64,000 nucleotides of DNA from Actinotalea endophytica (lineage in GTDB: Bacteria; Actinomycetota; Actinomycetes; Actinomycetales; Cellulomonadaceae): contig NZ_JAOVZU010000001.1 in the NCBI RefSeq assembly GCF_025717005.1, forward strand, positions 186,001 through 250,000, read 5' to 3'. The notes below the pieces were generated by a model that ran no database searches, was not told the DNA's origin, and saw only the letters and a list, made by a program, of their open reading frames with translations. Of the stretch, positions 1 through 64,000 are shown one piece after another (within the stretch, counting starts at the first letter, position 1; every line of letters begins with the position of its first letter). The translations under genes were made by a program, and so were the position numbers.

Positions 1-1919
1 GGCACGCGATCGTCACCCGGCTGTCGTCGGTGGAGACCCTCGGGTCGGCGTCGGTGGTCTGCACCGACAAGACCGGCACGCTCACCTCGGCGGCGATGAC
101 GGTGCGGCGGGTGGTGACCGCGTCGGGTGCGGTCGAGGTCGACGGCGACGGCTTCGACCCGGCCGGTGCGGTGCGCGACGGCGGCGCCCCGCTCGACCCG
201 GCGTCCGCGCTGGGCCGGGAGGTCGCGCTCACGCTCGGCGGCGGTGCACTCGCATCGGACGGGTCCGTGCGGCGGGAGGACGGTCGGTGGACCGCGGTCG
301 GCGACCCGACCGAGGCGGCACTCGTGGTCGCGGCGCGGAAGGCGGCCGGCGCCGACGGTCCCGCCGCGTGGCTGCGGCAGGCCGAGGCGCCGTTCACCTC
401 GACCCGCAAGCGGATGAGCGTGCTCGCGCTCGACCCGGCCACCGGGCGTCGGGTCCTGGTGGTCAAGGGTGCGCCGGACGTGCTCCTGGAGCGCTGCACC
501 GCGGTGACGGTGGGCAGCGGGTCCGCTCGGCTCGCCGAACACCTCGACCGGGTCCGGGACGAGCTGGCAGCGATGGCCGACGACGCGCTGCGCACGCTCG
601 CGGTCGCGATCCGGGTGGTCGACGCACCGAACCGGACCGCGCTGGACCAGACGGCAGACGGCCCGGAGCCGCCGACCGGATCGAGCCCGCCGCCGCCCGC
701 CGCGCTCGATCCCGACACGGTGGCCGCGCTCGAGGAGGACCTCACCCTTGTCGGCATCGTCGGGATGATGGACCCTCCGCGCCCGCAGGCAGCAGCGGCG
801 GTCGCCGAGGCGCACCGCGCCGGGATCCGGGTCGCGATGATCACCGGCGACCACCCCCGCACCGCTCGCCGGGTGGCCGACGACGTCGGGATCGGCGGCT
901 CCGGTGTGCTCACCGGCGCGGACCTGGACCGCCTCGACGACGCCGACCTGCCGGGCGCCCTGGACGCCGCCCGGGTGGTCGCCCGGGTCAGCCCCGAGCA
1001 CAAGCTGCGGATCGTCGAGGCGCTGCAGGCCCGGCACGACGTGGTCGCGATGACCGGTGACGGCGTGAACGACGCCCCTGCGCTGCGCGCCGCGGACATC
1101 GGGGTCGCGATGGGGATCACCGGCACCGAGGTGAGCCGCCGCGCGGCGGACATGGTGCTCGCCGACGACGACGTCGCGACGATCGTCGCTGCGGTCTCCG
1201 AGGGCCGGGTGATCGTCACGAACATCCGGGCGTTCCTGCGCTACCTGCTCTCGTCGAACATCGGCGAGGTGCTCACCGTGCTGGTCGGAGTCCTCGCGGC
1301 GGGGCTGCTCGGCCTGACCGGGCACGGCGAGAACGTGGTCGTGCCGCTCCTGGCGACCCAGATCCTGTGGGTGAACCTGCTCACCGACAGTGCCCCGGCC
1401 CTCGCGCTCGGCGTGGACCGGCCCGTCGAGGACCTGATGGGCCGGCCGCCGCGTCGACCCGACCAGCGGATCATCGACGCCGCCATGTGGCGCGGGGTGC
1501 TGCTGGTCGGCGCGGTGATGGCCGGGGTGACGCTCGCGGCCCTCGACCTGTACCTGCCCGGCGGGCTGGTCGAGGCGCCCGGAGCCGGGGACCTCGCCAC
1601 GGCGCGCACCGCGGCGTTCACGGTGCTCGTGCTCGCGCAGCTGGTCAACGCGCTCGCGGCCCGCTCGGAGTCGGTCACTGCGTTGCACGGGCTGACCACC
1701 AACGGGTGGTTGTGGGGCGCGATCGCGCTGTCCGCAGCGCTGCAGGTCGCGGTGGTGCACGTGCCGGTGCTCCAGCGCGCGTTCGGCACCGCCCCGCTGA
1801 CGGCCGGTCAGTGGCTGGTGTGCGTCGCGCTCGCGAGCGTCGTGCTGGTCGCCACCGAGCTGCGCAAGGGCATGCTCGCCGCCGGAAGCCTGGCCAAGAG
1901 ACGAGCGCCGACGGCATGA
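1..1919 (+). CDS. P2A-type cation-transporting ATPase, N-terminus outside window
   Basis: Partial gene: the frame is already open at base 3 (residues H-A-I-V-T-R-L-S-S-V-E), so a GTG at 30 is internal, not the start. Visible are the phosphorylation motif DKTGTLT, the nucleotide-binding domain with KGAPDVLLERC, the hinge motif MTGDGVNDAPAL, and the C-terminal membrane helices. M5 reads SSNIGEVLTV and M6 reads WVNLLTDSAPALALG, which keep the N/E and N/T/D residues that bind Ca2+ in SERCA-like P2A pumps. The actuator domain and helices M1-M4 lie upstream of the window. It is an inner-membrane ATP-driven pump; calcium is the likeliest ion by family, but this is inference. A second P-type ATPase begins 44 bp after its stop on the same strand, so the two may be co-transcribed. 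Confidence 0.9.
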   Translation, partial: HAIVTRLSSVETLGSASVVCTDKTGTLTSAAMTVRRVVTASGAVEVDGDGFDPAGAVRDGGAPLDPASALGREVALTLGGGALASDGSVRREDGRWTAVGDPTEAALVVAARKAAGADGPAAWLRQAEAPFTSTRKRMSVLALDPATGRRVLVVKGAPDVLLERCTAVTVGSGSARLAEHLDRVRDELAAMADDALRTLAVAIRVVDAPNRTALDQTADGPEPPTGSSPPPPAALDPDTVAALEEDLTLVGIVGMMDPPRPQAAAAVAEAHRAGIRVAMITGDHPRTARRVADDVGIGGSGVLTGADLDRLDDADLPGALDAARVVARVSPEHKLRIVEALQARHDVVAMTGDGVNDAPALRAADIGVAMGITGTEVSRRAADMVLADDDVATIVAAVSEGRVIVTNIRAFLRYLLSSNIGEVLTVLVGVLAAGLLGLTGHGENVVVPLLATQILWVNLLTDSAPALALGVDRPVEDLMGRPPRRPDQRIIDAAMWRGVLLVGAVMAGVTLAALDLYLPGGLVEAPGAGDLATARTAAFTVLVLAQLVNALAARSESVTALHGLTTNGWLWGAIALSAALQVAVVHVPVLQRAFGTAPLTAGQWLVCVALASVVLVATELRKGMLAAGSLAKRRAPTA

Positions 1920-1963
1920 TCGTTGCGGGGGTCGAACGACCTCCGCGATCCCAGGAGCACGCG

Positions 1964-4744
1964 ATGACCCAGAGTCCCGCACCTGTCGAGAAGCCGCAGC
2001 CGATGGCCGGCGAGCCCTACCTCCTCGAAGCGGACGAGGTGATCGCCCAGCTCGCGTCGGACGCCGACCAGGGCCTGACGTCGGCGGAGGCCGCGGCCCG
2101 GCTCGCCTCCTACGGCCCGAACACCATCGCCGCGGAGCCGCCGCCGTCGGTCTGGATGGTCGTGCTCGGCCAGCTCCGCGACCCGATGCAGCTCATGCTC
2201 GCCGCGGTCGCGATCGTCAGCTTCCTCATCGCACAGACCTCGACCGGTGTGCTCGTGGCGCTGCTCGTGGTGCTGAACGTCATCCTCGGGACCCGCCAGG
2301 AGCTCGCGGCGCGGGCCAGCGTCGACGCGCTCGCGACCATGCAGGTGCCGCAGACCAGGGTCCGGCGGGACGGCACGGTGCTCCAGATCCCCGCGGTCGA
2401 CGTGGTCCCGGGTGACGTGGTGCTGGTCGAGGCGGGCGACCTGGTGCCGGCGGACGGCCGGCTGGTCCGGGCGGCGTCGCTGGAGACCCAGGAGGCGGCC
2501 CTGACCGGGGAGAGCGCCCCGATCGCGAAGGACCCGGCCGTCCTCGCCGGTGAGGTGACCCTCGGCGACCGCGCCAACATGCTGTTCCAGAACACCTCGG
2601 TGACCCGCGGCACCGGCACGATCGCCGTGACCGCGACCGGGATGGGCACCCAGATGGGCGAGATCGCCTCGATGCTCTCCTCGGTGACCCGCACCAAGTC
2701 GCCGTTGCAGCGCGAGCTGGACTCGCTGACCCGGCTGCTCGGCACGATCGCGTGGGGCGCGGTCGCCGTGATCGTGGTGCTCGGGCTGATGCGGGGCATG
2801 GACGGCGCCGACGTCCTGCTGCTCGGCATCGCGATGGCGATCTCCGCGATCCCGACCGGTCTGCCGACGTTCGTCACCGGGATGCTCTCCTACGGCGCCC
2901 GGCAGCTCGCCGACGCGAAGGCCGTGGTGAAGAACCTCACCGACGTCGAGACGCTCGGCGCGACCAGTGCGATCAACACCGACAAGACCGGCACGCTGAC
3001 CATGAACGAGATGATGGTCTCGACGCTGTTCGCGGCCGATCACTGGTACACGGTCGACGGCGAGGGCTACAAGATGACCGGCGCGATCCGGTCGGTCGCG
3101 GGCGTCGAGGTGCCGGACCTCACGCGTCTCGCGCTGGGCCTCGTGCTCGCGTCGGACGCGACGGTCGACCGCGACCTCACCGTGGTGGGCGACCCGACCG
3201 AGGCCGCACTCGTGGTCCTCGCGGGCAAGCTCGGGGTCGACGCCGAGGAGACCCGCCGCGCCTACCCGCGCCTGGCCGAGGTCCCGTTCGACTCCGAGTA
3301 CAAGTTCATGGCCACCTTCCACGAGGCCGAGGTCGACGGCACCACCCGGACCATCGAGCTCGTCAAGGGTGCGCCGGACGTGGTGCTCGCGCGGTGCGCG
3401 CAGACCGGCGGCCCGCTGCGGGGGTCCGAGGGGTTGTCGCCCGAGTCCCGGGCCGCGATCGAGGAGGCCAACGCCCGGATGGGCGAGAAGGGCCTGCGGG
3501 TGCTGGCCTTCGCGGCGCGCGTGCTCGACGACGCCGACCTGACCACCATGCGCTCCGACCCGATGGCACTGACCCAGGACCTGTCCTTCGTGGCGATGGT
3601 GGGCATCATCGACCCGCTTCGCCCCGAGGCGAAGGGCGCCGTGCGCACGGCGCTCCGGGCCGGCATCGACGTCCGGATGATCACCGGGGACCATGCGGTC
3701 ACCGCGAAGGCGATCGGCGAGGACCTGGGCCTCGGGCCGGGCGCGATCTCCGGCGCCGAGCTCCAGGGGATGTCCGACGCGCGCCTCGAGCAGCGCCTGC
3801 CCGACCTGCACGTGTTCGGTCGGGTCACCCCGGAGGACAAGCTGCGCCTCGCGCAGGTGATGCAGCGCAGCGGCCTGGTGGTCGCGATGACCGGCGACGC
3901 GGTCAACGACGCGGCGGCGCTCAAGCAGGCCGACATCGGCGTCGCGATGGGCAGCGGTAGCGAGGTGTCCAAGCAGGCCGCGCGGATGATCCTGACCGAC
4001 GACAACTTCGGCACGCTCGTGCACGCGGTCGAGCTCGGCCGGTCGATCTACGACAAGATCGTCGCCTACATCCGCTACCAGATGAGCCAGCTGCTCTCGC
4101 TCGTCCTGCTGTTCCTCACGGCGAGCATCTTCGCGATCAACGACGGCGTCGCGATGACGCCGATCATGGTGCTGTTCCTGAACTTCTTCGTCTCGGTGTT
4201 CCCGGTGATCGCGATCATGACGGCCGCGGGTGACCCGGACGTGATGCGGCGGCCACCGCGTGACGCGTCGGTCCCGCTCGCGAACCCCGGTGCGGTGGCG
4301 CGCTGGGTGCTGTACGGCGGGGTGCTCTTCCTCGCGGGCCTGGTGCCGTTGGTCTGGGGCCCGGACGAGCCGAGCCCGGACCACGCGAGCGCGTCGATGA
4401 CCATGACCTTCGTGGTCATCGGTCTCGGCACGGTGCTCAGCGGTCTGGTGATGCGCCGTGAGCCGGGCAGCGGCCTGGTGCCGCCGATCATGCAGGCGGC
4501 GAAGGTCCTGGCGATCCCGGCCGTGCTGATCGTGCTGTCCACCGAGCTCGGCTTCCTGCAGCGCTGGCTCACGACCCAGTCGCTGACCGGCTCGGAGTGG
4601 CTGGCCTGCCTGGGGCTGACGCTGGTCGTGGGTGCGGTCGTGGAGATCGACAAGTGGGTCCGGCGCCGTCGCATCCCGGCGACGCGGGCCGAGGAGGTCG
4701 AGGTGGCGGTCAGCCCCGCGCGCGGGCGGACCCACGAGGCGTAG
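1964..4744 (+). CDS. Divergent P-type ATPase of unknown ion specificity
   Basis: A 926-residue P-type ATPase. ATG at 1964 is chosen because AGGAG lies at 1953-1957. The N-terminal cation-ATPase domain is followed by the actuator motif TGES near residue 181, DKTGTLT with phospho-acceptor Asp340, KGAPDVVLARC, and 8-10 membrane helices. The canonical transport residues are replaced: M4 has PTGLP (297-301) rather than PEGLP, M5 has MSQLLSLVLL instead of N-x-x-E, and M6 has LNFFVSVFP instead of N-x-x-T-D. The P-domain hinge is GDAVNDAA (644-651) instead of GDGVNDAP. ATPase machinery is otherwise intact, so I call it a functional pump with unknown substrate rather than a pseudogene. It follows the other ATPase closely and they may form a pair. 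Confidence 0.88.
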   Translation: MTQSPAPVEKPQPMAGEPYLLEADEVIAQLASDADQGLTSAEAAARLASYGPNTIAAEPPPSVWMVVLGQLRDPMQLMLAAVAIVSFLIAQTSTGVLVALLVVLNVILGTRQELAARASVDALATMQVPQTRVRRDGTVLQIPAVDVVPGDVVLVEAGDLVPADGRLVRAASLETQEAALTGESAPIAKDPAVLAGEVTLGDRANMLFQNTSVTRGTGTIAVTATGMGTQMGEIASMLSSVTRTKSPLQRELDSLTRLLGTIAWGAVAVIVVLGLMRGMDGADVLLLGIAMAISAIPTGLPTFVTGMLSYGARQLADAKAVVKNLTDVETLGATSAINTDKTGTLTMNEMMVSTLFAADHWYTVDGEGYKMTGAIRSVAGVEVPDLTRLALGLVLASDATVDRDLTVVGDPTEAALVVLAGKLGVDAEETRRAYPRLAEVPFDSEYKFMATFHEAEVDGTTRTIELVKGAPDVVLARCAQTGGPLRGSEGLSPESRAAIEEANARMGEKGLRVLAFAARVLDDADLTTMRSDPMALTQDLSFVAMVGIIDPLRPEAKGAVRTALRAGIDVRMITGDHAVTAKAIGEDLGLGPGAISGAELQGMSDARLEQRLPDLHVFGRVTPEDKLRLAQVMQRSGLVVAMTGDAVNDAAALKQADIGVAMGSGSEVSKQAARMILTDDNFGTLVHAVELGRSIYDKIVAYIRYQMSQLLSLVLLFLTASIFAINDGVAMTPIMVLFLNFFVSVFPVIAIMTAAGDPDVMRRPPRDASVPLANPGAVARWVLYGGVLFLAGLVPLVWGPDEPSPDHASASMTMTFVVIGLGTVLSGLVMRREPGSGLVPPIMQAAKVLAIPAVLIVLSTELGFLQRWLTTQSLTGSEWLACLGLTLVVGAVVEIDKWVRRRRIPATRAEEVEVAVSPARGRTHEA

Positions 4745-4749
4745 TGCGG

Positions 4750-4785
4750 GCTCGGCCGACCCGGGTCCGCCGGATCGGCCGGAGC
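4750..4785. terminator. Possible bidirectional terminator between convergent genes
   Basis: An imperfect hairpin lies between two converging stops. Left arm GCTCGGCCGA (4750-4759) pairs with TCGGCCGGAGC (4775-4785) with a single bulged base. There is no clear U tract, which is common in high-GC actinobacteria. Confidence 0.4.
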
Positions 4786-4795
4786 CCCGGCGACG

Positions 4796-5071
4796 TCAGG
4801 CCGCGGCCTGCTCCGCGAACAGCGGGCGCAGCGCGGCGATGACGTCCAGCCGGTCGACGTCCTTCATGGTCGCGACCAGCGCGATGCAGGCGTGCGCGAG
4901 CGTCATGGCACCGAAGGCGACCGGTGAGACGCGGTCGTCGTGCTCGCTGACGAGGTCGTTGAGCCGGGCCAGTGCGAGCGGCACCGCCTGCACGGACGCT
5001 GCCTGATCGTCCGGGTCGAGCGCGACGAGGGCGTCCAGGAGCACGTTCGCGACTGCCTGCTGCTCGGTCAT
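4796..5071 (-). CDS. Small hypothetical helical protein
   Basis: Encodes 91 residues from an ATG at 5071. I do not recognise the family. The sequence is predominantly helical, acidic and rich in Ala, Val and Asp, with no signal peptide, no transmembrane segment and no Cys pair (one Cys, in AHACIALVA). Codon use matches the neighbours (third positions almost all G/C), which argues that it is a real gene. It converges on the ATPase gene and is separated from the inositol phosphate synthase gene by about 250 bp, so it is probably monocistronic. The role cannot be inferred from context. Confidence 0.6.
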   Translation of the reverse strand: MTEQQAVANVLLDALVALDPDDQAASVQAVPLALARLNDLVSEHDDRVSPVAFGAMTLAHACIALVATMKDVDRLDVIAALRPLFAEQAAA

Positions 5072-5257
5072 CCTTCGACGATAGGGGGCGATCCGGGCAT
5101 GTCGGACACCTCGGCGCCCGGTTCACGCGATCGGGCGACGACGGCCCAGGCGTTCGCCGTCCGCGCCCGCCCGGCTCCGGAGCGAGGCCCGCGCGGGTAG
5201 GCGCGAGGCCCGACGGCCTCGGCGGCTACGCGCTCTGGCACTCACGGTCTGACAGAA

Positions 5258-5297
5258 CGACGAGGGCCGGGTCCGCAGGGGAACCCGGCCCTCGTCG
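5258..5297 (-). terminator. Strong hairpin terminator downstream of ino1
   Basis: Perfect 15-bp arms (5258-5272 and 5283-5297, built on GAGGGCCGGGT) enclose a 10-nt loop, 25 bp past the ino1 stop. On the minus strand it is followed by TTCTGT, a weak U-rich tail. The remainder of 5072-5257 holds only a smaller hairpin at 5204-5221 (CGAGGCC-CGAC-GGCCTCG). Confidence 0.75.
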
Positions 5298-5321
5298 CTC
5301 GTCACGCGTGTTGCGCGGACC

Positions 5322-6392
5322 TCACTCGCCGGCGATGAACGCCTCGAGCGCGGCGCGCCCGGCGCGGTCCTCCATCTGGACCGGCGGGGACTTCATGAAG
5401 TACGCCGCGGCCGGGACGACCGGGCCGCCGATGCCGCGGTCCTTGGCGATCTTCGCCGCGCGCAGCGCGTCGATGATGACGCCGGCCGAGTTCGGCGAGT
5501 CCCACACCTCGAGCTTGTACTCCAGGTTCAGCGGCACGTCGCCGAACGCGCGACCCTCCATGCGGACGTAGGCCCACTTGCGGTCGTCCAGCCACGGGAT
5601 CCAGTCCGACGGGCCGACGTGCACGTTGCGCTCGCCCATGTCGTGGTCGATGTTCGACGTCACCGACTGCGTCTTCGAGATCTTCTTGGACACCAGGCGC
5701 TCGCGCTCGAGCATGTTCTTGAAGTCCATGTTGCCGCCGAAGTTCAGCTGGTACGTGCGGTCCAGCACGACCCCGCGGTCCTCGAACAGCCGGGCCAGCG
5801 TGCGGTGCGTGATGGTCGAGCCGACCTGGGACTTGATGTCGTCGCCGACGATCGGCACCCCGGCGTCCTCGAACTTCTTCGCCCACACCGGGTCCGACGC
5901 GATGAACACCGGGAGCGCGTTGACGAAGGCAACGCCGGCGTCGATGGCGCACTGTGCGTAGAACTTCGCGGCCGCCTCCGAGCCCACCGGCAGGTACTGC
6001 ACCAGGACGTCGACCTTCTTGTCCTTGAGCACCTGGACGATGTCGACCGGGTCGGCGTCGGACTCCTCGATGGTCTCCGAGTAGTACTTACCGAGACCGT
6101 CGTGGGTGTGGCCGCGCTGCACGGTGACGCCGGTCGGGGCGACGTCGGCGATCTTGATCGTGTTGTTCTCCGAGGCGTTGATCGCCTCGGACAGGTCGAA
6201 GCCGACCTTCTTGGCGTCCACGTCGAACGCTGCGACGAACTCGATGTCCCGCACGTGGTACGGGCCGAACTGCACGTGCATGAGGCCGGGCACGGTGCTG
6301 TCGGGATCGGCGTCCTTGTAGTACTGCACGCCCTGGATCAGGGACGACGCGCAGTTGCCGACTCCAACGACGGCAACGCGGATGGGGCTCAT
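5322..6392 (-). CDS. ino1: Inositol-3-phosphate synthase
   Basis: A 356-residue NAD-dependent cytosolic enzyme that isomerises glucose-6-phosphate to inositol-1-phosphate, the entry point to phosphatidylinositol and mycothiol in actinobacteria. Evidence: N-terminal Rossmann motif [13 protein letters not shown], the conserved NTIKIADV segment, the [16 protein letters not shown] block and [12 protein letters not shown], all characteristic of the short actinobacterial/archaeal type. The start ATG overlaps the stop of the upstream PadR gene by 4 nt (ATGA), indicating translational coupling, and the strong hairpin at 5258-5297 ends the unit. Regulation by the co-encoded PadR protein is likely. Confidence 0.95.
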
Positions 6393-7021
6393 GGTTCCTC
6401 GCTTCCTCCGGCGGGCTCGGTGCCGCCGGGTCGGGACGACGTCCTGCGACGTCGCCGGTCTGCGCGACCTGCGTCGCGCTCGCGATCGATCAACCCGTCG
6501 AGCCATGCCACCTCGCGCTCGACCTGCTCCAGGCCGTGACGCTGCAGCTCGAGGGTGTACTCGTCGACGCGCTCGCGGGTGCGAGCGGCCGAGGTCCGCA
6601 GCTGGTCGAGTCGCTCGGCGAGCCGGGTGCGCCGGCCCTCGAGGATCCGCAGCCGCGTCTCGACGTCGGTCTGCGCGAAGAGCGCGAACCGCACGTCGAA
6701 GTTCTCGTCGTCCCAGGCCGCGGGCCCGGACGTGGTCAATGCCTCCGCCAGACGCTCCTTGCCGTCGGCGGTCAGCTCGTACACGTTCCGGGCGCGCTTG
6801 CCGGCCAGGGCGTGCGGCGGGGGCGCGTCCGAGCCGAGGCTGACGATCAGGCCGCCGTCGGACAGTGTGCGCAGCGCCGGGTAGAGCGACCCGTAGGACA
6901 GGGCGCGGAACGAGCCGAGCATGAGGTTGAGCCGCTTGCGCAGCTCGTAGCCGTGCATCGGGGTGTCGTGCAGGAGTCCGAGGATGGCGAGCTCGAGCAC
7001 GCCGGCACGGCTGCGGACCAT
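6389..7021 (-). CDS. PadR family transcriptional regulator
   Basis: A 210-residue regulator. ATG at 7021 is selected because it is preceded by GGGAGGAGGG; a longer reading from 7099 would start within the operator-like DNA. The N-terminal winged helix has the PadR hallmarks [21 protein letters not shown] and [18 protein letters not shown]. The C-terminal half is a long helical dimerisation region (roughly residues 110-180) ending in a basic, disordered tail. It sits directly ahead of ino1 with a 4-nt overlap, so it probably autoregulates its own operon and thereby inositol synthesis. The ligand is unknown. Confidence 0.9.
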
Positions 7022-7067
7022 CGACCCTCCTCCCGTGGCGCCTCGTCGCGCGACCTCGTCGCGGATA

Positions 7068-7106
7068 TATCGACTCGATACAAAACCGAACATACGCAAC
7101 GTATGT
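7068..7106. promoter_or_regulatory. Two palindromes, probable PadR operators
   Basis: The intergenic region 7022-7283 is the most AT-rich stretch nearby and carries two perfect dyads: TATCGA-C-TCGATA (7068-7080) and ACATACG-CAA-CGTATGT (7090-7106). The second resembles ATAC/GTAT half-sites used by PadR proteins. They sit 47-85 bp upstream of the PadR start, where promoter and operator should be. No promoter hexamers could be assigned with confidence. Confidence 0.6.
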
Positions 7107-7283
7107 CAGGTTGGTGCACCCGGGCAAGTCCGTCGCGCCAAGGCGCTAACGTGCACACGGCCTCCACATCAGGACCTGATCACCCGACCGGTACGCGCTC
7201 CGGCGGCTGCGTACCCTTGTCGCGCCGGAAGCAGGGCAGATCTGTGGGCCCGTTCCGATCCGGCCCCGAATCGAGAGGCGCCC

Positions 7284-9926
7284 GTGTCGACACCCCCGAC
7301 CTGGTCACCCACCGGCAGCGGTCAACCCCCGCGTCGCCGATCCGTGATGCCGGACCGTGCCGGCTCGTCCCCGTCGAGCGGCACCTCCAGCCGCTCGGCC
7401 GCCGGATCGGCGCCGACCCGGCGCAGCGCCGGCGGCGCGTCCGACAAGGCGGGCGCCAAGGGTGGCAAGGGCGGCAAGAACGGCCGCAAGCGCCTGATCG
7501 ACTACCCGCGGGCCGGCAAGCGCGGCGTGCGTCGCTGGCTCCCGTCGTGGCGCCTGGTGCTCGGCGCCTTCGCCACGTTCCTGGTCCTCGGCATCGGTGC
7601 CTTCGTGGCGCTCTACATCCTGACGCCGGTCCCGAGCGTGGCCGACTTCGCCGAGGCCCAGACCACCACGGTCTACTACGCCGACGGCCAGACCCCGATG
7701 GGCACCTTCGGGGTGCAGAACCGGGTGATCGTGCCGGCCGACGAGATCCCGCAGGTCATGAAGGACGCCGTCGTCGCCGGTGAGGACCGGTCGTTCTACC
7801 GCAACCCGGGGATCAACCCGATCGGCATCGCCCGTGCGCTCTACACGAACCTGCGCTACGGCGAGCACCAGGGCGGCTCGACCATCACGCAGCAGTACGC
7901 CGAGCGGTACTACTTCAACACCACGGTCGACACCTACACGGGCAAGCTCAAGGAGGCGATCCTGGCGATCAAGCTGGATCGCCAGCAGGACAAGGACGAG
8001 ATCCTGTCCAACTACCTCAACACGATCTACTTCGGCCGGGACTCCTACGGCATCGAGACCGCCGCACAGTCGTACTTCGGCGTCGGCGTCGCCGACCTCA
8101 CGCTGTCCCAGGCCGCGCTGCTCGCCGGCGTGATCCCCTCGCCGAACAACTTCGACCCGCGGGTCTCCTCGGAGCAGGCCGAGCGACGCTGGAACTACGT
8201 GCTCGACGGCATGGTCGAGACCGGCACGATCACCCAGGAGGAGCGGGACGCGCAGGTCTTCCCCGAGACCATCGAGTACTCCCGGTCGGACATCTACGCC
8301 GGTCCCCAGGGCTACCTGCTCTCGATGGTGCGTGACGAGATCACCTCGAAGGCCGGCATCACCGACGACCAGCTCGACCAGCGCGGGTACACCGTCGTCA
8401 CGACGATCGACCCGGCGCTGCAGCAGAAGATCCAGGACTCGATCGCGACCGTGCCGGAGGACCACGCGGACAACCTGCGGATCGGGGCGGTCACGCTCGA
8501 CCCGACCGACGGCGCGATCCTCGCGCTGTACGGCGGCCCGGACTACCTGACCCAGGCCCGCAACGCCGTGACCCAGGACCGCGCCCAGGCCGGCTCCACG
8601 TTCAAGCCGTTCGCCCTGACCGCCTACCTCGAGAACGGTGGCTCGCTGCAGTCGCGCTACGACGGGAACAACGGCTACCCGCTGCCGGGCTTCCCGAACG
8701 ACAAGGTGAGCAACTACGGCGGCGCGAACTACGGCACCATCACCGTGGCGACCGCCACCGCGAAGTCGGTCAACACCGTCTACGCGCAGATGAACGACGA
8801 GGTCGGCCCCGACAAGACGATGGATGCGGCGGTCCGGGCCGGCGTCCCGGAGAGCACCACCGGCCTGAACGCCGAGCTGTCCAACGTGCTCGGCGCCGCG
8901 TCTCCGCACCCGCTGGACATGGCCGTCGCCTACAACACCTTCAACGCGCAGGGCATGCGCTCGGACCCGTTCATCGTGCGCAGCGTGAGCTACCTCGACG
9001 GCCAGGTCGCCTACGAGGGCGCCACGACGCCGAAGCGCGAGTTCGCCGAGGACGTCATGGCCGACGTGGTCACCGCGCTGCAGGGCCCGCCGAACGCGGG
9101 CGGGACCGCGACCCAGACGGGGAAGATCGGCTGGCCGGTCGCCGGCAAGACCGGCACCTCGACCGACAACAAGTCGGCGTGGTTCGTCGGCTTCACCCGC
9201 CAGCTGACCACCGCGGTCGCGATGTACCAGGTCGGTCCGAACGGCGAGGAGGAGTCGATCACACCGTTCGGCGGGTACCGAGCGATCACGGGTGGTTCCG
9301 CACCGGCCGACCTCTGGGCGGCCTACATGAGCACGGCGATGGAGGGTCGCGAGGTCCTCGACTTCCCGCCCGCCGCGAACGTCGGGACGCCGAACACGCC
9401 GCCGCAGGTCGCGGTGCCCGACCTCACCGGGATGACCGAGGCCGATGCGCAGACCGCGCTCGGCCGGGTGGGCCTGACGCCGGCATTCACCCAGGTCAAC
9501 GACCCGACGGTGCCGGTCGGCCAGGTGGTCTCGAGCGACCCGCCGGCCGGGACCGAGGTGGACCAGGGCTCGACCGTGACGGTGGCGATCTCGCAGGGTC
9601 CGGGAACGGTCGAGGTGCCGGACGTCGTCGGTGACACCAAGGCCGATGCGACCGCCGCCCTCAAGGCCGCGGGCTTCGCGGTGACCGTGGTCGAGGACTC
9701 GGACGACACCGTCCCGGCCGGCTCGGTGATCTCGACGGACCCCGCCGGCGGGACGCAGGCCGAGGCAGGCGCCACGGTGACGATCACGGTCTCCACGGGT
9801 CCGGCGGTCGAGCCGAGCCCGAGCCCGACGGACACCGTGTCGCCCACCCCGACGCCGAGCCCGACCGCGACCGACGCGGCGCCCGGCAACTCGGGCAACG
9901 CCGGCGGAGGGGGCAGCGGAGGCTGA
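7284..9926 (+). CDS. ponA: Class A penicillin-binding protein with PASTA domains
   Basis: A bifunctional peptidoglycan synthase of 880 residues if started at GTG 7284, which has GAGAGG five bases upstream. Order of parts: basic, Gly/Ser-rich cytoplasmic tail (1-90), one membrane anchor (91-113), glycosyltransferase 51 domain with catalytic Glu167 in AGEDRSFY and the GGSTITQQ motif, then the transpeptidase with STFK (Ser438/Lys441), SVN (495-497) and KTGTS (622-626). Two PASTA domains follow (about 705-840, each beginning VPDLTG or VPDVVG), then a Pro/Ser/Thr-rich and Gly-rich tail. It polymerises and crosslinks the cell wall outside the membrane. Monocistronic by context; it precedes the ribosomal operon. 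Confidence 0.95.
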   Translation: MSTPPTWSPTGSGQPPRRRSVMPDRAGSSPSSGTSSRSAAGSAPTRRSAGGASDKAGAKGGKGGKNGRKRLIDYPRAGKRGVRRWLPSWRLVLGAFATFLVLGIGAFVALYILTPVPSVADFAEAQTTTVYYADGQTPMGTFGVQNRVIVPADEIPQVMKDAVVAGEDRSFYRNPGINPIGIARALYTNLRYGEHQGGSTITQQYAERYYFNTTVDTYTGKLKEAILAIKLDRQQDKDEILSNYLNTIYFGRDSYGIETAAQSYFGVGVADLTLSQAALLAGVIPSPNNFDPRVSSEQAERRWNYVLDGMVETGTITQEERDAQVFPETIEYSRSDIYAGPQGYLLSMVRDEITSKAGITDDQLDQRGYTVVTTIDPALQQKIQDSIATVPEDHADNLRIGAVTLDPTDGAILALYGGPDYLTQARNAVTQDRAQAGSTFKPFALTAYLENGGSLQSRYDGNNGYPLPGFPNDKVSNYGGANYGTITVATATAKSVNTVYAQMNDEVGPDKTMDAAVRAGVPESTTGLNAELSNVLGAASPHPLDMAVAYNTFNAQGMRSDPFIVRSVSYLDGQVAYEGATTPKREFAEDVMADVVTALQGPPNAGGTATQTGKIGWPVAGKTGTSTDNKSAWFVGFTRQLTTAVAMYQVGPNGEEESITPFGGYRAITGGSAPADLWAAYMSTAMEGREVLDFPPAANVGTPNTPPQVAVPDLTGMTEADAQTALGRVGLTPAFTQVNDPTVPVGQVVSSDPPAGTEVDQGSTVTVAISQGPGTVEVPDVVGDTKADATAALKAAGFAVTVVEDSDDTVPAGSVISTDPAGGTQAEAGATVTITVSTGPAVEPSPSPTDTVSPTPTPSPTATDAAPGNSGNAGGGGSGG

Positions 9927-10048
9927 GTCCGCCCGGTCCGTGACGACGGTGCTCGTCCACGCCGCGGACCAGGTACGATGGTGCGCCGTTGCCCGGCCGC
10001 CTCGTGGCGCCGATCGCCACAGCAGGCCCGGGTCGACTGACGCACAAC

Positions 10049-10091
10049 CCTCCTGTCACGGATGGACCGTGACCGCTGAGACCACAGGAGG
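10049..10091 (+). promoter_or_regulatory. Probable S6:S18 ribosomal-protein leader
   Basis: Just before rpsF the RNA can fold into an outer stem CCTCCTGT (10049-10056) / ACAGGAGG (10084-10091) that contains the Shine-Dalgarno sequence, and an inner hairpin CACGG (10057-10061) / CCGTG (10067-10071). The 12-nt unpaired 3' side holds a CCG (10073-10075). This arrangement (CCG in an asymmetric bulge beside a hairpin, sequestering the rpsF ribosome site) matches the known S6:S18 autoregulatory motif, by which excess S6:S18 complex shuts off the operon. Identification is from structure read by eye. Confidence 0.65.
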
Positions 10092-10102
10092 TGGGTATCC
10101 GT

Positions 10103-10393
10103 ATGCGTCGTTACGAGATGATGGTGATCCTCGACCCGGACATCGAGGAGCGCACCGTCGCCCCGTCCCTCGACAAGTACCTGACGGTCGTGAAGACCGC
10201 CGGTGGCAGTGTCGACAACGTGGACATCTGGGGCCGTCGCCGTCTCGCCTATGAGATCGCGAAGAAGTCCGAGGGCATCTACGCGGTGATCGACTTCACC
10301 GCCGAGCCGGCCGTGACCCAGGAGCTGGACCGTCAGCTCAACCTCAACGAGTCCGTGCTGCGGACCAAGGTCATCCGGCCCGACGCCCGCTGA
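10103..10393 (+). CDS. rpsF: 30S ribosomal protein S6
   Basis: A 96-residue protein beginning [19 protein letters not shown], a nearly invariant S6 start, with the conserved [10 protein letters not shown] segment. ATG 10103 is preferred over an in-frame GTG at 10091 because AGGAGGTG (10087-10093) is correctly spaced. S6 binds 16S rRNA together with S18 in the small-subunit platform. First gene of rpsF-ssb-rpsR-rplI, with the candidate leader at 10049-10091 immediately upstream. Confidence 0.97.
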
Positions 10394-10421
10394 CCAACCC
10401 GACGCGAACCGAGGAGCACGC

Positions 10422-10916
10422 ATGGCTGGTGACACCGTCATCACGGTGATCGGAAACCTGACCGCGGACCCGGAGCTGCGCTTCACGCCGTCCGGTGCGG
10501 CGGTCGCGAACTTCACCGTCGCGTCGACGCCGCGTTCGTTCGACCGTCAGTCCAACGAGTGGAAGGACGGCGACACGCTGTTCCTGCGCTGCTCGATCTG
10601 GCGCGAGGCGGCCGAGAACGTCGCGGAGTCCCTGACCAAGGGCACGCGGGTGATCGTCCAGGGCCGGCTCGTCCAGCGGTCCTACGAGACCCGTGAGGGT
10701 GAGAAGCGCACCGTGGTCGAGCTGCAGGTCGACGAGGTCGGCCCCTCGCTGCGCTACGCCTCGGCCAAGGTGACCCGCGCCCAGCGCTCCGGCGGTGGCG
10801 GTGGGTTCTCCGGCGGTGGCGGCGGTGGCGGCGGCGGCTACGACGCCGACCCGTGGGCCACGTCCGCACCCTCGTCGGGTGGTTCGTCGCAGCAGTACGA
10901 CGAGCCCCCGTTCTGA
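10422..10916 (+). CDS. ssb: Single-stranded DNA-binding protein
   Basis: A 164-residue SSB starting [25 protein letters not shown], with the OB fold covering about residues 1-120, a Gly-rich flexible linker and the acidic tip DEPPF, the conserved docking sequence for replication and repair partners. It binds ssDNA as a tetramer. It is the primary SSB by position between rpsF and rpsR, 28 bp after rpsF. Confidence 0.97.
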
Positions 10917-10977
10917 CCCTCATCTCATCCCATCCCGGGCCTCCGAGGTCCGGGCTCCGAACTTAAGGAGCACCACG

Positions 10978-11214
10978 ATGGCGAAGCCCGTCGTCCGCAA
11001 GCCCAAGAAGAAGCAGAACCCGCTCAAGGTCGCCAAGATCGAGCAGGTCGACTACAAGGACACCGCCCTGCTGCGGAAGTTCATCTCCGACCGCGGGAAG
11101 ATCCGTGCGCGGCGCGTGACCGGCGTGTCCGTCCAGGAGCAGCGTGCGATCGCGCGGGCCGTGAAGAACGCCCGCGAGATGGCGCTGCTGCCGTACTCGA
11201 GCTCGGCTCGCTGA
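10978..11214 (+). CDS. rpsR: 30S ribosomal protein S18 (cysteine-free form)
   Basis: A 78-residue S18 with the core [21 protein letters not shown] and C-terminal LLPYSSSAR. An AAGGAG site lies at 10964-10969, ATG at 10978. The N-terminal basic segment contains no cysteines, so it is the zinc-independent (C-minus) version. It partners S6 on the 30S subunit and is expected to act with S6 in controlling the operon leader. Confidence 0.96.
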
Positions 11215-11228
11215 GAGGAGAGAGTCTG

Positions 11229-11681
11229 ATGGCGAAGCTCATCCTCACCCACGAGGTCACCGGCCTCGGCACCCCTGGCGACGTCGTCGAGGTCAAGGAC
11301 GGCTACGCGCGCAACTACCTGCTGCCGCGCGGCCTGGCCACGACGTGGAGCAAGGGCGCCGAGAAGCAGATCGCCGGCATCCGCAAGGCCCGCAAGGCCC
11401 GTGAGATCGCGACCCTGGAGGACGCCGCCGCCGTGCGGACGCAGCTCCAGACGCAGGTCTTCACGATCGCCGCGAAGGCCGGTGCGAGCGGCCGGCTGTT
11501 CGGCGCGGTGACCACGTCCGACATCGCCGAGGCGGTCACCGCCGGCGGTGGCCCGGCGATCGACAAGCGCAAGGTCGAGATCGGTCAGCCGATCAAGGCG
11601 ATCGGCGACTACCAGGTGCAGGTCCGCCTGCACGCCGACGTGTCGGCGCAGATCGACGTGCGGGTGGTCCCGGAGGCCTGA
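11229..11681 (+). CDS. rplI: 50S ribosomal protein L9
   Basis: A 150-residue L9. The N-terminal rRNA-binding domain has the signature [21 protein letters not shown]; a long connecting helix (about 50-75) leads to a C-terminal domain beginning near [21 protein letters not shown] 11229 follows GAGAGGAGAGA, 14 bp after the rpsR stop. Last gene of the operon; the UUCG hairpin 20 bp past its stop ends it. Confidence 0.97.
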
Positions 11682-11701
11682 GCCTCTCCCACCGCGCGGC
11701 G

Positions 11702-11733
11702 ACGGCCCGGTGCCCTTCGGGGTGCCGGGCCGT
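11702..11733 (+). terminator. UUCG-loop terminator of the rpsF operon
   Basis: A 14-bp stem (11702-11715 / 11720-11733, two G-U pairs) closes a TTCG tetraloop. This extra-stable hairpin lies 20 bp after the rplI stop and can also serve the converging minus-strand NUDIX gene. Confidence 0.8.
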
Positions 11734-11792
11734 GCTGCGTCCGGCACCGGTGGCCCGCGCGTGCCGTGCACGCCGCGCGGGGACCTCGCCGG

Positions 11793-12281
11793 TCACTCCC
11801 CCAGGATCTGGCTCCGCTCGATCACCCGGCGTACGAAGCCGGCGAGCGGCAGTGCGAGCACGCGCTCGGCACTCACCCACGCCGCGCAGTCGGTGCTGCC
11901 GCCGACCTCTGCGGCGAGCTCGCCGCCGACCACGTCGCACCGGAACACCAGCCGGACGTGGTGCACCTGAGTGCCGTCGCGGGAGGTCGACACCTCGGTG
12001 TGCACCTCGGGCTCACCGTGGACCCGGACCTGGATGCCGGTCTCCTCGAGCGTCTCGCGCACCGCGGCGGCGTCCGGCTGCTCCCCGAAGTCGATCCCAC
12101 CCCCGGGTAGCCACCAGGTCCGAGGCTGGTCCGATGCCGCGGATGCGCGGGCGAGCAGGATCGCCCCGTCGCGACGGGCCAGGGCGTAGGCCGCCACCCG
12201 GGTGCGGCGCTCCGGGTCGTGGTACGGCTCCTGGCCGTTGCTTCGCGGGTCCCGTCCGGCCACCTCGTCGTGTGCCCCCAT
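11793..12281 (-). CDS. NUDIX hydrolase
   Basis: A 162-residue protein from ATG 12281. The Nudix box is complete: G-IDFGEQPDAAAVRETLEETGI fits Gx5Ex7REUxEExGU, with the preceding WWLPGGG. The family cleaves nucleoside diphosphates linked to another group, using divalent metal bound by the Glu residues. The substrate cannot be told from sequence; the length and the N-terminal RVAAYALARRDGAILLARAS are typical of housecleaning MutT-like enzymes. It converges with the ribosomal operon and lies 66 bp downstream of the MATE gene on the same strand. An in-frame upstream start (to 12329) is possible but has weaker support. Confidence 0.88.
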   Translation of the reverse strand: MGAHDEVAGRDPRSNGQEPYHDPERRTRVAAYALARRDGAILLARASAASDQPRTWWLPGGGIDFGEQPDAAAVRETLEETGIQVRVHGEPEVHTEVSTSRDGTQVHHVRLVFRCDVVGGELAAEVGGSTDCAAWVSAERVLALPLAGFVRRVIERSQILGE

Positions 12282-12347
12282 GGCGCCGAGGGTACGTCCG
12301 CGAGCGAGGTCGTGCCGGGCAAACGGCAAGGGCGCCGCGGGGCGCCG

Positions 12348-13703
12348 TCAGACGCCGGTGCGCATCCAGGCGGTGCCGCGTGCGCGCAGACCGGTCGTCG
12401 CGGCGCGGGCCGCCATGAACAGCCCACCGAAGGCCAGCCACGCCCACACCAGCCCGGTGGGGCCCGGCGGTGCCCATGTGCGCACGGCGAGCGCTGCCGG
12501 TGCGTACACGGCGAGCGTGAGCATGCCCACCCAGGCGAGGTAGCGCCCGTCGCCCGCGCCGATCAGCACACCGTCGAGCACGAACACCCACCCGCTCATC
12601 GGGAGCATCAGCGCGACCAGCCAGAGCGTCCAGGCGATCGCCTGGTGCACCGCCGGGTCGTCGGTGAACAGCCGTGCGAGCGGCCACGCGGCGACCGCGA
12701 CCAGGGCGCCGAGCACGGCTCCCCCGGCCACGCCCCAGGTCACCGTGCGCCGGAGCACCCCCCGGACGGCACCGACGTCGGCGGCGCCGAGCCGCTGGCC
12801 GACCAGCGCCTGCGCAGCGATCGCGAGCGCGTCCAGGGCGAAGGCGGTGAAGCCCCAGATCGACGCCACCGCCTGGTGGCCCGCGAGCGCGACGGTGCCC
12901 AGCCCGGCGGCGACCCAGGTGGCGAGCAGGATCGCGGCGCGCAGCGAGACCGTGCGGACCAGGAGCGGTGCGCCGGCGACCACGGCTCCGCCGAGCCCGG
13001 TCGCACCGGGACGCAGCGGGACGCCCTCCGGCCGGGCCGCACGGACCACCACGGCGCCGAGCACGAGGGCCATGAGCAGCTGGGTGACGGCGGTGCCGAG
13101 GCCGGAGCCGGCGACCCCCATCCCGAGTCCGAGCACGAGGGTGACCGAGAGGATCGCGTTGAGCGCGGCGCCCGCCCCGGCGACCCACAGCGGGGTGCGG
13201 GTGTCGAGCAGGCCCCGCAGGACGCCGGTCGCCGCGAGGACGAGGAGCATCCCGGGCAGGCCGGGGGCCGACCAGCGCAGGTACGTCACGGCGGGCGCGA
13301 CCACGTCCGCGGGTGCTCCGAGCGCCGACGCGAGCGCCGGTGCGGCGAGCCACAGGCCGACCGCGAGCACCGCGCCGAGCAGCAGCCCGAGCCACATGCC
13401 GTCGACGCCCTGTCGCAGCGCGTCGCGCCGGTGGCCGGCGCCGATGCCCCGGGCGACCTGCGCCGTGGTCGCGTACGCGAGGAAGACGCACAGCCCGACG
13501 ACCGTGGTCAGGACGGTGGACGCCAGCCCGAGCCCGGCCAGCGGGGTCGTGCCGAGCGTGCCGACCACGGCCGAGTCGACGAGCACGAACAAGGGTTCCG
13601 CGACCAGCGCGCCGAAGGCGGGCACGGCCAGAGCGAGCACCTGGCGGTCCAAGGAGCGGACACCAGCTGGGACGTTTTGTCCATTTGGCGAACTTCTGGC
13701 CAT
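12348..13703 (-). CDS. MATE family efflux transporter (DinF-like)
   Basis: A 451-residue integral membrane protein with about 12 helices. The start MARSSPNG...LDRQVLALAVPAFGALVAEPLFVLVDSAVVGTLG matches the DinF branch of MATE exporters, including the conserved VPA and the DSAVVG helix. It exports cationic or other toxic compounds using ion gradients. Position upstream of dnaB and next to the rpsF operon is a gene order I associate with actinobacterial replication-origin-proximal regions. Starts at ATG 13703, diverging from dnaB. Confidence 0.92.
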   Translation of the reverse strand: MARSSPNGQNVPAGVRSLDRQVLALAVPAFGALVAEPLFVLVDSAVVGTLGTTPLAGLGLASTVLTTVVGLCVFLAYATTAQVARGIGAGHRRDALRQGVDGMWLGLLLGAVLAVGLWLAAPALASALGAPADVVAPAVTYLRWSAPGLPGMLLVLAATGVLRGLLDTRTPLWVAGAGAALNAILSVTLVLGLGMGVAGSGLGTAVTQLLMALVLGAVVVRAARPEGVPLRPGATGLGGAVVAGAPLLVRTVSLRAAILLATWVAAGLGTVALAGHQAVASIWGFTAFALDALAIAAQALVGQRLGAADVGAVRGVLRRTVTWGVAGGAVLGALVAVAAWPLARLFTDDPAVHQAIAWTLWLVALMLPMSGWVFVLDGVLIGAGDGRYLAWVGMLTLAVYAPAALAVRTWAPPGPTGLVWAWLAFGGLFMAARAATTGLRARGTAWMRTGV

Positions 13704-13721
13704 GGTATTCGAGTCCGATTC

Positions 13722-13861
13722 CTGTCCACAGCGTCGGGCGGGCGAAGGGCGTGCTCAGCGCATTCTCCCGAGGATCGGCGCTCGAAGTTTCCACAGCCTT
13801 GTCCCCGGCTGTGCACAAGCGGCGCGAGCGTGGGTCCACACCCACCCCCCGCGCGTCCACA
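13722..13861 (+). promoter_or_regulatory. Cluster of DnaA-box-like 9-mers upstream of dnaB
   Basis: The 295-bp gap 13704-13998 between the divergent MATE and dnaB genes contains five same-strand sequences related to the actinobacterial DnaA box TTGTCCACA: CTGTCCACA (13722-13730), GTTTCCACA (13787-13795), CTGTGCACA (13809-13817), GGGTCCACA (13832-13840) and GCGTCCACA (13853-13861). The first matches 8 of 9. The dnaB promoter must lie between here and 13998; TTGGGG at 13882 and TAGTCT at 13906 are only a weak candidate pair. Confidence 0.4.
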
Positions 13862-13998
13862 AGCTTCCTCGGGACGACCCGTTTGGGGTCGGAGCCGCGG
13901 CGCTCCTAGTCTCGCTCGCGGACCGAATCGGGTGCGTGTGGGTGGCCGGCGGTAGAACGAGAGCACAGGACCCGAGGGCGTCAGGGGGAAGGGGACAG

Positions 13999-16599
13999 GT
14001 GAGCATCGAGGAGCTCGAGCGCGGCCTCCGTGGACCGGAGTTCGAGCGCACACCTCCGCAGGACCTCACCGCCGAGCAGAGCGTGCTCGGCGGCATGATG
14101 CTCTCGAAGGACGCCATCGCCGACGTCGTCGAGCACCTCAAGGGCCAGGACTTCTACAAGCCCGCCCACGAGCTGGTCTACGACGCGATCCTCGACCTGT
14201 ACGGCCGCGGCGAGCCGGCCGACGCGATCACCGTCTCCGCGGAGCTGACCAAGCGTGGCGAGCTCGGCCGGGTCGGCGGGGCGCCGTACCTGCACACGCT
14301 GATCTCGATGGTGCCCACGGCGGCGAACGCGGGCTACTACGCGCGGATCGTGCGCGAGCGGGCCGTGCTGCGCCGCCTGGTCGAGGCCGGCACCCGGATC
14401 GTGCAGCTCGGGTACGCGACCGACGGCGGTGACGTCGACGAGCTGGTGAACACCGCGCAGGCCGAGGTGTACGCGGTCACCGAGCAGCGCACCAGCGAGG
14501 ACTACCTGCCGCTCGCGGACATCCTCAACGGCACGATGGAGGAGATCGAGGCCGCCGGGCACCGCGGTGAGGGCATGGTCGGTGTGCCGACCGGCTTCAT
14601 CGAGCTGGACCGGCTGACCAACGGCCTGCACCCGGGCCAGATGGTCGTCCTCGCGGCGCGTCCGGCCATCGGCAAGGCGCTCGCGCTGGACACCCCGCTC
14701 CCGACCCCTCGCGGGTGGACGACCATGGGCGAGGTCCAGGTCGGCGAGACGCTGATCGCCGCCGATGGAACGCCGACCCGTGTGGTGGCCGCGACAGAGG
14801 TCATGGTCGACCGGCCCTGCTACGAGGTCACCTTCGACGACGGGGCGGTGATCCTCGCCGACGCCCAGCACGAGTGGTTCACCGACACCCGCGCGTCACG
14901 ACGGGCGCGGCAGGAGGCGGGGCCGAACGGTGAGCCCCGCGTGCGTGGCGCGATCCGGACCACCGAGGAGATCGCCGCGACGCTGCGCTGCTCGTCGGCT
15001 GACGGCCGGCTCAACCACTCCGTTCCGACGGCCCACGCCCTGGACCTGCCTGAGTCCGCCCTGCTGGTCGAGCCCTACGCCCTCGGCGTCTGGCTCGGTG
15101 ACGGCCACAGCGCCTCCGCGCGGTTCACGTCCGCGGACCCGGAGATCGCGATGCGAATCGAGAGCCGTGGTCTGCGATCGGTTTGCACGCGGGCGAGCGA
15201 TGGCCGGACGTACTCCATCCAGCTCCCGGCGGAGATCGAGCCCGAACCGCGCACGTGCGTGGTCTGCGGGGCGGCGTTCACCAATCCGCGACGCCAGGTG
15301 CGCACGTGCGGGCGTTCGTGCGGCGGTCGGGCCCGGGGCGTCGGCGAGGCGGTTGCGGCCCTGTGCCCGGACTGCGGAGGGCCGAGCTCCGGACTGCGCC
15401 GGTGCCAGGACTGCCACGCGCGCTACGGCACCGTTGCTGGGCGTCTGCGGACGCTTGGCGTGCTCGGCGCGAAGCACATCCCGACGGAGTACCTGCGGGC
15501 CTCGGAGGCGCAGCGTCGGGATCTGCTCGCCGGCCTGCTCGACACCGACGGCACCGTCAACCCGACGGGCAGCGTCCAGATCACCCTGACCGAGGTGCGG
15601 CTGGCCGAGGACGTCCGCGAGCTCGTGCACTCGCTCGGGTACCGGACCGGCTGGTCGACTCGCCAGGTTCAGGGCCGCGACGAGGCGCACAGCACGGCGT
15701 TCACGGTCACGTTCACCACGGATGACGAGGTCTTCGCGCTGGAGCGCAAGAAGCTCGCGCACAAGGAGCGCCGACGCCCGTCCACGCCGCGGTTGCGTTC
15801 GCGCTTCATCACATCGGTGCGTCGCGTTGCGTCGGTGCCGGTGCGTTGCGTCGAGATCGACCACCCGGCCCACCTGTACCTTGCCGGCCGGACGATGGTG
15901 CCCACCCACAACTCGACGCTCGGCATCGACATCGCACGTGCGGCGTCGATCAAGCACGGCATGACGTCGGTGATCTTCTCGCTCGAGATGAGCCGGAACG
16001 AGATCACCATGCGCATGCTCGCGGCCGAGGGGCGGGTGCCGCTGCAGAACATGCGCAAGGGCCAGATGCGCGACGAGGACTGGCAGAAGCTCGCCTCGAC
16101 GATGGGCAAGATCTCCTCCGCGCCGCTGTTCATCGACGACTCGCCGAACATGTCGCTGATGGAGATCCGGGCCAAGTGCCGCAGGCTCAAGCAGCGGCAC
16201 GACCTCAAGCTCGTCGTGATCGACTACCTGCAGCTGATGAGCTCGGGCAAGCGGGTCGAGTCCCGCCAGCAGGAGGTCAGCGAGTTCTCCCGCGCGCTCA
16301 AGCTGCTCGCCAAGGAGCTCGAGGTCCCGGTCATCGCGATCTCGCAGCTCAACCGTGGCGCGGAGCAGCGCACCGACAAGAAGCCGCAGCTGTCGGACCT
16401 GCGCGAGTCCGGCGCGATCGAGCAGGACGCCGACGTCGTGATCCTGCTGCACCGTGAGGACGCCTACGAGCGGGAGTCCCCCCGCGCAGGCGAGGCCGAT
16501 CTCATCGTCGCCAAGCACCGCAACGGCCCGACGGACACGATCGTGGTGGCCTTCCAGGGTCAGTACGCACGGTTCGTCGACATGGCGCCTGCGATGTAG
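13999..16599 (+). CDS. dnaB: Replicative DNA helicase DnaB, intein-containing precursor
   Basis: An 866-residue precursor; removing the 412-residue intein (residues 227-638) leaves 454 residues, normal for DnaB. GTG 13999 follows AAGGGGACAG. The extein halves carry the N-terminal collar domain (DLTAEQSVLGGMMLSKDAI), the P-loop split as ARPAIGK / STLGID, Walker B region LVVIDYLQLM, and the C-terminal SQLNRGAEQR and RESGAIEQDADVV motifs. DnaB is the hexameric helicase that unwinds DNA at the fork. Splicing is required to rebuild the Walker A motif, so an unspliced product should be inactive. It is probably monocistronic; only a weak hairpin (16607-16620) follows. Confidence 0.97.
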   Translation: MSIEELERGLRGPEFERTPPQDLTAEQSVLGGMMLSKDAIADVVEHLKGQDFYKPAHELVYDAILDLYGRGEPADAITVSAELTKRGELGRVGGAPYLHTLISMVPTAANAGYYARIVRERAVLRRLVEAGTRIVQLGYATDGGDVDELVNTAQAEVYAVTEQRTSEDYLPLADILNGTMEEIEAAGHRGEGMVGVPTGFIELDRLTNGLHPGQMVVLAARPAIGKALALDTPLPTPRGWTTMGEVQVGETLIAADGTPTRVVAATEVMVDRPCYEVTFDDGAVILADAQHEWFTDTRASRRARQEAGPNGEPRVRGAIRTTEEIAATLRCSSADGRLNHSVPTAHALDLPESALLVEPYALGVWLGDGHSASARFTSADPEIAMRIESRGLRSVCTRASDGRTYSIQLPAEIEPEPRTCVVCGAAFTNPRRQVRTCGRSCGGRARGVGEAVAALCPDCGGPSSGLRRCQDCHARYGTVAGRLRTLGVLGAKHIPTEYLRASEAQRRDLLAGLLDTDGTVNPTGSVQITLTEVRLAEDVRELVHSLGYRTGWSTRQVQGRDEAHSTAFTVTFTTDDEVFALERKKLAHKERRRPSTPRLRSRFITSVRRVASVPVRCVEIDHPAHLYLAGRTMVPTHNSTLGIDIARAASIKHGMTSVIFSLEMSRNEITMRMLAAEGRVPLQNMRKGQMRDEDWQKLASTMGKISSAPLFIDDSPNMSLMEIRAKCRRLKQRHDLKLVVIDYLQLMSSGKRVESRQQEVSEFSRALKLLAKELEVPVIAISQLNRGAEQRTDKKPQLSDLRESGAIEQDADVVILLHREDAYERESPRAGEADLIVAKHRNGPTDTIVVAFQGQYARFVDMAPAM
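14677..15912 (+). mobile_element. Class 3 intein with LAGLIDADG endonuclease in DnaB
   Basis: 412 residues between Lys226 and Ser639 of the DnaB precursor. Residue 1 is Ala, not Cys or Ser. The class 3 W-C-T triplet is visible: block B His65 and Trp67 (AQHEWF), block F Cys391 (VRCVEID), block G Thr410 before the terminal His411-Asn412; the +1 residue is Ser. The homing endonuclease shows two LAGLIDADG motifs, ALGVWLGDG (135-143) and LLAGLLDTDG (283-292). Between them sit two cysteine clusters, C194/C197/C211/C215 and C230/C233/C243/C246. Third-position G/C is visibly less strict than in the exteins (GTT, CGA and GAA codons appear), consistent with horizontal spread. Confidence 0.93.
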
Positions 16600-16639
16600 G
16601 TGCAGACGGGGATGACCCCGCGGCGATGCGGCCGAGGAG

Positions 16640-17389
16640 TCAGTCGAACCGGATCCGCCACGCCCGGGTCACGTACGGCAGCTGCCACGGCGGAGGCCCG
16701 GCGAACGCTGGCTCCACGGTGAGCAGGTCGTCGACCTGCGCCAGGATCTCCGCCCGGATCTCGCCGGGCGCGGAGATGACGTAGCTGCGCGACGCGACGA
16801 GGTCCAGCAGACCCTGGCGGTCGAAGGGCATCGTCCAGCGGTGCTCGAAGGCCTCGGCCGGACCGAGCTCCGACGCGATCGTCTCGTCGTGGGCGTAACG
16901 CTCGGCGACGGAGCCGTGGATGATCTCGGTGAGGCGACCGACCCAGGCCACGGACTCGTCGCGGACGTTCCACACCAGGCCCAGGTACCCGCCGTCCCGG
17001 AGCACCCGCTTGACCTCGGGGACGGCACGCGCCGTGTCGACCCAGTGCCAGGCCTGGGCGACCAGCACGGCGTCCACGCTGGCGTCCGGCAGTGGGATCG
17101 CCTCGGCAGCACCCTGGCGCGCATCGACCCCGGGAACGGCCGTGCGGAGCCCGTCGAGCATCACGCCCGACGGGTCGACCGCGAGCACCTGGTCGACGCG
17201 ACCGACGAGTGCCCGGGTGAGCTTGCCGGTGCCCGCACCCAGGTCGAGGACGGTGCGTGGCCCGGGCTCGAGGAGCCAGTCCACGACGGCGTCGGGGTAC
17301 CCCGGTCGGCCCCGTTCGTACGCGTCGGCCGCGCGGCCGAACGACATGGCGTGGCCCGCACGGACCGAGGGGTCGTTCCCGGCGCTCAT
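16640..17389 (-). CDS. Class I SAM-dependent methyltransferase
   Basis: A 249-residue cytosolic protein. The SAM-binding motif I VLDLGAGTGKLTRAL, acidic end of strand 2 (VLAVDPS), and the post-motif DAVLVAQAWHWVD are those of the UbiE/COQ5-like Methyltransf_11 family. Substrate unknown. Its ATG at 17389 overlaps the stop of the preceding acetyltransferase gene by 4 nt (ATGA), so the two are translated together. It converges on dnaB. Confidence 0.9.
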   Translation of the reverse strand: MSAGNDPSVRAGHAMSFGRAADAYERGRPGYPDAVVDWLLEPGPRTVLDLGAGTGKLTRALVGRVDQVLAVDPSGVMLDGLRTAVPGVDARQGAAEAIPLPDASVDAVLVAQAWHWVDTARAVPEVKRVLRDGGYLGLVWNVRDESVAWVGRLTEIIHGSVAERYAHDETIASELGPAEAFEHRWTMPFDRQGLLDLVASRSYVISAPGEIRAEILAQVDDLLTVEPAFAGPPPWQLPYVTRAWRIRFD

Positions 17390-17862
17390 CGGACCGTCCC
17401 GGACGAGGCGCTGCGCCGCATCGGAACGTGCGGGATGCCGTCCTCGAGGAACCCAGGTCCGTCCACGACGAACCCGAAGCGCGCGTACCAGTCGGCCAGG
17501 TGTGCCTGGGCGTCGAGCACGACGTCCGCGGTCGGCGAGAGCTCGGCGCACCGCTCGACGGCGCGGGCCATCAGGGTCGACGCGACGCCGAGCGATCGCG
17601 CCGCCGGATCGGTGACCACCCGACCGATCCGCATCGCGCCGTCGGGGTCGCGCAGGACGCGCAGCGTCGCGAGCACGCGGGTCGGATCATCGTCGTCGGC
17701 CACCCAGTGCAGCTCGGTGCCGGGCTCGAGGTCACGGCCGTCGAGATCCTCGTAGGCGCACTCCTGCTCGACCACGAACACCTGTACCCGGAGCCTCAGC
17801 ACGCGGTACAGCAGCTCGGGGTCGGCGTCGCGGAGCCGGGTGTGGTGGAAGGTCGGCGGCAC
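17386..17862 (-). CDS. ElaA-type GNAT acetyltransferase
   Basis: 158 residues from GTG 17862. A GTG at 17943 would also be in frame but would overlap the start of the divergent gene, so the shorter form is preferred. Features match the ElaA branch: RLRVQVFVVEQECAYEDLDGRDL near the N-terminus, acetyl-CoA loop region VTDPAARSLGVASTLM, and the C-terminal DAQAHLADWYARFGF and EDGIPHVPM. Acetyl-CoA-dependent transfer to an unknown acceptor. Coupled by a 4-nt overlap to the methyltransferase, which suggests a shared but unknown pathway. Confidence 0.87.
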   Translation of the reverse strand: MPPTFHHTRLRDADPELLYRVLRLRVQVFVVEQECAYEDLDGRDLEPGTELHWVADDDDPTRVLATLRVLRDPDGAMRIGRVVTDPAARSLGVASTLMARAVERCAELSPTADVVLDAQAHLADWYARFGFVVDGPGFLEDGIPHVPMRRSASSGTVR

Positions 17863-17935
17863 GGCCGCACCGTACCGCTCGCGGGCGCCCCGCACGTGGG
17901 CCGAGGCACCCTCCCGAGGGACGTACGCTGCCTGG

Positions 17936-18391
17936 GTGGCCACCTTCTCCTCCGTCCAGCGTCAGCATGTCCTCGCCGCGATCGCGGAGTACGACGACCG
18001 GGGTGGTGAGCAGTTCCTCGAGGTGTACGGCTTCGAACCGGTCGCCGGGTACGCGCTGGTCAGCGAAGGCCGCGGGTACGACCCGCGGGCGCTCCTGGCC
18101 GTCGCGCACAGGTACGCGACCGGCCGTCTCGCGACCGTGGACGAGTTCCACGGCGGGATGCAGGACGCCGTCGTCATCCTGCGCAAGCGCGGCTTCGAGG
18201 TGACCGAGCCGGCGAGCGCCCGCCGGGTCGAGCCGGTCCGGGCCGCCCGCCCCGCCCGCGCCCGCACCGCGAGCCCGGCTGCCCCTCGCTCCGCGCGGGC
18301 CCGCACCGCCACGGCGGACCAGCCCCCGCGGATCTGCCCGACCTGCTTCACCGCGCTCCCCGCCACGGGCATCTGCGACACCTGCGGCTGA
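17936..18391 (+). CDS. Small protein: ScoMcrA-like head domain plus zinc ribbon
   Basis: 151 residues from GTG 17936. Residues 1-90 (QRQHVLAAIAEYDDRGGEQF, then RYATGRLATVDEFHGGMQ) resemble the N-terminal head domain found in ScoMcrA-type modification-dependent endonucleases and in many standalone actinobacterial proteins. A basic, Ala/Arg/Pro-rich linker (about 93-130) leads to a C-terminal zinc ribbon CPTCFTALPATGICDTC (two CxxC pairs). No HNH nuclease or SRA-like domain follows, so a restriction role is unlikely; nucleic-acid binding is the safer inference. It diverges from the acetyltransferase-methyltransferase pair with a 73-bp shared upstream region. Confidence 0.7.
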   Translation: MATFSSVQRQHVLAAIAEYDDRGGEQFLEVYGFEPVAGYALVSEGRGYDPRALLAVAHRYATGRLATVDEFHGGMQDAVVILRKRGFEVTEPASARRVEPVRAARPARARTASPAAPRSARARTATADQPPRICPTCFTALPATGICDTCG

Positions 18392-18504
18392 CTCGCCCCG
18401 CCTGTGAGCTCCCTGTCAATGCGGGAGTCCGCCTTCGCACTCCCTCCGGCCCGCCGATCCGGTCCCTGACGGCGGCAGCAGGTCGCCCGGTTGAGGGGAC
18501 GGAC

Positions 18505-19098
18505 ATGGAGATCAGCGGGATCGCGTCGGTCGGTCAGGTGTGGGCGGGCTCGGGCGTGACGAGCATCGGGCGGACCGGCACCAGTACGTCGACCGCTGCG
18601 ATCCAGCCTCCGCCTCCTCCGCGGGACGGTTCTGGCGTCCCGCCGCACCTCGAGGCCGCGGCCGATGCGCTCGGGCTCTCGACCGACGAGGTGGTCGAGG
18701 CGCTGCAGGACGGTGCGAGCCTCGCGGACCTCGCGCAGGAGCAGGGCGTGTCCCGCGACGATCTCGTGGCCGCCTTGGTCGCAGCCGCCCCGCAGGACAT
18801 GCAGGGCCTCGGCAACCTCACCGAGCTGACCGAGTCCCTGGTCGACCAGGCGGGGCTCGGGCGGCCGGTCGGGCCGCCGCCCGAGGGCTCCAGCGGGGTG
18901 TTCGGCGCCGGCATGACCGCGGCGCAGCAGGACACCTTGAGCTCGATCGCGGACCTGCTCGGGACCGGGACCGACGCCGTCCTGAGTGCGCTGCAGAACG
19001 GGTCGGGGCTCAGCGACCTGTTCGACCGCGCGGGCGTGACCACCGGCGACCTCGCCGGGTGGGTCGAGCAGAGCCTTCTCCTCGACACCGATGCGTGA
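18505..19098 (+). CDS. Hypothetical protein with an internal helical repeat
   Basis: 197 residues; ATG 18505 has GAGGGGAC just upstream. I do not recognise the family. A flexible Ser/Thr/Pro N-terminus (1-40, including a run of prolines) precedes two related segments: LGLSTDEVVEALQDGASLAD (about 55-75, continuing to VSRDDLVAAL) and LLGTGTDAVLSALQNGSGLS (about 152-172, continuing to VTTGDLAGWV). Each looks like a short helix-turn-helix repeat with a conserved DG/NG-x-S/G-L turn. No signal peptide or membrane segment. Upstream 18392-18504 has only a weak hairpin (GGGAGT 18423-18428 / ACTCCC 18439-18444). Confidence 0.65.
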   Translation: MEISGIASVGQVWAGSGVTSIGRTGTSTSTAAIQPPPPPRDGSGVPPHLEAAADALGLSTDEVVEALQDGASLADLAQEQGVSRDDLVAALVAAAPQDMQGLGNLTELTESLVDQAGLGRPVGPPPEGSSGVFGAGMTAAQQDTLSSIADLLGTGTDAVLSALQNGSGLSDLFDRAGVTTGDLAGWVEQSLLLDTDA

Positions 19099-19128
19099 GG
19101 CGCCTCGGGGGCAGTGGCCCGCGGCGGG

Positions 19129-20253
19129 CTAGCTGCCGCTGTCGTCGATCGCGATCTGTGCGATGAACGCGTCCCACTCGGCGTAGTCGAAGGACTCGGT
19201 CGGCGTGTAGTAGCTCAGCGCGAGGTAGTGCCCGTCGTCGAACACGCGGCCCGCCGTGATCCCGTCGTGGGTGTCGCTCGTCCACTCGAAGACCACGAGC
19301 TCGACCGCTCGGTCGCCGGACGTCTGCGGCAGGGTCGTGGTGGTCGCGTCGGCAGCGATCTCGTCGGCCGAGAGCCCGATGACGTCACCGACAACCTGGT
19401 AGGAGCCGTCGAGATCGGACAGCCCGGCGTAGGCCGGGTCGACGCCCTGGAAGGTGGTGAAGTACGCCTCGCCGTCGGCGCGGGTGAACTCGTTGACGCC
19501 CTGGTCGTCGAACGTGGTCAGGTCCCAGCCGGACACCGATCCGGGGATCGACCAGAAGGCGTCGCCCGAGCCACCCACGGTGTACGCCTCGTCGAGGCCG
19601 ATGACCTCGGCCGCGTCCGACGTCGGTGAGCCGGACTCGGTCGGTGACGCGTCGGCCGACGACTCGGTCGGGCTCGGTTCCGCGGGGGTGGGCTCGACGC
19701 TGACCGTCGGGATGGGGGCAGCGGCCTCGTCCCGGGCGGCGTTGATCAGCGGGAGGAGCACCGCGAGGGTCGCGACGCTCACCAGGACCATGAGCAGGTT
19801 GGCGGCGAGGGCGGCGAACCCGATCACACGCGAGGCGTCGGCCTTGCCGGAGCGGACCAGGGACCAGATCGCGAGCGGGATCCCGACGATCCACAGCATG
19901 AAGGCGGCCAGGGCGATGCTGACGACGCCGAGCGTCATGCCCGGGTTGGACCTCGGCGCCGGGCCGCCCGGCGCGGGCACGCCGCCGGGGCCGGGCACCC
20001 CGCCCTGGGCGGGCAGGTAGCCGGTTTGGGTGTACGGCGACTGCTCCCCGGGCTGCTGGTAGGGCGGCGGGTAGCCGGGCGGGCCGGCCTGCGGTGGGTA
20101 GCCGGGCGCCTCCGCCGGCTGCGCGGCGTACGGCGACTGGCCGTAGGGCTGCGGGTAGCCGGGCGCGGGAACCGGCGGCGGGGGCGTGCCCGGTGTCGTC
20201 CAGGGCTGTGGGGCCTCGCTGTCGCCGGTCTGAGGCTCGCGCTCGTCCGCCAT
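19129..20253 (-). CDS. DUF4190-type membrane protein with Pro-rich N-terminus
   Basis: 374 residues from ATG 20253. The cytoplasmic N-terminus (1-105) is rich in PGYP/PGYPQPYG-type repeats. Two membrane helices follow (about 108-130 and 143-172: GMTLGVVSIALAAFMLWIVG and IGFAALAANLLMVLVSVA), the usual DUF4190 arrangement, then an extracytoplasmic Ser/Thr/Pro linker and a globular domain (about 220-374) of unknown fold. A surface or cell-envelope role is inferred from topology only. Flanked by the repeat protein on the plus strand (convergent) and the DUF1905 gene (divergent). Confidence 0.75.
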   Translation of the reverse strand: MADEREPQTGDSEAPQPWTTPGTPPPPVPAPGYPQPYGQSPYAAQPAEAPGYPPQAGPPGYPPPYQQPGEQSPYTQTGYLPAQGGVPGPGGVPAPGGPAPRSNPGMTLGVVSIALAAFMLWIVGIPLAIWSLVRSGKADASRVIGFAALAANLLMVLVSVATLAVLLPLINAARDEAAAPIPTVSVEPTPAEPSPTESSADASPTESGSPTSDAAEVIGLDEAYTVGGSGDAFWSIPGSVSGWDLTTFDDQGVNEFTRADGEAYFTTFQGVDPAYAGLSDLDGSYQVVGDVIGLSADEIAADATTTTLPQTSGDRAVELVVFEWTSDTHDGITAGRVFDDGHYLALSYYTPTESFDYAEWDAFIAQIAIDDSGS

Positions 20254-20411
20254 GGTTCCCCTCGCGCTCGGTCGCGCCGGGTTCGGCGCCGCGTCCGCCG
20301 ACCGTACCGCTCAACCCGGCGGGCGATCTGGCACCCCCAGGGTGATGTTGCGGTGTGATCGCCACGCCGGCCACGGTGGTGCGATCGGGGCCTGCCCCGC
20401 ATGCTGGGCGC

Positions 20412-20708
20412 GTGGACGTCACCGGCGAGATCTGGCACTGGCGCGGCCCGGCGCCGTTCCACTTCGTCACGGTCCCGGAGCCGCAGGCCGCGGAGATCGC
20501 GGCGATCGCACGGGACGTCACCTACGGCTGGGGGATGATCCCGGTCGAGCTCAGGGTCGGGCGCACCCGCTGGACCACGTCCCTGTGGCCGAGGGAGGGC
20601 GGGTATGTCGTGCCGATCAAGGATGCGGTGCGGGCCGCCGAGCACCTGGAGCTCGGCGACACGGTGACCGTGCACCTCGAGGTGGCCCCCCGCGGTGGGC
20701 GCCGCTGA
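20412..20708 (+). CDS. DUF1905 domain protein
   Basis: 98 residues from GTG 20412 (VDVTGEIWHWRGPAPFHFVT). The arrangement FHFVTVPE, YGWGMIPVELRVGRTRWTTSL, YVVPIKDAVR and LELGDTVTVHLEV is the complete DUF1905 beta-barrel-like domain. Function unknown for the family; it is small and soluble, without Cys or signal peptide. An in-frame ATG at 20355 would add 19 residues with no family counterpart, so the later start is preferred. Confidence 0.85.
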   Translation: MDVTGEIWHWRGPAPFHFVTVPEPQAAEIAAIARDVTYGWGMIPVELRVGRTRWTTSLWPREGGYVVPIKDAVRAAEHLELGDTVTVHLEVAPRGGRR

Positions 20709-20803
20709 CGTTCCTGCAGGCCGCGCCGCACTCGCCGCATGCGCCGCCCGCACCGCGCACGCACGCACGCACCGCTCACGCTCCACGCCCACCGATCCGG
20801 GCG

Positions 20804-20831
20804 CCGAGACCTCGTGGGGGTGAGGTCTCGG
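20804..20831. terminator. Bidirectional hairpin terminator
   Basis: Perfect 10-bp arms CCGAGACCTC (20804-20813) and GAGGTCTCGG (20822-20831) with an 8-nt loop lie between the convergent DUF1905 and CoA-disulfide reductase genes. The rest of 20709-20952 is non-coding and includes a short (GCAC)n run near 20755-20772. Confidence 0.7.
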
Positions 20832-20952
20832 ACACCCGATCGGCTCGGACCGAACCGGCGCTCCGCCCCCTGCGCGGCGCGTCGGGACGCGGTCCCGCGC
20901 ACGTCGTCGTGCGCCAGGTCGTGCTGAGTCGACGGGCGGTGGGCCCCGCTGG

Positions 20953-22659
20953 TCAGCGGAAGTTGTACTCCGTGACCAGCGACTCCCGGTCGTCCGCGAC
21001 GTCGTGGAAGTACTCGTGGTGGGAGAACCCGAGGTACGAGCCGCCGATGTTGACCGCGTTCGGGAAGCCGAGCTGGTTCAGCGCGCGCACCACGTTGTAG
21101 GAGCGTTGGCCGATCCGGCAGTGGCAGTAGACCGGTCGATCCTTCGGGATCTCGTCGAGGCGGTCGCGGAACTGGCTCATCGGGATGTTGACCGCGCCCT
21201 TGATGTGGCCGCGCTCCCACTCGACCGGCTCGCGCACGTCGATGACGAACGCGTCCTCCTCGACGATCAGCCGCCGCAGGTCGCCCACGGTGACCTGGTG
21301 GACCTCCTGGTTGAGCACGTTCAGGGCGACCAGCGCCGCGTTGTTCACCACGTCCTTGGCGGTGGAGTACAGCGGCGAGTAGCACAGCTCGAGGTCACGC
21401 ATGTCCTCGAGCGTCCCGCCCATCATGATCAGCGTGGCGATGACGTCGATCCGCTTCTCCACGTTGCCGACGCCGACGGCCTGGGCGCCGAGGATCCGGC
21501 CGGTCGGCACCTCGAACAGCAGCTTCAGGTGCATCGGCTTGGAGTCCGGCATCAGGTTCACCTTGTCCTGGCCGATCACGTAGGCCTTGTCGTAGGACAT
21601 GTGCTCCTGGATGCACTCGGCCTCGTTGAGGCCGGTGGACGCCGCGGTGAGCGAGAACACCCGGACGACGCTGGAGCCGATCACCCCGGTCTGGCGCTGC
21701 GAGACGCCGTAGATGTGGTCGGCCGCGGCCCGCGCCTGGCGCTGGGCGGGGCCGGCCATCGCCAGCCGGCTGGGCTTGTGGGTCAGCTGGTTGAAGACCT
21801 CGATCGCGTCGCCCACCGCGTAGATGGCCGAGTCGCTGGTCCGGTAGTGCCGGTCGACCCAGATCGCGCCGGTGTCGCCGATCTTCAGCCCGACCTGCTG
21901 CGCGAGCGTGGTCTCGGGGCGGACCCCGATCGCCAGGATCACGGCCTGGGCCGGGACGGTGGTGCCGGAGGCGACGGTCACGCCGGCTTCACCGATCTTG
22001 GTGAGTGCGTCGTTGAGCACGAGGCGCACGCCCTGGTCGAGCAGCTCGTGGTGCAGCAGCTGGACGATGTCCTCGTCCAGGCGGGTCAGGACCTGGTCGC
22101 GCATCTCGACCACGGTGACGTTCTTGCCCGCGTGCTTGAGGTTCTCGGCCATCTCGAGGCCGATGTAGCCGCCGCCCACCACCACGACGTCGGTGACGTG
22201 CGGCTGGTCGACGTGGCGCTTGATGTGGTCGATGTCCGTGACGTCGCGCACGGTGAACACGTGCTCGGCGGTGGCCCCCGGGATGTCGGGGCGGATCGGC
22301 ACGGCGCCCGGCGAGAGCACCAGGACGTCGTACTCCTCCTCGAACGTCTCGTCGGAGTCGAGGTTGTGCACGGTGACCGTGCGGGCGGCTCGGTCGATGT
22401 CCACGACCTCGTGGCGCACCCGGGCGTCGATCGCGTGCCGCTTGCGCAGCAGCTCGGGGGTCATCAGGACGAGCTGTTCGGCCCGCGGGATCATCCCGGA
22501 GAGGTGGAACGGCAGTGCGCAGTTGGAGAACGAGACGTGCCGGCCGCGCTCGAACACGACGATCTCGGCCTGCTCGTCGAGCCGGCGCACGCGCGCCGCG
22601 ACGGACATCCCGCCGGCCACGCCGCCGACCACCACGACCTTCTTGGACACCTCTGACAC
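20953..22659 (-). CDS. CoA-disulfide reductase with C-terminal rhodanese domain
   Basis: 568 residues. GTG 22659 is preferred because GAGGGAAC precedes it; a GTG three codons later is possible. N-terminal FAD domain (VVVVGGVAGGMSVAARVRRL), active-site Cys47 in SFSNC, NAD(P)H-binding motif VVVVGGGYIGLEMAENL, and the dimerisation domain to about residue 460. A rhodanese domain ends the protein, with its active-site loop YCHCRIGQRS. This CoADR-Rhd fusion reduces CoA disulfide or persulfides, linking thiol redox balance and sulfane sulfur handling in the cytosol. No adjacent sulfur gene; terminated at 20804-20831. Confidence 0.93.
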   Translation of the reverse strand: MSEVSKKVVVVGGVAGGMSVAARVRRLDEQAEIVVFERGRHVSFSNCALPFHLSGMIPRAEQLVLMTPELLRKRHAIDARVRHEVVDIDRAARTVTVHNLDSDETFEEEYDVLVLSPGAVPIRPDIPGATAEHVFTVRDVTDIDHIKRHVDQPHVTDVVVVGGGYIGLEMAENLKHAGKNVTVVEMRDQVLTRLDEDIVQLLHHELLDQGVRLVLNDALTKIGEAGVTVASGTTVPAQAVILAIGVRPETTLAQQVGLKIGDTGAIWVDRHYRTSDSAIYAVGDAIEVFNQLTHKPSRLAMAGPAQRQARAAADHIYGVSQRQTGVIGSSVVRVFSLTAASTGLNEAECIQEHMSYDKAYVIGQDKVNLMPDSKPMHLKLLFEVPTGRILGAQAVGVGNVEKRIDVIATLIMMGGTLEDMRDLELCYSPLYSTAKDVVNNAALVALNVLNQEVHQVTVGDLRRLIVEEDAFVIDVREPVEWERGHIKGAVNIPMSQFRDRLDEIPKDRPVYCHCRIGQRSYNVVRALNQLGFPNAVNIGGSYLGFSHHEYFHDVADDRESLVTEYNFR

Positions 22660-22930
22660 CTCGTTCCCTCGATGGTGCAGCGACGGCGAACCGACGAGAG
22701 ATCGGTCACAGGCGCTGTTTGTGACGGTAGGAGGCCGGGCAACGCGGATCAGTGGGCGAAGGTCCCTGGGACCTCGAACAGGACCCCGACGACGACGGGG
22801 CCAACGTCCCGGACAAGCGGGCCGTCGGGCCGCTGAGCAGCCCTGATCGGGTGAACGCGTGGCGCGGAAGGGTGATCCGCGGCTACTCTGAGCCCGCGCT
22901 GCTGCGACGACGTTGGGCCAGCGCTGGTGG

Positions 22931-22957
22931 TGTGTGCGTTCACACATCCGGGTGTGT
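22931..22957. promoter_or_regulatory. TGTG/CACA dyad cluster upstream of glgP
   Basis: Within the 371-bp divergent gap 22660-23030, TGTGTG-CGTT-CACACA (22931-22946) is a perfect dyad that overlaps a second one, ACACA-TCCGGG-TGTGT (22942-22957). The TGTG...CACA spacing recalls Crp/GlxR sites, but the A and T inner positions differ. The gap before 22931 shows nothing I can name. Confidence 0.4.
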
Positions 22958-22996
22958 CGTTTCCCACACCCCACACATGCAACTTCTTTCAAGCCT

Positions 22997-23010
22997 CGCA
23001 AGCATTTGCG
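22997..23010. promoter_or_regulatory. CGCAA-N4-TTGCG dyad before glgP start
   Basis: CGCAA (22997-23001) and TTGCG (23006-23010) form a perfect 5-bp dyad 20 bp ahead of the GTG start. Similar TTGCRA-type half-sites are bound by LacI-family sugar regulators in actinobacteria, so this may link glgP to carbon supply. Short, therefore tentative. Confidence 0.35.
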
Positions 23011-23030
23011 CAGGGGGCTACCGTTGCGCC

Positions 23031-25499
23031 GTGACCGAGATGATCGTGCCTACCCCCACGCCGGATCTCACGGTGGATGCCTTCACCCGTGCGTTCCTCC
23101 GCGAGCTGAACTTCGGCCAGGGCGTCGAGCTCGCCGCCTCGTCGGTGAACGACCAGTACCTCGCCCTCGCCCGGACCGTGCGGCAGTACCTCATGTCCCG
23201 CTGGCTGGAGACCTCCCACCGTCAGCGCGAGGCCCAGGCGAAGTCCGTGGCCTACCTCTCGGCGGAGTTCCTGCTCGGCCGGCAGCTCGACAACGCGCTG
23301 CTGTGCACCGGGCTCGAGGAGATCGCCGAGGAGGCGCTGCGCGGCCTCGACATCGACCTCGGCGAGCTGCGCGACGACGAGATCGAGCCGGGCCTCGGCA
23401 ACGGCGGCCTCGGCCGCCTCGCCGCGTGCTTCATCGACTCGCTCGCGACCATGTCGGTGCCCTCCGTGGGCTACGGCATCCGCTACGAGTACGGCATCTT
23501 CCGCCAGACCTTCGTCGACGGGCACCAGGTCGAGAAGCCGGACACCTGGCTCGAGCTCGGCTCGCCGTGGGAGTTCCCGCACCCCGAGGCCGCCGTGACG
23601 GTGGGCTTCGGCGGCCAGGTCGAGCCCGTCACCGGCGCCGACGGCGAGGTCCGCGGCGAGTGGACGCCCGCCTGGAGCGTCCTGGCGGTGCCGTACAACT
23701 ACATGGTTCCCGGGTACCACAACGGCCGGGTCAACACGCTGCGCCTGTGGAGCGCCCGTGCGACCCGCGCGTTCGACCTGCAGATCTTCAACTCCGGGCA
23801 CTACGCCGACGCGGTGCGGGCCCAGACCTTCGCGGAGAACATCTCCAAGGTCCTGTACCCCGAGGACTCCACCCCGCAGGGCAAGGAGCTGCGCCTGCAG
23901 CAGCAGTACTTCTTCGTCGCGGCGTCGATCCGGAACTTCATCGACCAGGTGCTGCGGGCCGACTTCGACCTGCACCGCCTGCCCGAGCGGGTCATCTTCC
24001 AGCTCAACGACACCCACCCGGTGATCGCGGTCCCCGAGCTGATGCGCATCCTGGTGGACGAGAAGGGCTTCGGCTGGGACGAGGCCTGGGACGTCACCCG
24101 GCAGTGCTTCGCCTACACCTGTCACACGCTGCTGCCGGAGGCGCTCGAGGTCTGGCCGGTCGAGCTGCTGGGCCGGCTGCTGCCCCGGCACCTGGAGATC
24201 ATCTACCGGATCAACGACGAGTTCCTCGCCGAGGTCCGCGCGACCTACCCGCGGGACGAGCTCAAGGCCCGCAAGATGTCGATCATCGCCGAGCACCCCG
24301 AGCGTGCGGTGCGCATGGCCTACCTCGCCACTGTGGCCGGTGCGAAGGTCAACGGCGTCGCGGCCCTGCACTCGCAGCTGCTGCGCGACAAGGTGCTCGA
24401 CGACTTCGCCGGGCTCTGGCCGGCGAAGTTCACCAACGTCACCAACGGCGTGACCCCGCGGCGCTTCCTGCGGCTCGCGAACCCGGCGCTGTCCCGGCTG
24501 ATCACCGACGCGATCGGCGGCGGCTGGGTGACCGACCTCGACCGGCTGCGCGAGCTCGAGCCGTTCGTGGAGGACGCCGAGTTCACCCGCCGGTTCCGGG
24601 ACGTCAAGCGGCGCAACAAGCTCCGCCTGGCCGGTGTGCTGGAGAAGCGCGACGGGCTCGCGGTGGACCCCGACTCGATGCTCGACGTCATGGTCAAGCG
24701 GCTGCACGAGTACAAGCGTCAGATGCTCAAGCTGCTGCACGTCGTCACGCTGTACGACCGGGTGATCTCCGGCGAGCTGCCGATCGAGGAGCTCGCACCG
24801 CGGACCGTGGTCTTCGGCGCCAAGGCCGCGCCGGGCTACCGGATGGCCAAGGACATCATCTGGCTGATCAACTCGGTCGCGGCGACCGTGAACAACGACC
24901 CGGTGGTGGCCGGTCGGCTCAAGGTGCTGTTCCCGGCGAACTACAACGTGACCCTGGCCGAGACCCTGATCCCGGCGGCCGACCTGTCCGAGCAGATCTC
25001 GCTCGCCGGCAAGGAGGCGTCCGGCACGGGGAACATGAAGTTCGCGCTCAACGGTGCGCTGACGATCGGCACCGACGACGGCGCGAACGTGGAGATCCGC
25101 GAGCTGGTCGGCGACGACAACTTCTTCCTGTTCGGGCTCACCGAGCCGGAGGTCACCGAGCTCACCGAGAAGGGCTACCGGCCCGCGGCGTACTACGAGG
25201 CCAACGAGTCGCTGCGGCGGGCGTTGGACCTGATCGCGTCGGGTGCGTTCTCCGGCGGCGACCGGCACGCCTTCGAGCCGATCGTCTCGAACCTGCTCTA
25301 CCAGGACCGGTTCCTGGTCCTGGCCGACTACCAGGCGTACATCGAGGCGCAGGAGCGGGTCGAGGAGGCCTACGCGGACGAGGCGAAGTGGACGCGCTCG
25401 GCGATCCTCAACGTCGCCCGCACCGGGTTCTTCTCGTCGGACCGCTCGATGCGGGACTACCTCGACCGGATCTGGACCGGCGCCGGGCCCGTCCACTGA
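23031..25499 (+). CDS. glgP: Glycogen/alpha-glucan phosphorylase
   Basis: 822 residues from GTG 23031 (an in-frame ATG at 23040 is possible). Releases glucose-1-phosphate from alpha-1,4-glucans with pyridoxal phosphate. Diagnostic segments: SAEFLLGRQLDNAL, EPGLGNGGLGRLAACF, DTHPVIAVPELMR, and the PLP-site EASGTGNMKFALNG with Lys670. Length is normal for the GT35 family. No other glycogen gene is in the window; a DUF2200 gene follows 32 bp downstream and may be co-transcribed. Confidence 0.97.
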   Translation: MTEMIVPTPTPDLTVDAFTRAFLRELNFGQGVELAASSVNDQYLALARTVRQYLMSRWLETSHRQREAQAKSVAYLSAEFLLGRQLDNALLCTGLEEIAEEALRGLDIDLGELRDDEIEPGLGNGGLGRLAACFIDSLATMSVPSVGYGIRYEYGIFRQTFVDGHQVEKPDTWLELGSPWEFPHPEAAVTVGFGGQVEPVTGADGEVRGEWTPAWSVLAVPYNYMVPGYHNGRVNTLRLWSARATRAFDLQIFNSGHYADAVRAQTFAENISKVLYPEDSTPQGKELRLQQQYFFVAASIRNFIDQVLRADFDLHRLPERVIFQLNDTHPVIAVPELMRILVDEKGFGWDEAWDVTRQCFAYTCHTLLPEALEVWPVELLGRLLPRHLEIIYRINDEFLAEVRATYPRDELKARKMSIIAEHPERAVRMAYLATVAGAKVNGVAALHSQLLRDKVLDDFAGLWPAKFTNVTNGVTPRRFLRLANPALSRLITDAIGGGWVTDLDRLRELEPFVEDAEFTRRFRDVKRRNKLRLAGVLEKRDGLAVDPDSMLDVMVKRLHEYKRQMLKLLHVVTLYDRVISGELPIEELAPRTVVFGAKAAPGYRMAKDIIWLINSVAATVNNDPVVAGRLKVLFPANYNVTLAETLIPAADLSEQISLAGKEASGTGNMKFALNGALTIGTDDGANVEIRELVGDDNFFLFGLTEPEVTELTEKGYRPAAYYEANESLRRALDLIASGAFSGGDRHAFEPIVSNLLYQDRFLVLADYQAYIEAQERVEEAYADEAKWTRSAILNVARTGFFSSDRSMRDYLDRIWTGAGPVH

Positions 25500-25531
25500 C
25501 GAGCCCGGGCACCCGTCCTGGGAGGCGGACC

Positions 25532-25909
25532 GTGACGCGACACCGGATCTTCGGGACGAGCTTCGCCGGCATCTACCCGCTCTACGTGGCCAAGGTGGAG
25601 CGGAAAGGCCGCGGCCGTGCGGACGTGGACCGGGTCATCACCTGGCTCACGGGGTACGACACGGCGGATCTGCACCGCGCGATCGAGGCGGAGATCGACC
25701 TCGAGACCTTCTTCGCGAAGGCGCCGGCGATGAACCCGAACGCCACGCTCATCACGGGCGTCATCTGCGGGCTGCGCGTCGAGGAGATCGAGGACCCGCT
25801 GATGCAGCAGATCAGGTACATGGACAAGCTGGTCGACGAGGTCGCGCGCGGCAAGAAGATGTCGTCGATCCTGCGCGGTGCGGACGCGCCCGGGACGGTT
25901 GCGTCGTAG
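25532..25909 (+). CDS. DUF2200 family protein
   Basis: 125 residues from GTG 25532, preceded by GGAGG (25521-25525). It carries the family's near-invariant blocks: HRIFGTSFAGIYPLYVAKVE, ITWLTGYD, FFAKAPAMNPNATLITGVICG and DPLMQQIRYMDKLVDEVARGK. Small, soluble, helical; biochemical function is not known. Its closeness to glgP suggests shared transcription but not necessarily shared function. Confidence 0.88.
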   Translation: MTRHRIFGTSFAGIYPLYVAKVERKGRGRADVDRVITWLTGYDTADLHRAIEAEIDLETFFAKAPAMNPNATLITGVICGLRVEEIEDPLMQQIRYMDKLVDEVARGKKMSSILRGADAPGTVAS

Positions 25910-25946
25910 CGCTCAGGTCGACCTGCGCGCGCGCCGATGATCAGAC

Positions 25947-26453
25947 GTGCGCAGTCCCGTTCTCGTGGTCTCGATCCTCGGGGCGGTCGCGATCGCCATC
26001 GGGGCGCTGGCGCTGGAACCCGCGCGGGACGCCTGGCACCAGTGGCAGGCCGGACGCTCCTGGGAGCAGGACGAGGCACGTGCGACCGCGGCGATGGACG
26101 CGGTCGAGCTGCCTGTCGGGTACCGGGCCGTCGAGTGCCCGGACGGCGCACAGGCCGGGGCCGCTCGATGCTGGCGCACCGAGCTCGGACCGGCACAGGC
26201 ACTCCCGGACCTCCGAGCGGCCGTCGCGGCGACGGGTGCCGAGGTTCTCGACCCGGACCCCGCTGTTGCTCGCGACGCCGACGACGACGCACTGGCCTCG
26301 TCGGTGATCGCGACGGTCCCGGGCACGTTCGAGACGCAGGGCTTCGTCCTCGTCGCGACTCGTGACCTCGACGACCAGGCCGACGACGAGGGCGACTTCT
26401 GGACGGGCACGACCACGGTGCGTCTCGTCCCCGCACTGACTCCGCCCGGCTGA
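25947..26453 (+). CDS. Hypothetical membrane-anchored protein
   Basis: 168 residues from GTG 25947. One N-terminal hydrophobic helix (about residues 4-23, VLVVSILGAVAIAIGALAL) acts as signal anchor, leaving an acidic extracytoplasmic domain with two cysteines (in VECPDG and ARCWRTE) close enough to form a disulfide. No family recognised. The stop codon lies inside a 28-bp tandem duplication. It converges with the photolyase gene. Confidence 0.6.
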   Translation: MRSPVLVVSILGAVAIAIGALALEPARDAWHQWQAGRSWEQDEARATAAMDAVELPVGYRAVECPDGAQAGAARCWRTELGPAQALPDLRAAVAATGAEVLDPDPAVARDADDDALASSVIATVPGTFETQGFVLVATRDLDDQADDEGDFWTGTTTVRLVPALTPPG

Positions 26454-26488
26454 CGCCCCCGCGCTGACTCCGCCCGGCTGACGCCCCG
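26433..26488. repeat. 28-bp tandem duplication
   Basis: Two adjacent 28-bp copies (26433-26460 and 26461-26488) around the core CTGACTCCGCCCGGCTGACG differ at two positions, with a degenerate third start (GCGCTGA). The first copy spans the stop codon of the upstream gene, so the extra copy has no coding effect. Confidence 0.8.
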
Positions 26489-26557
26489 GCGCTGAGCCTG
26501 ACCCGCCGGCGCCCTCGCGTCGGGTCCGACCGCCGGGACGGGCACGCCGCTGCGTGC

Positions 26558-27934
26558 TCAGCCCTTCGCGGCCGCGTAGCGCGCCAGCGCCTCCTCGCGC
26601 TCGGCGCCGTGCTCGACGATGCGCTCCGGGTAGCCGTGGGCGTAGCCGTCGGCCGCTCGCCACGGCTCGTGGGCGGCCGCGCCCGCGAGGTGCCGCAGCT
26701 CGGGCACCCAGCGGCGGACGTAGTCGCCGTCGGGGTCGAACCGCGCGCCCTGGGTCACCGGGTTGAAGACCCGGAAGTACGGTGCGGCGTCCGTCCCGGT
26801 CCCGGCGACCCACTGCCACCCGTGGTTGTTCGACGCCACGTCGCCGTCGCGCAGGTGGGCGAGGAAGTGCCGGGCGCCGTGCACCCACCACTGGTGCAGG
26901 TCCTTGACCAGGAAGCTCGCCGTGACCATCCGGACCCGGTTGTGCATCCAGCCGGTCGCGAGCAGCTGGCGCATGCCGGCGTCGACGAACGGGTACCCGG
27001 TCCGACCCTGCTGCCACGCGTCGAGCGCCGCCGCGGCGTCCGGGTCGGTGGCCGGGTCGTCGTAGTGGAAGCGCAGGTCGTCCCGCCAGTCGCGCCACGC
27101 CGATGCGGGTGCGTGGAACAGCACGTCGGCGTAGAACTCCCGCCACGCGAGCTCGGTGACGAAGGTCCGTGCGCCGTCGGTGCGGCCGGCGGGGTGCGCC
27201 GCGACGTCGGCGAGCAGCGTGCGCGGGTGCAGCGTGCCGTACTTGAGGTGCACGGAGAGCTGAGAGGTGCCGTCGAGATCGGGCCGGTCACGGCGCTCGC
27301 CGTAGTGCTCGAGGCCGTCCTCGAGGAAGGCGTGCCAGCGCTCCAGCGCGGCCTGCTCGGTGACGGCCGGCTGCCCGGTGGGTGCGCCGTCGGGCGTCGC
27401 GGGCAGGCCGTCGGAGTCCGGGCCCCGGTGCCAGCGCAGCGCGGCCGGGACCTGGGCCGGCCGCCGCCAGCCGTGCTCGCGCCAGGCCTTCGAGAACGGC
27501 GTGAACACCTTGTAGGGCTCGTCGGTTCGGGTGCGCACCCGCCCCGGGGTCACCGCGTAGGGGCTGCCGGTCGCGACCAGCGGCACGTCCAGGTCGGCCA
27601 GTGCGCGGCCGACCCGCTCGTCGCGTCGCCTCCCGTACGGCGTGGTCTCGGCCGACACGTGCACCGAACCGGCTCGAGCCTCGCGCACCAGGGTCGGCAG
27701 CACGTCCTCGGGACGGCCGCGGCGCACCACGAGCGCGCCGTCGACGGCGTCGGCCACCCCGGCCAGCGCCTCGCGGAGCGCGCCGACCCGCGCCGGCCCG
27801 GCCGCCTCGAGCAGCCCGGGGTCGAGCACGAACACCGGGACCACGGTGTCGTCGACGGCCGCCTCGACCGCAGCGCCGAGCGCCGGATGGTCGCGCAGGC
27901 GCAGGTCGCGGCGCAGCCAGAGGATGCTCGTCAC
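26558..27934 (-). CDS. phr: Deoxyribodipyrimidine photolyase (CPD class I)
   Basis: 458 residues from GTG 27934 (VTSILWLRRDLRLRDHPAL). Flavin-dependent enzyme that splits UV-induced cyclobutane pyrimidine dimers with blue light. The N-terminal antenna-binding domain is followed by the FAD domain with TELAWREFYADVLF, WMHNRVRM, and NNHGWQWVAGTGTDAAPYFR; the tryptophans of the electron-transfer chain fall in these blocks. Length and motifs favour photolyase over cryptochrome. It follows the LPG-synthase-like gene by 47 bp on the same strand. Confidence 0.94.
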   Translation of the reverse strand: MTSILWLRRDLRLRDHPALGAAVEAAVDDTVVPVFVLDPGLLEAAGPARVGALREALAGVADAVDGALVVRRGRPEDVLPTLVREARAGSVHVSAETTPYGRRRDERVGRALADLDVPLVATGSPYAVTPGRVRTRTDEPYKVFTPFSKAWREHGWRRPAQVPAALRWHRGPDSDGLPATPDGAPTGQPAVTEQAALERWHAFLEDGLEHYGERRDRPDLDGTSQLSVHLKYGTLHPRTLLADVAAHPAGRTDGARTFVTELAWREFYADVLFHAPASAWRDWRDDLRFHYDDPATDPDAAAALDAWQQGRTGYPFVDAGMRQLLATGWMHNRVRMVTASFLVKDLHQWWVHGARHFLAHLRDGDVASNNHGWQWVAGTGTDAAPYFRVFNPVTQGARFDPDGDYVRRWVPELRHLAGAAAHEPWRAADGYAHGYPERIVEHGAEREEALARYAAAKG

Positions 27935-27981
27935 CCGGTCGAGGCTAGGTGGGTCCCGCAGGTCCCGCGCGGGCGGGCGGC

Positions 27982-30468
27982 TCAGAGCTCGCCGGTGCGC
28001 TGCAGACGCCGCATCGCGAGCCAGCCGAACGGGATCCGGGCCCAGAAGGTCAGGCCTCGGAAGAGCACCACGACCGACGTCGCGATCGCGACCGGGATGC
28101 CCGCGGTGGACAACCCCGTGATGAGCGCCGCCTCGACGGTGCCCAGACCGCCGGGGGTCGGCACGATCGCGCCGGCCGCGTTCCCGACCAGGTAGATCAG
28201 CGCGAGGTCGATCAGCGACAGGTCCTGGCCGAACGCGGCCAGCGACGCCCAGAACGCCCCGAGGTAGCTGACGGTCACGATCAGGTTGCCGAGCGCGGCC
28301 ACCGCGAACCGGCGGGGCTGGGACAGCAGCCGGACCAGGCGCGGCCAGGTCTGCCGCCAGATCGGCAGCAGCCGCTCGACCGCCCAGCGGCGGACCTGCG
28401 GGACCAGCAACGCGACGCCGATCGCGGCCGCGACCAGCGCGACGACGATCAGCACGGTGCTCGACGGCAGGCGCAGGGCCCGGCTCGACCCGCTGATCAG
28501 CGACAGCACCACGAGCACGCCGATCGTGGTGAGGAACTGCGAGAGCTGTACGAGGCCCACCGAGGCGACCGCGAGTGCGTTGGAGACGCCGCGGCGGGTC
28601 AGCATCCGCAGGTTGAGCGCTGCCGGCCCGACCCCGGCCGGCGCGACCAGCGAGACGAACGCCGCGGCGAGCTGCACCATCGTCGTGCGCCACAGCGGCA
28701 GCCGGATCGGCGAGAACGCGGCGAGCGCGATCGCGGCGCCGAGGAACGTCACCATGCCGAGCGCGAAGGTCGCTGCGGCCCACCACGGCTCGGACTCGCC
28801 GAGCGCGACCCGGATCTGGTCGATGTTGATCGTGGTGACGACCAGCACACCGGCGCCGACGCTGAGGACGACGGTGAGCACCGTGCGCACGCCGAACCGG
28901 GTGAGTCGCTCGGGCTCGACGTCCGCCTCGGGCAGGAGCTCCAGGAGCGCCTCGCGCACCTCGCCGAGCAGACCCCGCTGGGCACGCACCTCCTCGCGGG
29001 TCGCGCGCGGCAGGGCGATCGTCTGCAGCAGCGGGCCGATCGACGCGAGGTCCTCGGTGAGCACGCGACCCGCGGACGCGACCGCGCGCTCGGCACCGAC
29101 CCGCAGCGCGAGGACCGCGAGCAGCTGGCTGATGTCCATCCGCCGTGCGAGCTCGGAGGAGGCGACATCGCCGCTCTCCCACCCGGTGAGCAGCACACCG
29201 CGCGCGCCCGGGGTGCCGTCGAGCAGCACGGCGTCCGAGGTCAGGGCTCGGTGCGCGAGCCCGGCCTGGTGGGCCAGCCGCAGCTGTTCCCACGCGGCGT
29301 CGAGCGTGTCGTCGTCGACGTCGGCCGGGTCCGCGTCGCGGATCGGCACCGCCCCGGTCACGTGCTCGAAGACCAGCAGCATCGAGTCGTCGGCCTCGGC
29401 CATGGACAGCAGCCGCGGTGTGCGGACGCCGGAGGACGCGGCGGCGTAGCTGAGCAGCGCGACGCGCTCGGCGACCTGCCGGAGCGACACGACCGTGCGG
29501 CCGTCGATGCCGCGCAGCCGCAGGGACCGCCACCAGCGCGCGAGCACGCCGATCACCTGGCGGTCGCCGTCGAGGCACAGCACGTCGCGTCGCACGCCGC
29601 TCGCGTCGACCATCGCGTAGACGCGCTGGTCCGAGTGCCGGGCCAGCGCGACCGAGGCGAGGTCGGTGGCGAGGGAGTCGTCGCCCTCCGGGCTGTCGGC
29701 GGTGACGCCACGGACCCGGATCAGCGCCCGCGGGTCGAACCCGGCCCGTCGGACGCCGTCCACGAGCGACCGGCCGTAGGCGCGCTCGGACTGCACGCCC
29801 GACGCGTACCGCACGCCGCTGCCGACCATCCGGCCGAGCAGCGGCGTGACGAGGGCACCGGGCAGGGTGAGCAGCCCGGTCACCAGCGCCACGCCGAGGC
29901 CCAGCCACACCGCGTTCCACGACCAGGCGACCGAGCGGCGCCGGCTGCGTGGCCCGGCGACGGTGAGCAGCGCGGTCATCCCGACCAGCAGCGGGAAGAT
30001 CGTCACGGTGCCCTCGCCGCCACGGAACACCGAGAACGCGGACTGCAGGCTCGGGATGCCGAACCGGGTGATCAGCCAGGTCGCCACGACGCTCGCGACC
30101 ATACCGAGCACGGCGGCGAGCACCGCCTCGGCGGCGTGCCGGAGCAGCCGGCGGGCCAGCAGCTCGAACAGCACCGCCACCGGTACGACGAGCGTGATCA
30201 GGCCCTCGAGCACCGCCACCGGCAGGAACACCAGCCGGCGGACCAGCGAGGCGAAGCCCTGGACGTCCTCCGTGACGCCCGTCGTGGTGCCCTGCGCGTA
30301 CGCGGCGAGGATGCAGACCACGGCGATCGCGACGGCGGAGATCACGACGGCGACCAGGTCGGCCGGATGGTGCACGCGGGCGGTCGGCGTGTCGACGATC
30401 CGCACCCCGTGGTCGGCCTGGGCACGTCCTGACGGCCCCGGCTGAGCTGGGCGCCAGGGTCCGGGCAT
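27982..30468 (-). CDS. LPG-synthase-type membrane protein with pseudokinase domain
   Basis: 828 residues. Layout: N-terminal membrane helices (about 38-210), a cytosolic kinase-like domain (about 225-500), then a C-terminal LPG_synthase_TM/UPF0104 domain of 6-8 helices (about 525-810) containing SLVAPAGVGPAALNLRML and the late loop AIVPTPGGLGTVEAALI. The kinase-like part is degenerate: the catalytic loop reads HRALTSDAVLLDG (406-418) where HRDLxxxN is expected, and the DFG position reads TGWES (428-432). It is therefore probably a pseudokinase that binds rather than phosphorylates. A flippase or lipid-modification role at the membrane is inferred from the C-terminal domain. It starts 10 bp after a diguanylate cyclase gene. 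Confidence 0.85.
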   Translation of the reverse strand: MPGPWRPAQPGPSGRAQADHGVRIVDTPTARVHHPADLVAVVISAVAIAVVCILAAYAQGTTTGVTEDVQGFASLVRRLVFLPVAVLEGLITLVVPVAVLFELLARRLLRHAAEAVLAAVLGMVASVVATWLITRFGIPSLQSAFSVFRGGEGTVTIFPLLVGMTALLTVAGPRSRRRSVAWSWNAVWLGLGVALVTGLLTLPGALVTPLLGRMVGSGVRYASGVQSERAYGRSLVDGVRRAGFDPRALIRVRGVTADSPEGDDSLATDLASVALARHSDQRVYAMVDASGVRRDVLCLDGDRQVIGVLARWWRSLRLRGIDGRTVVSLRQVAERVALLSYAAASSGVRTPRLLSMAEADDSMLLVFEHVTGAVPIRDADPADVDDDTLDAAWEQLRLAHQAGLAHRALTSDAVLLDGTPGARGVLLTGWESGDVASSELARRMDISQLLAVLALRVGAERAVASAGRVLTEDLASIGPLLQTIALPRATREEVRAQRGLLGEVREALLELLPEADVEPERLTRFGVRTVLTVVLSVGAGVLVVTTINIDQIRVALGESEPWWAAATFALGMVTFLGAAIALAAFSPIRLPLWRTTMVQLAAAFVSLVAPAGVGPAALNLRMLTRRGVSNALAVASVGLVQLSQFLTTIGVLVVLSLISGSSRALRLPSSTVLIVVALVAAAIGVALLVPQVRRWAVERLLPIWRQTWPRLVRLLSQPRRFAVAALGNLIVTVSYLGAFWASLAAFGQDLSLIDLALIYLVGNAAGAIVPTPGGLGTVEAALITGLSTAGIPVAIATSVVVLFRGLTFWARIPFGWLAMRRLQRTGEL

Positions 30469-30478
30469 GACGGCGAGT

Positions 30479-32074
30479 CTAGGCCGGGCCGGGTCCCCGG
30501 GCGGTGAGGTCTCCCTCGGCGTCGGGACCGTCGTCCTCGTCGCCGTCCGACCCGTGCCCGCCGGGGCGTCCGCGCAGGTGGCTGTGCACGTCGTGGTGGA
30601 CGTCGCGGGGCCGACCCTCGAGCGAGATGAGCGACCCGCCGCCGAACTGCGCGACCGGGCCGACGCCGCGTCTGCGCCTGCGGCGCTTGACCCGGTACAT
30701 GTCGTCGTCGGCCCGCGCGAACAGCGGCTCGGGCGCCGTGGGCCCGAAGGCCAACGCGACGCCGATGCTCACCCCGACGTCGACCCGGCGGCCGCCGTCG
30801 AGGCCGATGGGCTTGTCGCACGCCTCGGAGAGGCGGGTCGCGACCCGGTCCACCTCGTCCTGGTCGCGGACCTCCGTGAGGATCGCGCAGAACTCGTCGC
30901 CGCTGATCCGGGCGAGGTGGTCGTGCGGCCGCAGGGCGGCACGCAGCCGGCGGGACAGTGCGACGAGCACGGCGTCACCCGCGGCGTGGCCGTGGGTGTC
31001 GTTGACGTCCTTGAACCGGTCGAGGTCCAGGAAGAGCACGGCGACCCCCGCGCCCGGAACGGCCCGGTCGAGGTCGTCGGCGAGCCGCTCGAGCAGCCCG
31101 GAGCGGTTCGGCAGGCCGGTGAGGTCGTCGTGCGACGCGGCGTGGGCGAGCGCCTCCTGGTGCTGCAGCCGCTCGGTGACGTCGCGCTGCTCGATCACGA
31201 GTCCCTCGACCAGTGGGTCGCCGAGCAGGTTGTGGACGCTCCACTCGTACCAGCGGCGTTCCTGGCTCGCGAGCGCGACGAGGACGTCGATCGCACCGCG
31301 CGTCCCGGCGCCGCCGGAGATGACCCGCTGGAGCTCGGCCGCGACCCGCGCGCGGTGCTCGGGGTCGACCAGGTCGAGCAGGTCCGTGCCGATCAGCTCG
31401 CGGGGGCTTCGGCCGGTCGCGCGCTCCGCGGCGGGGCTGACGTAGCTGAGGGTGAGCGTGGCGTCGGACACGGTGATCACGTCCGAGGAGGACTCCATGA
31501 GCGCGCGCAGCCGGGCGTCGCTGCGGGCCAGCTCCGCCTCGACGCGCTCCCGCTCGGCGGCAGTGAGGCCGACGGTGACCACGCCGCCCGCCGCGATGAT
31601 GAAGATCGCCGCCGCGGCCACGTGGCTGGCCGCGGGCGGCACCACGGTGGCGACCACGCCGGCCGCGACACCGAGCTGGCCGAGCAGCGTCGTGCCCGCG
31701 AGCAGTGCGACGGAGGGTACCCACACCCAGCAGCCCGACCGCTGGATGTGCACGACGGCGACCAGGATCGCGGTGGCCGGGAGCACGAGGCTCCACCCGG
31801 CGGTCCAGGTGTACGCCGCGAACAGCGTGAACGCGACGGCGAGCCGCAGCACCGGGCGGTTGTCCAGCCGCCCCGAGCCGAGCCAGCGCTGTGCCGGCGT
31901 GAGGCCGGCGAGGACGATCAGCGGGGTCAGCAGGGCGAGGAGCCAGGGTGGCCCGGTGACCAGGTCTCGACCCGCCAGCCAGACGTACACGGGCAACGCC
32001 GTGACGCCGGCGGCCAGGGCGACGGCGACAGCGGCGACGCCCGACACTCGTGGCGCAAGGGCGTCTGGGGGCAT
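30479..32074 (-). CDS. Membrane diguanylate cyclase with PAS domain
   Basis: 531 residues from ATG 32074. Six or so membrane helices (about 10-170), a short linker, one PAS domain (about 180-300, LRALMESSSDVITVSDATLT) and a GGDEF domain. The signature is SGDEF at about 401-405, a variant known in active cyclases, and an inhibitory I-site RPHD lies exactly five residues before it. It also has the conserved HDDLTGLPNRSGL start. It makes cyclic di-GMP with product feedback. A low-complexity charged tail (after about 470) is atypical. The LPG-synthase-like gene begins 10 bp downstream, so both are in one operon, likely with the CPBP gene 75 bp upstream. Confidence 0.92.
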   Translation of the reverse strand: MPPDALAPRVSGVAAVAVALAAGVTALPVYVWLAGRDLVTGPPWLLALLTPLIVLAGLTPAQRWLGSGRLDNRPVLRLAVAFTLFAAYTWTAGWSLVLPATAILVAVVHIQRSGCWVWVPSVALLAGTTLLGQLGVAAGVVATVVPPAASHVAAAAIFIIAAGGVVTVGLTAAERERVEAELARSDARLRALMESSSDVITVSDATLTLSYVSPAAERATGRSPRELIGTDLLDLVDPEHRARVAAELQRVISGGAGTRGAIDVLVALASQERRWYEWSVHNLLGDPLVEGLVIEQRDVTERLQHQEALAHAASHDDLTGLPNRSGLLERLADDLDRAVPGAGVAVLFLDLDRFKDVNDTHGHAAGDAVLVALSRRLRAALRPHDHLARISGDEFCAILTEVRDQDEVDRVATRLSEACDKPIGLDGGRRVDVGVSIGVALAFGPTAPEPLFARADDDMYRVKRRRRRRGVGPVAQFGGGSLISLEGRPRDVHHDVHSHLRGRPGGHGSDGDEDDGPDAEGDLTARGPGPA

Positions 32075-32149
32075 CGGACACCTCGGATGACGGGTGGGCT
32101 CAGTGTGCCCGCACGGTTTCGGGCTCCGCTAGACCCGCACGGGTGCCGC

Positions 32150-32959
32150 TCACGCCAGCCCCAGGCTCGCGAGGAGGCTCGCGGGGATGAGTGCGTAGCC
32201 CACGAACGAGACGACGTCGAGCAGCGTGTGGGCGACGACGAGCGGCATGACGCGTCGCCATCGCAGGTAGACGAGGCTGAAGACGACGCCCATGAGGACG
32301 TTGCCCACCGCCATCGCCGGTCCCTGGTAGAGGTGGTACGCACCGCGGAGCAGCGAGCTGGTGGCGACCGCCACGGGTGTCGCCCAGCCGATCCGGTGCA
32401 GCCGGTCGAGCAGCCAGGCGACCACGACCACCTCTTCGAGGAGCGCGTTGTAGATCGCCGAGAGCACCAGCACCGGGATGGTCCACCAGTAGTCGGTCAG
32501 CCCGGACGCGGCGATGTGCACGCTGAGCCCGAGCGCCCGGCCGATCGCGTAGACCGCGAGGCCCGGGATGCCGATCGCCGCGGCGAGCCCGGCACCGGCG
32601 AGCAGGTCACGGAGCGGGCGGGTCGCGTCGAGCCCGATCCGCCGGAGCGCGTCCCGCAGCCCGCGCGGCGCGGACAGCAGGAACAGCGCGAGGATCACCG
32701 GCATCAGCCCGAAGCCGATCCCGAGGAGCTGGTACGTCAGGTCCAGCCATGGGCGGGGCGACTGGGTGGGGTTGATCGTCGCGGTCTGGTCGCCGAGCGC
32801 CTCGACCCTGGTCAGGCGGTCGATCAGCCGGACGATCGCGTAGACCGCCGCCTGGCCGAGCGACAGCCCGAGGACGATCCAGATCTCGGCGGTGAGGCGA
32901 CGGCGCTCGCGGGACCCCGGCGGCGCGACCTCGGTCACGACGGCGTCAGTGGCGGTCAC
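32150..32959 (-). CDS. CPBP family intramembrane metalloprotease
   Basis: 269 residues from ATG 32959, about seven membrane helices. The three CPBP motifs are present: NALLEEVVVVAWLLDRL (Glu-Glu pair), RGAYHLYQG (His), and VVAHTLLDVVSF (His/Asp). These are the metal and catalytic residues of CAAX-protease/bacteriocin-immunity type enzymes. Substrate unknown. First gene of the likely minus-strand group continuing to the diguanylate cyclase. Confidence 0.9.
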   Translation of the reverse strand: MTATDAVVTEVAPPGSRERRRLTAEIWIVLGLSLGQAAVYAIVRLIDRLTRVEALGDQTATINPTQSPRPWLDLTYQLLGIGFGLMPVILALFLLSAPRGLRDALRRIGLDATRPLRDLLAGAGLAAAIGIPGLAVYAIGRALGLSVHIAASGLTDYWWTIPVLVLSAIYNALLEEVVVVAWLLDRLHRIGWATPVAVATSSLLRGAYHLYQGPAMAVGNVLMGVVFSLVYLRWRRVMPLVVAHTLLDVVSFVGYALIPASLLASLGLA

Positions 32960-33091
32960 CGGGCCACCGTACGGTGCGAACCTGGACGTCCGCTGGGTGT
33001 GCGCTGGACGGGATCGAGGTCGGCCGGGACGTGGTTCGGCCGGCCGGGGTCGGTCCGTGCGGTCGTCCGCCCCGGCCGGGCCGCCGGCGTC

Positions 33092-33379
33092 TCAGGCCGC
33101 CTGGGCCTCGGGGATCGGGACGCAGGACACCACGAAGTCCTCCCAGTGGCCCATGGCGCCGCACCATACGCAGCCGAGCGTGGCCGGCCAGCGCATCCGC
33201 AGCCGACCCGACTCGCACAGCAGGTAGTGGCCGCCGCGCTCGCAGTGCCCGCAGGCGGTCGTGACGACCCAGCGGGCCGGCTCCTCGGCGTGGCGCGAGG
33301 CGTGTCCGCGGTGCTCGCACGGCAGGGTCGCCTCGAAGTCGAGCTCCAGCAGCATCTCGGTGTCGAAAGCCGTGATCAT
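33092..33379 (-). CDS. Small Cys/His-rich protein, probably zinc-binding
   Basis: 95 residues from ATG 33379. Cysteines and histidines are arranged as LPCEHRGHASRH, TTACGHCERGGHYLLCES and LGCVWCGAMGH, giving enough ligands for one or two zinc sites. No enzyme motif. I do not recognise a named family, though comparable small proteins occur in actinobacteria. ATG 33379 is chosen over ATG 33397 because a perfect 12-nt Shine-Dalgarno sequence (33383-33394) lies between them. High expression is implied by that site. Confidence 0.75.
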   Translation of the reverse strand: MITAFDTEMLLELDFEATLPCEHRGHASRHAEEPARWVVTTACGHCERGGHYLLCESGRLRMRWPATLGCVWCGAMGHWEDFVVSCVPIPEAQAA

Positions 33380-33382
33380 CCG

Positions 33383-33394
33383 GATCACCTCCTT
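33383..33394 (-). promoter_or_regulatory. Extended Shine-Dalgarno sequence
   Basis: On the minus strand AAGGAGGTGATC precedes ATG 33379; all 12 bases are complementary to the 16S rRNA 3' end. Most ribosome sites in this window match four to six bases, so this one is unusually strong and decides the start. Confidence 0.85.
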
Positions 33395-33477
33395 CATGGG
33401 ATGTCTGGAATGGTCGGCATCGCAGGCTCCGGTTTGAGGTCGGCCCGGTTAACTCTTCGTCACGGCTCCGGTCTTGA

Positions 33478-33523
33478 CGTGACCCCGATCACGTGTCAGG
33501 CTCAAACAACTTTGCGGCGCAAA
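33478..33523. promoter_or_regulatory. Crp-like site and a second dyad before the ABC operon
   Basis: CGTGA-CCCCGA-TCACG (33478-33493) keeps the GTGA-N6-TCAC core of Crp/GlxR sites. TTTGC-GGC-GCAAA (33511-33523) is a separate dyad 30 bp ahead of the first gene of the ABC operon. Either could control this operon or the divergent gene starting at 33379. TTGACG at 33474 is a possible -35. Confidence 0.45.
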
Positions 33524-33553
33524 CTTGTTTGCCAGGCTCATCCGGAGGACACG

Positions 33554-34231
33554 ATGGTCGACGAGCGAACCCCGGGGGACCCCGACGACCTGCCACCGGA
33601 CCCCGTCGCCCTCGCCGCGCTCATCGACGCCCAGCGGGCTCGCACCGCGGCGGACACCGAGTTCGCCGCCTGGTTGGTCTTCGGCGCCTGGGGCCTGGCC
33701 TGGATGGTCGGCCTGGCCGGGATGTGGGCGGCCTACACCCACCGGATCGCGCTGCCCTTCTGGGCCTCGGGCGCGATCTTCGCCGCGCTGCTCGTGATCG
33801 CGGCTGTCGTGACGACGGTGCACACCGTGCGCCGGACGGCGGGCATCGTCGGGCCGTCCGCGAAGCAGAGCGCGATGTACGGCTGGGCGTGGGTGGGCGT
33901 CTTCGTGGGCGACGGAGCGCTGATGGGCGCGCTCGGCCGGCTCGACGCGTCGCCCGACGTGAGCCTCACGGTGGGATCGATCGTCCCCGCGCTGCTGGTC
34001 GGCGGTCTCTACATGGCCGGTGGGGCGGCGTGGCACAGCCGGGAGCAGTTCGTCGTCGGCGCCTGGATCTGCGTGTCCACCGTGGCGGCGGCCTTCGTCG
34101 GCCCGCCGAACCTGCTGCTCGTGATGTCGTTGGCCGGCGGTGGCGGCATGCTCGTCGCCGCCGTCGTGGCCCGGATCAGGCGGAGCGGACGCCGGCCCTC
34201 CCGACCGCACGACCCGGGCCGGCTCTCGTGA
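33554..34231 (+). CDS. Hypothetical six-helix membrane protein of the ABC operon
   Basis: 225 residues from ATG 33554 with GGAGG at 33544-33548. Acidic N-terminus (PGDPDDLPPDP), then about six membrane helices from residue 40 on, ending in a basic tail. No family recognised. Its stop overlaps the GTG of the next gene by 4 nt (GTGA), making it the first cistron of a four-gene unit: membrane protein, winged-helix regulator, ABC ATPase, ABC permease. A sensory or accessory role for the exporter is possible. Confidence 0.75.
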   Translation: MVDERTPGDPDDLPPDPVALAALIDAQRARTAADTEFAAWLVFGAWGLAWMVGLAGMWAAYTHRIALPFWASGAIFAALLVIAAVVTTVHTVRRTAGIVGPSAKQSAMYGWAWVGVFVGDGALMGALGRLDASPDVSLTVGSIVPALLVGGLYMAGGAAWHSREQFVVGAWICVSTVAAAFVGPPNLLLVMSLAGGGGMLVAAVVARIRRSGRRPSRPHDPGRLS

Positions 34232-34548
34232 GCGCCGACCTCGACCCGGTGATCCACAGCCAGGCACGACTGCGGATCATGACGACCCTCGCGGCGATGC
34301 CCGAGGGTGACCGCCTGACCTTCCCGCGCCTGCAGAAGCTGCTGGACGCGACGGCCGGGAACCTCTCGACGCACCTGCGCAAGCTCGAGGACGCGGGATA
34401 CGTCGACGTCGCCAAGGGGCACGCCGGTCGTGTCCCGACCACCACCGTGAGCGTCACGCGCGCCGGCCGTCGGGCCTTCGAGGACTACCTCGCGGCCCTG
34501 CAGGCACTGCTGACCCCACCGACCACCGTCTCCGAGGAGGAGCGATGA
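34228..34548 (+). CDS. Winged-helix transcriptional regulator (HTH_34 type)
   Basis: 106 residues from GTG 34228. The sequence HSQARLRIMTTLAAM, TFPRLQKLLDATAGNLSTHLRKLEDAGYVDV and TVSVTRAGRRAFEDYLAAL matches the compact MarR/PF13601-like family that often precedes ABC exporters. No ligand domain. It overlaps both neighbours by 4 nt and is expected to repress its own operon in response to the exporter substrate or membrane stress. Confidence 0.9.
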   Translation: MSADLDPVIHSQARLRIMTTLAAMPEGDRLTFPRLQKLLDATAGNLSTHLRKLEDAGYVDVAKGHAGRVPTTTVSVTRAGRRAFEDYLAALQALLTPPTTVSEEER

Positions 34549-35447
34549 CCACCCACGACCTGCCGATCTCCGTCGAGCACGTCACCCGCCGGTTCGGCGA
34601 GACGGTCGCGCTGGACGACGTCTCGCTGGCCGTCCGACCGGGCGAGATGGTCGGGCTGCTCGGCCCGAACGGCGCCGGCAAGACCACGCTGCTCTCCCTC
34701 GTCGAGGGGCTGCGCCAGCCTGACGCGGGCACGGTGCGCGTGTTCGGCAGCGACCCGCGCACCGCAGCCGCACGGGTGCGTCTCGGCTCGACGCCGCAGG
34801 AGACCGGCCTGCCGCCGTCGCTCCGGGTCGCCGAGGTGGTCGACTTCGTCGGCCGGCACTACCCGGACCCGGTCCCGACCGCGGACCTGCTCGACACGTT
34901 CGGCCTGACCGACCTTGCTCGGCGGCAGACCGGCGGGATGTCCGGCGGGCAGAAGCGACGCCTGGCGGTCGCGCTCGCGGTGGTCGGCCGCCCCGACCTC
35001 GTGGTGCTCGACGAGCCGACCACCGGGCTCGACGTCGACGCCCGGCACGTGCTGTGGGACGCGCTGCGCTCGTTCCACGCGTCCGGCGCGACGGTCGTCG
35101 TCACGAGCCACTACCTGGAGGAGATCCAGGCGCTCGCCGAGCGGGTCGTCGTGGTCGACCACGGGCACGTGCTCGCCGACGCGCCGCTGGAGGAGATCCT
35201 CGGCCGGGTCGCGATGCGTCGCGTGACGCTCGAGCTCGGCGCGGGCCACGCCGCTCGCCTCGCCGGGCTCGGCGGAGTCGTGCAGCACCAGGTCGAGCCG
35301 TCGGGCCGGCACGTGCTGATGACCCCGGACGCGGACCTCGTGGTGCGCTCGCTGGTCGGCGCCGAGATCCCGTTCCGGGACCTCGAGGTGCGCACCGCCA
35401 CGCTCGAGGAGGCGTTCCTCGCCCTGACCCGCAAGGAGGCAGCATGA
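34545..35447 (+). CDS. ABC transporter ATP-binding protein
   Basis: 300 residues. Complete ABC motifs: Walker A GPNGAGKTT, Q-loop TPQETGLPPSL, signature MSGGQKRRL, Walker B LVVLDEPTTGLD, and switch His in VVVTSHYLEE. The C-terminal 80 residues form the usual regulatory extension of multidrug/antibiotic exporters. Works with the permease encoded immediately after (ATGA overlap at 35444-35447). Confidence 0.95.
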   Translation: MTTHDLPISVEHVTRRFGETVALDDVSLAVRPGEMVGLLGPNGAGKTTLLSLVEGLRQPDAGTVRVFGSDPRTAAARVRLGSTPQETGLPPSLRVAEVVDFVGRHYPDPVPTADLLDTFGLTDLARRQTGGMSGGQKRRLAVALAVVGRPDLVVLDEPTTGLDVDARHVLWDALRSFHASGATVVVTSHYLEEIQALAERVVVVDHGHVLADAPLEEILGRVAMRRVTLELGAGHAARLAGLGGVVQHQVEPSGRHVLMTPDADLVVRSLVGAEIPFRDLEVRTATLEEAFLALTRKEAA

Positions 35448-36229
35448 CCACCACCCTCACGCGGCCGGTGTCGACCGTCGCGTTCCCGCGGCTCGCGCTC
35501 GTGCACTACCGGTACGGGTTCCTGGAGACCGTGCGCGTCCCGATGGCCGTGCTCGGCACGATGCTCTTCCCGGCGCTCGCCCTGCTGTTCTTCGTGGTGC
35601 CGCAGCGGGCCGTGGCCGGCGACCCGCTCGCCGCGGCCGCGGCGACCGCCCAGCTGGCGGTGTTCGCGGTGATGTCCACCTCGGTGTTCACCTACGGGAT
35701 CGGCGTCGCGGAGGACCGCGCGCAGCCGTTCGACCCGTACCTGCGCACCCTGCCCGCCGGGCCCTGGCCGAGGATGGTCGGCCGGGTGCTCAACGGCACC
35801 ACGTGGTCGCTGCTCGGCCTGGTCCCGCCGATCCTGGTCGCCGTGCTGCTCACCGAGGCGAGCATCCCGTTCGACCGGTTCCTGCTGAGCGTCCTGCTCG
35901 TGATGCTCGCCGGGATCCCGTTCCTGCTGATCGGACTCACGATCGGCTACCTGATGAGCTCCAAGGCGGCGACCGCGGTCGCCCAGGTCGTGGTGTTCCC
36001 GCTCGCGTTCGCGGGTGGCCTGTTCCTGCCGCCCGAGACCTTCCCCGGCTGGCTCGACACGCTGTCGACGTTCCTGCCCAGCCGGGCGGCGCGCGACCTG
36101 GTGGTGTCCGCCGCGACCGGCGCGGACCTGCCGGCGACCGCGCTGCCGGTGCTGCTCGGCTGGACCGTCGCGTTCGCGCTGCTCACCGCGTATGCGTACC
36201 GCCGCGACGAGGGTCGCCGGTTCCACTGA
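35444..36229 (+). CDS. ABC-2 type transporter permease
   Basis: 261 residues, six membrane helices, with the ABC-2 pattern: N-terminal cytosolic segment, FLETVRVPMAVLGTMLFPAL, and the late helix region QVVVFPLAFAGGLFLPPETFPGWL that precedes the last helix. It forms the export channel with the ATPase. Last gene of the operon; converges on copA, with a hairpin at 36285-36301 between them. Confidence 0.93.
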   Translation: MTTTLTRPVSTVAFPRLALVHYRYGFLETVRVPMAVLGTMLFPALALLFFVVPQRAVAGDPLAAAAATAQLAVFAVMSTSVFTYGIGVAEDRAQPFDPYLRTLPAGPWPRMVGRVLNGTTWSLLGLVPPILVAVLLTEASIPFDRFLLSVLLVMLAGIPFLLIGLTIGYLMSSKAATAVAQVVVFPLAFAGGLFLPPETFPGWLDTLSTFLPSRAARDLVVSAATGADLPATALPVLLGWTVAFALLTAYAYRRDEGRRFH

Positions 36230-36284
36230 CGGGCATGGATCGACCGGGGTGGGCGGCCGGGTGGCGATCAGCCGGCCCGTCGGC

Positions 36285-36301
36285 GCCCGCGCAGCGCGGG
36301 C
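36285..36301. terminator. Hairpin between convergent permease and copA genes
   Basis: GCCCGCG-CAG-CGCGGGC is a perfect 7-bp stem with a 3-nt loop in the 78-bp gap between the two stops. No U tract, so activity as a terminator is plausible rather than certain. Confidence 0.45.
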
Positions 36302-36307
36302 CGTGGA

Positions 36308-38734
36308 TCAGGAGAACCGGCGCAGCCGCAGCGAGTTCGTCACGACGAGCACCGAGCTGAACGCCATCGCGGCGCCGGCGATCATCGGGTTGAGCAGGCC
36401 GAGCGCAGCGAGCGGGATGGCCGCCACGTTGTAGCCGAACGCCCAGACCAGGTTCTGCTTGATGATCGTGAGCGTGCGGCGGGACAGCCGGATGGCCTGA
36501 CCTGCGGAGCGCAGGTCGCCGCGCACCAGGGTGAGGTCGGCCGCCTCGATCGCGACGTCGGTCCCGGTGCCCATGGCCAGCCCGAGGTCGGCCTGGGCGA
36601 GCGCGGCGGCGTCGTTGACGCCGTCGCCGACCATCGCGACCACGGCGCCGGCGGACTGCAGGTCGCGCACGGCGGCGACCTTGTCCTCCGGGAGCACCTC
36701 GGCCACGACGTCGTCGATGCCGACCTCCTGGGCCACGGTCCGGGCGACGCGTGCGTTGTCACCGGTGAGCAGGACGGGGCGCAGCCCGAGCTCGCGCAGC
36801 TCGGCGACCGCGGCACGGGAGGTCTCCTTGACCGGGTCGCGCAGCACGATCGCGGCACGGGCCTTCCCGGCCCAGGCGACCACGACCACGGTGCCGCCGT
36901 CCCGCTCGGCGAGCTCGACGGTGCCGTCCAGCGAGGTGGTCTCGACGTCCTGCTCGCGCAGCCAGGTCGGCCGACCGACGAGCACCCGCCGGCTCGCGTC
37001 GCCGCCGGCGCCCGTCGTGTGCACGATACCCACGACGCCTCGTCCGGCGTCGGCGCGGAACTCGGTGACCTGGTCGGCGCCGACGCCGGCGTCGAGTGCC
37101 TCGCCGGAGCCCGCCTGCCGGGCACCGCTGGGGCGTCCGGGCTCGGGGGCGCCGCCGGTGGTCACGGTGTTGCGGGCGCGGTCGGCGACGGCCCGGGCGA
37201 TCGGGTGCTCCGACCGGGCCTCGACCGCGCCGGCGAACCGGAGCGCGGCCTCGGCGTCCTCACCCGGTGCGGGCAGCACGTCGACCACCTGCATGCGGCC
37301 CTCGGTGACGGTGCCGGTCTTGTCCAGCACCACGGTGTCGACCCGGCGGGTCTGCTCGAGGATCTCCGGGCCCTTGATCAGCACGCCGAGCTGCGCACCC
37401 CGGCCGGTGCCGACCAGCAGCGCGGTCGGCGTGGCCAGTCCGAGCGCGCACGGGCACGCGATGATCAGCACCGCGACGCCCGCGGTGAACGCCGCGGTCA
37501 CGCCCGCCCCGGTGAGCAGCCAGACGCCGAAGGTCAGCACGGACAGTGTGATGACGACGGGGACGAACACGGCGGAGATCCGGTCGGCCAGGCGCTGCAC
37601 GGGAGCCTTGCCGGTCTGGGCCTGGGTGACGAGCCGCCCGATCCGGGCGAGCGTGGTCTGCTCGCCGACCCGGGTGGCGCGCACCACGAGGTAGCCGGCC
37701 GTGTTGATCGTCGCGCCGGTGACCGGGTCGCCCGGGGCGACGTCCACCGGCACCGGCTCACCGGTGAGCAGCGAGGTGTCGACCGCCGAGTCGCCCTCGA
37801 CCACGACGCCGTCGGTGGCGACCTTCTCGCCGGGACGGACCGCGAACAGGTCGCCGACCCGGAGGCTGGCGGCAGGGACCTGACGCTCGACCCGGCGCGT
37901 GGCGGCGCCGGCCGGCTCGTCCACCAGCAGGGTTGCCTCGCTCGCGCCGAGGGCGAGCAGGCTGCGCAGCGCGTCGCCGGCGCGTCGCCGTGAGCGGTGC
38001 TCGAGGAACCGCCCGGCGAGCAGGAACGTGGTCACCACGGCGGCCGTCTCGAAGTACAGCTCGGGTGTGGCGTGCCCGGCGGCAGCCCGAGGTACGAGGG
38101 TCGGCGTCATCTGCATGCCGACCTCGCCCGCGCCGCCGAAGAGCAGTGCCCACAGCGACCAGCCGGTCGCGGCGATCACGCCGAGCGAGACCAGCGTGTC
38201 CATGGTGGACGAGCCGTGCCGGGCGGCCCGCGCCGCGGCCCGGTGGAACGGCCACGCCGCCCAGGTGGCCACGGGCAGCGCGAGCACGGCGACGACCCAC
38301 TGCCAGCCGCGGAACTGCAGCACCGGGATCATCGACAGCGCGACGACGGGAACGGTGAGCACCGAGGCGCCGATCAGCCTGCGGCGCAGGTCGGCACCGC
38401 GGGCCTCGCCGGGCGCCGACGTGTCGTGCTCCTCTGCGACCTCAGCCTCGTCGTCGGCCTGGGTCGCGCGCGAGTCCCGCATCACGGTCGCCGAGTACCC
38501 CGCGGCCTCGACCGCGCGGAGGATCTCCGCAGGGTCGAGGTCCGCGGTGAGCTCGACGCGTGCCGACTCGGTCGCGAGGTTGACCTGCGCGCTCGCCCCG
38601 GCGACCTTCCCGATCTTCCGCTCGACCCGCGCGACGCACGACGCGCAGGTCATCCCCTGCACGGCGAGATCGAGCACCGCGACGGGCGCCTGGCCGGCGT
38701 CGGCCGCCTGCTGCAACGGGGACTGCGTGGTCAT
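36308..38734 (-). CDS. copA: Copper-exporting P1B-type ATPase
   Basis: 808 residues. One N-terminal heavy-metal domain with GMTCASC, eight membrane helices, actuator, then membrane motif CPCALGLATP (the Cys-Pro-Cys metal site), DKTGTVTEG with the phospho-Asp, HP motif in RSEHPIARAV and the hinge MVGDGVNDAAAL. These define a Cu(I) pump. Low-complexity insertion near LVTQ/TGGAPEPGRPSG in the nucleotide domain. Last gene of csoR-copZ-copA; 34 bp after copZ. Confidence 0.96.
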   Translation of the reverse strand: MTTQSPLQQAADAGQAPVAVLDLAVQGMTCASCVARVERKIGKVAGASAQVNLATESARVELTADLDPAEILRAVEAAGYSATVMRDSRATQADDEAEVAEEHDTSAPGEARGADLRRRLIGASVLTVPVVALSMIPVLQFRGWQWVVAVLALPVATWAAWPFHRAAARAARHGSSTMDTLVSLGVIAATGWSLWALLFGGAGEVGMQMTPTLVPRAAAGHATPELYFETAAVVTTFLLAGRFLEHRSRRRAGDALRSLLALGASEATLLVDEPAGAATRRVERQVPAASLRVGDLFAVRPGEKVATDGVVVEGDSAVDTSLLTGEPVPVDVAPGDPVTGATINTAGYLVVRATRVGEQTTLARIGRLVTQAQTGKAPVQRLADRISAVFVPVVITLSVLTFGVWLLTGAGVTAAFTAGVAVLIIACPCALGLATPTALLVGTGRGAQLGVLIKGPEILEQTRRVDTVVLDKTGTVTEGRMQVVDVLPAPGEDAEAALRFAGAVEARSEHPIARAVADRARNTVTTGGAPEPGRPSGARQAGSGEALDAGVGADQVTEFRADAGRGVVGIVHTTGAGGDASRRVLVGRPTWLREQDVETTSLDGTVELAERDGGTVVVVAWAGKARAAIVLRDPVKETSRAAVAELRELGLRPVLLTGDNARVARTVAQEVGIDDVVAEVLPEDKVAAVRDLQSAGAVVAMVGDGVNDAAALAQADLGLAMGTGTDVAIEAADLTLVRGDLRSAGQAIRLSRRTLTIIKQNLVWAFGYNVAAIPLAALGLLNPMIAGAAMAFSSVLVVTNSLRLRRFS

Positions 38735-38768
38735 CGGGGATCGGCCTCCTCGGGGAGAGCGGGGTGGG

Positions 38769-38999
38769 TCAGAGCAGCGAGTTCTTCGGGACCACCGCGT
38801 AGCCGGCCTCGGCGACGGCGGCGGCGATCGCGGCGTCCTCGACCACCTGGTCGGCGGTGACGGTCACCTGCGAGGTGCCGCCCGCGACGAGCTCGACCGC
38901 GACGTCGGTGACACCGGGGATCTCGCTGATCTCCTCGGTCACGGACATCACGCAGTGGTGGCAGGTCATGCCTGCCACGCCGACGGTCTGGGTGCTCAT
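38769..38999 (-). CDS. copZ: Copper chaperone, HMA domain
   Basis: A 76-residue single heavy-metal-associated domain with the metal site GMTCHHC. It binds Cu(I) in the cytosol and hands it to CopA. ATG at 38999 preceded by GAGAAGGAGA. Lies between csoR and copA, completing a standard copper-resistance operon. Confidence 0.93.
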   Translation of the reverse strand: MSTQTVGVAGMTCHHCVMSVTEEISEIPGVTDVAVELVAGGTSQVTVTADQVVEDAAIAAAVAEAGYAVVPKNSLL

Positions 39000-39040
39000 G
39001 GTGTCTCCTTCTCGGGTGGTGCCCGGGTGTGCCGGGCGGT

Positions 39041-39322
39041 TCAGCTGCGGACGAGCCGGGCGATCGCCTCGGAGGCCTCACGGACCTTCTCAGCGCCCGC
39101 CTCGTGCGACTCACGGGCGGCGTCCACGACGCAGTGGCCGAGGTGGTCCTCCATCAGGCCCAGGCTCACCGCCTGCAGGGCCTTGGTCACCGCGGCGACC
39201 TGGGTGAGCACGTCGATGCAGTACACGTCCTCGTCGACCATCCGTGCGATGCCGCGGACCTGCCCCTCGATCCGGCGCAGCCGCTTGAGATAGTCGTCCT
39301 TGGTCCCGGTGTAGCCCGGCAT
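39041..39322 (-). CDS. csoR: Copper-sensing repressor CsoR
   Basis: 93 residues from ATG 39322. All-helical DUF156 family with RLRRIEGQVRGIARM near the N-terminus and the Cu(I) ligands Cys35, His60 and Cys64 (VYCIDV, DHLGHC). In the apo form it represses the operon; Cu(I) releases it. An operator sits 28 bp upstream of its start. Confidence 0.95.
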   Translation of the reverse strand: MPGYTGTKDDYLKRLRRIEGQVRGIARMVDEDVYCIDVLTQVAAVTKALQAVSLGLMEDHLGHCVVDAARESHEAGAEKVREASEAIARLVRS

Positions 39323-39349
39323 GGTCGCCCCTTCCGCCTTCTTCAACAC

Positions 39350-39368
39350 CATACCCCCGTAGGGTATG
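39350..39368. promoter_or_regulatory. CsoR operator
   Basis: CATACCC-CCGTA-GGGTATG (39350-39368), a perfect 7-bp dyad with the TACCC...GGGTA pattern typical of CsoR sites, immediately upstream of csoR. It also lies in the shared region of the divergent acetyltransferase gene, 130 bp ahead of that start. Confidence 0.85.
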
Positions 39369-39498
39369 CCGTCAAGCGGGGCGTTGGTCCCGGGTGGTGG
39401 TCCGGACGGGTGGAGCACCCGCGCGGGCGCCGTCGCGGTGGGCGCGGGGCGGCGAATCCGCTGGACCGGCCGGGCGGGACCTCGCCAGGGTGGACGGT

Positions 39499-40812
39499 GT
39501 GACGACCAGCGACGACCCGACCACCGCCGACGACCTGACGGGCAGCGACGACCCGGCGAGCGGTGACAAGGCGGGCACGCTGGTGGGCGACGGCCTCGTG
39601 CTGCGCGCCGCCCGGCCGGGCGAGCTCGACCAGATCGGCGCGCTGCTCACCGATCGTGGGGAGGCCGACGACGCGGTGGACCACCGGCTCGTCGTCGAGG
39701 ACCCGGATCTCGGCTGGTCGGCGTGCGCCGTCGTGGTCGACGGCGACCGGGTGGTCGCGACCGCGTCGCTGCTCGACGAGCAGGTCCGGGTCGGCCAGGT
39801 CGTGCTGCCCGCGGGTCAGGTCGAGCTCGTCGCGGTCGCCGAGAGCCACGAGCACCGGGGCCTCGCGCGGGCGTTGATGGACTGGGCGCACGAACGGTCG
39901 GCGCAGCGCGGGCACCTGCTCCAGGTCATGATCGGGATCCCGTACTTCTACCGGCTGTTCGGCTACGAGTACGCGATCGACATCGCGCCGGCGCGCGAGC
40001 TGACCGGAGAGGTCGCGATCGCCGGTGCGGGCGGCGGGAGGCTGCGCGCGGCGACCGAGGCGGACCTGTCGGTGCTCGCGGCCCTGCAGGACATCGCACA
40101 GTCGGCGTTCGACGTCGCGGTGCCGCACCCGCCGGCTCGGTGGCGTGCCCTGCTCGCGCACAGCGCGTCCCGCACGTGGGTGCTCGAGCGGGACGGGGTG
40201 GTGGTTGCGTCCGCCCGGGTCCGCGACGACGAGGACGGTCTGCTGGTCGCCGAGCCGGCGGCGACCGACCGGGGCGCGGCGTTCGCGCTCCTGTCCAGGC
40301 TCGTCGAGCTGTCTGCCGGCCGCACGATCGCCGCGGTGCATCGGGCGGGCACGGTGACCGGGACGGCCTGGGACCCGGTGCTCGGCGTGGCCGACGAGGC
40401 CGCCGAGCAGTACTACGTGCGGGTGCCGGATGCCGCCGGCCTGCTCGACGCGCTGCGGCCCGTGCTGGATCAGCGGATCGCGGAGCTCGGCCGGCGCACC
40501 GGTCTCGCCGGGCTCAGCACCGCCCGGCGTGCGCGCGACGCCCTGGTGCTCTCCACGTTCGGTGCCCACCACTCGATGCCGTTCGTCGACGGCGCGCTGG
40601 GCCCGGTGCAGACCGGCGGACCCATGCAGGGCCCCGGCGTGGTCGGCGGGTTCGGCGTGGCCCCCGACCAGCTCGGCGCCCTGCTGCTGGGGTCTCGCGG
40701 CTTCGCCGGGCTGCGTCGGCTTCGGCCGGACGTCTACGGCGACCCGGAGCTCGGCGAGGCGCTGTTCCCGCCGCTGACCGCCGACGTGCTCAGCTACTAC
40801 CTGCCCTGGTAG
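39499..40812 (+). CDS. Two-domain GNAT acetyltransferase
   Basis: 437 residues from GTG 39499 (GTG 39490 also in frame; AGGGTGG precedes). A flexible Asp/Ser/Thr-rich N-terminus is followed by a GNAT domain with the acetyl-CoA loop AVAESHEHRGLARALM and PYFYRLFGYEY. A second, divergent GNAT-like or Eis-type region occupies about 180-340, then a C-terminal SCP-like stretch (LLLGSRGFAGLRRL through SYYLPW). Overall architecture resembles Eis-type aminoglycoside/protein acetyltransferases; substrate unknown. It diverges from csoR. Confidence 0.83.
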   Translation: MTTSDDPTTADDLTGSDDPASGDKAGTLVGDGLVLRAARPGELDQIGALLTDRGEADDAVDHRLVVEDPDLGWSACAVVVDGDRVVATASLLDEQVRVGQVVLPAGQVELVAVAESHEHRGLARALMDWAHERSAQRGHLLQVMIGIPYFYRLFGYEYAIDIAPARELTGEVAIAGAGGGRLRAATEADLSVLAALQDIAQSAFDVAVPHPPARWRALLAHSASRTWVLERDGVVVASARVRDDEDGLLVAEPAATDRGAAFALLSRLVELSAGRTIAAVHRAGTVTGTAWDPVLGVADEAAEQYYVRVPDAAGLLDALRPVLDQRIAELGRRTGLAGLSTARRARDALVLSTFGAHHSMPFVDGALGPVQTGGPMQGPGVVGGFGVAPDQLGALLLGSRGFAGLRRLRPDVYGDPELGEALFPPLTADVLSYYLPW

Positions 40813-40903
40813 GCGCGACGCCGCGAACGACGCGGGTCGGGCGCGGCGGACAGGTGGTGCGGGTCGCGCCACGTGCCCGAGCACGATGCCCGGGCGCAGT
40901 GAC

Positions 40904-42304
40904 TCAGCGCAGCGCGTCGGCCAGGCCTGCGACCTCGTGGGTGACCTCGTCGACGGCTGCCGTCATGCCGGTGATCGACGTCCGGGCCTGGCCGGTCGCC
41001 GAACCCTGCTGCTCGACCGCCTCGGCGATCGTGCGCTGTGCGGCGACGACCTGGGAGATGGCCTCCTCGATGCTCTGCGTGCCGGTCAGCGCCTGCTGGG
41101 TGCCGTCGCGGACGTCGGAGACGACCTCCTCGATCCGGTCGGTGGCCTTGGCGGTCTCCTGGGCGAGCTCCTTGACCTCGCCGGCGACCACGGCGAAGCC
41201 CTTGCCGGCCTCGCCGGCACGGGCGGCCTCGATCGTCGCGTTGAGCGCCAGCAGGTTGGTCTGCTCGGCGATCTGCGTGATCGCCCGGGCGATCTCGGTG
41301 ATCTGCAGCGTGGACGACTCGAGGCGCTGCATCGTCTGGGCGGAGGTGCCGACCGCCCCGGCAGCCTGCTCGGCCCACTGCGAGGCGCTGCGCGCTGCGC
41401 CGCCGATCATCGACGACGCCTCGACCAGCCCGTCGATCACCCCGTCGGCCTCGGTGGCGTCGTGGCGCAGGGTCTCTCCGGCACGGGAGAGCGCCGCGAC
41501 CTTGGCCTCGAGCAGCTGCTGGCGCTCGCGGCTGCGGGTGAGCTCGGCCTCGACCAGCTCGGCGTTGCGGCGCTGCTCGTCGACCAGTGCCTGCTGCGAC
41601 GCGAGCTGCTCGGCGACGGTGGCCTCGGCCCGCGCCGCCTCCGCCCGGCGCTCCTGGTCGGCGCGCTCGGTGTACCGCCAGCTCGTGGCGAGCGCGACGC
41701 ACTCCAGCAGCAGCAACCCGGCGTGCAGCAGGGAGAACGCGATCGGGTTCGCCTGAGCGCGCGGGTCGGAGAACACCATCGCGGGGTCCATCAGGCTCAT
41801 CCCGATGTGGTGCGCCGCGACCACCACGACGGACAGCACGAACGGCGTCCACAGCTGGTACAGCGCGACGGCCGCCGCGGTGACGAAGAAGTGCAGGTGC
41901 ATGTCCGTCATGCCGCCGGACAGGTGCACCAGCGTGGCGCTCGACGTGGCGAGGCCGATGCCGACCGCGGCCGAGCGCACCACCTGGCCGCGGGCGACCC
42001 CTCCGATCAGGGCAGCGACCGCCATCGTGGCCATGCCGGTCCAGGCCATCCACATCGCCATCGGGGCGTGCGTGGTGCCGTCCGCCGCGGTCACGGCGTG
42101 CGGCGACCAGACCACGGCGAGCACCGCGAGCACCGGGATGTGGGCGACGAGCACCCAGGTCAGGGCGCGGTGCCGGGACTCGAACTCGGCGGGGTCCAGG
42201 CGGGCTCCGCGGGGGATGAACCGGAGCAGTCCGCTCGGGGCGTCGTCCGGGTTCAGGGCAGGGTTGGCTGCGGTCACGCCCGGTGATCGGCGGAGATATC
42301 CCAT
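40904..42304 (-). CDS. Orphan methyl-accepting chemotaxis-type receptor
   Basis: 466 residues from ATG 42304, though the start is uncertain because neither candidate has a good ribosome site. About six N-terminal membrane helices (50-220) include the His-rich stretch [16 protein letters not shown] followed by [14 protein letters not shown] coiled coil (225-270) leads into the signalling domain, whose hairpin tip reads [19 protein letters not shown], the MCP hallmark; no HAMP domain was seen. No che or flagellar gene is in the window, so partners must be elsewhere or the protein signals to something else. Confidence 0.85.
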
Positions 42305-42411
42305 GTTTGAGGAACGGGGCGGGATCGTCCGCGGCGGGCCGGGGCGGGACGCCCGCACCGTCCCGGTCTGCCAGGATCATCCTCAGGAGCAAGGTCGACA
42401 CGAGGAGCGTC

Positions 42412-44472
42412 ATGGGTCTGCCGTTCGCCTCCGCCTACCGCCACGGTTTCGCGCGGGTCGCGTCGTGCGCGATGCGCACGGCGGTCGCCGACCCGCACGC
42501 GAACGCGGCGACCGCGATCCGCCTGGCCCGCGCCTGCCACGAGGACGCGGTCGCGCTCGTGGTGCTCCCGGAGCTGACCCTCACCGGGTACGCCGTGGAC
42601 GACCTGCTGCTGCAGGACACCCTGCTGGACGCCGTCGAGGACGCGCTCGCCGACGTGGTCGCGGCGACCGCGGACCTGATGCCGGTCGTCGTGGTCGGGG
42701 CGCCGCTGCGGTTCCGGCACCGGCTGTACAACTGCGCGGTCGTGGTGCACCGCGGGCGGGTGCTCGGGGTCGCGCCGAAGTCGTACCTGCCGACGTACCG
42801 GGAGTTCTACGAGCGTCGCCAGGCGGCGGTCGGCGACGACCTCGCCGGGTCGACCATGACGTTGCTGGGCGCGGACGTCCCGTTCGGGCCCGACCTGCTG
42901 TTCGCGGCCGAGGACGTGCCGGGGCTCGTGGTGCACGTCGAGATCTGCGAGGACATGTGGGTGCCGGTCCCGCCGAGCGCCGAGGCCGCGCTCGCCGGAG
43001 CGACCGTGCTGGCGAACCTGTCCGGCAGCCCGATCACGATCGGCCGGGCCGAGTCCCGTGCGCTGCTCACCCGGGCGGCGTCCCTGCGCTGCCTCGGGGC
43101 GTACGTGTACGCCGCGGCCGGCGAGGGCGAGTCGACCACGGACCTCGCGTGGGACGGCCAGACGATCGTCGCCGAGCTCGGGGCGACGCTCGCGCAGGGC
43201 GACCGGTTCGCGCACGGTGACCACGTGGTCGTGGCGGACGTGGACCTCGGCGCGATCGCGGCCGAGCGGCTGCGCACCGGCACGTTCGACGACAACCGTC
43301 GCCACCATGCCGAGCGGGGCGGGCTCGAGCTCCGCACGGTCGGGTTCCGGCTCGACCCGCCGGCCGCCGACGTCGGCCTGCGCCGGGTGGTCGAGCGGTT
43401 CCCGTTCGTGCCGGCCGACCCGGCGCGGCTCGCCCAGGACTGCTACGAGGCCTACAACATCCAGGTGGCCGGGCTCGAGCAGCGGCTGCGTGCGATCGGC
43501 GGGTCGAAGGTCGTGATCGGGGTCTCGGGCGGTCTGGACTCGACCCACGCGCTGATCGTCGCGGCCCGTGCGATGGATCGGGAGGGCCGGCCGCGTTCGG
43601 ACATCCTCGCGTTCACCCTGCCGGGCTTCGCGACCAGCGACCACACCAAGGGCAACGCGACGGCGCTCGCGCGGGCGCTCGGCGTGACGTTCGAGGAGAT
43701 CGACATCCGGCCCGCGGCGCGGCGGATGCTCGAGGACCTCGGCCACCCGTTCGCGGGCGGCGAGCCGGTGTACGACGTGACGTTCGAGAACGTCCAGGCC
43801 GGGCTGCGCACCGACTACCTGTTCCGGGCGGCGAACCAGCGTGGCGGGATCGTGCTCGGCACGGGCGACCTGTCGGAGATCGCGCTCGGCTGGTCCACGT
43901 ACGGGGTCGGCGACCAGATGTCGCACTACAACGTGAACTCCGGGGTGCCCAAGACGCTGATCCAGCACCTGATCCGGTGGGTGATCGCGTCCGAGCAGTT
44001 CGGCGACGACGTCGGCGAGGTGCTGCAGGCGATCCTGGACACCGAGATCAGCCCCGAGCTGGTGCCCGCCGGGGAGGGTGAGGGGCCGCAGTCCACCGAG
44101 GAGCGGATCGGCCTGTACGCGCTGCAGGACTTCTCGCTGTTCCACACGCTGCGGCACGGCCGGCGACCGTCGACCATCGCGTTCCTCGCGTGGCATGCCT
44201 GGCACGACGCGGCCGCCGGGCCGTGGCCGGAGCACTTCCCGACCGAGCGGCGGCGGGAGTTCGACCTGCCGACGATCAAGCGGTGGCTCGGGGTCTTCGC
44301 GCAGCGGTTCTTCGCGTTCTCGCAGTTCAAGCGGTCCGCGATGCCGAACGGGCCCAAGGTGTCGAACGGCGGCTCGCTGTCACCGCGCGGCGACTGGCGT
44401 GCGCCGTCCGACGCGAGCGCGCGGGCCTGGCTGGACGAGCTGGGGACGGTGCCGGACACGTCGGAGCCGTGA
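42412..44472 (+). CDS. nadE: Glutamine-dependent NAD+ synthetase
   Basis: 686 residues from ATG 42412 (GAGGAG at 42402). Two domains: N-terminal nitrilase-type amidase with catalytic Glu54, Lys123 and Cys179 (in LPELTLTGY, APKSYLPTY, EICEDMW), and a C-terminal synthetase with the PP-loop SGGLDSTHAL. Ammonia released from glutamine is channelled to adenylated nicotinate dinucleotide to form NAD+. Motifs and length match the large actinobacterial form. Monocistronic by context. Confidence 0.97.
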   Translation: MGLPFASAYRHGFARVASCAMRTAVADPHANAATAIRLARACHEDAVALVVLPELTLTGYAVDDLLLQDTLLDAVEDALADVVAATADLMPVVVVGAPLRFRHRLYNCAVVVHRGRVLGVAPKSYLPTYREFYERRQAAVGDDLAGSTMTLLGADVPFGPDLLFAAEDVPGLVVHVEICEDMWVPVPPSAEAALAGATVLANLSGSPITIGRAESRALLTRAASLRCLGAYVYAAAGEGESTTDLAWDGQTIVAELGATLAQGDRFAHGDHVVVADVDLGAIAAERLRTGTFDDNRRHHAERGGLELRTVGFRLDPPAADVGLRRVVERFPFVPADPARLAQDCYEAYNIQVAGLEQRLRAIGGSKVVIGVSGGLDSTHALIVAARAMDREGRPRSDILAFTLPGFATSDHTKGNATALARALGVTFEEIDIRPAARRMLEDLGHPFAGGEPVYDVTFENVQAGLRTDYLFRAANQRGGIVLGTGDLSEIALGWSTYGVGDQMSHYNVNSGVPKTLIQHLIRWVIASEQFGDDVGEVLQAILDTEISPELVPAGEGEGPQSTEERIGLYALQDFSLFHTLRHGRRPSTIAFLAWHAWHDAAAGPWPEHFPTERRREFDLPTIKRWLGVFAQRFFAFSQFKRSAMPNGPKVSNGGSLSPRGDWRAPSDASARAWLDELGTVPDTSEP

Positions 44473-44589
44473 CGCCAACCTGACCGTGCCGCGCTCGGGC
44501 GGTGCAGGGGTGACCGCTGGCGGCGGCGGATCTGGCCCGAGCCGGGGCGCCGAAGCGGCGGTCCGTCGCCCGGTCGGCGCCGACGGCGC

Positions 44590-44988
44590 TCAGGGGGAGG
44601 CCAGCGCCGTCGGCGGCACGACGGCGACGACCCTTGCCGCGATCGCCGCCGTCCGCGGGTCGACGGTGACCAGCGCGTCGGCCTGGAGCGTGGCGACGGC
44701 GAGGTACTCGGCCTCGGCGATGGTCTCGAGATCGAGCTCGCGGGCGAGCCGCCAGGCGGTGCGCCGTGAGACCCGGTCCCCGAGCAGGCGGATCTTCACC
44801 TCGGTGATGCGCTCGTGGAGCTCGAGGACGTCCCGCTCGGTGAGCTCGCCGGCCCGGACCTCGGCGAGCAGGAGCTGCAGCGCCGCGGACCGGACGGCGT
44901 TGGGCGCGACGAGCCGGTGCGCGGGGTCGACGGACAGCCCGTCGCGCACGAGGTGCAGCAGGGTCGGGGCGTCGATCGCGTACCTCAT
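44590..44988 (-). CDS. PIN-domain-like protein
   Basis: 132 residues from ATG 44988. The acidic residues at the usual PIN positions are present: Asp6 (RYAIDAPTLL), Glu in EAEYLAVATLQADALVTVD and its Asp. PIN proteins are Mg2+-dependent RNases and often VapC toxins. There is no small antitoxin gene beside it, so a toxin-antitoxin role is doubtful; an orphan PIN protein with an unknown RNA substrate is the safer call. Divergent from the next acetyltransferase gene. Confidence 0.75.
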   Translation of the reverse strand: MRYAIDAPTLLHLVRDGLSVDPAHRLVAPNAVRSAALQLLLAEVRAGELTERDVLELHERITEVKIRLLGDRVSRRTAWRLARELDLETIAEAEYLAVATLQADALVTVDPRTAAIAARVVAVVPPTALASP

Positions 44989-45057
44989 GCGCACGACCGT
45001 AGGTTCCGTGTGCCGAATCCGCTGGCCCGGCAGGTGGCGGGGGCCCACAGTGGGGCG

Positions 45058-45570
45058 ATGACGTGGGAGCTCGTGGGTCTTGCCGAGGTCGACCCGGACC
45101 AGGCGCTCGCGGCGCAGTCCGAGCTCGCGCCGGACGGCTTCGCGTTCCTGCCGTTCCACGCGGCGGGCGAGGCCTGGCCGGCCTACGTGGCGAGGGTGCT
45201 GCCGATGAGTCGCGGGGTGGGGCTCCCGCCGGGGTACGTGCCGTGGACGGACCTGTACGGCGTCGTGGAGGGCGTGCTGGTGGGCCGGGTCTCGGTGCGT
45301 CACCGGCTGACTCCCGCGTTGGCGCGTGAGGGCGGTCACATCGGGTACGGCGTGCGGCCGGCCCACCGTCGCCGCGGGTATGCGACCGCGTTCCTGCGGG
45401 CGGGTCTGGGGGTCGCGGCGCGGTTGGGCATCGAGCGAGCGCTCGTGACGTGCGACGACACCAACATCGGGTCGGCGACCGTGATCGAGCGGTGCGGCGG
45501 GGTGCTCGAGGACGTGGTGGCGTCGCCGGGCGGGGCGCCGAAGCGGCGGTACTGGGTCGCGACCGGCTAG
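45058..45570 (+). CDS. GNAT family acetyltransferase (RimJ/RimL-like)
   Basis: 170 residues from ATG 45058. Core motif A region GYGVRPAHRRRGYATAFLRAGLG, preceded by VEGVLVGRVSVRH and followed by VTCDDTNIGSATVIERCGGVLED. This is the layout of small N-acetyltransferases with the R-x-x-G-x-A acetyl-CoA loop. Acceptor unknown. It sits 69 bp from the divergent PIN gene. Confidence 0.88.
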   Translation: MTWELVGLAEVDPDQALAAQSELAPDGFAFLPFHAAGEAWPAYVARVLPMSRGVGLPPGYVPWTDLYGVVEGVLVGRVSVRHRLTPALAREGGHIGYGVRPAHRRRGYATAFLRAGLGVAARLGIERALVTCDDTNIGSATVIERCGGVLEDVVASPGGAPKRRYWVATG

Positions 45571-45675
45571 AGGCGACGGGGTGCTGGGGTCTCGGGTGCA
45601 GCGTGGTCCGGCCCCGGGTGGTGCGACGTGAAGCCGCCGGGGTGAGTCGCGGCGGGGGTGAGGCCCTGGACGATA

Positions 45676-45723
45676 CTGCGATCTCGCACTATCGTGATGC
45701 TGCGATCTCGCACTATCCAGTGC
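45676..45723. repeat. 18-bp direct repeats with dyad, probable MarR operator region
   Basis: CTGCGATCTCGCACTATC occurs twice exactly, at 45676-45693 and 45700-45717, 24 bp apart. The second copy runs into the dyad GCACT-ATCC-AGTGC (45710-45723). The element ends 22 bp before the ATG of a two-gene unit that encodes a MarR regulator, a plausible place for its binding site and promoter. Confidence 0.6.
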
Positions 45724-45745
45724 GCGCGACGTTCGAGGAGGCGCC

Positions 45746-46438
45746 ATGGCAACGAGCGCAGGAGTGTCGGCCGGCGCGGCGAGTGGCACGGGGGCCGGAC
45801 CCGAGGTGCGCCCGGCCGGCGTCCTGGCGCGGACCGCGCGCGCGATGGAACGCCTCGGGTCGTGGCAGGTCTGGGTCCCGAGCGCGATCGTCTACGCGGC
45901 GTTCGCCACGGTCTTCTTCGCGAGCTCGGCGCCGTTCGCGGTCGCCCAGGTCGGGGCGGCCTGCGGACGGCCGGCGCCGGACGTCAACGCCTACACGAGC
46001 GCCGCCGGCGTCCACGCCTTCCTGGAGGCGTGCGGGCCGGCCGGGCGGGAGGCGTACCGAGCGATGCAGCTGGCCGACCTCCTCTACCCGGCGGTGTTCG
46101 CGCTGTTCATGGCCTCGTCGATCGCGCTCGCGCTGACCTGGTCGGCGCCGCGGCGACGGCTGCTGCCGGCGCTCGCCGCCCTGCCGCTGCTCGGCAGCGC
46201 CTTCGACTACCTCGAGAACCTCTGCGCGTGGCTGGCGCTCGCCGCATACCCGGAGCCCGCTGCGACCGATGCCCTGCTCGGCCTGGCGTCGGCGGCCAAG
46301 ACCGTGACGTCGTGGGCGGGTGGCCTGGTGCTGATCGTGGTGCTGGCGCTGCTCGGGCTGTCCGCGGCGCGCGGGTCGTTCTCGGCGGCGCGAGCCCGGC
46401 GCCGAGAGCGTGTGATCGCTGCCGGGAGGCCGGCCTGA
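45746..46438 (+). CDS. Hypothetical four-helix membrane protein
   Basis: 230 residues from ATG 45746 with GAGGAGG upstream. Four membrane helices (about 45-65, 110-130, 140-160, 185-210) with two cysteines in the extracytoplasmic loop (AACGRPAP and EACGPAG), which could form a disulfide. I do not recognise the family. Its stop overlaps the ATG of the MarR gene by one base (TGATG), so they are one unit. A transport or stress role under MarR control is inferred only. Confidence 0.7.
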   Translation: MATSAGVSAGAASGTGAGPEVRPAGVLARTARAMERLGSWQVWVPSAIVYAAFATVFFASSAPFAVAQVGAACGRPAPDVNAYTSAAGVHAFLEACGPAGREAYRAMQLADLLYPAVFALFMASSIALALTWSAPRRRLLPALAALPLLGSAFDYLENLCAWLALAAYPEPAATDALLGLASAAKTVTSWAGGLVLIVVLALLGLSAARGSFSAARARRRERVIAAGRPA

Positions 46439-46932
46439 TGGGCACGGAGAGCGGCTCCGACCTGAGCCCGAGCCTCGGGAACGTGCTGTTCGACGTGTGG
46501 CTCGCCGCGCGCGCGACGACGGCGCTGGTGGACGACGCGGTGCGGGCGTCCGGTCTCAACGCCGACGAGTTCGCCGTGTACTCGGTGCTCGCCGCGACGG
46601 ACGGGATGGCACCGAGCGACCTCGCCCGGTGGATGTCCGCGCCGGCCACCACGGTGTCGAGCTACATCGGTCGGTTCACGCGCCGCGGCCACGTCCGCAG
46701 GGTGCCGAACCCCGAGGACGGCCGCTCGTACCTGGTCCAGCTCACCGAGGCGGGTCGCGCCGCTCACCTCGATGCCGGGCGCGGGTTCCTCCCGCTGCTT
46801 GACGAGGTCACTCGGCGGCTCGGACCGGACGCCGACGAGATGCACGAGCGGTTGGCGGTGCTGCACCGGATCCTGGCGGGTGCGGCTGATTCGAGCCCGG
46901 AAGCCGGTCCGCCGAGCGAGGGCCACGCCTAG
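46438..46932 (+). CDS. MarR family transcriptional regulator
   Basis: 164 residues from ATG 46438. Winged helix with LNADEFAVYSVLAATDGMAPSDLARWM, recognition helix PATTVSSYIGRFTRRGHVRR and wing NPEDGRSYLVQLTEAGR. The helical termini form the dimer interface that binds small aromatic or hydrophobic ligands. It probably controls itself and the membrane protein just upstream through the repeats at 45676-45723. Confidence 0.92.
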   Translation: MGTESGSDLSPSLGNVLFDVWLAARATTALVDDAVRASGLNADEFAVYSVLAATDGMAPSDLARWMSAPATTVSSYIGRFTRRGHVRRVPNPEDGRSYLVQLTEAGRAAHLDAGRGFLPLLDEVTRRLGPDADEMHERLAVLHRILAGAADSSPEAGPPSEGHA

Positions 46933-46942
46933 CCTGTCGGGC

Positions 46943-47317
46943 ATGGGTGCTGAGGACTTCCCGCCGACCGGCACCTGCGACCTCACTACCATCGGGCGCC
47001 GCAGCGGCGCGGAGCGGCGCGTGGAGGTCTGGTACGTCACCGTCGACGACCGCATCGTGCTCACCGGGACGCCCGGCGCGCGCGACTGGCTGGCCAACGT
47101 GCGTGCGCGTCCCGAGGCCGTGCTCCACCTACGACGGCCGGTGCGGGATGTCCGTGTGACGGCTGTCGAGGTCACCGACGCCGCTGAGCGACGCCACGTC
47201 GCGGAGGTCGCCTGGCGGCTGCAGCCCTGGTACGCCGAGCAGCCGTACTCCGTCGACGACTGGGTCGCGGGCTCGCCCATGCTGGTGCTCGTGCCGGGGG
47301 CGCCGGTCGGCGGCTGA
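46943..47317 (+). CDS. Deazaflavin (F420)-dependent nitroreductase family protein
   Basis: 124 residues from ATG 46943, 10 bp after the MarR stop. The start PTGTCDLTTIGRRSGAERRVEVWYV is the Ddn/PF04075 signature, followed by the beta-barrel. The family reduces quinones or nitro compounds with F420H2, although some members bind FMN or heme-degradation products. Likely co-transcribed with the MarR unit, whose ligand could be an aromatic compound (inference). Confidence 0.85.
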   Translation: MGAEDFPPTGTCDLTTIGRRSGAERRVEVWYVTVDDRIVLTGTPGARDWLANVRARPEAVLHLRRPVRDVRVTAVEVTDAAERRHVAEVAWRLQPWYAEQPYSVDDWVAGSPMLVLVPGAPVGG

Positions 47318-47400
47318 GTCGTTCGGCGGAGCGTCGTTCGCCGGAGCCTCGTGGGGCGAGCGGTCGTGGTGCTGCGTGTTGTGGGGTCGTGGCGCTGCGC

Positions 47401-47535
47401 GGCGTGCAGCTGTGTGCCGTCGTGCTGCGCGGCGTGGAGCTGCAGGTTGTTGTGCTGCGCGGCGTGGAGCTGCAGGTTGTTGTGCTGCGCGGCGTGGCGC
47501 TGCACAGCGTGGTGCTGCACAGCGTGGTGCTGTGG
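47401..47535. repeat. 30-bp minisatellite upstream of the HNH gene
   Basis: Four full 30-bp units at 47401-47430, 47431-47460, 47461-47490 and 47491-47520, plus a 15-bp half unit. The second and third are identical; the others diverge by several bases, and a 15-bp sub-period is visible. It fills much of the gap 47318-47607, whose first part (47325-47370) has a further short direct repeat around GTTCGCCGGAGC. The rest shows no recognisable signal. Confidence 0.85.
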
Positions 47536-47607
47536 TCGCCCGGGAACGAGTCGGGACGGAGGCGCGATGCGTCAGCCGCGCGCGCCCGTTCCCTGACCCG
47601 GCGGTGC

Positions 47608-49116
47608 ATGTCAGACCCTGTCGATATCGTACACGTGTTCGAAGGGGGCGCCGAGGTGACCGAGCTCGCGATGCGGGAAGCGGAGTCGCGCGTGCCCTGG
47701 TCGTGGGCCGAACGCCATCCGCTTGCGGCCGGCCTCGACGGGGCGCCACCGTCTGCGGCGCTCGTCGCGAAGCTGGTCGGGCTGGACCCGACGGCGCTCG
47801 ATGACGAAGCAGTGCTCGAGGGCATCGCGGCGTGGGATCGCGTCGCTGCATGGGCCGCGTGGCACCAGGCCCCTTGGGTGGCGACGCTCGTCGACCGGGC
47901 GCCCGGTTCCACGGTCGAGCGTGTGCCCGACGAGATCGCCTCGCGGCTCGGTCAGACACGACGCGTCGGTGACGGCAAGGTCGAGCTCGCCATGGGGCTG
48001 CGACGGCACCCGCAGCTCGCCGCTGCACTGCGGGGCGGCGACGTCTCGGTGCGCAAGGTCGAGGTGCTGCTCAGGGACACCGAGCACCTGCCCCGGCTCC
48101 TCGCCGATGCGGTGCTGGACCGCGTCCTTCCCGAGGCCGACGAGCGGACCGTCCCCCAGCTGCGCAGCGACGTGCGGGCCGCCGAGCTCGCGATCGACGC
48201 GGAGGCTGCGGCGGAGCGGCACGCTGCGGCCCGCCGCGACCGCTGCGTTCGCATGGCCCCCGTACCGGACGCGATGGCGTGGATCCATGCTTTGCTCCCG
48301 GCCTCCGATGCCGTGACCGTCATGACCGCGCTCGATGGCACCGCCGCGCGGACGGAACCGGGTGACGAGCGGAGCGCCGACGAGCGCCGCGCCGACGCGC
48401 TCACCGCGATGGCCCGCCGGGTGCTGGACTCGGGGACGGGCCCGGACGGCGCGCCGCTGCCGGTCCGCCAGCACCGCCACCCGCACCTGGTGATCACCGT
48501 CGCGGGTCGGAGCGCCGACGGCGTGACGGCCGACGGTGCGGGCTCAGGCGGCCCGAGGGATGCGGCTCCGCCTCAGGCTGGCCCGGGAGATGCTGCTCGA
48601 CCCTCCGCCGACCGGACGGCCGCTGCCCCGGTCGAGGGTCATGCGGACCTCGGCGCCGTCGCGCACCTCGCGGGGTACGGCCCGTTGCCGCTTACGGCAG
48701 TCGCGCATCTGCTCGGCGGCTCCGTGGCCCGCCTGGTCGACGTCGACGCGGAGGGGCTGCCGATCCCGAACCCGGACGCCCCCGGCACGGACGGCTACCG
48801 GCCGTCCGCGGCCCTGGCACGCGAGGTCGTCGAGCGGGACCGGACCTGCCGCTTCCCCGGCTGCCGGGTGGCCGCGGAGCGGTGCGACATCGACCACATC
48901 ACCCCCTTCGACCCGGAGCGTTCGGCACGGTGGCAGACCGTCGGTCAGAACCTCCAAGCCCTCTGCCGGCACCATCACCGGCTCAAGACGCATCACGGCT
49001 GGTACGCGAGTCGGGACCCGGTCAGTGGCGCGACGTTCTGGCGCTCGCCGGTGGGGCGGGTGCGGATCGTCAGTCCCGAGCCGACGGTGCCCGTGCAGCC
49101 GCCCGACCCGCCCTGA
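47608..49116 (+). CDS. DUF222 / HNH endonuclease (13E12 repeat family)
   Basis: 502 residues from ATG 47608; the frame is open further upstream through the minisatellite, but homologous sequence begins near here. An N-terminal DUF222 helical region (about 20-330) is followed by an HNH nuclease: RTCRFPGC, CDIDHITPF, LCRHHHRLKTHHGWY. Such genes are multicopy in actinobacteria and are thought to be mobile or selfish DNA endonucleases; target unknown. It contains a Pro/Ala/Gly-rich linker around 310-345. No partner gene is evident. Confidence 0.92.
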   Translation: MSDPVDIVHVFEGGAEVTELAMREAESRVPWSWAERHPLAAGLDGAPPSAALVAKLVGLDPTALDDEAVLEGIAAWDRVAAWAAWHQAPWVATLVDRAPGSTVERVPDEIASRLGQTRRVGDGKVELAMGLRRHPQLAAALRGGDVSVRKVEVLLRDTEHLPRLLADAVLDRVLPEADERTVPQLRSDVRAAELAIDAEAAAERHAAARRDRCVRMAPVPDAMAWIHALLPASDAVTVMTALDGTAARTEPGDERSADERRADALTAMARRVLDSGTGPDGAPLPVRQHRHPHLVITVAGRSADGVTADGAGSGGPRDAAPPQAGPGDAARPSADRTAAAPVEGHADLGAVAHLAGYGPLPLTAVAHLLGGSVARLVDVDAEGLPIPNPDAPGTDGYRPSAALAREVVERDRTCRFPGCRVAAERCDIDHITPFDPERSARWQTVGQNLQALCRHHHRLKTHHGWYASRDPVSGATFWRSPVGRVRIVSPEPTVPVQPPDPP

Positions 49117-49265
49117 TCCGCTGGCGCCGTTCGCGCGCCGTTCGAGCGCGCGGTTCGAGCGTCATTCGCTGCGCTCTCTCGTTGCCGGGTCTGTCCGCGT
49201 CGTCCGCCCGCGCGTGTCCGCCGGCCGCACCCGCACCCCGCTCCGGATCTCGAGAGGGCTGCCCC

Positions 49266-50663
49266 CTACTGGGCGCCCGCCGCGGCGCCGGCCGCGCCCG
49301 GGAGGGCCTCGACGATGCGTGCCACCGCGGCGTCGTCGTGCGCGGCTGTGACGAACCAGGCCTCGAACGCCGAGGGCGGCAGCGCGATGCCGGCATCGAG
49401 CATCGTGTGGAAGAAGCGGGTGTACGCGGCGGTGTCCTGGCCCGTGGCGTCCGCGTAGTCGCGCACGCCGCGTTCCGCCGCGCCCTCGCCGAAGAAGACC
49501 GAGAACAGGTTGCCGGCGTGCTGCACCCGGTGGGGCACCCCGGCGCGGTCGAGTGCCGTGTGCACCTCGGTCCTGAGCGTCTCGGCGACGGCATCCAGGC
49601 GCGTGTAGACCGCGTCGTCCGCCAGGCGCAGCGTGGCCAGCCCCGCGGCGACCGCGACCGGGTTCCCGGAGAGCGTTCCCGCCTGGTACACGGGCCCCAG
49701 CGGAGCCAGGTGGTCCATCAACCGGGCTGCCCCGCCGATCGCCGCCACCGGAAGCCCGCCGCCGACGACCTTCCCGAAGGTCACGAGGTCAGGGGCCCAC
49801 GCCGGGTCGGCCGCGGCGACGCGGTGCGCGGCCGCAGTCGCGGCCGCCTCGCCCGCGGTCTCCAGGTGGCGCATCGAGGCCGCTTCGGGCTGCGCGAACG
49901 CCTCGATCCCCCACCATCCGGCCGGGCCGACCCGGAAGCCGGTCAGCACCTCGTCCCAGATCAGCAGCACGCCGTGCTCCGCGGTGATCCGGCGGAGCTC
50001 GGGGTCGAAGTCCGGCAGCGACGGCACCACGCCCATGTTCGCCGGTTGGGCCTCGGTGATCACGGCGGCGATCCGATCGCCGTGCGTCGTGAACGCTGCG
50101 CGGAGGGCGTCGAGGTCGTTGTACGGCAGCACGAGCGTCTCGGCCGCGGTGGCCTCGGTGACGCCGGCCGAGCCGGGCAGCCCCGCGGTCGCGACGCCGG
50201 AACCCGCCGCCGCGAGCAGGCCGTCCGAGTGCCCGTGGTAGCAGCCGGCGAACTTCACGACGAGCGGGCGCCCGGTGACCCCACGCGCCAGCCGGATCGC
50301 GGTCATCGTCGCCTCGGTGCCGGTCGACACCAGCCGGAGGCGCTCCACGAACGGCACCCGCCGCGCGATCTCCTCGGCCAGCTCGACCTCGCCCAAGGTC
50401 GGGGCGCCGAAGGACAGTCCTCGCGCGGCCGCCGCCTGCACCGCCGCGACGACCTCGGGGTGTGCGTGCCCGAGGATCGCCGGTCCCCACGACGCCACCA
50501 GGTCGACGTACTCGCGGCCCGCCACGTCGACCACGTACGGTCCGTGCGCGCTCGCCAGGAACCTCGGGTCGCCGCCGACCGAGCCGTACGCCCGCACCGG
50601 CGAGCTCACCCCGCCGGGCATGACGGCTGCGGCCCGGACGAACGCTTCGTGGTTGGTGGTCAC
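49266..50663 (-). CDS. hemL: Glutamate-1-semialdehyde 2,1-aminomutase
   Basis: 465 residues. PLP enzyme that makes 5-aminolevulinate from glutamate-1-semialdehyde, second step of the C5 heme route. Motifs: [17 protein letters not shown], the PLP lysine Lys298 in [17 protein letters not shown], and [19 protein letters not shown]. About 35 residues (254-288, Ala/Glu-rich) are inserted just before the PLP-lysine segment compared with the usual family. Last gene of the minus-strand heme group, 102 bp after hemB; 50664-50765 shows no clear signal. Confidence 0.95.
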
Positions 50664-50765
50664 GCCGGATCTCCTGCCGTCGGCCGCGACGTATCCGCGC
50701 GGCGGGTCGTGCGGCGGTCGGTCGTGGTGTCGCGCGTCGCCGAGACCGGTCCTGCGGTCGTCACC

Positions 50766-51878
50766 TCACGCCTCCCGCAGCCAGCCGGCGAGCTCGACCG
50801 CCCAGTACGTCAGCACTGCGTCCGCCCCGGCCCGGACGATCCCGGTGACCTGCTCGGTCACGACACCCCGCCGGTCGATCCAGCCGTGCGCCGCCGCCGC
50901 CTCCACCATCGCGTACTCCCCGGACACCTGGTACGCCCACACCGGCACCGGCGAGGTCGCCGCGACGTCGGACAGCACGTCCAGGTACGACCCCGCGGGC
51001 TTCACCATGACGATGTCGGCCCCCTCGGCCACGTCGAGGGTGGCCTCGCGAGCTCCCTCGCGACGGTTGGCCGGGTCGAGCTGGTAGCTGCGCCGGTCGC
51101 CGACCAGGGTGGACTCGACCGCCTCGCGGAACGGTCCGTAGAACGCCGACGCGTACTTCGCGGCGTACGCGAGCAGTGCAGTGTCCGTGCGCCCGGCCGA
51201 GTCCAGTGCGGCCCGGCAGGCCGCGACCTGGCCGTCCATCATCCCGGACAGGCCGAGCAGGTCGGCGCCCGCCTCGGCCAGCACCACGGCCATGTCGCCG
51301 TACCGGACGAGCGTCGCGTCGTTGTCCACGCTGCCGTCCGCCGCGAGCACACCGCAGTGGCCGTGGTCGGTGAACTCGTCCAGGCACAGGTCTGCCTGGA
51401 CCACGAGCGCGTCGCCGATCTCGTCGACCACGTCGCGCACGGCCGTGGCCAGCACGCCGTCGGGGTCGGTCGCGCAGGATCCGGTGGCGTCGCGGGTCGC
51501 GGGCACGCCGAACAGCATCACCCCGCCGATCCCGGCCTCGGCCGCCGCGGCCGCCGCTGCCCGGAGCGAGTCCCGCGTGTGCTGCACCTGACCGGGCATC
51601 GACGAGATCGGCACCGGCTCGGTGGCACCTTCCCGGGCGAACAGCGGGAGCACGAGCTGGGCCGGGTGGACCCGGGTCTGGGCGACCAGGCGCCGCATCG
51701 CCCGCGTGGTGCGCAGCCGCCGCGGCCGGACGACCGGACCGAGCGGCGCAGGTGCGTGTGGAGGTCGGGCGGGAACGGCCGGGTCGTGGTGCTGACCCGA
51801 CGGGTCCGGACGGTGAAGGGACGGGTCGTGATGCTGACCCGACGGGTCCGGACGGTGAAGGGACGGGTCGTGGCTCAT
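50766..51878 (-). CDS. hemB: Delta-aminolevulinic acid dehydratase
   Basis: 370 residues from ATG 51878, which overlaps the hemCD stop by 4 nt. It condenses two aminolevulinates to porphobilinogen. Schiff-base lysines lie in [12 protein letters not shown] and [10 protein letters not shown]. The metal loop reads [14 protein letters not shown], with one of the three usual zinc cysteines replaced by Asp, as in other actinobacteria. The N-terminus carries a two-copy 14-residue repeat (3-30) and a Pro-rich stretch; the enzyme core starts near residue 48 ([15 protein letters not shown]). Cytosolic. Confidence 0.95.
51789..51872 (-). repeat. 42-bp tandem repeat at the hemB 5' end
   Basis: Two 42-bp copies (51831-51872 and 51789-51830) encode the 14-residue unit [14 protein letters not shown] twice, followed by a partial third (HDP). 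The protein copies are identical, so duplication is recent or maintained. Confidence 0.85.
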
Positions 51879-53944
51879 GAGGCCTCCCGGACATGCTGGA
51901 CGAGAGCGTGGACCAGCGCCTCGGTCGACGACGACGCCGGCTGGACGTGCACCGTGAGACCGGCCTCCTGCGCGGCCCGCGCGGTTCGCGGACCGATGCA
52001 CGCGACCACCGTGCCCGCGGGCGGCAGACCCACGCGTTCGATCAGCTGCGTGACGGTGCTCGGCGAGCTGAGCAGGACCGCGTTGATCCGGCCGGCTTCG
52101 AGGTCGGCCCGGATCTGCGGTGCCACCGGTGGACCTGCGACGGTGCGATAGGCGACGACCTCGTCGACCTCGACGCCGCGCGCCCGCAGCCCGTCGGCGA
52201 GCGTGGCGTCGGCGAGGTCGGAGTGCGGGACGAGGTAGCGAGCCGGCGCGCCCGGAGCCTTGGCGACGAGTCCCGCCGCCGAGTGGATGGTCGGAACCAG
52301 CGAGACCGTGACGCCGAACCCCTCCAGCGCGGCCGCCGTCGCGGGGCCGACGGCGGCGACCCGCGTCTGGCCGACCGCGCCGGCCAGGTCTCGGACGGCC
52401 AGGTCTCGGACGGCCTGGTCTCGCAGGGCCTGGGCGCGCTCGGGGCTCGACCCGTCGGCCGCGCGGGCACGCGCAGCGACCCGGGCCGCGAGCGCAGCCG
52501 CCGTCGTGGCACTCGTCACCGCGAGCCAGTCGTAGCGACCCTCGGCGAGCCGGTCCAAGGCGGCGTCGAGCGGGCGGAGGTCGTCCGGTGGCGAGAACTC
52601 GATGAGGGGGACGGCGACTGCGCGTGCTCCGTGCGCAGCAAGCAGGGCTCCGACCTTGTCGGCCCACTCCCCGGCGCGGGGCACCAGCACCCGCCAACCG
52701 GCGAGCGCGCCGTGCGCCGCCGTCACGAGATCGCCTGCGCCGCGGTCGAGCAGGGCACGGGCCACGTCGGCGCCGAGCTCGCGTGCAGCACGCTCGCCCG
52801 GATCGGACGAGCCGGGGTCGCGCCCGGCGGGATCGGGTTCGCCCGCACCCTGCGGCCCCGGCGCCACGGCCGACCCCGGCGCCACGGCCGACCCCGGCGC
52901 CACGGCCGACCCCGTCTCGACCAGCCGCACGCTCCCGTCCGTCGCGCACGCCACGGCGCGCAGGTGCAGCACGTCGCCGTCGAGTCGCGCGAGTGCGCCG
53001 ACGGGTGCCGCGCAGCCCGCCTCCAGCGTGGCGAGCAGGCTGCGTTCGGCGAGTACGGCCAGTCGGCTCGGTCGGTGGTCCAGGCTCGCGACCGCCGCCT
53101 CGGCGGTGGCGTCCATCGGCCCGGCGGCCTCGACGGCGAGGGCGCCCTGCGCCGGCGCCGGCACCACGACGGTCTCGTCGAGCACCTCGGTGACGGCGTC
53201 CAGTCGGCCCAGCCGCGCCAGGCCAGCCATCGCGAGGACCACGGCGTCGAGGTCGCCCGGTCCCGGGTCCGTGCTGCCGGCCACCCGGCCCAGCCGAGTC
53301 GGCACGTTCCCACGCAGATCGACGATCTCGAGGTCTGCGCGTGCAGCGAGGATCTGGGCGGCCCGACGCGGGGACCCGGTTCCCACCCGCGCACCGGTGG
53401 GGAGAGTCGCGAGGGTCAGGCCGTCCCGCGCGCACAAGGCGTCCCGCGGGTCCACCCGCTCCGGCACGGCCACCAGCCGCAGGCCCTCCTGCGGTGCGGT
53501 GGGCAGATCCTTCATCGAGTGCACGGCGAGGTCGCACGTCCCGGCCAGCAGCGCGTCGCGCAGCGCCGTGACGAACACCCCGGTGCCGCCGAGCGACGCG
53601 AGCGAGCCGGGCAGATGGTCGCCCTCGGTGCGGATCCGGACCAGCTCGACCGGCGGCGGTGTGTCGGTGGCGGGCGGTTCCTCGGCGTCCGGGAGCGCCC
53701 GGTCGTCCGGTTGCGCGCCTGCGTCCGGCGCTGTCCCGGTGCCCGACTGTGCGTCCGGGTCCGGCTCGGCCCCGGCATCGGGCCCGCCCGACGTCAGGTC
53801 ACCATCCGCGTCCTCGTCCTGGCGCGCGAGCGCTTCCGTCAGCCACTCGGCGACCATGCCGCTCTGCGTGACCGCGAGCGCGCTGCCGCGCGTCCCGATC
53901 CGCATCCGAGCCCCGCGACCCGTCATCGGAGCCCTGCGACTCAT
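51875..53944 (-). CDS. hemCD: HemC-HemD fusion: porphobilinogen deaminase / uroporphyrinogen-III synthase
   Basis: 689 residues from ATG 53944 (4-nt overlap with hemH); ATG 53926 or 53905 are alternatives. The HemC part starts [20 protein letters not shown] and has the cofactor Cys311 in [11 protein letters not shown]; it assembles hydroxymethylbilane. The HemD part (about 430-689, from [16 protein letters not shown]) cyclises it to uroporphyrinogen III. An acidic, Pro-rich insertion interrupts HemC domain 1 at about 41-98. The linker has GSAVAP three times (about 345-362) and a 5-residue repeat AVRDL in HemD. Fusion couples consecutive steps in one cytosolic enzyme. Confidence 0.93.
52382..52426 (-). 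repeat. 15-bp tandem repeat in the HemD part
   Basis: Two perfect 15-bp copies (52382-52396, 52397-52411) and a third divergent copy (52412-52426) encode repeated AVRDL-type pentapeptides. In frame, so the protein length can vary without frameshift. Confidence 0.75.
52861..52914 (-). repeat. 18-bp tandem repeat in hemCD linker
   Basis: Three perfect 18-bp copies (52861-52878, 52879-52896, 52897-52914) encode GSAVAP-type hexapeptides in the flexible linker after the HemC catalytic domain. Confidence 0.9.
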
Positions 53945-55098
53945 CCGAGCCCTGCGACCGCGGGCCGTTCGCCGCGCGGGTTCGCGCAGCAGCCTGCGCG
54001 GCACACGTCGTACCAGGGCCCGAGCGAGGTCAGCGCCGGGCGGGGCACGGCGGCGTCGCCGTCCGACGTGTGGCGCTCGGAGACCAGGTCCACCAGGCCC
54101 GCGACGAACGCCGGGTCGACCCCTGGCGTGGGGACCCGGGCGACCGCGAGGCCGGCCTCGCGGGCGGTCTCGGTGGCCTCCTCGTCGAGGTCCCACAGGA
54201 CCTCCATGTGGTCGGACACGAAGCCGAGCGGCACGATCACGACGCCCTTGGTCCCCTGCCCGGCGAGCTCGGTGATCGCGTCGTTGATGTCCGGCTCGAG
54301 CCACGGCGTCCGCGGGTCGCCGCTACGCGACTGGAACACCAGCGACCACGGCGACTCGAAGCCGTCGTCCCCGCTGCCGAGCGACGCCATGACGACCTCG
54401 GCGACCGCGCGGTGCTGTGCCCCGTACGCGCCGTCGGGCCCGAGGTCCGCCCCGGGCGGACCCGAGGCCAGGGCGGTCGAGGTGGGGATCGAGTGGGTCG
54501 CGAACAGCACGTGCACGTCGGCGGGTGTCGCGTCGGGTCCGAGCTCGTCGAGCACGCGGCGCAACGCCTCCCGCGTCCCGCTGACGAACGGGCTGACGAA
54601 CCCCGGGTGGTCGAAGTACTGGCGGACCTTGTCCACCTCGAGCTCGTCGGCCAGCCCGGTCGCCTCGAGCGCCGCCGCGAGGTCCTCGCGGTACTGGCGG
54701 CACGACGAGTACGACGAGTACGCGCTGGTCACGACCGCGAGCAGCCGACGGTGACCGGCGGCGTGCGCCTCGCGCAGCGCGTCGGTCAGGTACGGGTCCC
54801 AGTTGCGGTTGCCCCACAGCACCGGCAGGCCGAGCCCGCGCCGGTCGAGCTCCGCGGTGAGCGCCGCCTGCAGCGCCCGGTTCTGGTCGTTGATCGGGCT
54901 GACCCCACCGAAGTGCCGGTAGTGGTGCGCGACCTCCTCCAGGCGCTCGTCCGGGATACCGCGGCCGCGAGTGACGTTGCGCAGGAACGGCAGCACGTCG
55001 TCCTGGCCCTCGGGCCCGCCGAACGAGACCAGCAGCACGGCGTCGTACCGGGTGCGCGGCTGGGGGTCGGCGGAGGGCAGCGTCGCCGAGCCGGTCAT
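53941..55098 (-). CDS. hemH: Ferrochelatase, coproporphyrin type
   Basis: 385 residues. Inserts Fe2+ into coproporphyrin III (in this pathway) or protoporphyrin. Motifs: VLLVSFGGPEGQDDVLPFLRN, catalytic His in FATHSIPT, Glu in SDHMEVLWDLDEEA. Cysteines that bind the actinobacterial [2Fe-2S] cluster are visible as SSCRQYR and the C-terminal DVCRAGCCANP. ATG 55098 overlaps the hemQ stop and its own stop overlaps hemCD, all by 4 nt. Confidence 0.95.
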   Translation of the reverse strand: MTGSATLPSADPQPRTRYDAVLLVSFGGPEGQDDVLPFLRNVTRGRGIPDERLEEVAHHYRHFGGVSPINDQNRALQAALTAELDRRGLGLPVLWGNRNWDPYLTDALREAHAAGHRRLLAVVTSAYSSYSSCRQYREDLAAALEATGLADELEVDKVRQYFDHPGFVSPFVSGTREALRRVLDELGPDATPADVHVLFATHSIPTSTALASGPPGADLGPDGAYGAQHRAVAEVVMASLGSGDDGFESPWSLVFQSRSGDPRTPWLEPDINDAITELAGQGTKGVVIVPLGFVSDHMEVLWDLDEEATETAREAGLAVARVPTPGVDPAFVAGLVDLVSERHTSDGDAAVPRPALTSLGPWYDVCRAGCCANPRGERPAVAGLG

Positions 55099-55757
55099 CG
55101 CAGGACCTCCGGGACCTCGCCGACCTCGATCCGCCGCCCGGTGAAGAACGGCACCTCCTCGCGCACGTGGCGCCGGGCCTCGGTGGCGCGGAGGTGACGC
55201 ATGAGGTCCACGAGGTCGGTGAGCTCGTCGGCCTCGAGCGCGAGGATCCACTCGTAGTCGCCGAGCGCGAACGCGGCGACGGTGTTCGACAGCACCTGCG
55301 GGTAGGCCCGGCCCTTGCCGCCGTGCTCGGCGAGCATCGCGCGGCGCTCCTCCTCCGGGAGCACGTACCAGTCGTAGCTGCGCACGAACGGGTAGACCGT
55401 GAGCCAGGTGCGCGGCTCGACGTCCCGCATGAAGGCCGGCATGTGGTTCGCGCTGAACTCGGCCGGGCGGTGCACGCCCATCACGGCCCACCGTGCGGTG
55501 GTCGGCGCGAGCTCGGCGGTGCGGCGCAGGGTCCGCTGGGCGGCCTGCAGCCCGTCCGGCGTCGAGCCGTTGAGCCAGATCATCAGGTCGGCGTCCGCAC
55601 GCATCGCGGAGACGTCGTACAGACCGCGCAGCCGGACCTCGCCTGCGGTCGCGTCACCCAGCCCGGCCACGGCCTCGGCGAGCGAGGGGTGCGACGTCGT
55701 CGTCGGCGCGTCCGTGCGCTGCAGCACGGTCCAGAGGGTCCAGGGAGTCTCGGTCAT
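55095..55757 (-). CDS. hemQ: Coproheme decarboxylase (HemQ)
   Basis: 220 residues. Chlorite-dismutase-like fold; removes two propionates from coproheme using H2O2 to give heme b. The catalytic Tyr lies in TVYPFVRSYDWYVLP, and the heme-contact segments WAVMGVHRPAEFSANHMPAF and YPQVLSNTVAAFALGDYEW are conserved. It leads the hemQ-hemH-hemCD-hemB series; a 19-bp palindrome lies 94-112 bp upstream of its ATG. Confidence 0.95.
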   Translation of the reverse strand: MTETPWTLWTVLQRTDAPTTTSHPSLAEAVAGLGDATAGEVRLRGLYDVSAMRADADLMIWLNGSTPDGLQAAQRTLRRTAELAPTTARWAVMGVHRPAEFSANHMPAFMRDVEPRTWLTVYPFVRSYDWYVLPEEERRAMLAEHGGKGRAYPQVLSNTVAAFALGDYEWILALEADELTDLVDLMRHLRATEARRHVREEVPFFTGRRIEVGEVPEVLR

Positions 55758-55800
55758 GGGGGCAGTCTGGAGGATCGGTCAGATATCACCAATTCTGCGG

Positions 55801-55845
55801 CGATTCCTGGGGCTCTGGTCGCGGACTACCTGGACGATTCCTGGG
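55801..55845. repeat. 11-bp direct repeats in the hemQ upstream region
   Basis: CGATTCCTGGG appears at 55801-55811 and 55835-55845, between the hemQ start and the palindrome. Possibly part of a regulatory region, although no promoter hexamer pair is convincing. Confidence 0.4.
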
Positions 55846-55850
55846 AATTG

Positions 55851-55869
55851 TTCTGACACCGTGTCAGAA
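55851..55869. promoter_or_regulatory. 19-bp perfect palindrome, operator candidate for hemQ operon
   Basis: TTCTGACAC-C-GTGTCAGAA (55851-55869) is a perfect 9-bp dyad with a one-base centre, in the relatively AT-rich gap between hemY and hemQ. Its length and symmetry suit a TetR-type or similar dimeric repressor. No regulator is encoded nearby. Confidence 0.6.
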
Positions 55870-55946
55870 ATGCGTGCGCGCAGCCGGTGTGAACTCCACG
55901 CATGTGTCGAGCGGGGGGTGTTCGGCGCCCCCGCCGAGCACGGGGC

Positions 55947-56048
55947 CCGCGCATCCGCGCCGACCCCGACGTCGGTCACCCCGCGCATCCGCGCCGGCCC
56001 CGACGCCGGTCGCCCCGCGCATCCGCGCCGGCCCCGACGGCGGTCACC
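55947..56048. repeat. 34-bp tandem repeat after hemY
   Basis: Three 34-bp units (starting 55947, 55981, 56015) around CCGCGCATCCGCGCC...CCCGAC extend across the hemY stop codon (56044-56046). Units differ by a few substitutions. Together with the palindrome it fills most of the 286-bp gap 55758-56043. Confidence 0.85.
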
Positions 56049-57399
56049 CCGCGCGGCGCTCGACGCCCCTCGCGGTGCTCCGTGCGTCCGCGACCACCGC
56101 CGCCAGCCCCGTCCCGGCCACCCATGCGCCGGTGACCCACAGCCCCTCGGGCAGGCTCTCGCGCAGCGCGGCGACGCGGCCGCGGTGGCCCGCCGGCGGC
56201 GCGCCGAGACCCTGCGGCCAGTCGGTCCTCGCCCAGCCCAGCACCCGGTCGCGCGGCAGCGGCGTGCCCAGCAGCGCCGCGGCATCCGACAGCGCGGTCT
56301 CCAGGCTCGTGGCCGGCATCCCCCCGCCCCGCCCGTAGGAGAGCCGGACCACGTGCCGTCCGTCCGCGGCGTGCTCGAGCCAGGCCCACTTCGCGGTCGA
56401 GTGGGTGAGGCCCTTGGCCACCACCGGGGAGTCCGGGGACACCAGGACCCCGGTGCCCCGCGGCGCACGATCCAGGTCCCGGACCGCGAGGACGAGGGTC
56501 ACGATGCTCACCGGAACCGTCGGGGGCGGCTCGACCCGCGCCCACGGTGCCAGCAACGCCGCCGCGACCGGGCCCGGCACCGCGAGGACGACGTCGTCCG
56601 CGCTCGCCGTGGCGCCGTCGGCCTGCACCCGCCAGGTGCCGTCGTGCTCGATCGTCTGCACGGCCGTTCCGGTGAGCACGGTCCCGCCGCGAGCGGACAC
56701 AGCCTCCTGGAGGGCGGTCGGCAGCCGGTGCAGCCCGCCCCGCAGGCCGGCAGCGGCAGCACCGGCCGGCGCCCGCTCGCGCACCCGCGCCACAGCGGCG
56801 GCCAGCGAACCCGTCTCCCGGACCCCCACGCGCACGCCCGGCATCGCGGTGTCGGCGTCCAGCGCGACCGGCGGGCTCGAGTGCACCCCGGTGACCACCG
56901 GGCCGACCAGGCGCCGGAGCACGCGCCGACCCATCCGGGCCTGCACCAGCTCGGCGACCGTCACGTCGTCCGACGTGCCCACCGACGCCGGGAGGTACCG
57001 GTCCAGCGACGCCCGGGCTGCGCCCAGCAGCCCGATCGAGCGCCGCACGTCCTCGGCCCACGGGTCGACCGGGATGCCCAGCAGCCCGGCGGACGGCAGC
57101 AGGTCGGCGCGTCGCGCGTGCTGCACCCACGAGCCCAGCCTGCGCGGCAGCACGACGTCCTCGGCCAGGCCGACGTCGGCGATCAGGTCCGCGACCGCGG
57201 TCGTCCTGGTCGCGAACGACTCCGCGCCGCCGTCCAGGGCCACGTCGGCCGGCAGCCCGGTCACCGCGACCGGTGCCACGCAGCCACCGACGGCCGGGCC
57301 GGCCTCCAGCACGGTGACCTCGAGCCCCCGGCGTGCGAGGTCGTGGGCCACGGTCAAACCCGCGACCCCTGCGCCCACCACGACGACCCGCCGGGTCAT
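56044..57399 (-). CDS. hemY: Coproporphyrinogen/protoporphyrinogen oxidase (FAD)
   Basis: 451 residues. FAD-binding N-terminus VVVVGAGVAGLTVAHDLARR, family motif LDGGAESFATR, and C-terminal GAWVAGTGLAAVV. With hemQ present the substrate is most likely coproporphyrinogen III (the CgoX role); protoporphyrinogen oxidation is the alternative. ATG 57399 overlaps hemE by 4 nt. Peripheral to the membrane by family. Confidence 0.93.
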   Translation of the reverse strand: MTRRVVVVGAGVAGLTVAHDLARRGLEVTVLEAGPAVGGCVAPVAVTGLPADVALDGGAESFATRTTAVADLIADVGLAEDVVLPRRLGSWVQHARRADLLPSAGLLGIPVDPWAEDVRRSIGLLGAARASLDRYLPASVGTSDDVTVAELVQARMGRRVLRRLVGPVVTGVHSSPPVALDADTAMPGVRVGVRETGSLAAAVARVRERAPAGAAAAGLRGGLHRLPTALQEAVSARGGTVLTGTAVQTIEHDGTWRVQADGATASADDVVLAVPGPVAAALLAPWARVEPPPTVPVSIVTLVLAVRDLDRAPRGTGVLVSPDSPVVAKGLTHSTAKWAWLEHAADGRHVVRLSYGRGGGMPATSLETALSDAAALLGTPLPRDRVLGWARTDWPQGLGAPPAGHRGRVAALRESLPEGLWVTGAWVAGTGLAAVVADARSTARGVERRAG

Positions 57400-58580
57400 G
57401 CGTCCCCGTCGCGGGCCGGGTCGACGGGCAGGTCGCCGGCGTCGTCGGGAGCCACGTCAGCGGCCACGTCAGCGGCCCGGTCAACGGCCACGTCACCCGC
57501 CACGTCCACGGCCCCGTCCACGGCCACGTCACCCGCCACGTCGTCGGCCAGGTCGTGCACCAGCGCGACGATCCGGGTCAGCACGTCCGGGTCGGTGTCC
57601 GGCGGCACGCCGTGCCCCAGGTTCACCACGTGACCCGGGGCGGCCGTCCCGCGCCGCAGCACGTCGCGCACGTGCTCGGCGAGCAACGGCCACGGCGCGG
57701 CGAGCATCGCCGGGTCGATGTTGCCCTGCACCGGCGTCCGCCCGCCGAGCCGGCGCGACGCCTCGTCCAGCGGCACGCGGTGGTCCACGCCGACCGCGAC
57801 CGCACCCGTCTCGCCCACCGCGCCGGCGGCCGCGTCGCGGAGCTCGGCGAGCAGCTCGCCGCCCTGCGCCGCGAAGTGCACCACCGGCACCTCGAGCCCG
57901 GCCAGCGCCCGCGCCGACCACGGGGCCACGAACCTGCGGTAGTCGGCGGCCGAGAGCACCCCGGCCCACGAGTCGAACAGCTGCACCGCCGAGGCGCCCG
58001 CGTCGACCTGGGTCCGCAGGAACGCACCCGACACGTCGGCCGCCCATGCCATCAGGGCCGACCACACCTCGGGGGCCGCGTGCATCAAGGTGCGGGTGCG
58101 CAGGTGGTCCTTCGACGGACCGCCCTCGACCAGGTAGCAGGCCAGCGTGAACGGCGCGCCGGCGAAGCCCAGCAGCGGTGTGTCACCGAGCTGCGCGACG
58201 GTGGCCCGCACGCCCTCCGCGACAGCGGCCAGGTCGGGATCGGGAGCGGGCAACGCGGCGACGTCGGCCGCCGAGCGCACCGGGTTCTCGAGCACGGGCC
58301 CCACGCCGGCCCGGATCTCCACCGCGACGCCGGCCTGCCGGACGGGCACCACGATGTCCGAGAAGAAGACCGCCGCGTCGACGCCGTGCCGACGCACCGG
58401 CTGCAGGGTCAGCTCGGCTGCCAGCGCGGGGTCGAGGCACGCGTCGAGCATCGCGACCCCGGCGCGCGCCGTGCGGTACTCCGGGAGCGAGCGACCGGCC
58501 TGCCGCATGAACCAGACCGGGGTGCGTCCCGGACGGCTTCCTCGCAGGGCAGTGACGAGGGCGGGCTCGGGGGCAGGCAT
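57396..58580 (-). CDS. hemE: Uroporphyrinogen decarboxylase
   Basis: 394 residues. Converts uroporphyrinogen III to coproporphyrinogen III. Conserved RTPVWFMRQAGRSLPEYR, FFSDIVVPV, and HFAAQGGELL; catalytic Asp in the SDI motif. A C-terminal tail (about 345-394) is made of 12-residue Asp/Ala/Val repeats not found in the usual enzyme. ATG 58580, divergent from hemA 48 bp away. Confidence 0.94.
   Translation of the reverse strand: MPAPEPALVTALRGSRPGRTPVWFMRQAGRSLPEYRTARAGVAMLDACLDPALAAELTLQPVRRHGVDAAVFFSDIVVPVRQAGVAVEIRAGVGPVLENPVRSAADVAALPAPDPDLAAVAEGVRATVAQLGDTPLLGFAGAPFTLACYLVEGGPSKDHLRTRTLMHAAPEVWSALMAWAADVSGAFLRTQVDAGASAVQLFDSWAGVLSAADYRRFVAPWSARALAGLEVPVVHFAAQGGELLAELRDAAAGAVGETGAVAVGVDHRVPLDEASRRLGGRTPVQGNIDPAMLAAPWPLLAEHVRDVLRRGTAAPGHVVNLGHGVPPDTDPDVLTRIVALVHDLADDVAGDVAVDGAVDVAGDVAVDRAADVAADVAPDDAGDLPVDPARDGDA
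57436..57546 (-). repeat. 36-bp repeats encoding the HemE tail
   Basis: Segments around ACGGCCACGTCACCCGCC start at 57484 and 57520, 36 bp apart, with degenerate copies flanking. They encode DVAGDVAVDGAV / DVAGDVAVDRAA / DVAADVAPDDAG in the HemE C-terminus. Confidence 0.75.
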
Positions 58581-58628
58581 GCGTTGATTGTGCCCAACCC
58601 GCCGCGAAATGCTTCAATCAGGATTCTT
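58581..58628. promoter_or_regulatory. Divergent hemE/hemA intergenic region
   Basis: Only 48 bp separate the hemE ATG and hemA GTG, holding mirrored TGATTG (58585-58590) and CAATCA (58615-58620). On the minus strand CACAAT (58586-58591) is a possible -10 very close to the hemE ATG, which would make that transcript nearly leaderless. AT content is higher than in flanking genes. Confidence 0.4.
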
Positions 58629-59996
58629 GTGGTGCTGATGAATCTCGCGGCGAGCCACCGCAACCTGGACCTGGATCTGCTCGAGCAGATCAGCGTCGGA
58701 GCGCAATCCGTGACCCCGGCGATCTCAGCCGACCCCGCGGTTCGCGGTGCCGTGGTCCTCAGCACCTGCAACCGCTTCGAGGTGTACCTCGACGTGGACG
58801 ACGTCGAGGCCGCCGCCACCGGCGTCGCGCACGCCGTGGCCGCCGCCACCGGCGTCGCCGAGGCCGACGTCCGGGACCGGCTCGAGGTCGCGGTCGGCGA
58901 CGAGGTGGTGACGAGGCTCTTCACCGTCGCCGCCGGGCTGGACTCGATGGTCGTCGGCGAGCGCGAGATCGCCGGTCAGGTCCGCCGCGCGCTGGACGAC
59001 GCCCGCGTGGCCGGAGCCGTCTCCTCCGACCTCGAGGCGCTGTTCCAGGGGGCGTCGCGGGTGTCGCGTGCGGTGGCGCGTCGCACCGGGCTGGCCGACG
59101 CCGGCCGTTCGGTGGTCGCGGTGGCCCTGGACCTGGCCGAGCAGCGCCGCCGCCTCTCGGGCGCGCGCGTGCTGCTGATCGGCACGGGCTCCTACGCCGG
59201 GGCGAGCGTCGCCGCGCTGCGTGAGCGCGGTGTGGCGGAGATCGCGGTGCACTCGCCGTCCGGGCGGGCGGCGACCTTCGCGGCCGACCGGGGCCTGCGC
59301 GCCGCACGCCCCGAGGACCTCGCGGTCGAGCTGGCCGAGGCCGATGTCGTGGTGGCCTGCTCGGGCAGCTCGGGCTGGGTGGTCGATGCGAACGCGGTGC
59401 GTGCGGCCCGGGCGACCGGTCGCGGGCCGTCGGTGCTGGTCGACCTCGCGCTGCGCCGCGACCTGGATCCCGCGGTCGCGAGCGTGCCGGACGTGACCCT
59501 GGTCGACCTCGTCGCGGTCGCCGAGCACGGACCCGCGACCCTGGGGACCGCGGTCGCCGAAGGGCGGGTGATCGTCGACGCCGAGGCCGCGCGCCTGCTC
59601 GCGGTGCTCGCCGAACGCGACGCCGGGCCCGCCGTCCGGGCCGTCCGCGCGCACGTCGAGGAGACGCTGATCGGGGTCGCCGCGCGCTACCAGGACGAAC
59701 CGCAGGTGCAGCGGGCGCTGCGGCAGTTCGCGGCGGCACTGCTGCACCAGCCGGTCCACCGGGCGCGCTCCTATGCGCGGCTCGGGCGGACCACGGACTT
59801 CGAGCAGGCGCTGGCGACCGTGCTCGGGCTCACGCCCGCCGAGGGGCACGGCGACGCGGTTCGCGACCCCGCCGGTGGCCTGAGTCACGAGCAGGCCCAC
59901 GACCAGAGCCCCGACCAGGGCCCCGAGCAGAGCCCCGACCAGAGCCCCGACCAGGCCCACGAGCAGAGCCGCGGCCAGGGAGTCGGCCAGGGCTGA
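58629..59996 (+). CDS. hemA: Glutamyl-tRNA reductase
   Basis: 455 residues from GTG 58629 (CAGGA at 58618-58622); ATG 58638 is a weaker option because the N-terminal strand would be shortened. First step of the C5 pathway: reduces Glu-tRNA to glutamate-1-semialdehyde. Catalytic Cys47 in STCNRFEVY, NADPH domain with VLLIGTGSYAG, and AGLDSMVVGEREIAGQVR. The helical dimer domain is followed by a Gln/Pro/Asp-rich tail (about 418-455). Confidence 0.94.
   Translation: MVLMNLAASHRNLDLDLLEQISVGAQSVTPAISADPAVRGAVVLSTCNRFEVYLDVDDVEAAATGVAHAVAAATGVAEADVRDRLEVAVGDEVVTRLFTVAAGLDSMVVGEREIAGQVRRALDDARVAGAVSSDLEALFQGASRVSRAVARRTGLADAGRSVVAVALDLAEQRRRLSGARVLLIGTGSYAGASVAALRERGVAEIAVHSPSGRAATFAADRGLRAARPEDLAVELAEADVVVACSGSSGWVVDANAVRAARATGRGPSVLVDLALRRDLDPAVASVPDVTLVDLVAVAEHGPATLGTAVAEGRVIVDAEAARLLAVLAERDAGPAVRAVRAHVEETLIGVAARYQDEPQVQRALRQFAAALLHQPVHRARSYARLGRTTDFEQALATVLGLTPAEGHGDAVRDPAGGLSHEQAHDQSPDQGPEQSPDQSPDQAHEQSRGQGVGQG
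59887..59993 (+). repeat. Degenerate 12-bp repeats encoding the HemA tail
   Basis: Units like CAGAGCCCCGAC recur with period 12, giving SPDQ, GPEQ, AHEQ and similar tetrapeptides at the C-terminus of HemA. Fully in frame. Confidence 0.75.
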
Positions 59997-60040
59997 CCGC
60001 GGAGCCCGGCGGGCCTGCGTCGGTCAGGTTCCGGCGGTGC

Positions 60041-61516
60041 TCAGTCGGAGACCGACGGCGAGTCGAGGTAGTGCACCAGCTCCGCGGCCGCGCCGGTGTA
60101 GGTGGCCGGGGTCATCGCGGCGAGGCGCTGGGCGACATGCTCCGGCAGACCCAGGCCGAGCACGAACTCGCGCATGTCGTCGCCCGTGATCCGGTGGCCG
60201 CGGGTGAGCTCCTTGAGCCGCTCGTACGGGTTCTCCATGCCGCGCACGCCGGCGACGCCCGCGGCGCGCATCGCGGACTGCACGGCCTCGCCCAGCACCT
60301 CCCAGTTCGCGTCCAGGTCGCGCGCCATCGCGGCCGGGTCGGCGTCCAGCCCGGCCAGGCCGCGTCGCACGTTGTCCAGGGCGAGCAGCGAGTGGCCGAC
60401 CGCCGGGCCGATGTTGCGCTGCGTCGTCGAGTCCGTCAGGTCGCGTTGCAGCCGCGAGGTCACCAGCGTCGCACCGAGCGTGTCCAGCAGCGCCGAGGAG
60501 ATCTCCAGGTTCGCCTCGGCGTTCTCGAACCGGATCGGGTTCACCTTGTGCGGCATCGTCGAGGACCCGACCGTGCCCTGGCCGCGGACCTGCGCGAAGT
60601 AGCCGAGCGAGATGTAGGTCCACACGTCGGTCGCGAGGTTGTGCAGCACACGGTTGAAGCGAGCCATGTCCGCGTACAGCTCGGCCTGCCAGTCGTGCGA
60701 CTCGATCTGCGTGGTCAACGGGTTCCAGGTCAGGCCGAGGTGCTCGACGAACCCCCGTGAGATCGCGATCCAGTCGGCGCCCGGCACCGCGGCGAGGTGT
60801 GCGCCGTAGGTGCCGGTCGCGCCGTTGATCTTGCCGAGGTACTCCGCCCCGTCGATCCGGCGCAGCTGCCGGCGCAGCCGGTGGGCGAGCACCGCGAGCT
60901 CCTTGCCGAGCGTCGTCGGCGTCGCGGGCTGGCCGTGCGTGCGGGCCAGCATCGGCACCTCGGCGTGCTCGTGCGCCATCGCGGCGACCTGGTCGACCAG
61001 GGCCTTCGCGGACGGCAGCCAGACCTTGCGCACCGCGCCCTGCACCATGAGCGCGTACGCGAGGTTGTTGATGTCCTCGCTCGTGCACGCGAAGTGCACG
61101 AGCTCGCTGACCTGCGGAAGCACGGTGTCCGAACCGAGCGTCGCGGGAGCGGCGGCGAGGCGTTCCTTGATCAGGTACTCGACGGCCTTGACGTCGTGCA
61201 CCGTGATCCGCTCGGTCGCGGCCAGCTCGGCCACGGTGTGCTCGTCGAACTCGAGCACGATCCGGCGCAGGTGCTCGCGCTCCTCGCCGGACAGCATCGG
61301 CGCCCCGGGCACCACGTGGTGGCTGGTGAGGTGGATCAGCCACTCGACCTCGACGTGCACGCGCTCGCGGTTCAGCGCCGCCTCGGACAGGTGGTCGACC
61401 AGCGGGGCGACCACCGCCCGGTAGCGACCGTCCAGCGGTCCGAGCGCGATCGGTGGCGTGACGTCGGCCAGGCTGCGCCGAGCGGGCGCGGCCTCGGTGG
61501 AGTCGTCGGTGGTCAT
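60041..61516 (-). CDS. purB: Adenylosuccinate lyase
   Basis: 491 residues from ATG 61516 (GGGAGGATT upstream). Purine biosynthesis: cleaves SAICAR and adenylosuccinate. Fumarase superfamily signature GSSTMPHKVNP, plus ARTHGQPATPTTLGKE and TSEDINNLAYAL. N-terminal 20 residues are a non-conserved extension; sequence blocks such as ALGPLDGRYR match the E. coli-like branch. It converges with hemA and diverges from a hydrolase gene. Confidence 0.96.
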   Translation of the reverse strand: MTTDDSTEAAPARRSLADVTPPIALGPLDGRYRAVVAPLVDHLSEAALNRERVHVEVEWLIHLTSHHVVPGAPMLSGEEREHLRRIVLEFDEHTVAELAATERITVHDVKAVEYLIKERLAAAPATLGSDTVLPQVSELVHFACTSEDINNLAYALMVQGAVRKVWLPSAKALVDQVAAMAHEHAEVPMLARTHGQPATPTTLGKELAVLAHRLRRQLRRIDGAEYLGKINGATGTYGAHLAAVPGADWIAISRGFVEHLGLTWNPLTTQIESHDWQAELYADMARFNRVLHNLATDVWTYISLGYFAQVRGQGTVGSSTMPHKVNPIRFENAEANLEISSALLDTLGATLVTSRLQRDLTDSTTQRNIGPAVGHSLLALDNVRRGLAGLDADPAAMARDLDANWEVLGEAVQSAMRAAGVAGVRGMENPYERLKELTRGHRITGDDMREFVLGLGLPEHVAQRLAAMTPATYTGAAAELVHYLDSPSVSD

Positions 61517-61664
61517 GGCGGAATCCTCCCAGACCCCGTGCCGCCGGTGTCGGCGCCGCCCGGGCAGTGGGCGGGCCGGTCGGGCGTGCCCGTGGAGCGC
61601 CTGCCCCGGGCACGACACCTCGGTTGGCCTGGCCAGTCCGCCGGGCACGTGGTGGGCTGGGCCG

Positions 61665-62468
61665 GTGACAGCTTCCGACGACGTGCTGGCCGGCTGGACG
61701 CGCGCCCCGTTCACCGGCGCGGGGATCACGCACGAGGTGCTCTACCGGGGCAGCGGACCGGGGGTCGTTCTCGTGCCGGAGATCCCGGGGGCCACCCCGG
61801 CGGTCATGGCGCTCGCGAACCGCCTGGTGGCGGCCGGGTTCCGGGTCGCCGTGCCGTCCGTGATCGGTGTCCCCGGACGGCCGCCGACCGGCGTGGCGCT
61901 GGCCGGTGCGATCGGGCGGCTGTGCGTCTCGCGCGAGTTCGCGGCGTTCTCGCGCCGGGCGGACCGCCCGGTCGCCGCGTTCCTGCGGGACCTGGCCCGT
62001 GCGCTGCACGAGGAGTGCGGCGGGCCGGGGGTCGGCGTGATCGGGATGTGCTTCTCCGGGGGCTTCGCGCTCGCCGCGGCCGCCGAGCCCGCGGTGCTCG
62101 CCCCGGTGCTCTCGCAGCCGGCCATGCCGGCGCCGATCGGTGCGGGTCGCGCCGCCACCGGGCTGTCGCCGAACGAGGCCGGGATCGTCGCGGACCGGGC
62201 CCGCTCGGACGGGCTGTGCGCGCTCGGCCTGCGGTTCACCGCCGACCGAGGCGTCCCGGCGGAGCGGTTCGCCGCGATGGAGCGTCTGCTCGGCCGCGGC
62301 TGGCGTGCGTTCGAGATCGACTCCGAGCCCGGGAACCCCCACGGCATCGACCCGCGCTCGCACTCGGTGCTCACCGATCCGTCCGCCGAGGTCCCCGGAC
62401 ACCCCACCCAGCTCGCCAACGACGCCGTGGTCGCGTTCCTCCGGGAGCGGCTGATGTCGGGGTCCTGA
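61665..62468 (+). CDS. Dienelactone hydrolase family protein
   Basis: 267 residues from GTG 61665. Alpha/beta hydrolase with the family nucleophile elbow GMCFSGGFAL (Cys as nucleophile) and the early PEIPGATPAVMALANRL. A mid-protein lid and the C-terminal NPHGIDPRSHSVL include the likely His. Substrate unknown; dienelactone itself is not implied without an aromatic pathway nearby. Confidence 0.85.
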   Translation: MTASDDVLAGWTRAPFTGAGITHEVLYRGSGPGVVLVPEIPGATPAVMALANRLVAAGFRVAVPSVIGVPGRPPTGVALAGAIGRLCVSREFAAFSRRADRPVAAFLRDLARALHEECGGPGVGVIGMCFSGGFALAAAAEPAVLAPVLSQPAMPAPIGAGRAATGLSPNEAGIVADRARSDGLCALGLRFTADRGVPAERFAAMERLLGRGWRAFEIDSEPGNPHGIDPRSHSVLTDPSAEVPGHPTQLANDAVVAFLRERLMSGS

Positions 62469-62574
62469 CGGCCGATCGGACGGGCCCCGGCGGTCCACGG
62501 ACGAGCCCCGGGGCCGGCGGGCAGCGCTGCGAAGTCGCCTCCGCCGGCACCGCGGCGCTCGTATCTTGAGCGAC

Positions 62575-63453
62575 ATGGACATCGGCGAGCTCCGTCCACC
62601 GTCCGCGTCCGGGCCCTGGAGCCCGCCGGAGTTCCTTCCCCCGCTCGACGGACCCGGCCTGGTGACCGGTCGCTCCTGGTCGGGCTGCACGTACGCGGCC
62701 CTGGAGGGTTACCGCCCGCTGCTGCTCGACGTGCACCTGCCACCGGGCACGGGGCAGCCGTGGCCGGCCGTCATGTGGATCCACGGCGGCGGGTGGGCCA
62801 CCGGCGACCGGCGCTACGTGCCGCTCCAGTGGCCGCAGACCGCGCTCTTCCAGACCCTGCTGGACCGCGGCCTCGCAGTCGTCACCGTCGACTACCGCCA
62901 CCTCCGTGAGGCGCCGCTGCCGGCCTGCCTGCGGGACTGCCGGGCGGCGCTCCGCTACGTGCGGCACTTCGCCGCCGACCTGGAGATCGACCCCCGACGG
63001 ATCGGGGTGTGGGGCGAGTCGGCCGGGGGCACCCTCGCGACCCTCGTGGCCCTGTTCGGCTCCCGCGACGACCTCCCGGAGTCGCTGCGGGACGACTCGG
63101 CGGTCCCCACGGGTGACATGTCGGTGCGAGCGGCCGTCGACTGGTACGGCCCGAGCGACCTCGTCCGGCTCGGACGCGAACGCCCGGACCTCTTCACCGA
63201 CCCGGCCGCCGCGGAGCTCGTCTCGCCGCTCCACCAGGTGCACGCCGGGGCGCCGCCGACCCTGCTGATGCACGGGCTGCAGGACGGCATGGTCCCGGTC
63301 GAGGAGAGCCGGTCACTGCACGCGGCGCTCGTCGGGCGGGGCGTCGAGGCGACCCTGCGCGTCGTGCCCGACGCCGATCACTGCTTCATCGGGCAGGACG
63401 TGCGGCCACTGCTGGGTGAGGCCGCAGACTTCCTCGCCGAGGCGCTGCGCTGA
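62575..63453 (+). CDS. Alpha/beta hydrolase, HSL-like esterase
   Basis: 292 residues from ATG 62575 (a TTG at 62566 is a weaker start). Oxyanion motif HGGGW, nucleophile elbow GESAGG, catalytic Asp in GLQDGMVPVEES and His in PDADHCF complete the triad of the hormone-sensitive-lipase branch. Cytosolic carboxylesterase; natural substrate unknown. Confidence 0.9.
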   Translation: MDIGELRPPSASGPWSPPEFLPPLDGPGLVTGRSWSGCTYAALEGYRPLLLDVHLPPGTGQPWPAVMWIHGGGWATGDRRYVPLQWPQTALFQTLLDRGLAVVTVDYRHLREAPLPACLRDCRAALRYVRHFAADLEIDPRRIGVWGESAGGTLATLVALFGSRDDLPESLRDDSAVPTGDMSVRAAVDWYGPSDLVRLGRERPDLFTDPAAAELVSPLHQVHAGAPPTLLMHGLQDGMVPVEESRSLHAALVGRGVEATLRVVPDADHCFIGQDVRPLLGEAADFLAEALR

Positions 63454-63484
63454 CCCGCGGCGCGGCGCGAGGCAGGATGGCCGG

Positions 63485-64000
63485 GTGAGCAGCGAGGGGC
63501 ACCGCCGGCCGATCACGGCCCGCGCGGCGGTCGTGCTGGGACTCCTGCTGCTCGCGGTGACGGCGTCGGCGCTCGCCGGCCCCTGGTCGCTCGAGCCGGG
63601 GATCTCCGGCGGCTCGGCGGGCCTGTCGCCCGCGCCTGCGTCGCCCACGCCCACGGCGAGCCCGACCGAGTCCGCGGCCGAGACCGGTGTCGAGGCCTCC
63701 CGGCTCGCGCACCTGGACCTCCGTCCGGTCGTCTGGCTGCTCCTGGTGGCCGCGATCGGACTCGCGGCGTGGGTCGCCCGGACGATCCTCGACCGACGAG
63801 GCGACGAGCCTGACGTCGACGAGGCCGTGGGCGGCTTCGACGTCGAACCCGACGAACCGTCGATCTCCGCGCTGCGCGACGGGCTCGCCGAGGCCGCCGA
63901 GCACCTGCGCCGCGAGGGCGAGCCGGCCGACGCGGTGATCGCGGCATGGGTCGCGCTCGAGGCCGCGGCAGGTCGTAGCGGGGTGCACCGCGACCCGGCC
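63485..64000 (+). CDS. DUF4129-domain membrane protein, 3' end outside window
   Basis: The frame from GTG 63485 stays open for all 172 codons to the window end. Residues about 15-35 (VVLGLLLLAVTASALAGPW) form a first membrane helix, a Pro/Ser/Thr-rich loop follows, then a second helix (about 82-100, RPVVWLLLVAAIGLAAWVA) and an acidic cytosolic region. The end reads DAVIAAWVALEAAAGRSGVHRDPA, the start of a DUF4129 domain. Such proteins usually accompany MoxR ATPase and DUF58 genes, which would lie beyond 64000. Confidence 0.8.
   Translation, partial: MSSEGHRRPITARAAVVLGLLLLAVTASALAGPWSLEPGISGGSAGLSPAPASPTPTASPTESAAETGVEASRLAHLDLRPVVWLLLVAAIGLAAWVARTILDRRGDEPDVDEAVGGFDVEPDEPSISALRDGLAEAAEHLRREGEPADAVIAAWVALEAAAGRSGVHRDPA

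Follow-up and report, generated by a model that had tools for sequence, protein, structure and literature searches.

Does the intein that interrupts dnaB in this Actinotalea genome serve its host as a control point on replication under redox or metal stress, as the original prediction proposed, or is it a mobile element? The stretch of DNA analysed (the window) comprises 64,000 nucleotides, and within it the reading frame of dnaB is uninterrupted from a GTG at 13999 to 16599 (Table 1). Upstream lie ssb (10422–10916) and rplI (11229–11681), and the MATE transporter gene between them and dnaB is encoded on the opposite strand. At window positions 12676–12768, inside the MATE transporter gene, ARAGORN reported a minus-strand tRNA-Pro (ggg), which is probably a false positive. 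The predicted split of the Walker A motif was confirmed: the insertion point lies between Lys and Ser (...RPAIGK/STLG..., the slash marking the junction), which is DnaB insertion site b. A genome-wide search with Pfam DnaB_C returned one DnaB, in two pieces flanking the intein, and no second DnaB; a third, weak match elsewhere in the genome (E 5.6e-5) is an open frame of 536 aa that we take to be RadA-like. Since this single DnaB is split at Walker A, the P-loop of the helicase would require splicing, in agreement with the predicted dependence of helicase activity on it. Third-position G+C was 0.896 in the intein and higher in the two exteins, at 0.960 and 0.961.

Table 1. Features of the intein-containing dnaB gene (positions in the window; residue numbers from the first intein residue).
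Feature	Position	Strand	Basis
DnaB N-extein	13999..14676	+	GTG start, ends in Walker A ...RPAIGK; TIGR00665 spans the whole protein
Class 3 intein (412 aa) at insertion site b of DnaB	14677..15912	+	Translation, PDB alignment, structure model, 182 relatives
Cys48, equivalent of the M. smegmatis DnaBi1 redox partner Cys48	14818..14820	+	phmmer alignment; Cys in 172/182 and in 129/143 sampled viral inteins
Trp67, block B, W of WCT	14875..14877	+	Aligned to solved inteins; invariant 182/182
Homing endonuclease domain, residues ~91–366	14947..15774	+	Pfam matches, PI-SceI best structural match; bounds by eye
LAGLIDADG motif 1, Asp142 at 15100–15102	15076..15111	+	By eye and from model; column counts
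First zinc-finger-like unit, Cys194, 197, 211, 215 (CVVC...CGRSC)	15256..15321	+	Cys conservation; weak DZR_2 and PHROG 1271 matches
Second zinc-finger-like unit, Cys230, 233, 243, 246 (CPDC...CQDC)	15364..15414	+	Cys conservation; weak DZR_2 and PHROG 1271 matches
LAGLIDADG motif 2, Asp291 at 15547–15549	15523..15552	+	Pfam, column counts
Cys391, block F nucleophile, C of WCT	15847..15849	+	Aligned to solved inteins; invariant 182/182
Thr410, block G, T of WCT	15904..15906	+	Aligned to solved inteins; invariant 182/182
DnaB C-extein	15913..16599	+	Starts with the +1 Ser of Walker A, includes stop

The intein begins with Ala1 and ends in ...THN412, followed by Ser at +1, and the predicted extent and the numbering of Ala1, Trp67, Cys391 and Thr410 agree with the translation. 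The intein was searched against the PDB using phmmer, which gave 6rix (E 6.6e-43, ungapped over residues 1–79 and 377–412), 6riy (E 3.7e-42, ungapped over residues 1–79 and 377–411) and 6bs8 (E 2.4e-39, ungapped over residues 1–83 and 377–412). In these alignments to characterised class 3 DnaB inteins Trp67, the block F Cys and the block G Thr are in register far beyond chance, so that the three residues fall in blocks B, F and G as had been predicted. Position 1 is neither Cys nor Ser, and the structure model has the HINT fold of solved class 3 inteins. The class 3 assignment is thus well supported by the sequence, the alignments and the model; the dependence of the P-loop on splicing is likewise well supported, by the insertion site and the single DnaB.

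Relatives were collected from 248 loci, comprising 225 with an intein at the DnaB site, 15 empty sites and 8 unparsed loci (L003, L065, L166, L167, L187, L196, L207 and L208), the last being outside the 182 distinct intein sequences obtained. These 182 were collected because they resemble the window's intein, so they are not a random sample, and some of their genomes may contain assembly errors. Residues Ala1, Asp62, His65, Trp67, Cys391 and Thr410 were invariant in all 182; the preceding GK, His411, Asn412 and the +1 Ser were likewise found in 182/182, partly by construction, as the extraction pattern demanded GK, H[N/Q] and S/T/C at the junctions.

The class 3 signature is already known, and the arrangement is that of the published M. 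smegmatis DnaBi1, its redox and zinc model included. M. smegmatis DnaBi1 (PDB entries 6bs8 and 6own), which the available text of PMC6195587 places at this same P-loop site, and M. chimaera DnaB-1 (6rix and 6riy) carry the class 3 residues at the same positions. The Actinotalea model superimposes on these inteins with an rmsd of 1.2–1.8 at 62–65% identity over 125–130 residues; their aligned chains share Cys48, and the equivalent of their zinc-binding Tyr is present in the Actinotalea intein. They are, however, mini-inteins with chains of 139–146 residues and no endonuclease, in line with the description of mycobacterial DnaB-b inteins as endonuclease-free in the text available from PMC5050341, whereas the Actinotalea intein has 412 residues and contains a LAGLIDADG domain with a zinc-finger-like module.

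This middle region was overlooked in the original prediction, which had the splicing residues right. Two LAGLIDADG motifs were recognized, each with an acidic residue (Asp142 and Asp291), and the second half of the domain scored above the Pfam cut-offs for Hom_end (residues 276–350, 26.9 bits, cut-off 21.1) and LAGLIDADG_3 (residues 280–327, 24.9 bits, cut-off 22.5). The best structural match over the whole intein model was PI-SceI; the PI-SceI/VMA1 intein (1vde, 1lws and 1lwt) uses class 1 splicing. It also lies in another host gene and, in the text available from PMC7282813, has no zinc finger. Between the two LAGLIDADG motifs of the Actinotalea intein, at residues 194–246, eight cysteines form the pattern CxxC-x13-CxxxC followed by CxxC-x9-CxxC. 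These paired CxxC-type knuckles have conserved putative ligands, all eight Cys being retained in 99 of the 100 relatives with an insert of at least 60 aa. The module matched DZR_2 and PHROG 1271 (phage HNH endonuclease) weakly and its best E value in a sequence-profile search of the PDB was 0.012, also weak. The module was not assigned to a known domain: searches of Pfam, PHROGs, PDB profiles and folds yielded at best weak matches to any named zinc family or solved fold; the DNA of the module had no match among phage sequences. Because the module folded alone reached a pTM of 0.42, its modelled architecture is tentative and its absence from fold lists excludes nothing. It most likely represents the DNA-recognition part of the endonuclease.

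The same eight-Cys module was seen in L166 and L167 (1501–2808), where class 3 inteins lie in another P-loop ATPase (GAGK/S, conjugation-ATPase-like by reading); such an element may be able to move from one Walker A motif to another. L187 (1501–2697) has a class 3 intein at GSGK/SFSY of a helicase-like protein, with one Cys unit in the module position. In L212–L220 the DnaB-b inteins are 486–501 aa long and combine the eight-Cys module with an additional segment that follows block B, near residues 81–107 of the window's intein.

By length and Cys content, the 182 inteins comprise 99 with the full eight-Cys module, 15 with a partial module, 54 with no module Cys but an endonuclease remnant and 14 mini-inteins (<150 aa). 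With minis excluded, both catalytic Asp residues were kept in 93 of the 99 inteins with the module and in 32 of the 69 without it or with part of it (Fisher p 3.5e-12, ignoring kinship). Trees were built by fast methods from sampled sequences that share ancestry: an intein tree without the module and catalytic columns, and an extein tree in which 15 empty alleles were joined to 178 of the 182 inteins, the other four being omitted for their short exteins. At least 36 changes in the state of the module are needed on the intein tree, and 47 on the extein tree; gain and loss are not distinguished in these counts. Independent pairs were compared on supported branches. On the intein tree (22 pairs) module and catalytic residues differed in the same direction in 6.5, in the opposite direction in 0.1 and not at all in 15.4 (median p 0.031, range 0.002–0.375); on the extein tree (26 pairs) the corresponding values were 9.4, 0.1 and 16.4 (median p 0.004, range 0.0002–0.18).

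Constraint was estimated as median dN/dS over pairs with dS of 0.1–0.9, the pairwise values being mutually dependent. Inteins with the module (2205 pairs) gave 0.31 for the splicing domain, 0.32 and 0.34 for the endonuclease and 0.38 for the module; those without it (1497 pairs) gave 0.33 for the splicing domain and 0.52 and 0.59 for the endonuclease. The module-less inteins that keep both Asp residues (326 pairs) gave 0.29, and 0.31 and 0.34, respectively. Remnants have differing break points (e.g. L060, L169, L177, L223, L225 and L226), which indicates deletion. These comparisons support the view that the module has been lost again and again and that its absence accompanies decay of the endonuclease. 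The module thus tends to go with a functional-looking endonuclease, while some endonucleases seem to be constrained without it: as 32 of the 69 keep both Asp residues and the endonuclease of that subset is constrained, the module may be dispensable for a time or altogether. A decay series at a single site, from module and endonuclease through remnants to a mini-intein, would make the homing cycle directly testable.

We consider it likely that the window holds a full-length, probably homing-competent class 3 intein in which the module would help to recognize the empty site. The presence of a LAGLIDADG endonuclease with a zinc-finger-like module points to a probable mobile element and not to a domesticated switch. 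Judged from the chemistry of the family and the invariant residues, splicing would start with attack of Cys391 on the Lys–Ala1 bond; the chain would then move to the Walker A Ser and Asn412 would cyclize, leaving a seamless GKST P-loop. The released intein would act as a PI-SceI-like LAGLIDADG endonuclease, the zinc-finger-like units helping it to recognize an empty dnaB Walker A site, into which the intein would spread by homing. Once the module is lost, the comparative data suggest, the endonuclease tends to decay, leaving remnants and finally endonuclease-less mini-inteins as in mycobacteria. The splicing part would stay constrained because dnaB must be spliced.

The main alternative, that of a host-adapted switch in which a Cys48–Cys391 disulfide or zinc on Cys391 pauses maturation of DnaB, and so replication, under stress, is a possibility that we regard as doubtful. 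It draws on the published behaviour of DnaBi1, the splicing domain of which shows 62% identity to the Actinotalea one across 125 residues. According to the text available from PMC6195587, oxidation of DnaBi1 forms a Cys48–Cys118 disulfide and splicing was lost in every Cys48 mutant tried; that available from PMC7360933 places bound zinc at C118/V119/Y128. The Actinotalea intein has the corresponding residues Cys48, Val392 and Tyr401 alongside the catalytic Cys391. The predicted redox or metal control at Cys391 is plausible. Of the 182 DnaB inteins, 172 have Cys and 10 have Thr at residue 48; at residue 401, which corresponds to the zinc ligand Tyr128, 170 have Tyr and 12 have Phe, and at residue 392 the counts are 170 Val, 11 Ile and one Leu.

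The part of the prediction that made this a host control point was weakened by two observations. Firstly, Cys48 is found in viral class 3 inteins. These were picked by block A or LAGLIDADG patterns among the best 80 of 580 and the best 80 of 592 relatives in two scans, a biased sample of 143 distinct inteins from 159 loci. Cys48 was present in 129 of the 143 (72 of 76 in a smaller subset), about as often as the block B Asp62 (127 of 143), with variable neighbours at 46 and 47, and many of the host proteins, not all of them identified, are probably something other than the replicative helicase of a cell. As it is common across the lineage, viral inteins included, its presence is no sign of host tuning. 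Cys48 is widespread in the class 3 lineage, contrary to the label 'non-conserved' given to it by its discoverers in the text available from PMC6195587, and is an old residue whose part is probably structural or catalytic.

Secondly, the ten natural Thr48 alleles (eight with the module, one without it and one mini-intein) represent at least three state changes on the intein tree, and in six of the seven such genomes examined the DnaB that the intein interrupts is the only DnaB_C helicase, while the seventh (G093) encodes a further one. These alleles lack the published disulfide partner and presumably must still splice; with them it could be tested cleanly whether the redox 'toggle' acts as a switch or is incidental. 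Congeners, moreover, manage without the intein, which matched in seven of the 19 genomes of the genus; in 11 of the remaining 12 the site was seen to be empty. We infer that old class 3 chemistry would bring with it, as a by-product, any redox or zinc sensitivity at Cys391/Cys48, and that this would not be a switch built for this host. The text available from PMC6195587 contrasts a responsive intein without an endonuclease with an unresponsive one bearing it, whereas the Actinotalea intein pairs a splicing domain of the responsive type with a full endonuclease.

The endonuclease could already be dead and the whole insert fixed baggage, which appears unlikely. In favour of this, no recent transfer of the window's allele was seen: within the genus all seven inteins fall into a single clade (SH-aLRT 97.6), and between the window and the six congeners the inteins share 75–80% identity but the exteins 87–92%, so that a recent transfer is not supported. 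Against a dead endonuclease, both LAGLIDADG Asp residues, the eight Cys and the open frame are all kept, and the endonuclease in the module-bearing group has a median dN/dS close to that of the splicing domain. Intein matches, counts of which include inteins in other genes, were obtained in 99 of 221 genomes of the family and 119 of 394 in a class-wide sample, and occupancy, which changed at least 11 times on the extein tree when the 15 empty alleles were included, is patchy, in favour of homing. Among the pairs, compared without the window's row, whose inteins are closer to each other than their exteins, the 15 listed have margins of only 0.02–0.08, and nine of these involve L057. In this locus (Mycobacterium sp. 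PO1) the DnaB is divergent and its DnaB-b intein has all eight Cys, in contrast to the described mycobacterial mini-inteins; it is a possible case of transfer or of a mobile-element dnaB.

That the module is instead a metal sensor of splicing, acting perhaps through allosteric coupling and lying as it does in a protein whose close relative splices zinc-sensitively in the text available from PMC7360933, is very improbable, as it is absent or incomplete in 83 of the 182 inteins, all with W, C and T intact, and as its absence tracks decay of endonuclease residues and relaxed constraint on the endonuclease while the splicing domain stays constrained. We give little credence, too, to a combined scheme in which homing would be licensed by zinc-charged fingers and DnaB would be held unspliced when Cys391/Cys48 binds zinc or is oxidized, one metal or redox state deciding between replication and spread of the element.

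With the module read as part of a homing endonuclease, a parallel is provided by the yeast HO endonuclease and the WHO elements, likewise intein-related LAGLIDADG proteins with CxxC zinc fingers; in HO, zinc-finger residues are needed for cutting (PMC7282813, in the text available). In HO and WHO the fingers are C-terminal, motif G is missing and there are no exteins and no splicing, whereas in the Actinotalea intein the finger-like units are internal, and block G, the exteins and all splicing residues are present. The available text of this 2020 paper describes HO and WHO as the sole known intein–zinc finger fusions in any organism; against that statement stand 99 of 182 splicing-competent-looking inteins with a zinc-finger-like module in their LAGLIDADG endonuclease. 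The open-access literature as available yielded no account of zinc fingers within inteins that splice, nor of DnaB inteins from Cellulomonadaceae, which is no proof of novelty. The splicing chemistry is of a known kind; zinc-finger-like units within the DNA-cutting domain are an unusual combination for an intein.

Phage class 3 inteins include those of terminases (TerL1-c/e in the available text of PMC5050341), and the WCT triplet was found in all 143 sampled viral relatives. In 19 of these the LAGLIDADG motifs flank one CxxxH...CxxC unit (e.g. L256, L263, L272 and L284), and the pattern used for a CxxC...CxxC unit matched none of the 143. The viral single units suggest that finger-bearing LAGLIDADG endonucleases may be a wider feature of the class 3 lineage.

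An earlier paper (PMC1635734) names some 17 species of eubacteria, together with a giant phage, as carriers of DnaB-b inteins, zinc being unmentioned in the available text. In L207 and L196 the dnaB gene has the intein or a junction in more than one reading frame, from a frameshift or an assembly error. A second intein later in DnaB, Cys-first after ...RESG and class 1-like, was seen in L061, L069 and L075. In L010, L049, L053 and similar loci, Cellulosimicrobium included, the spliced Walker A motif would be GKSV and not GKST.
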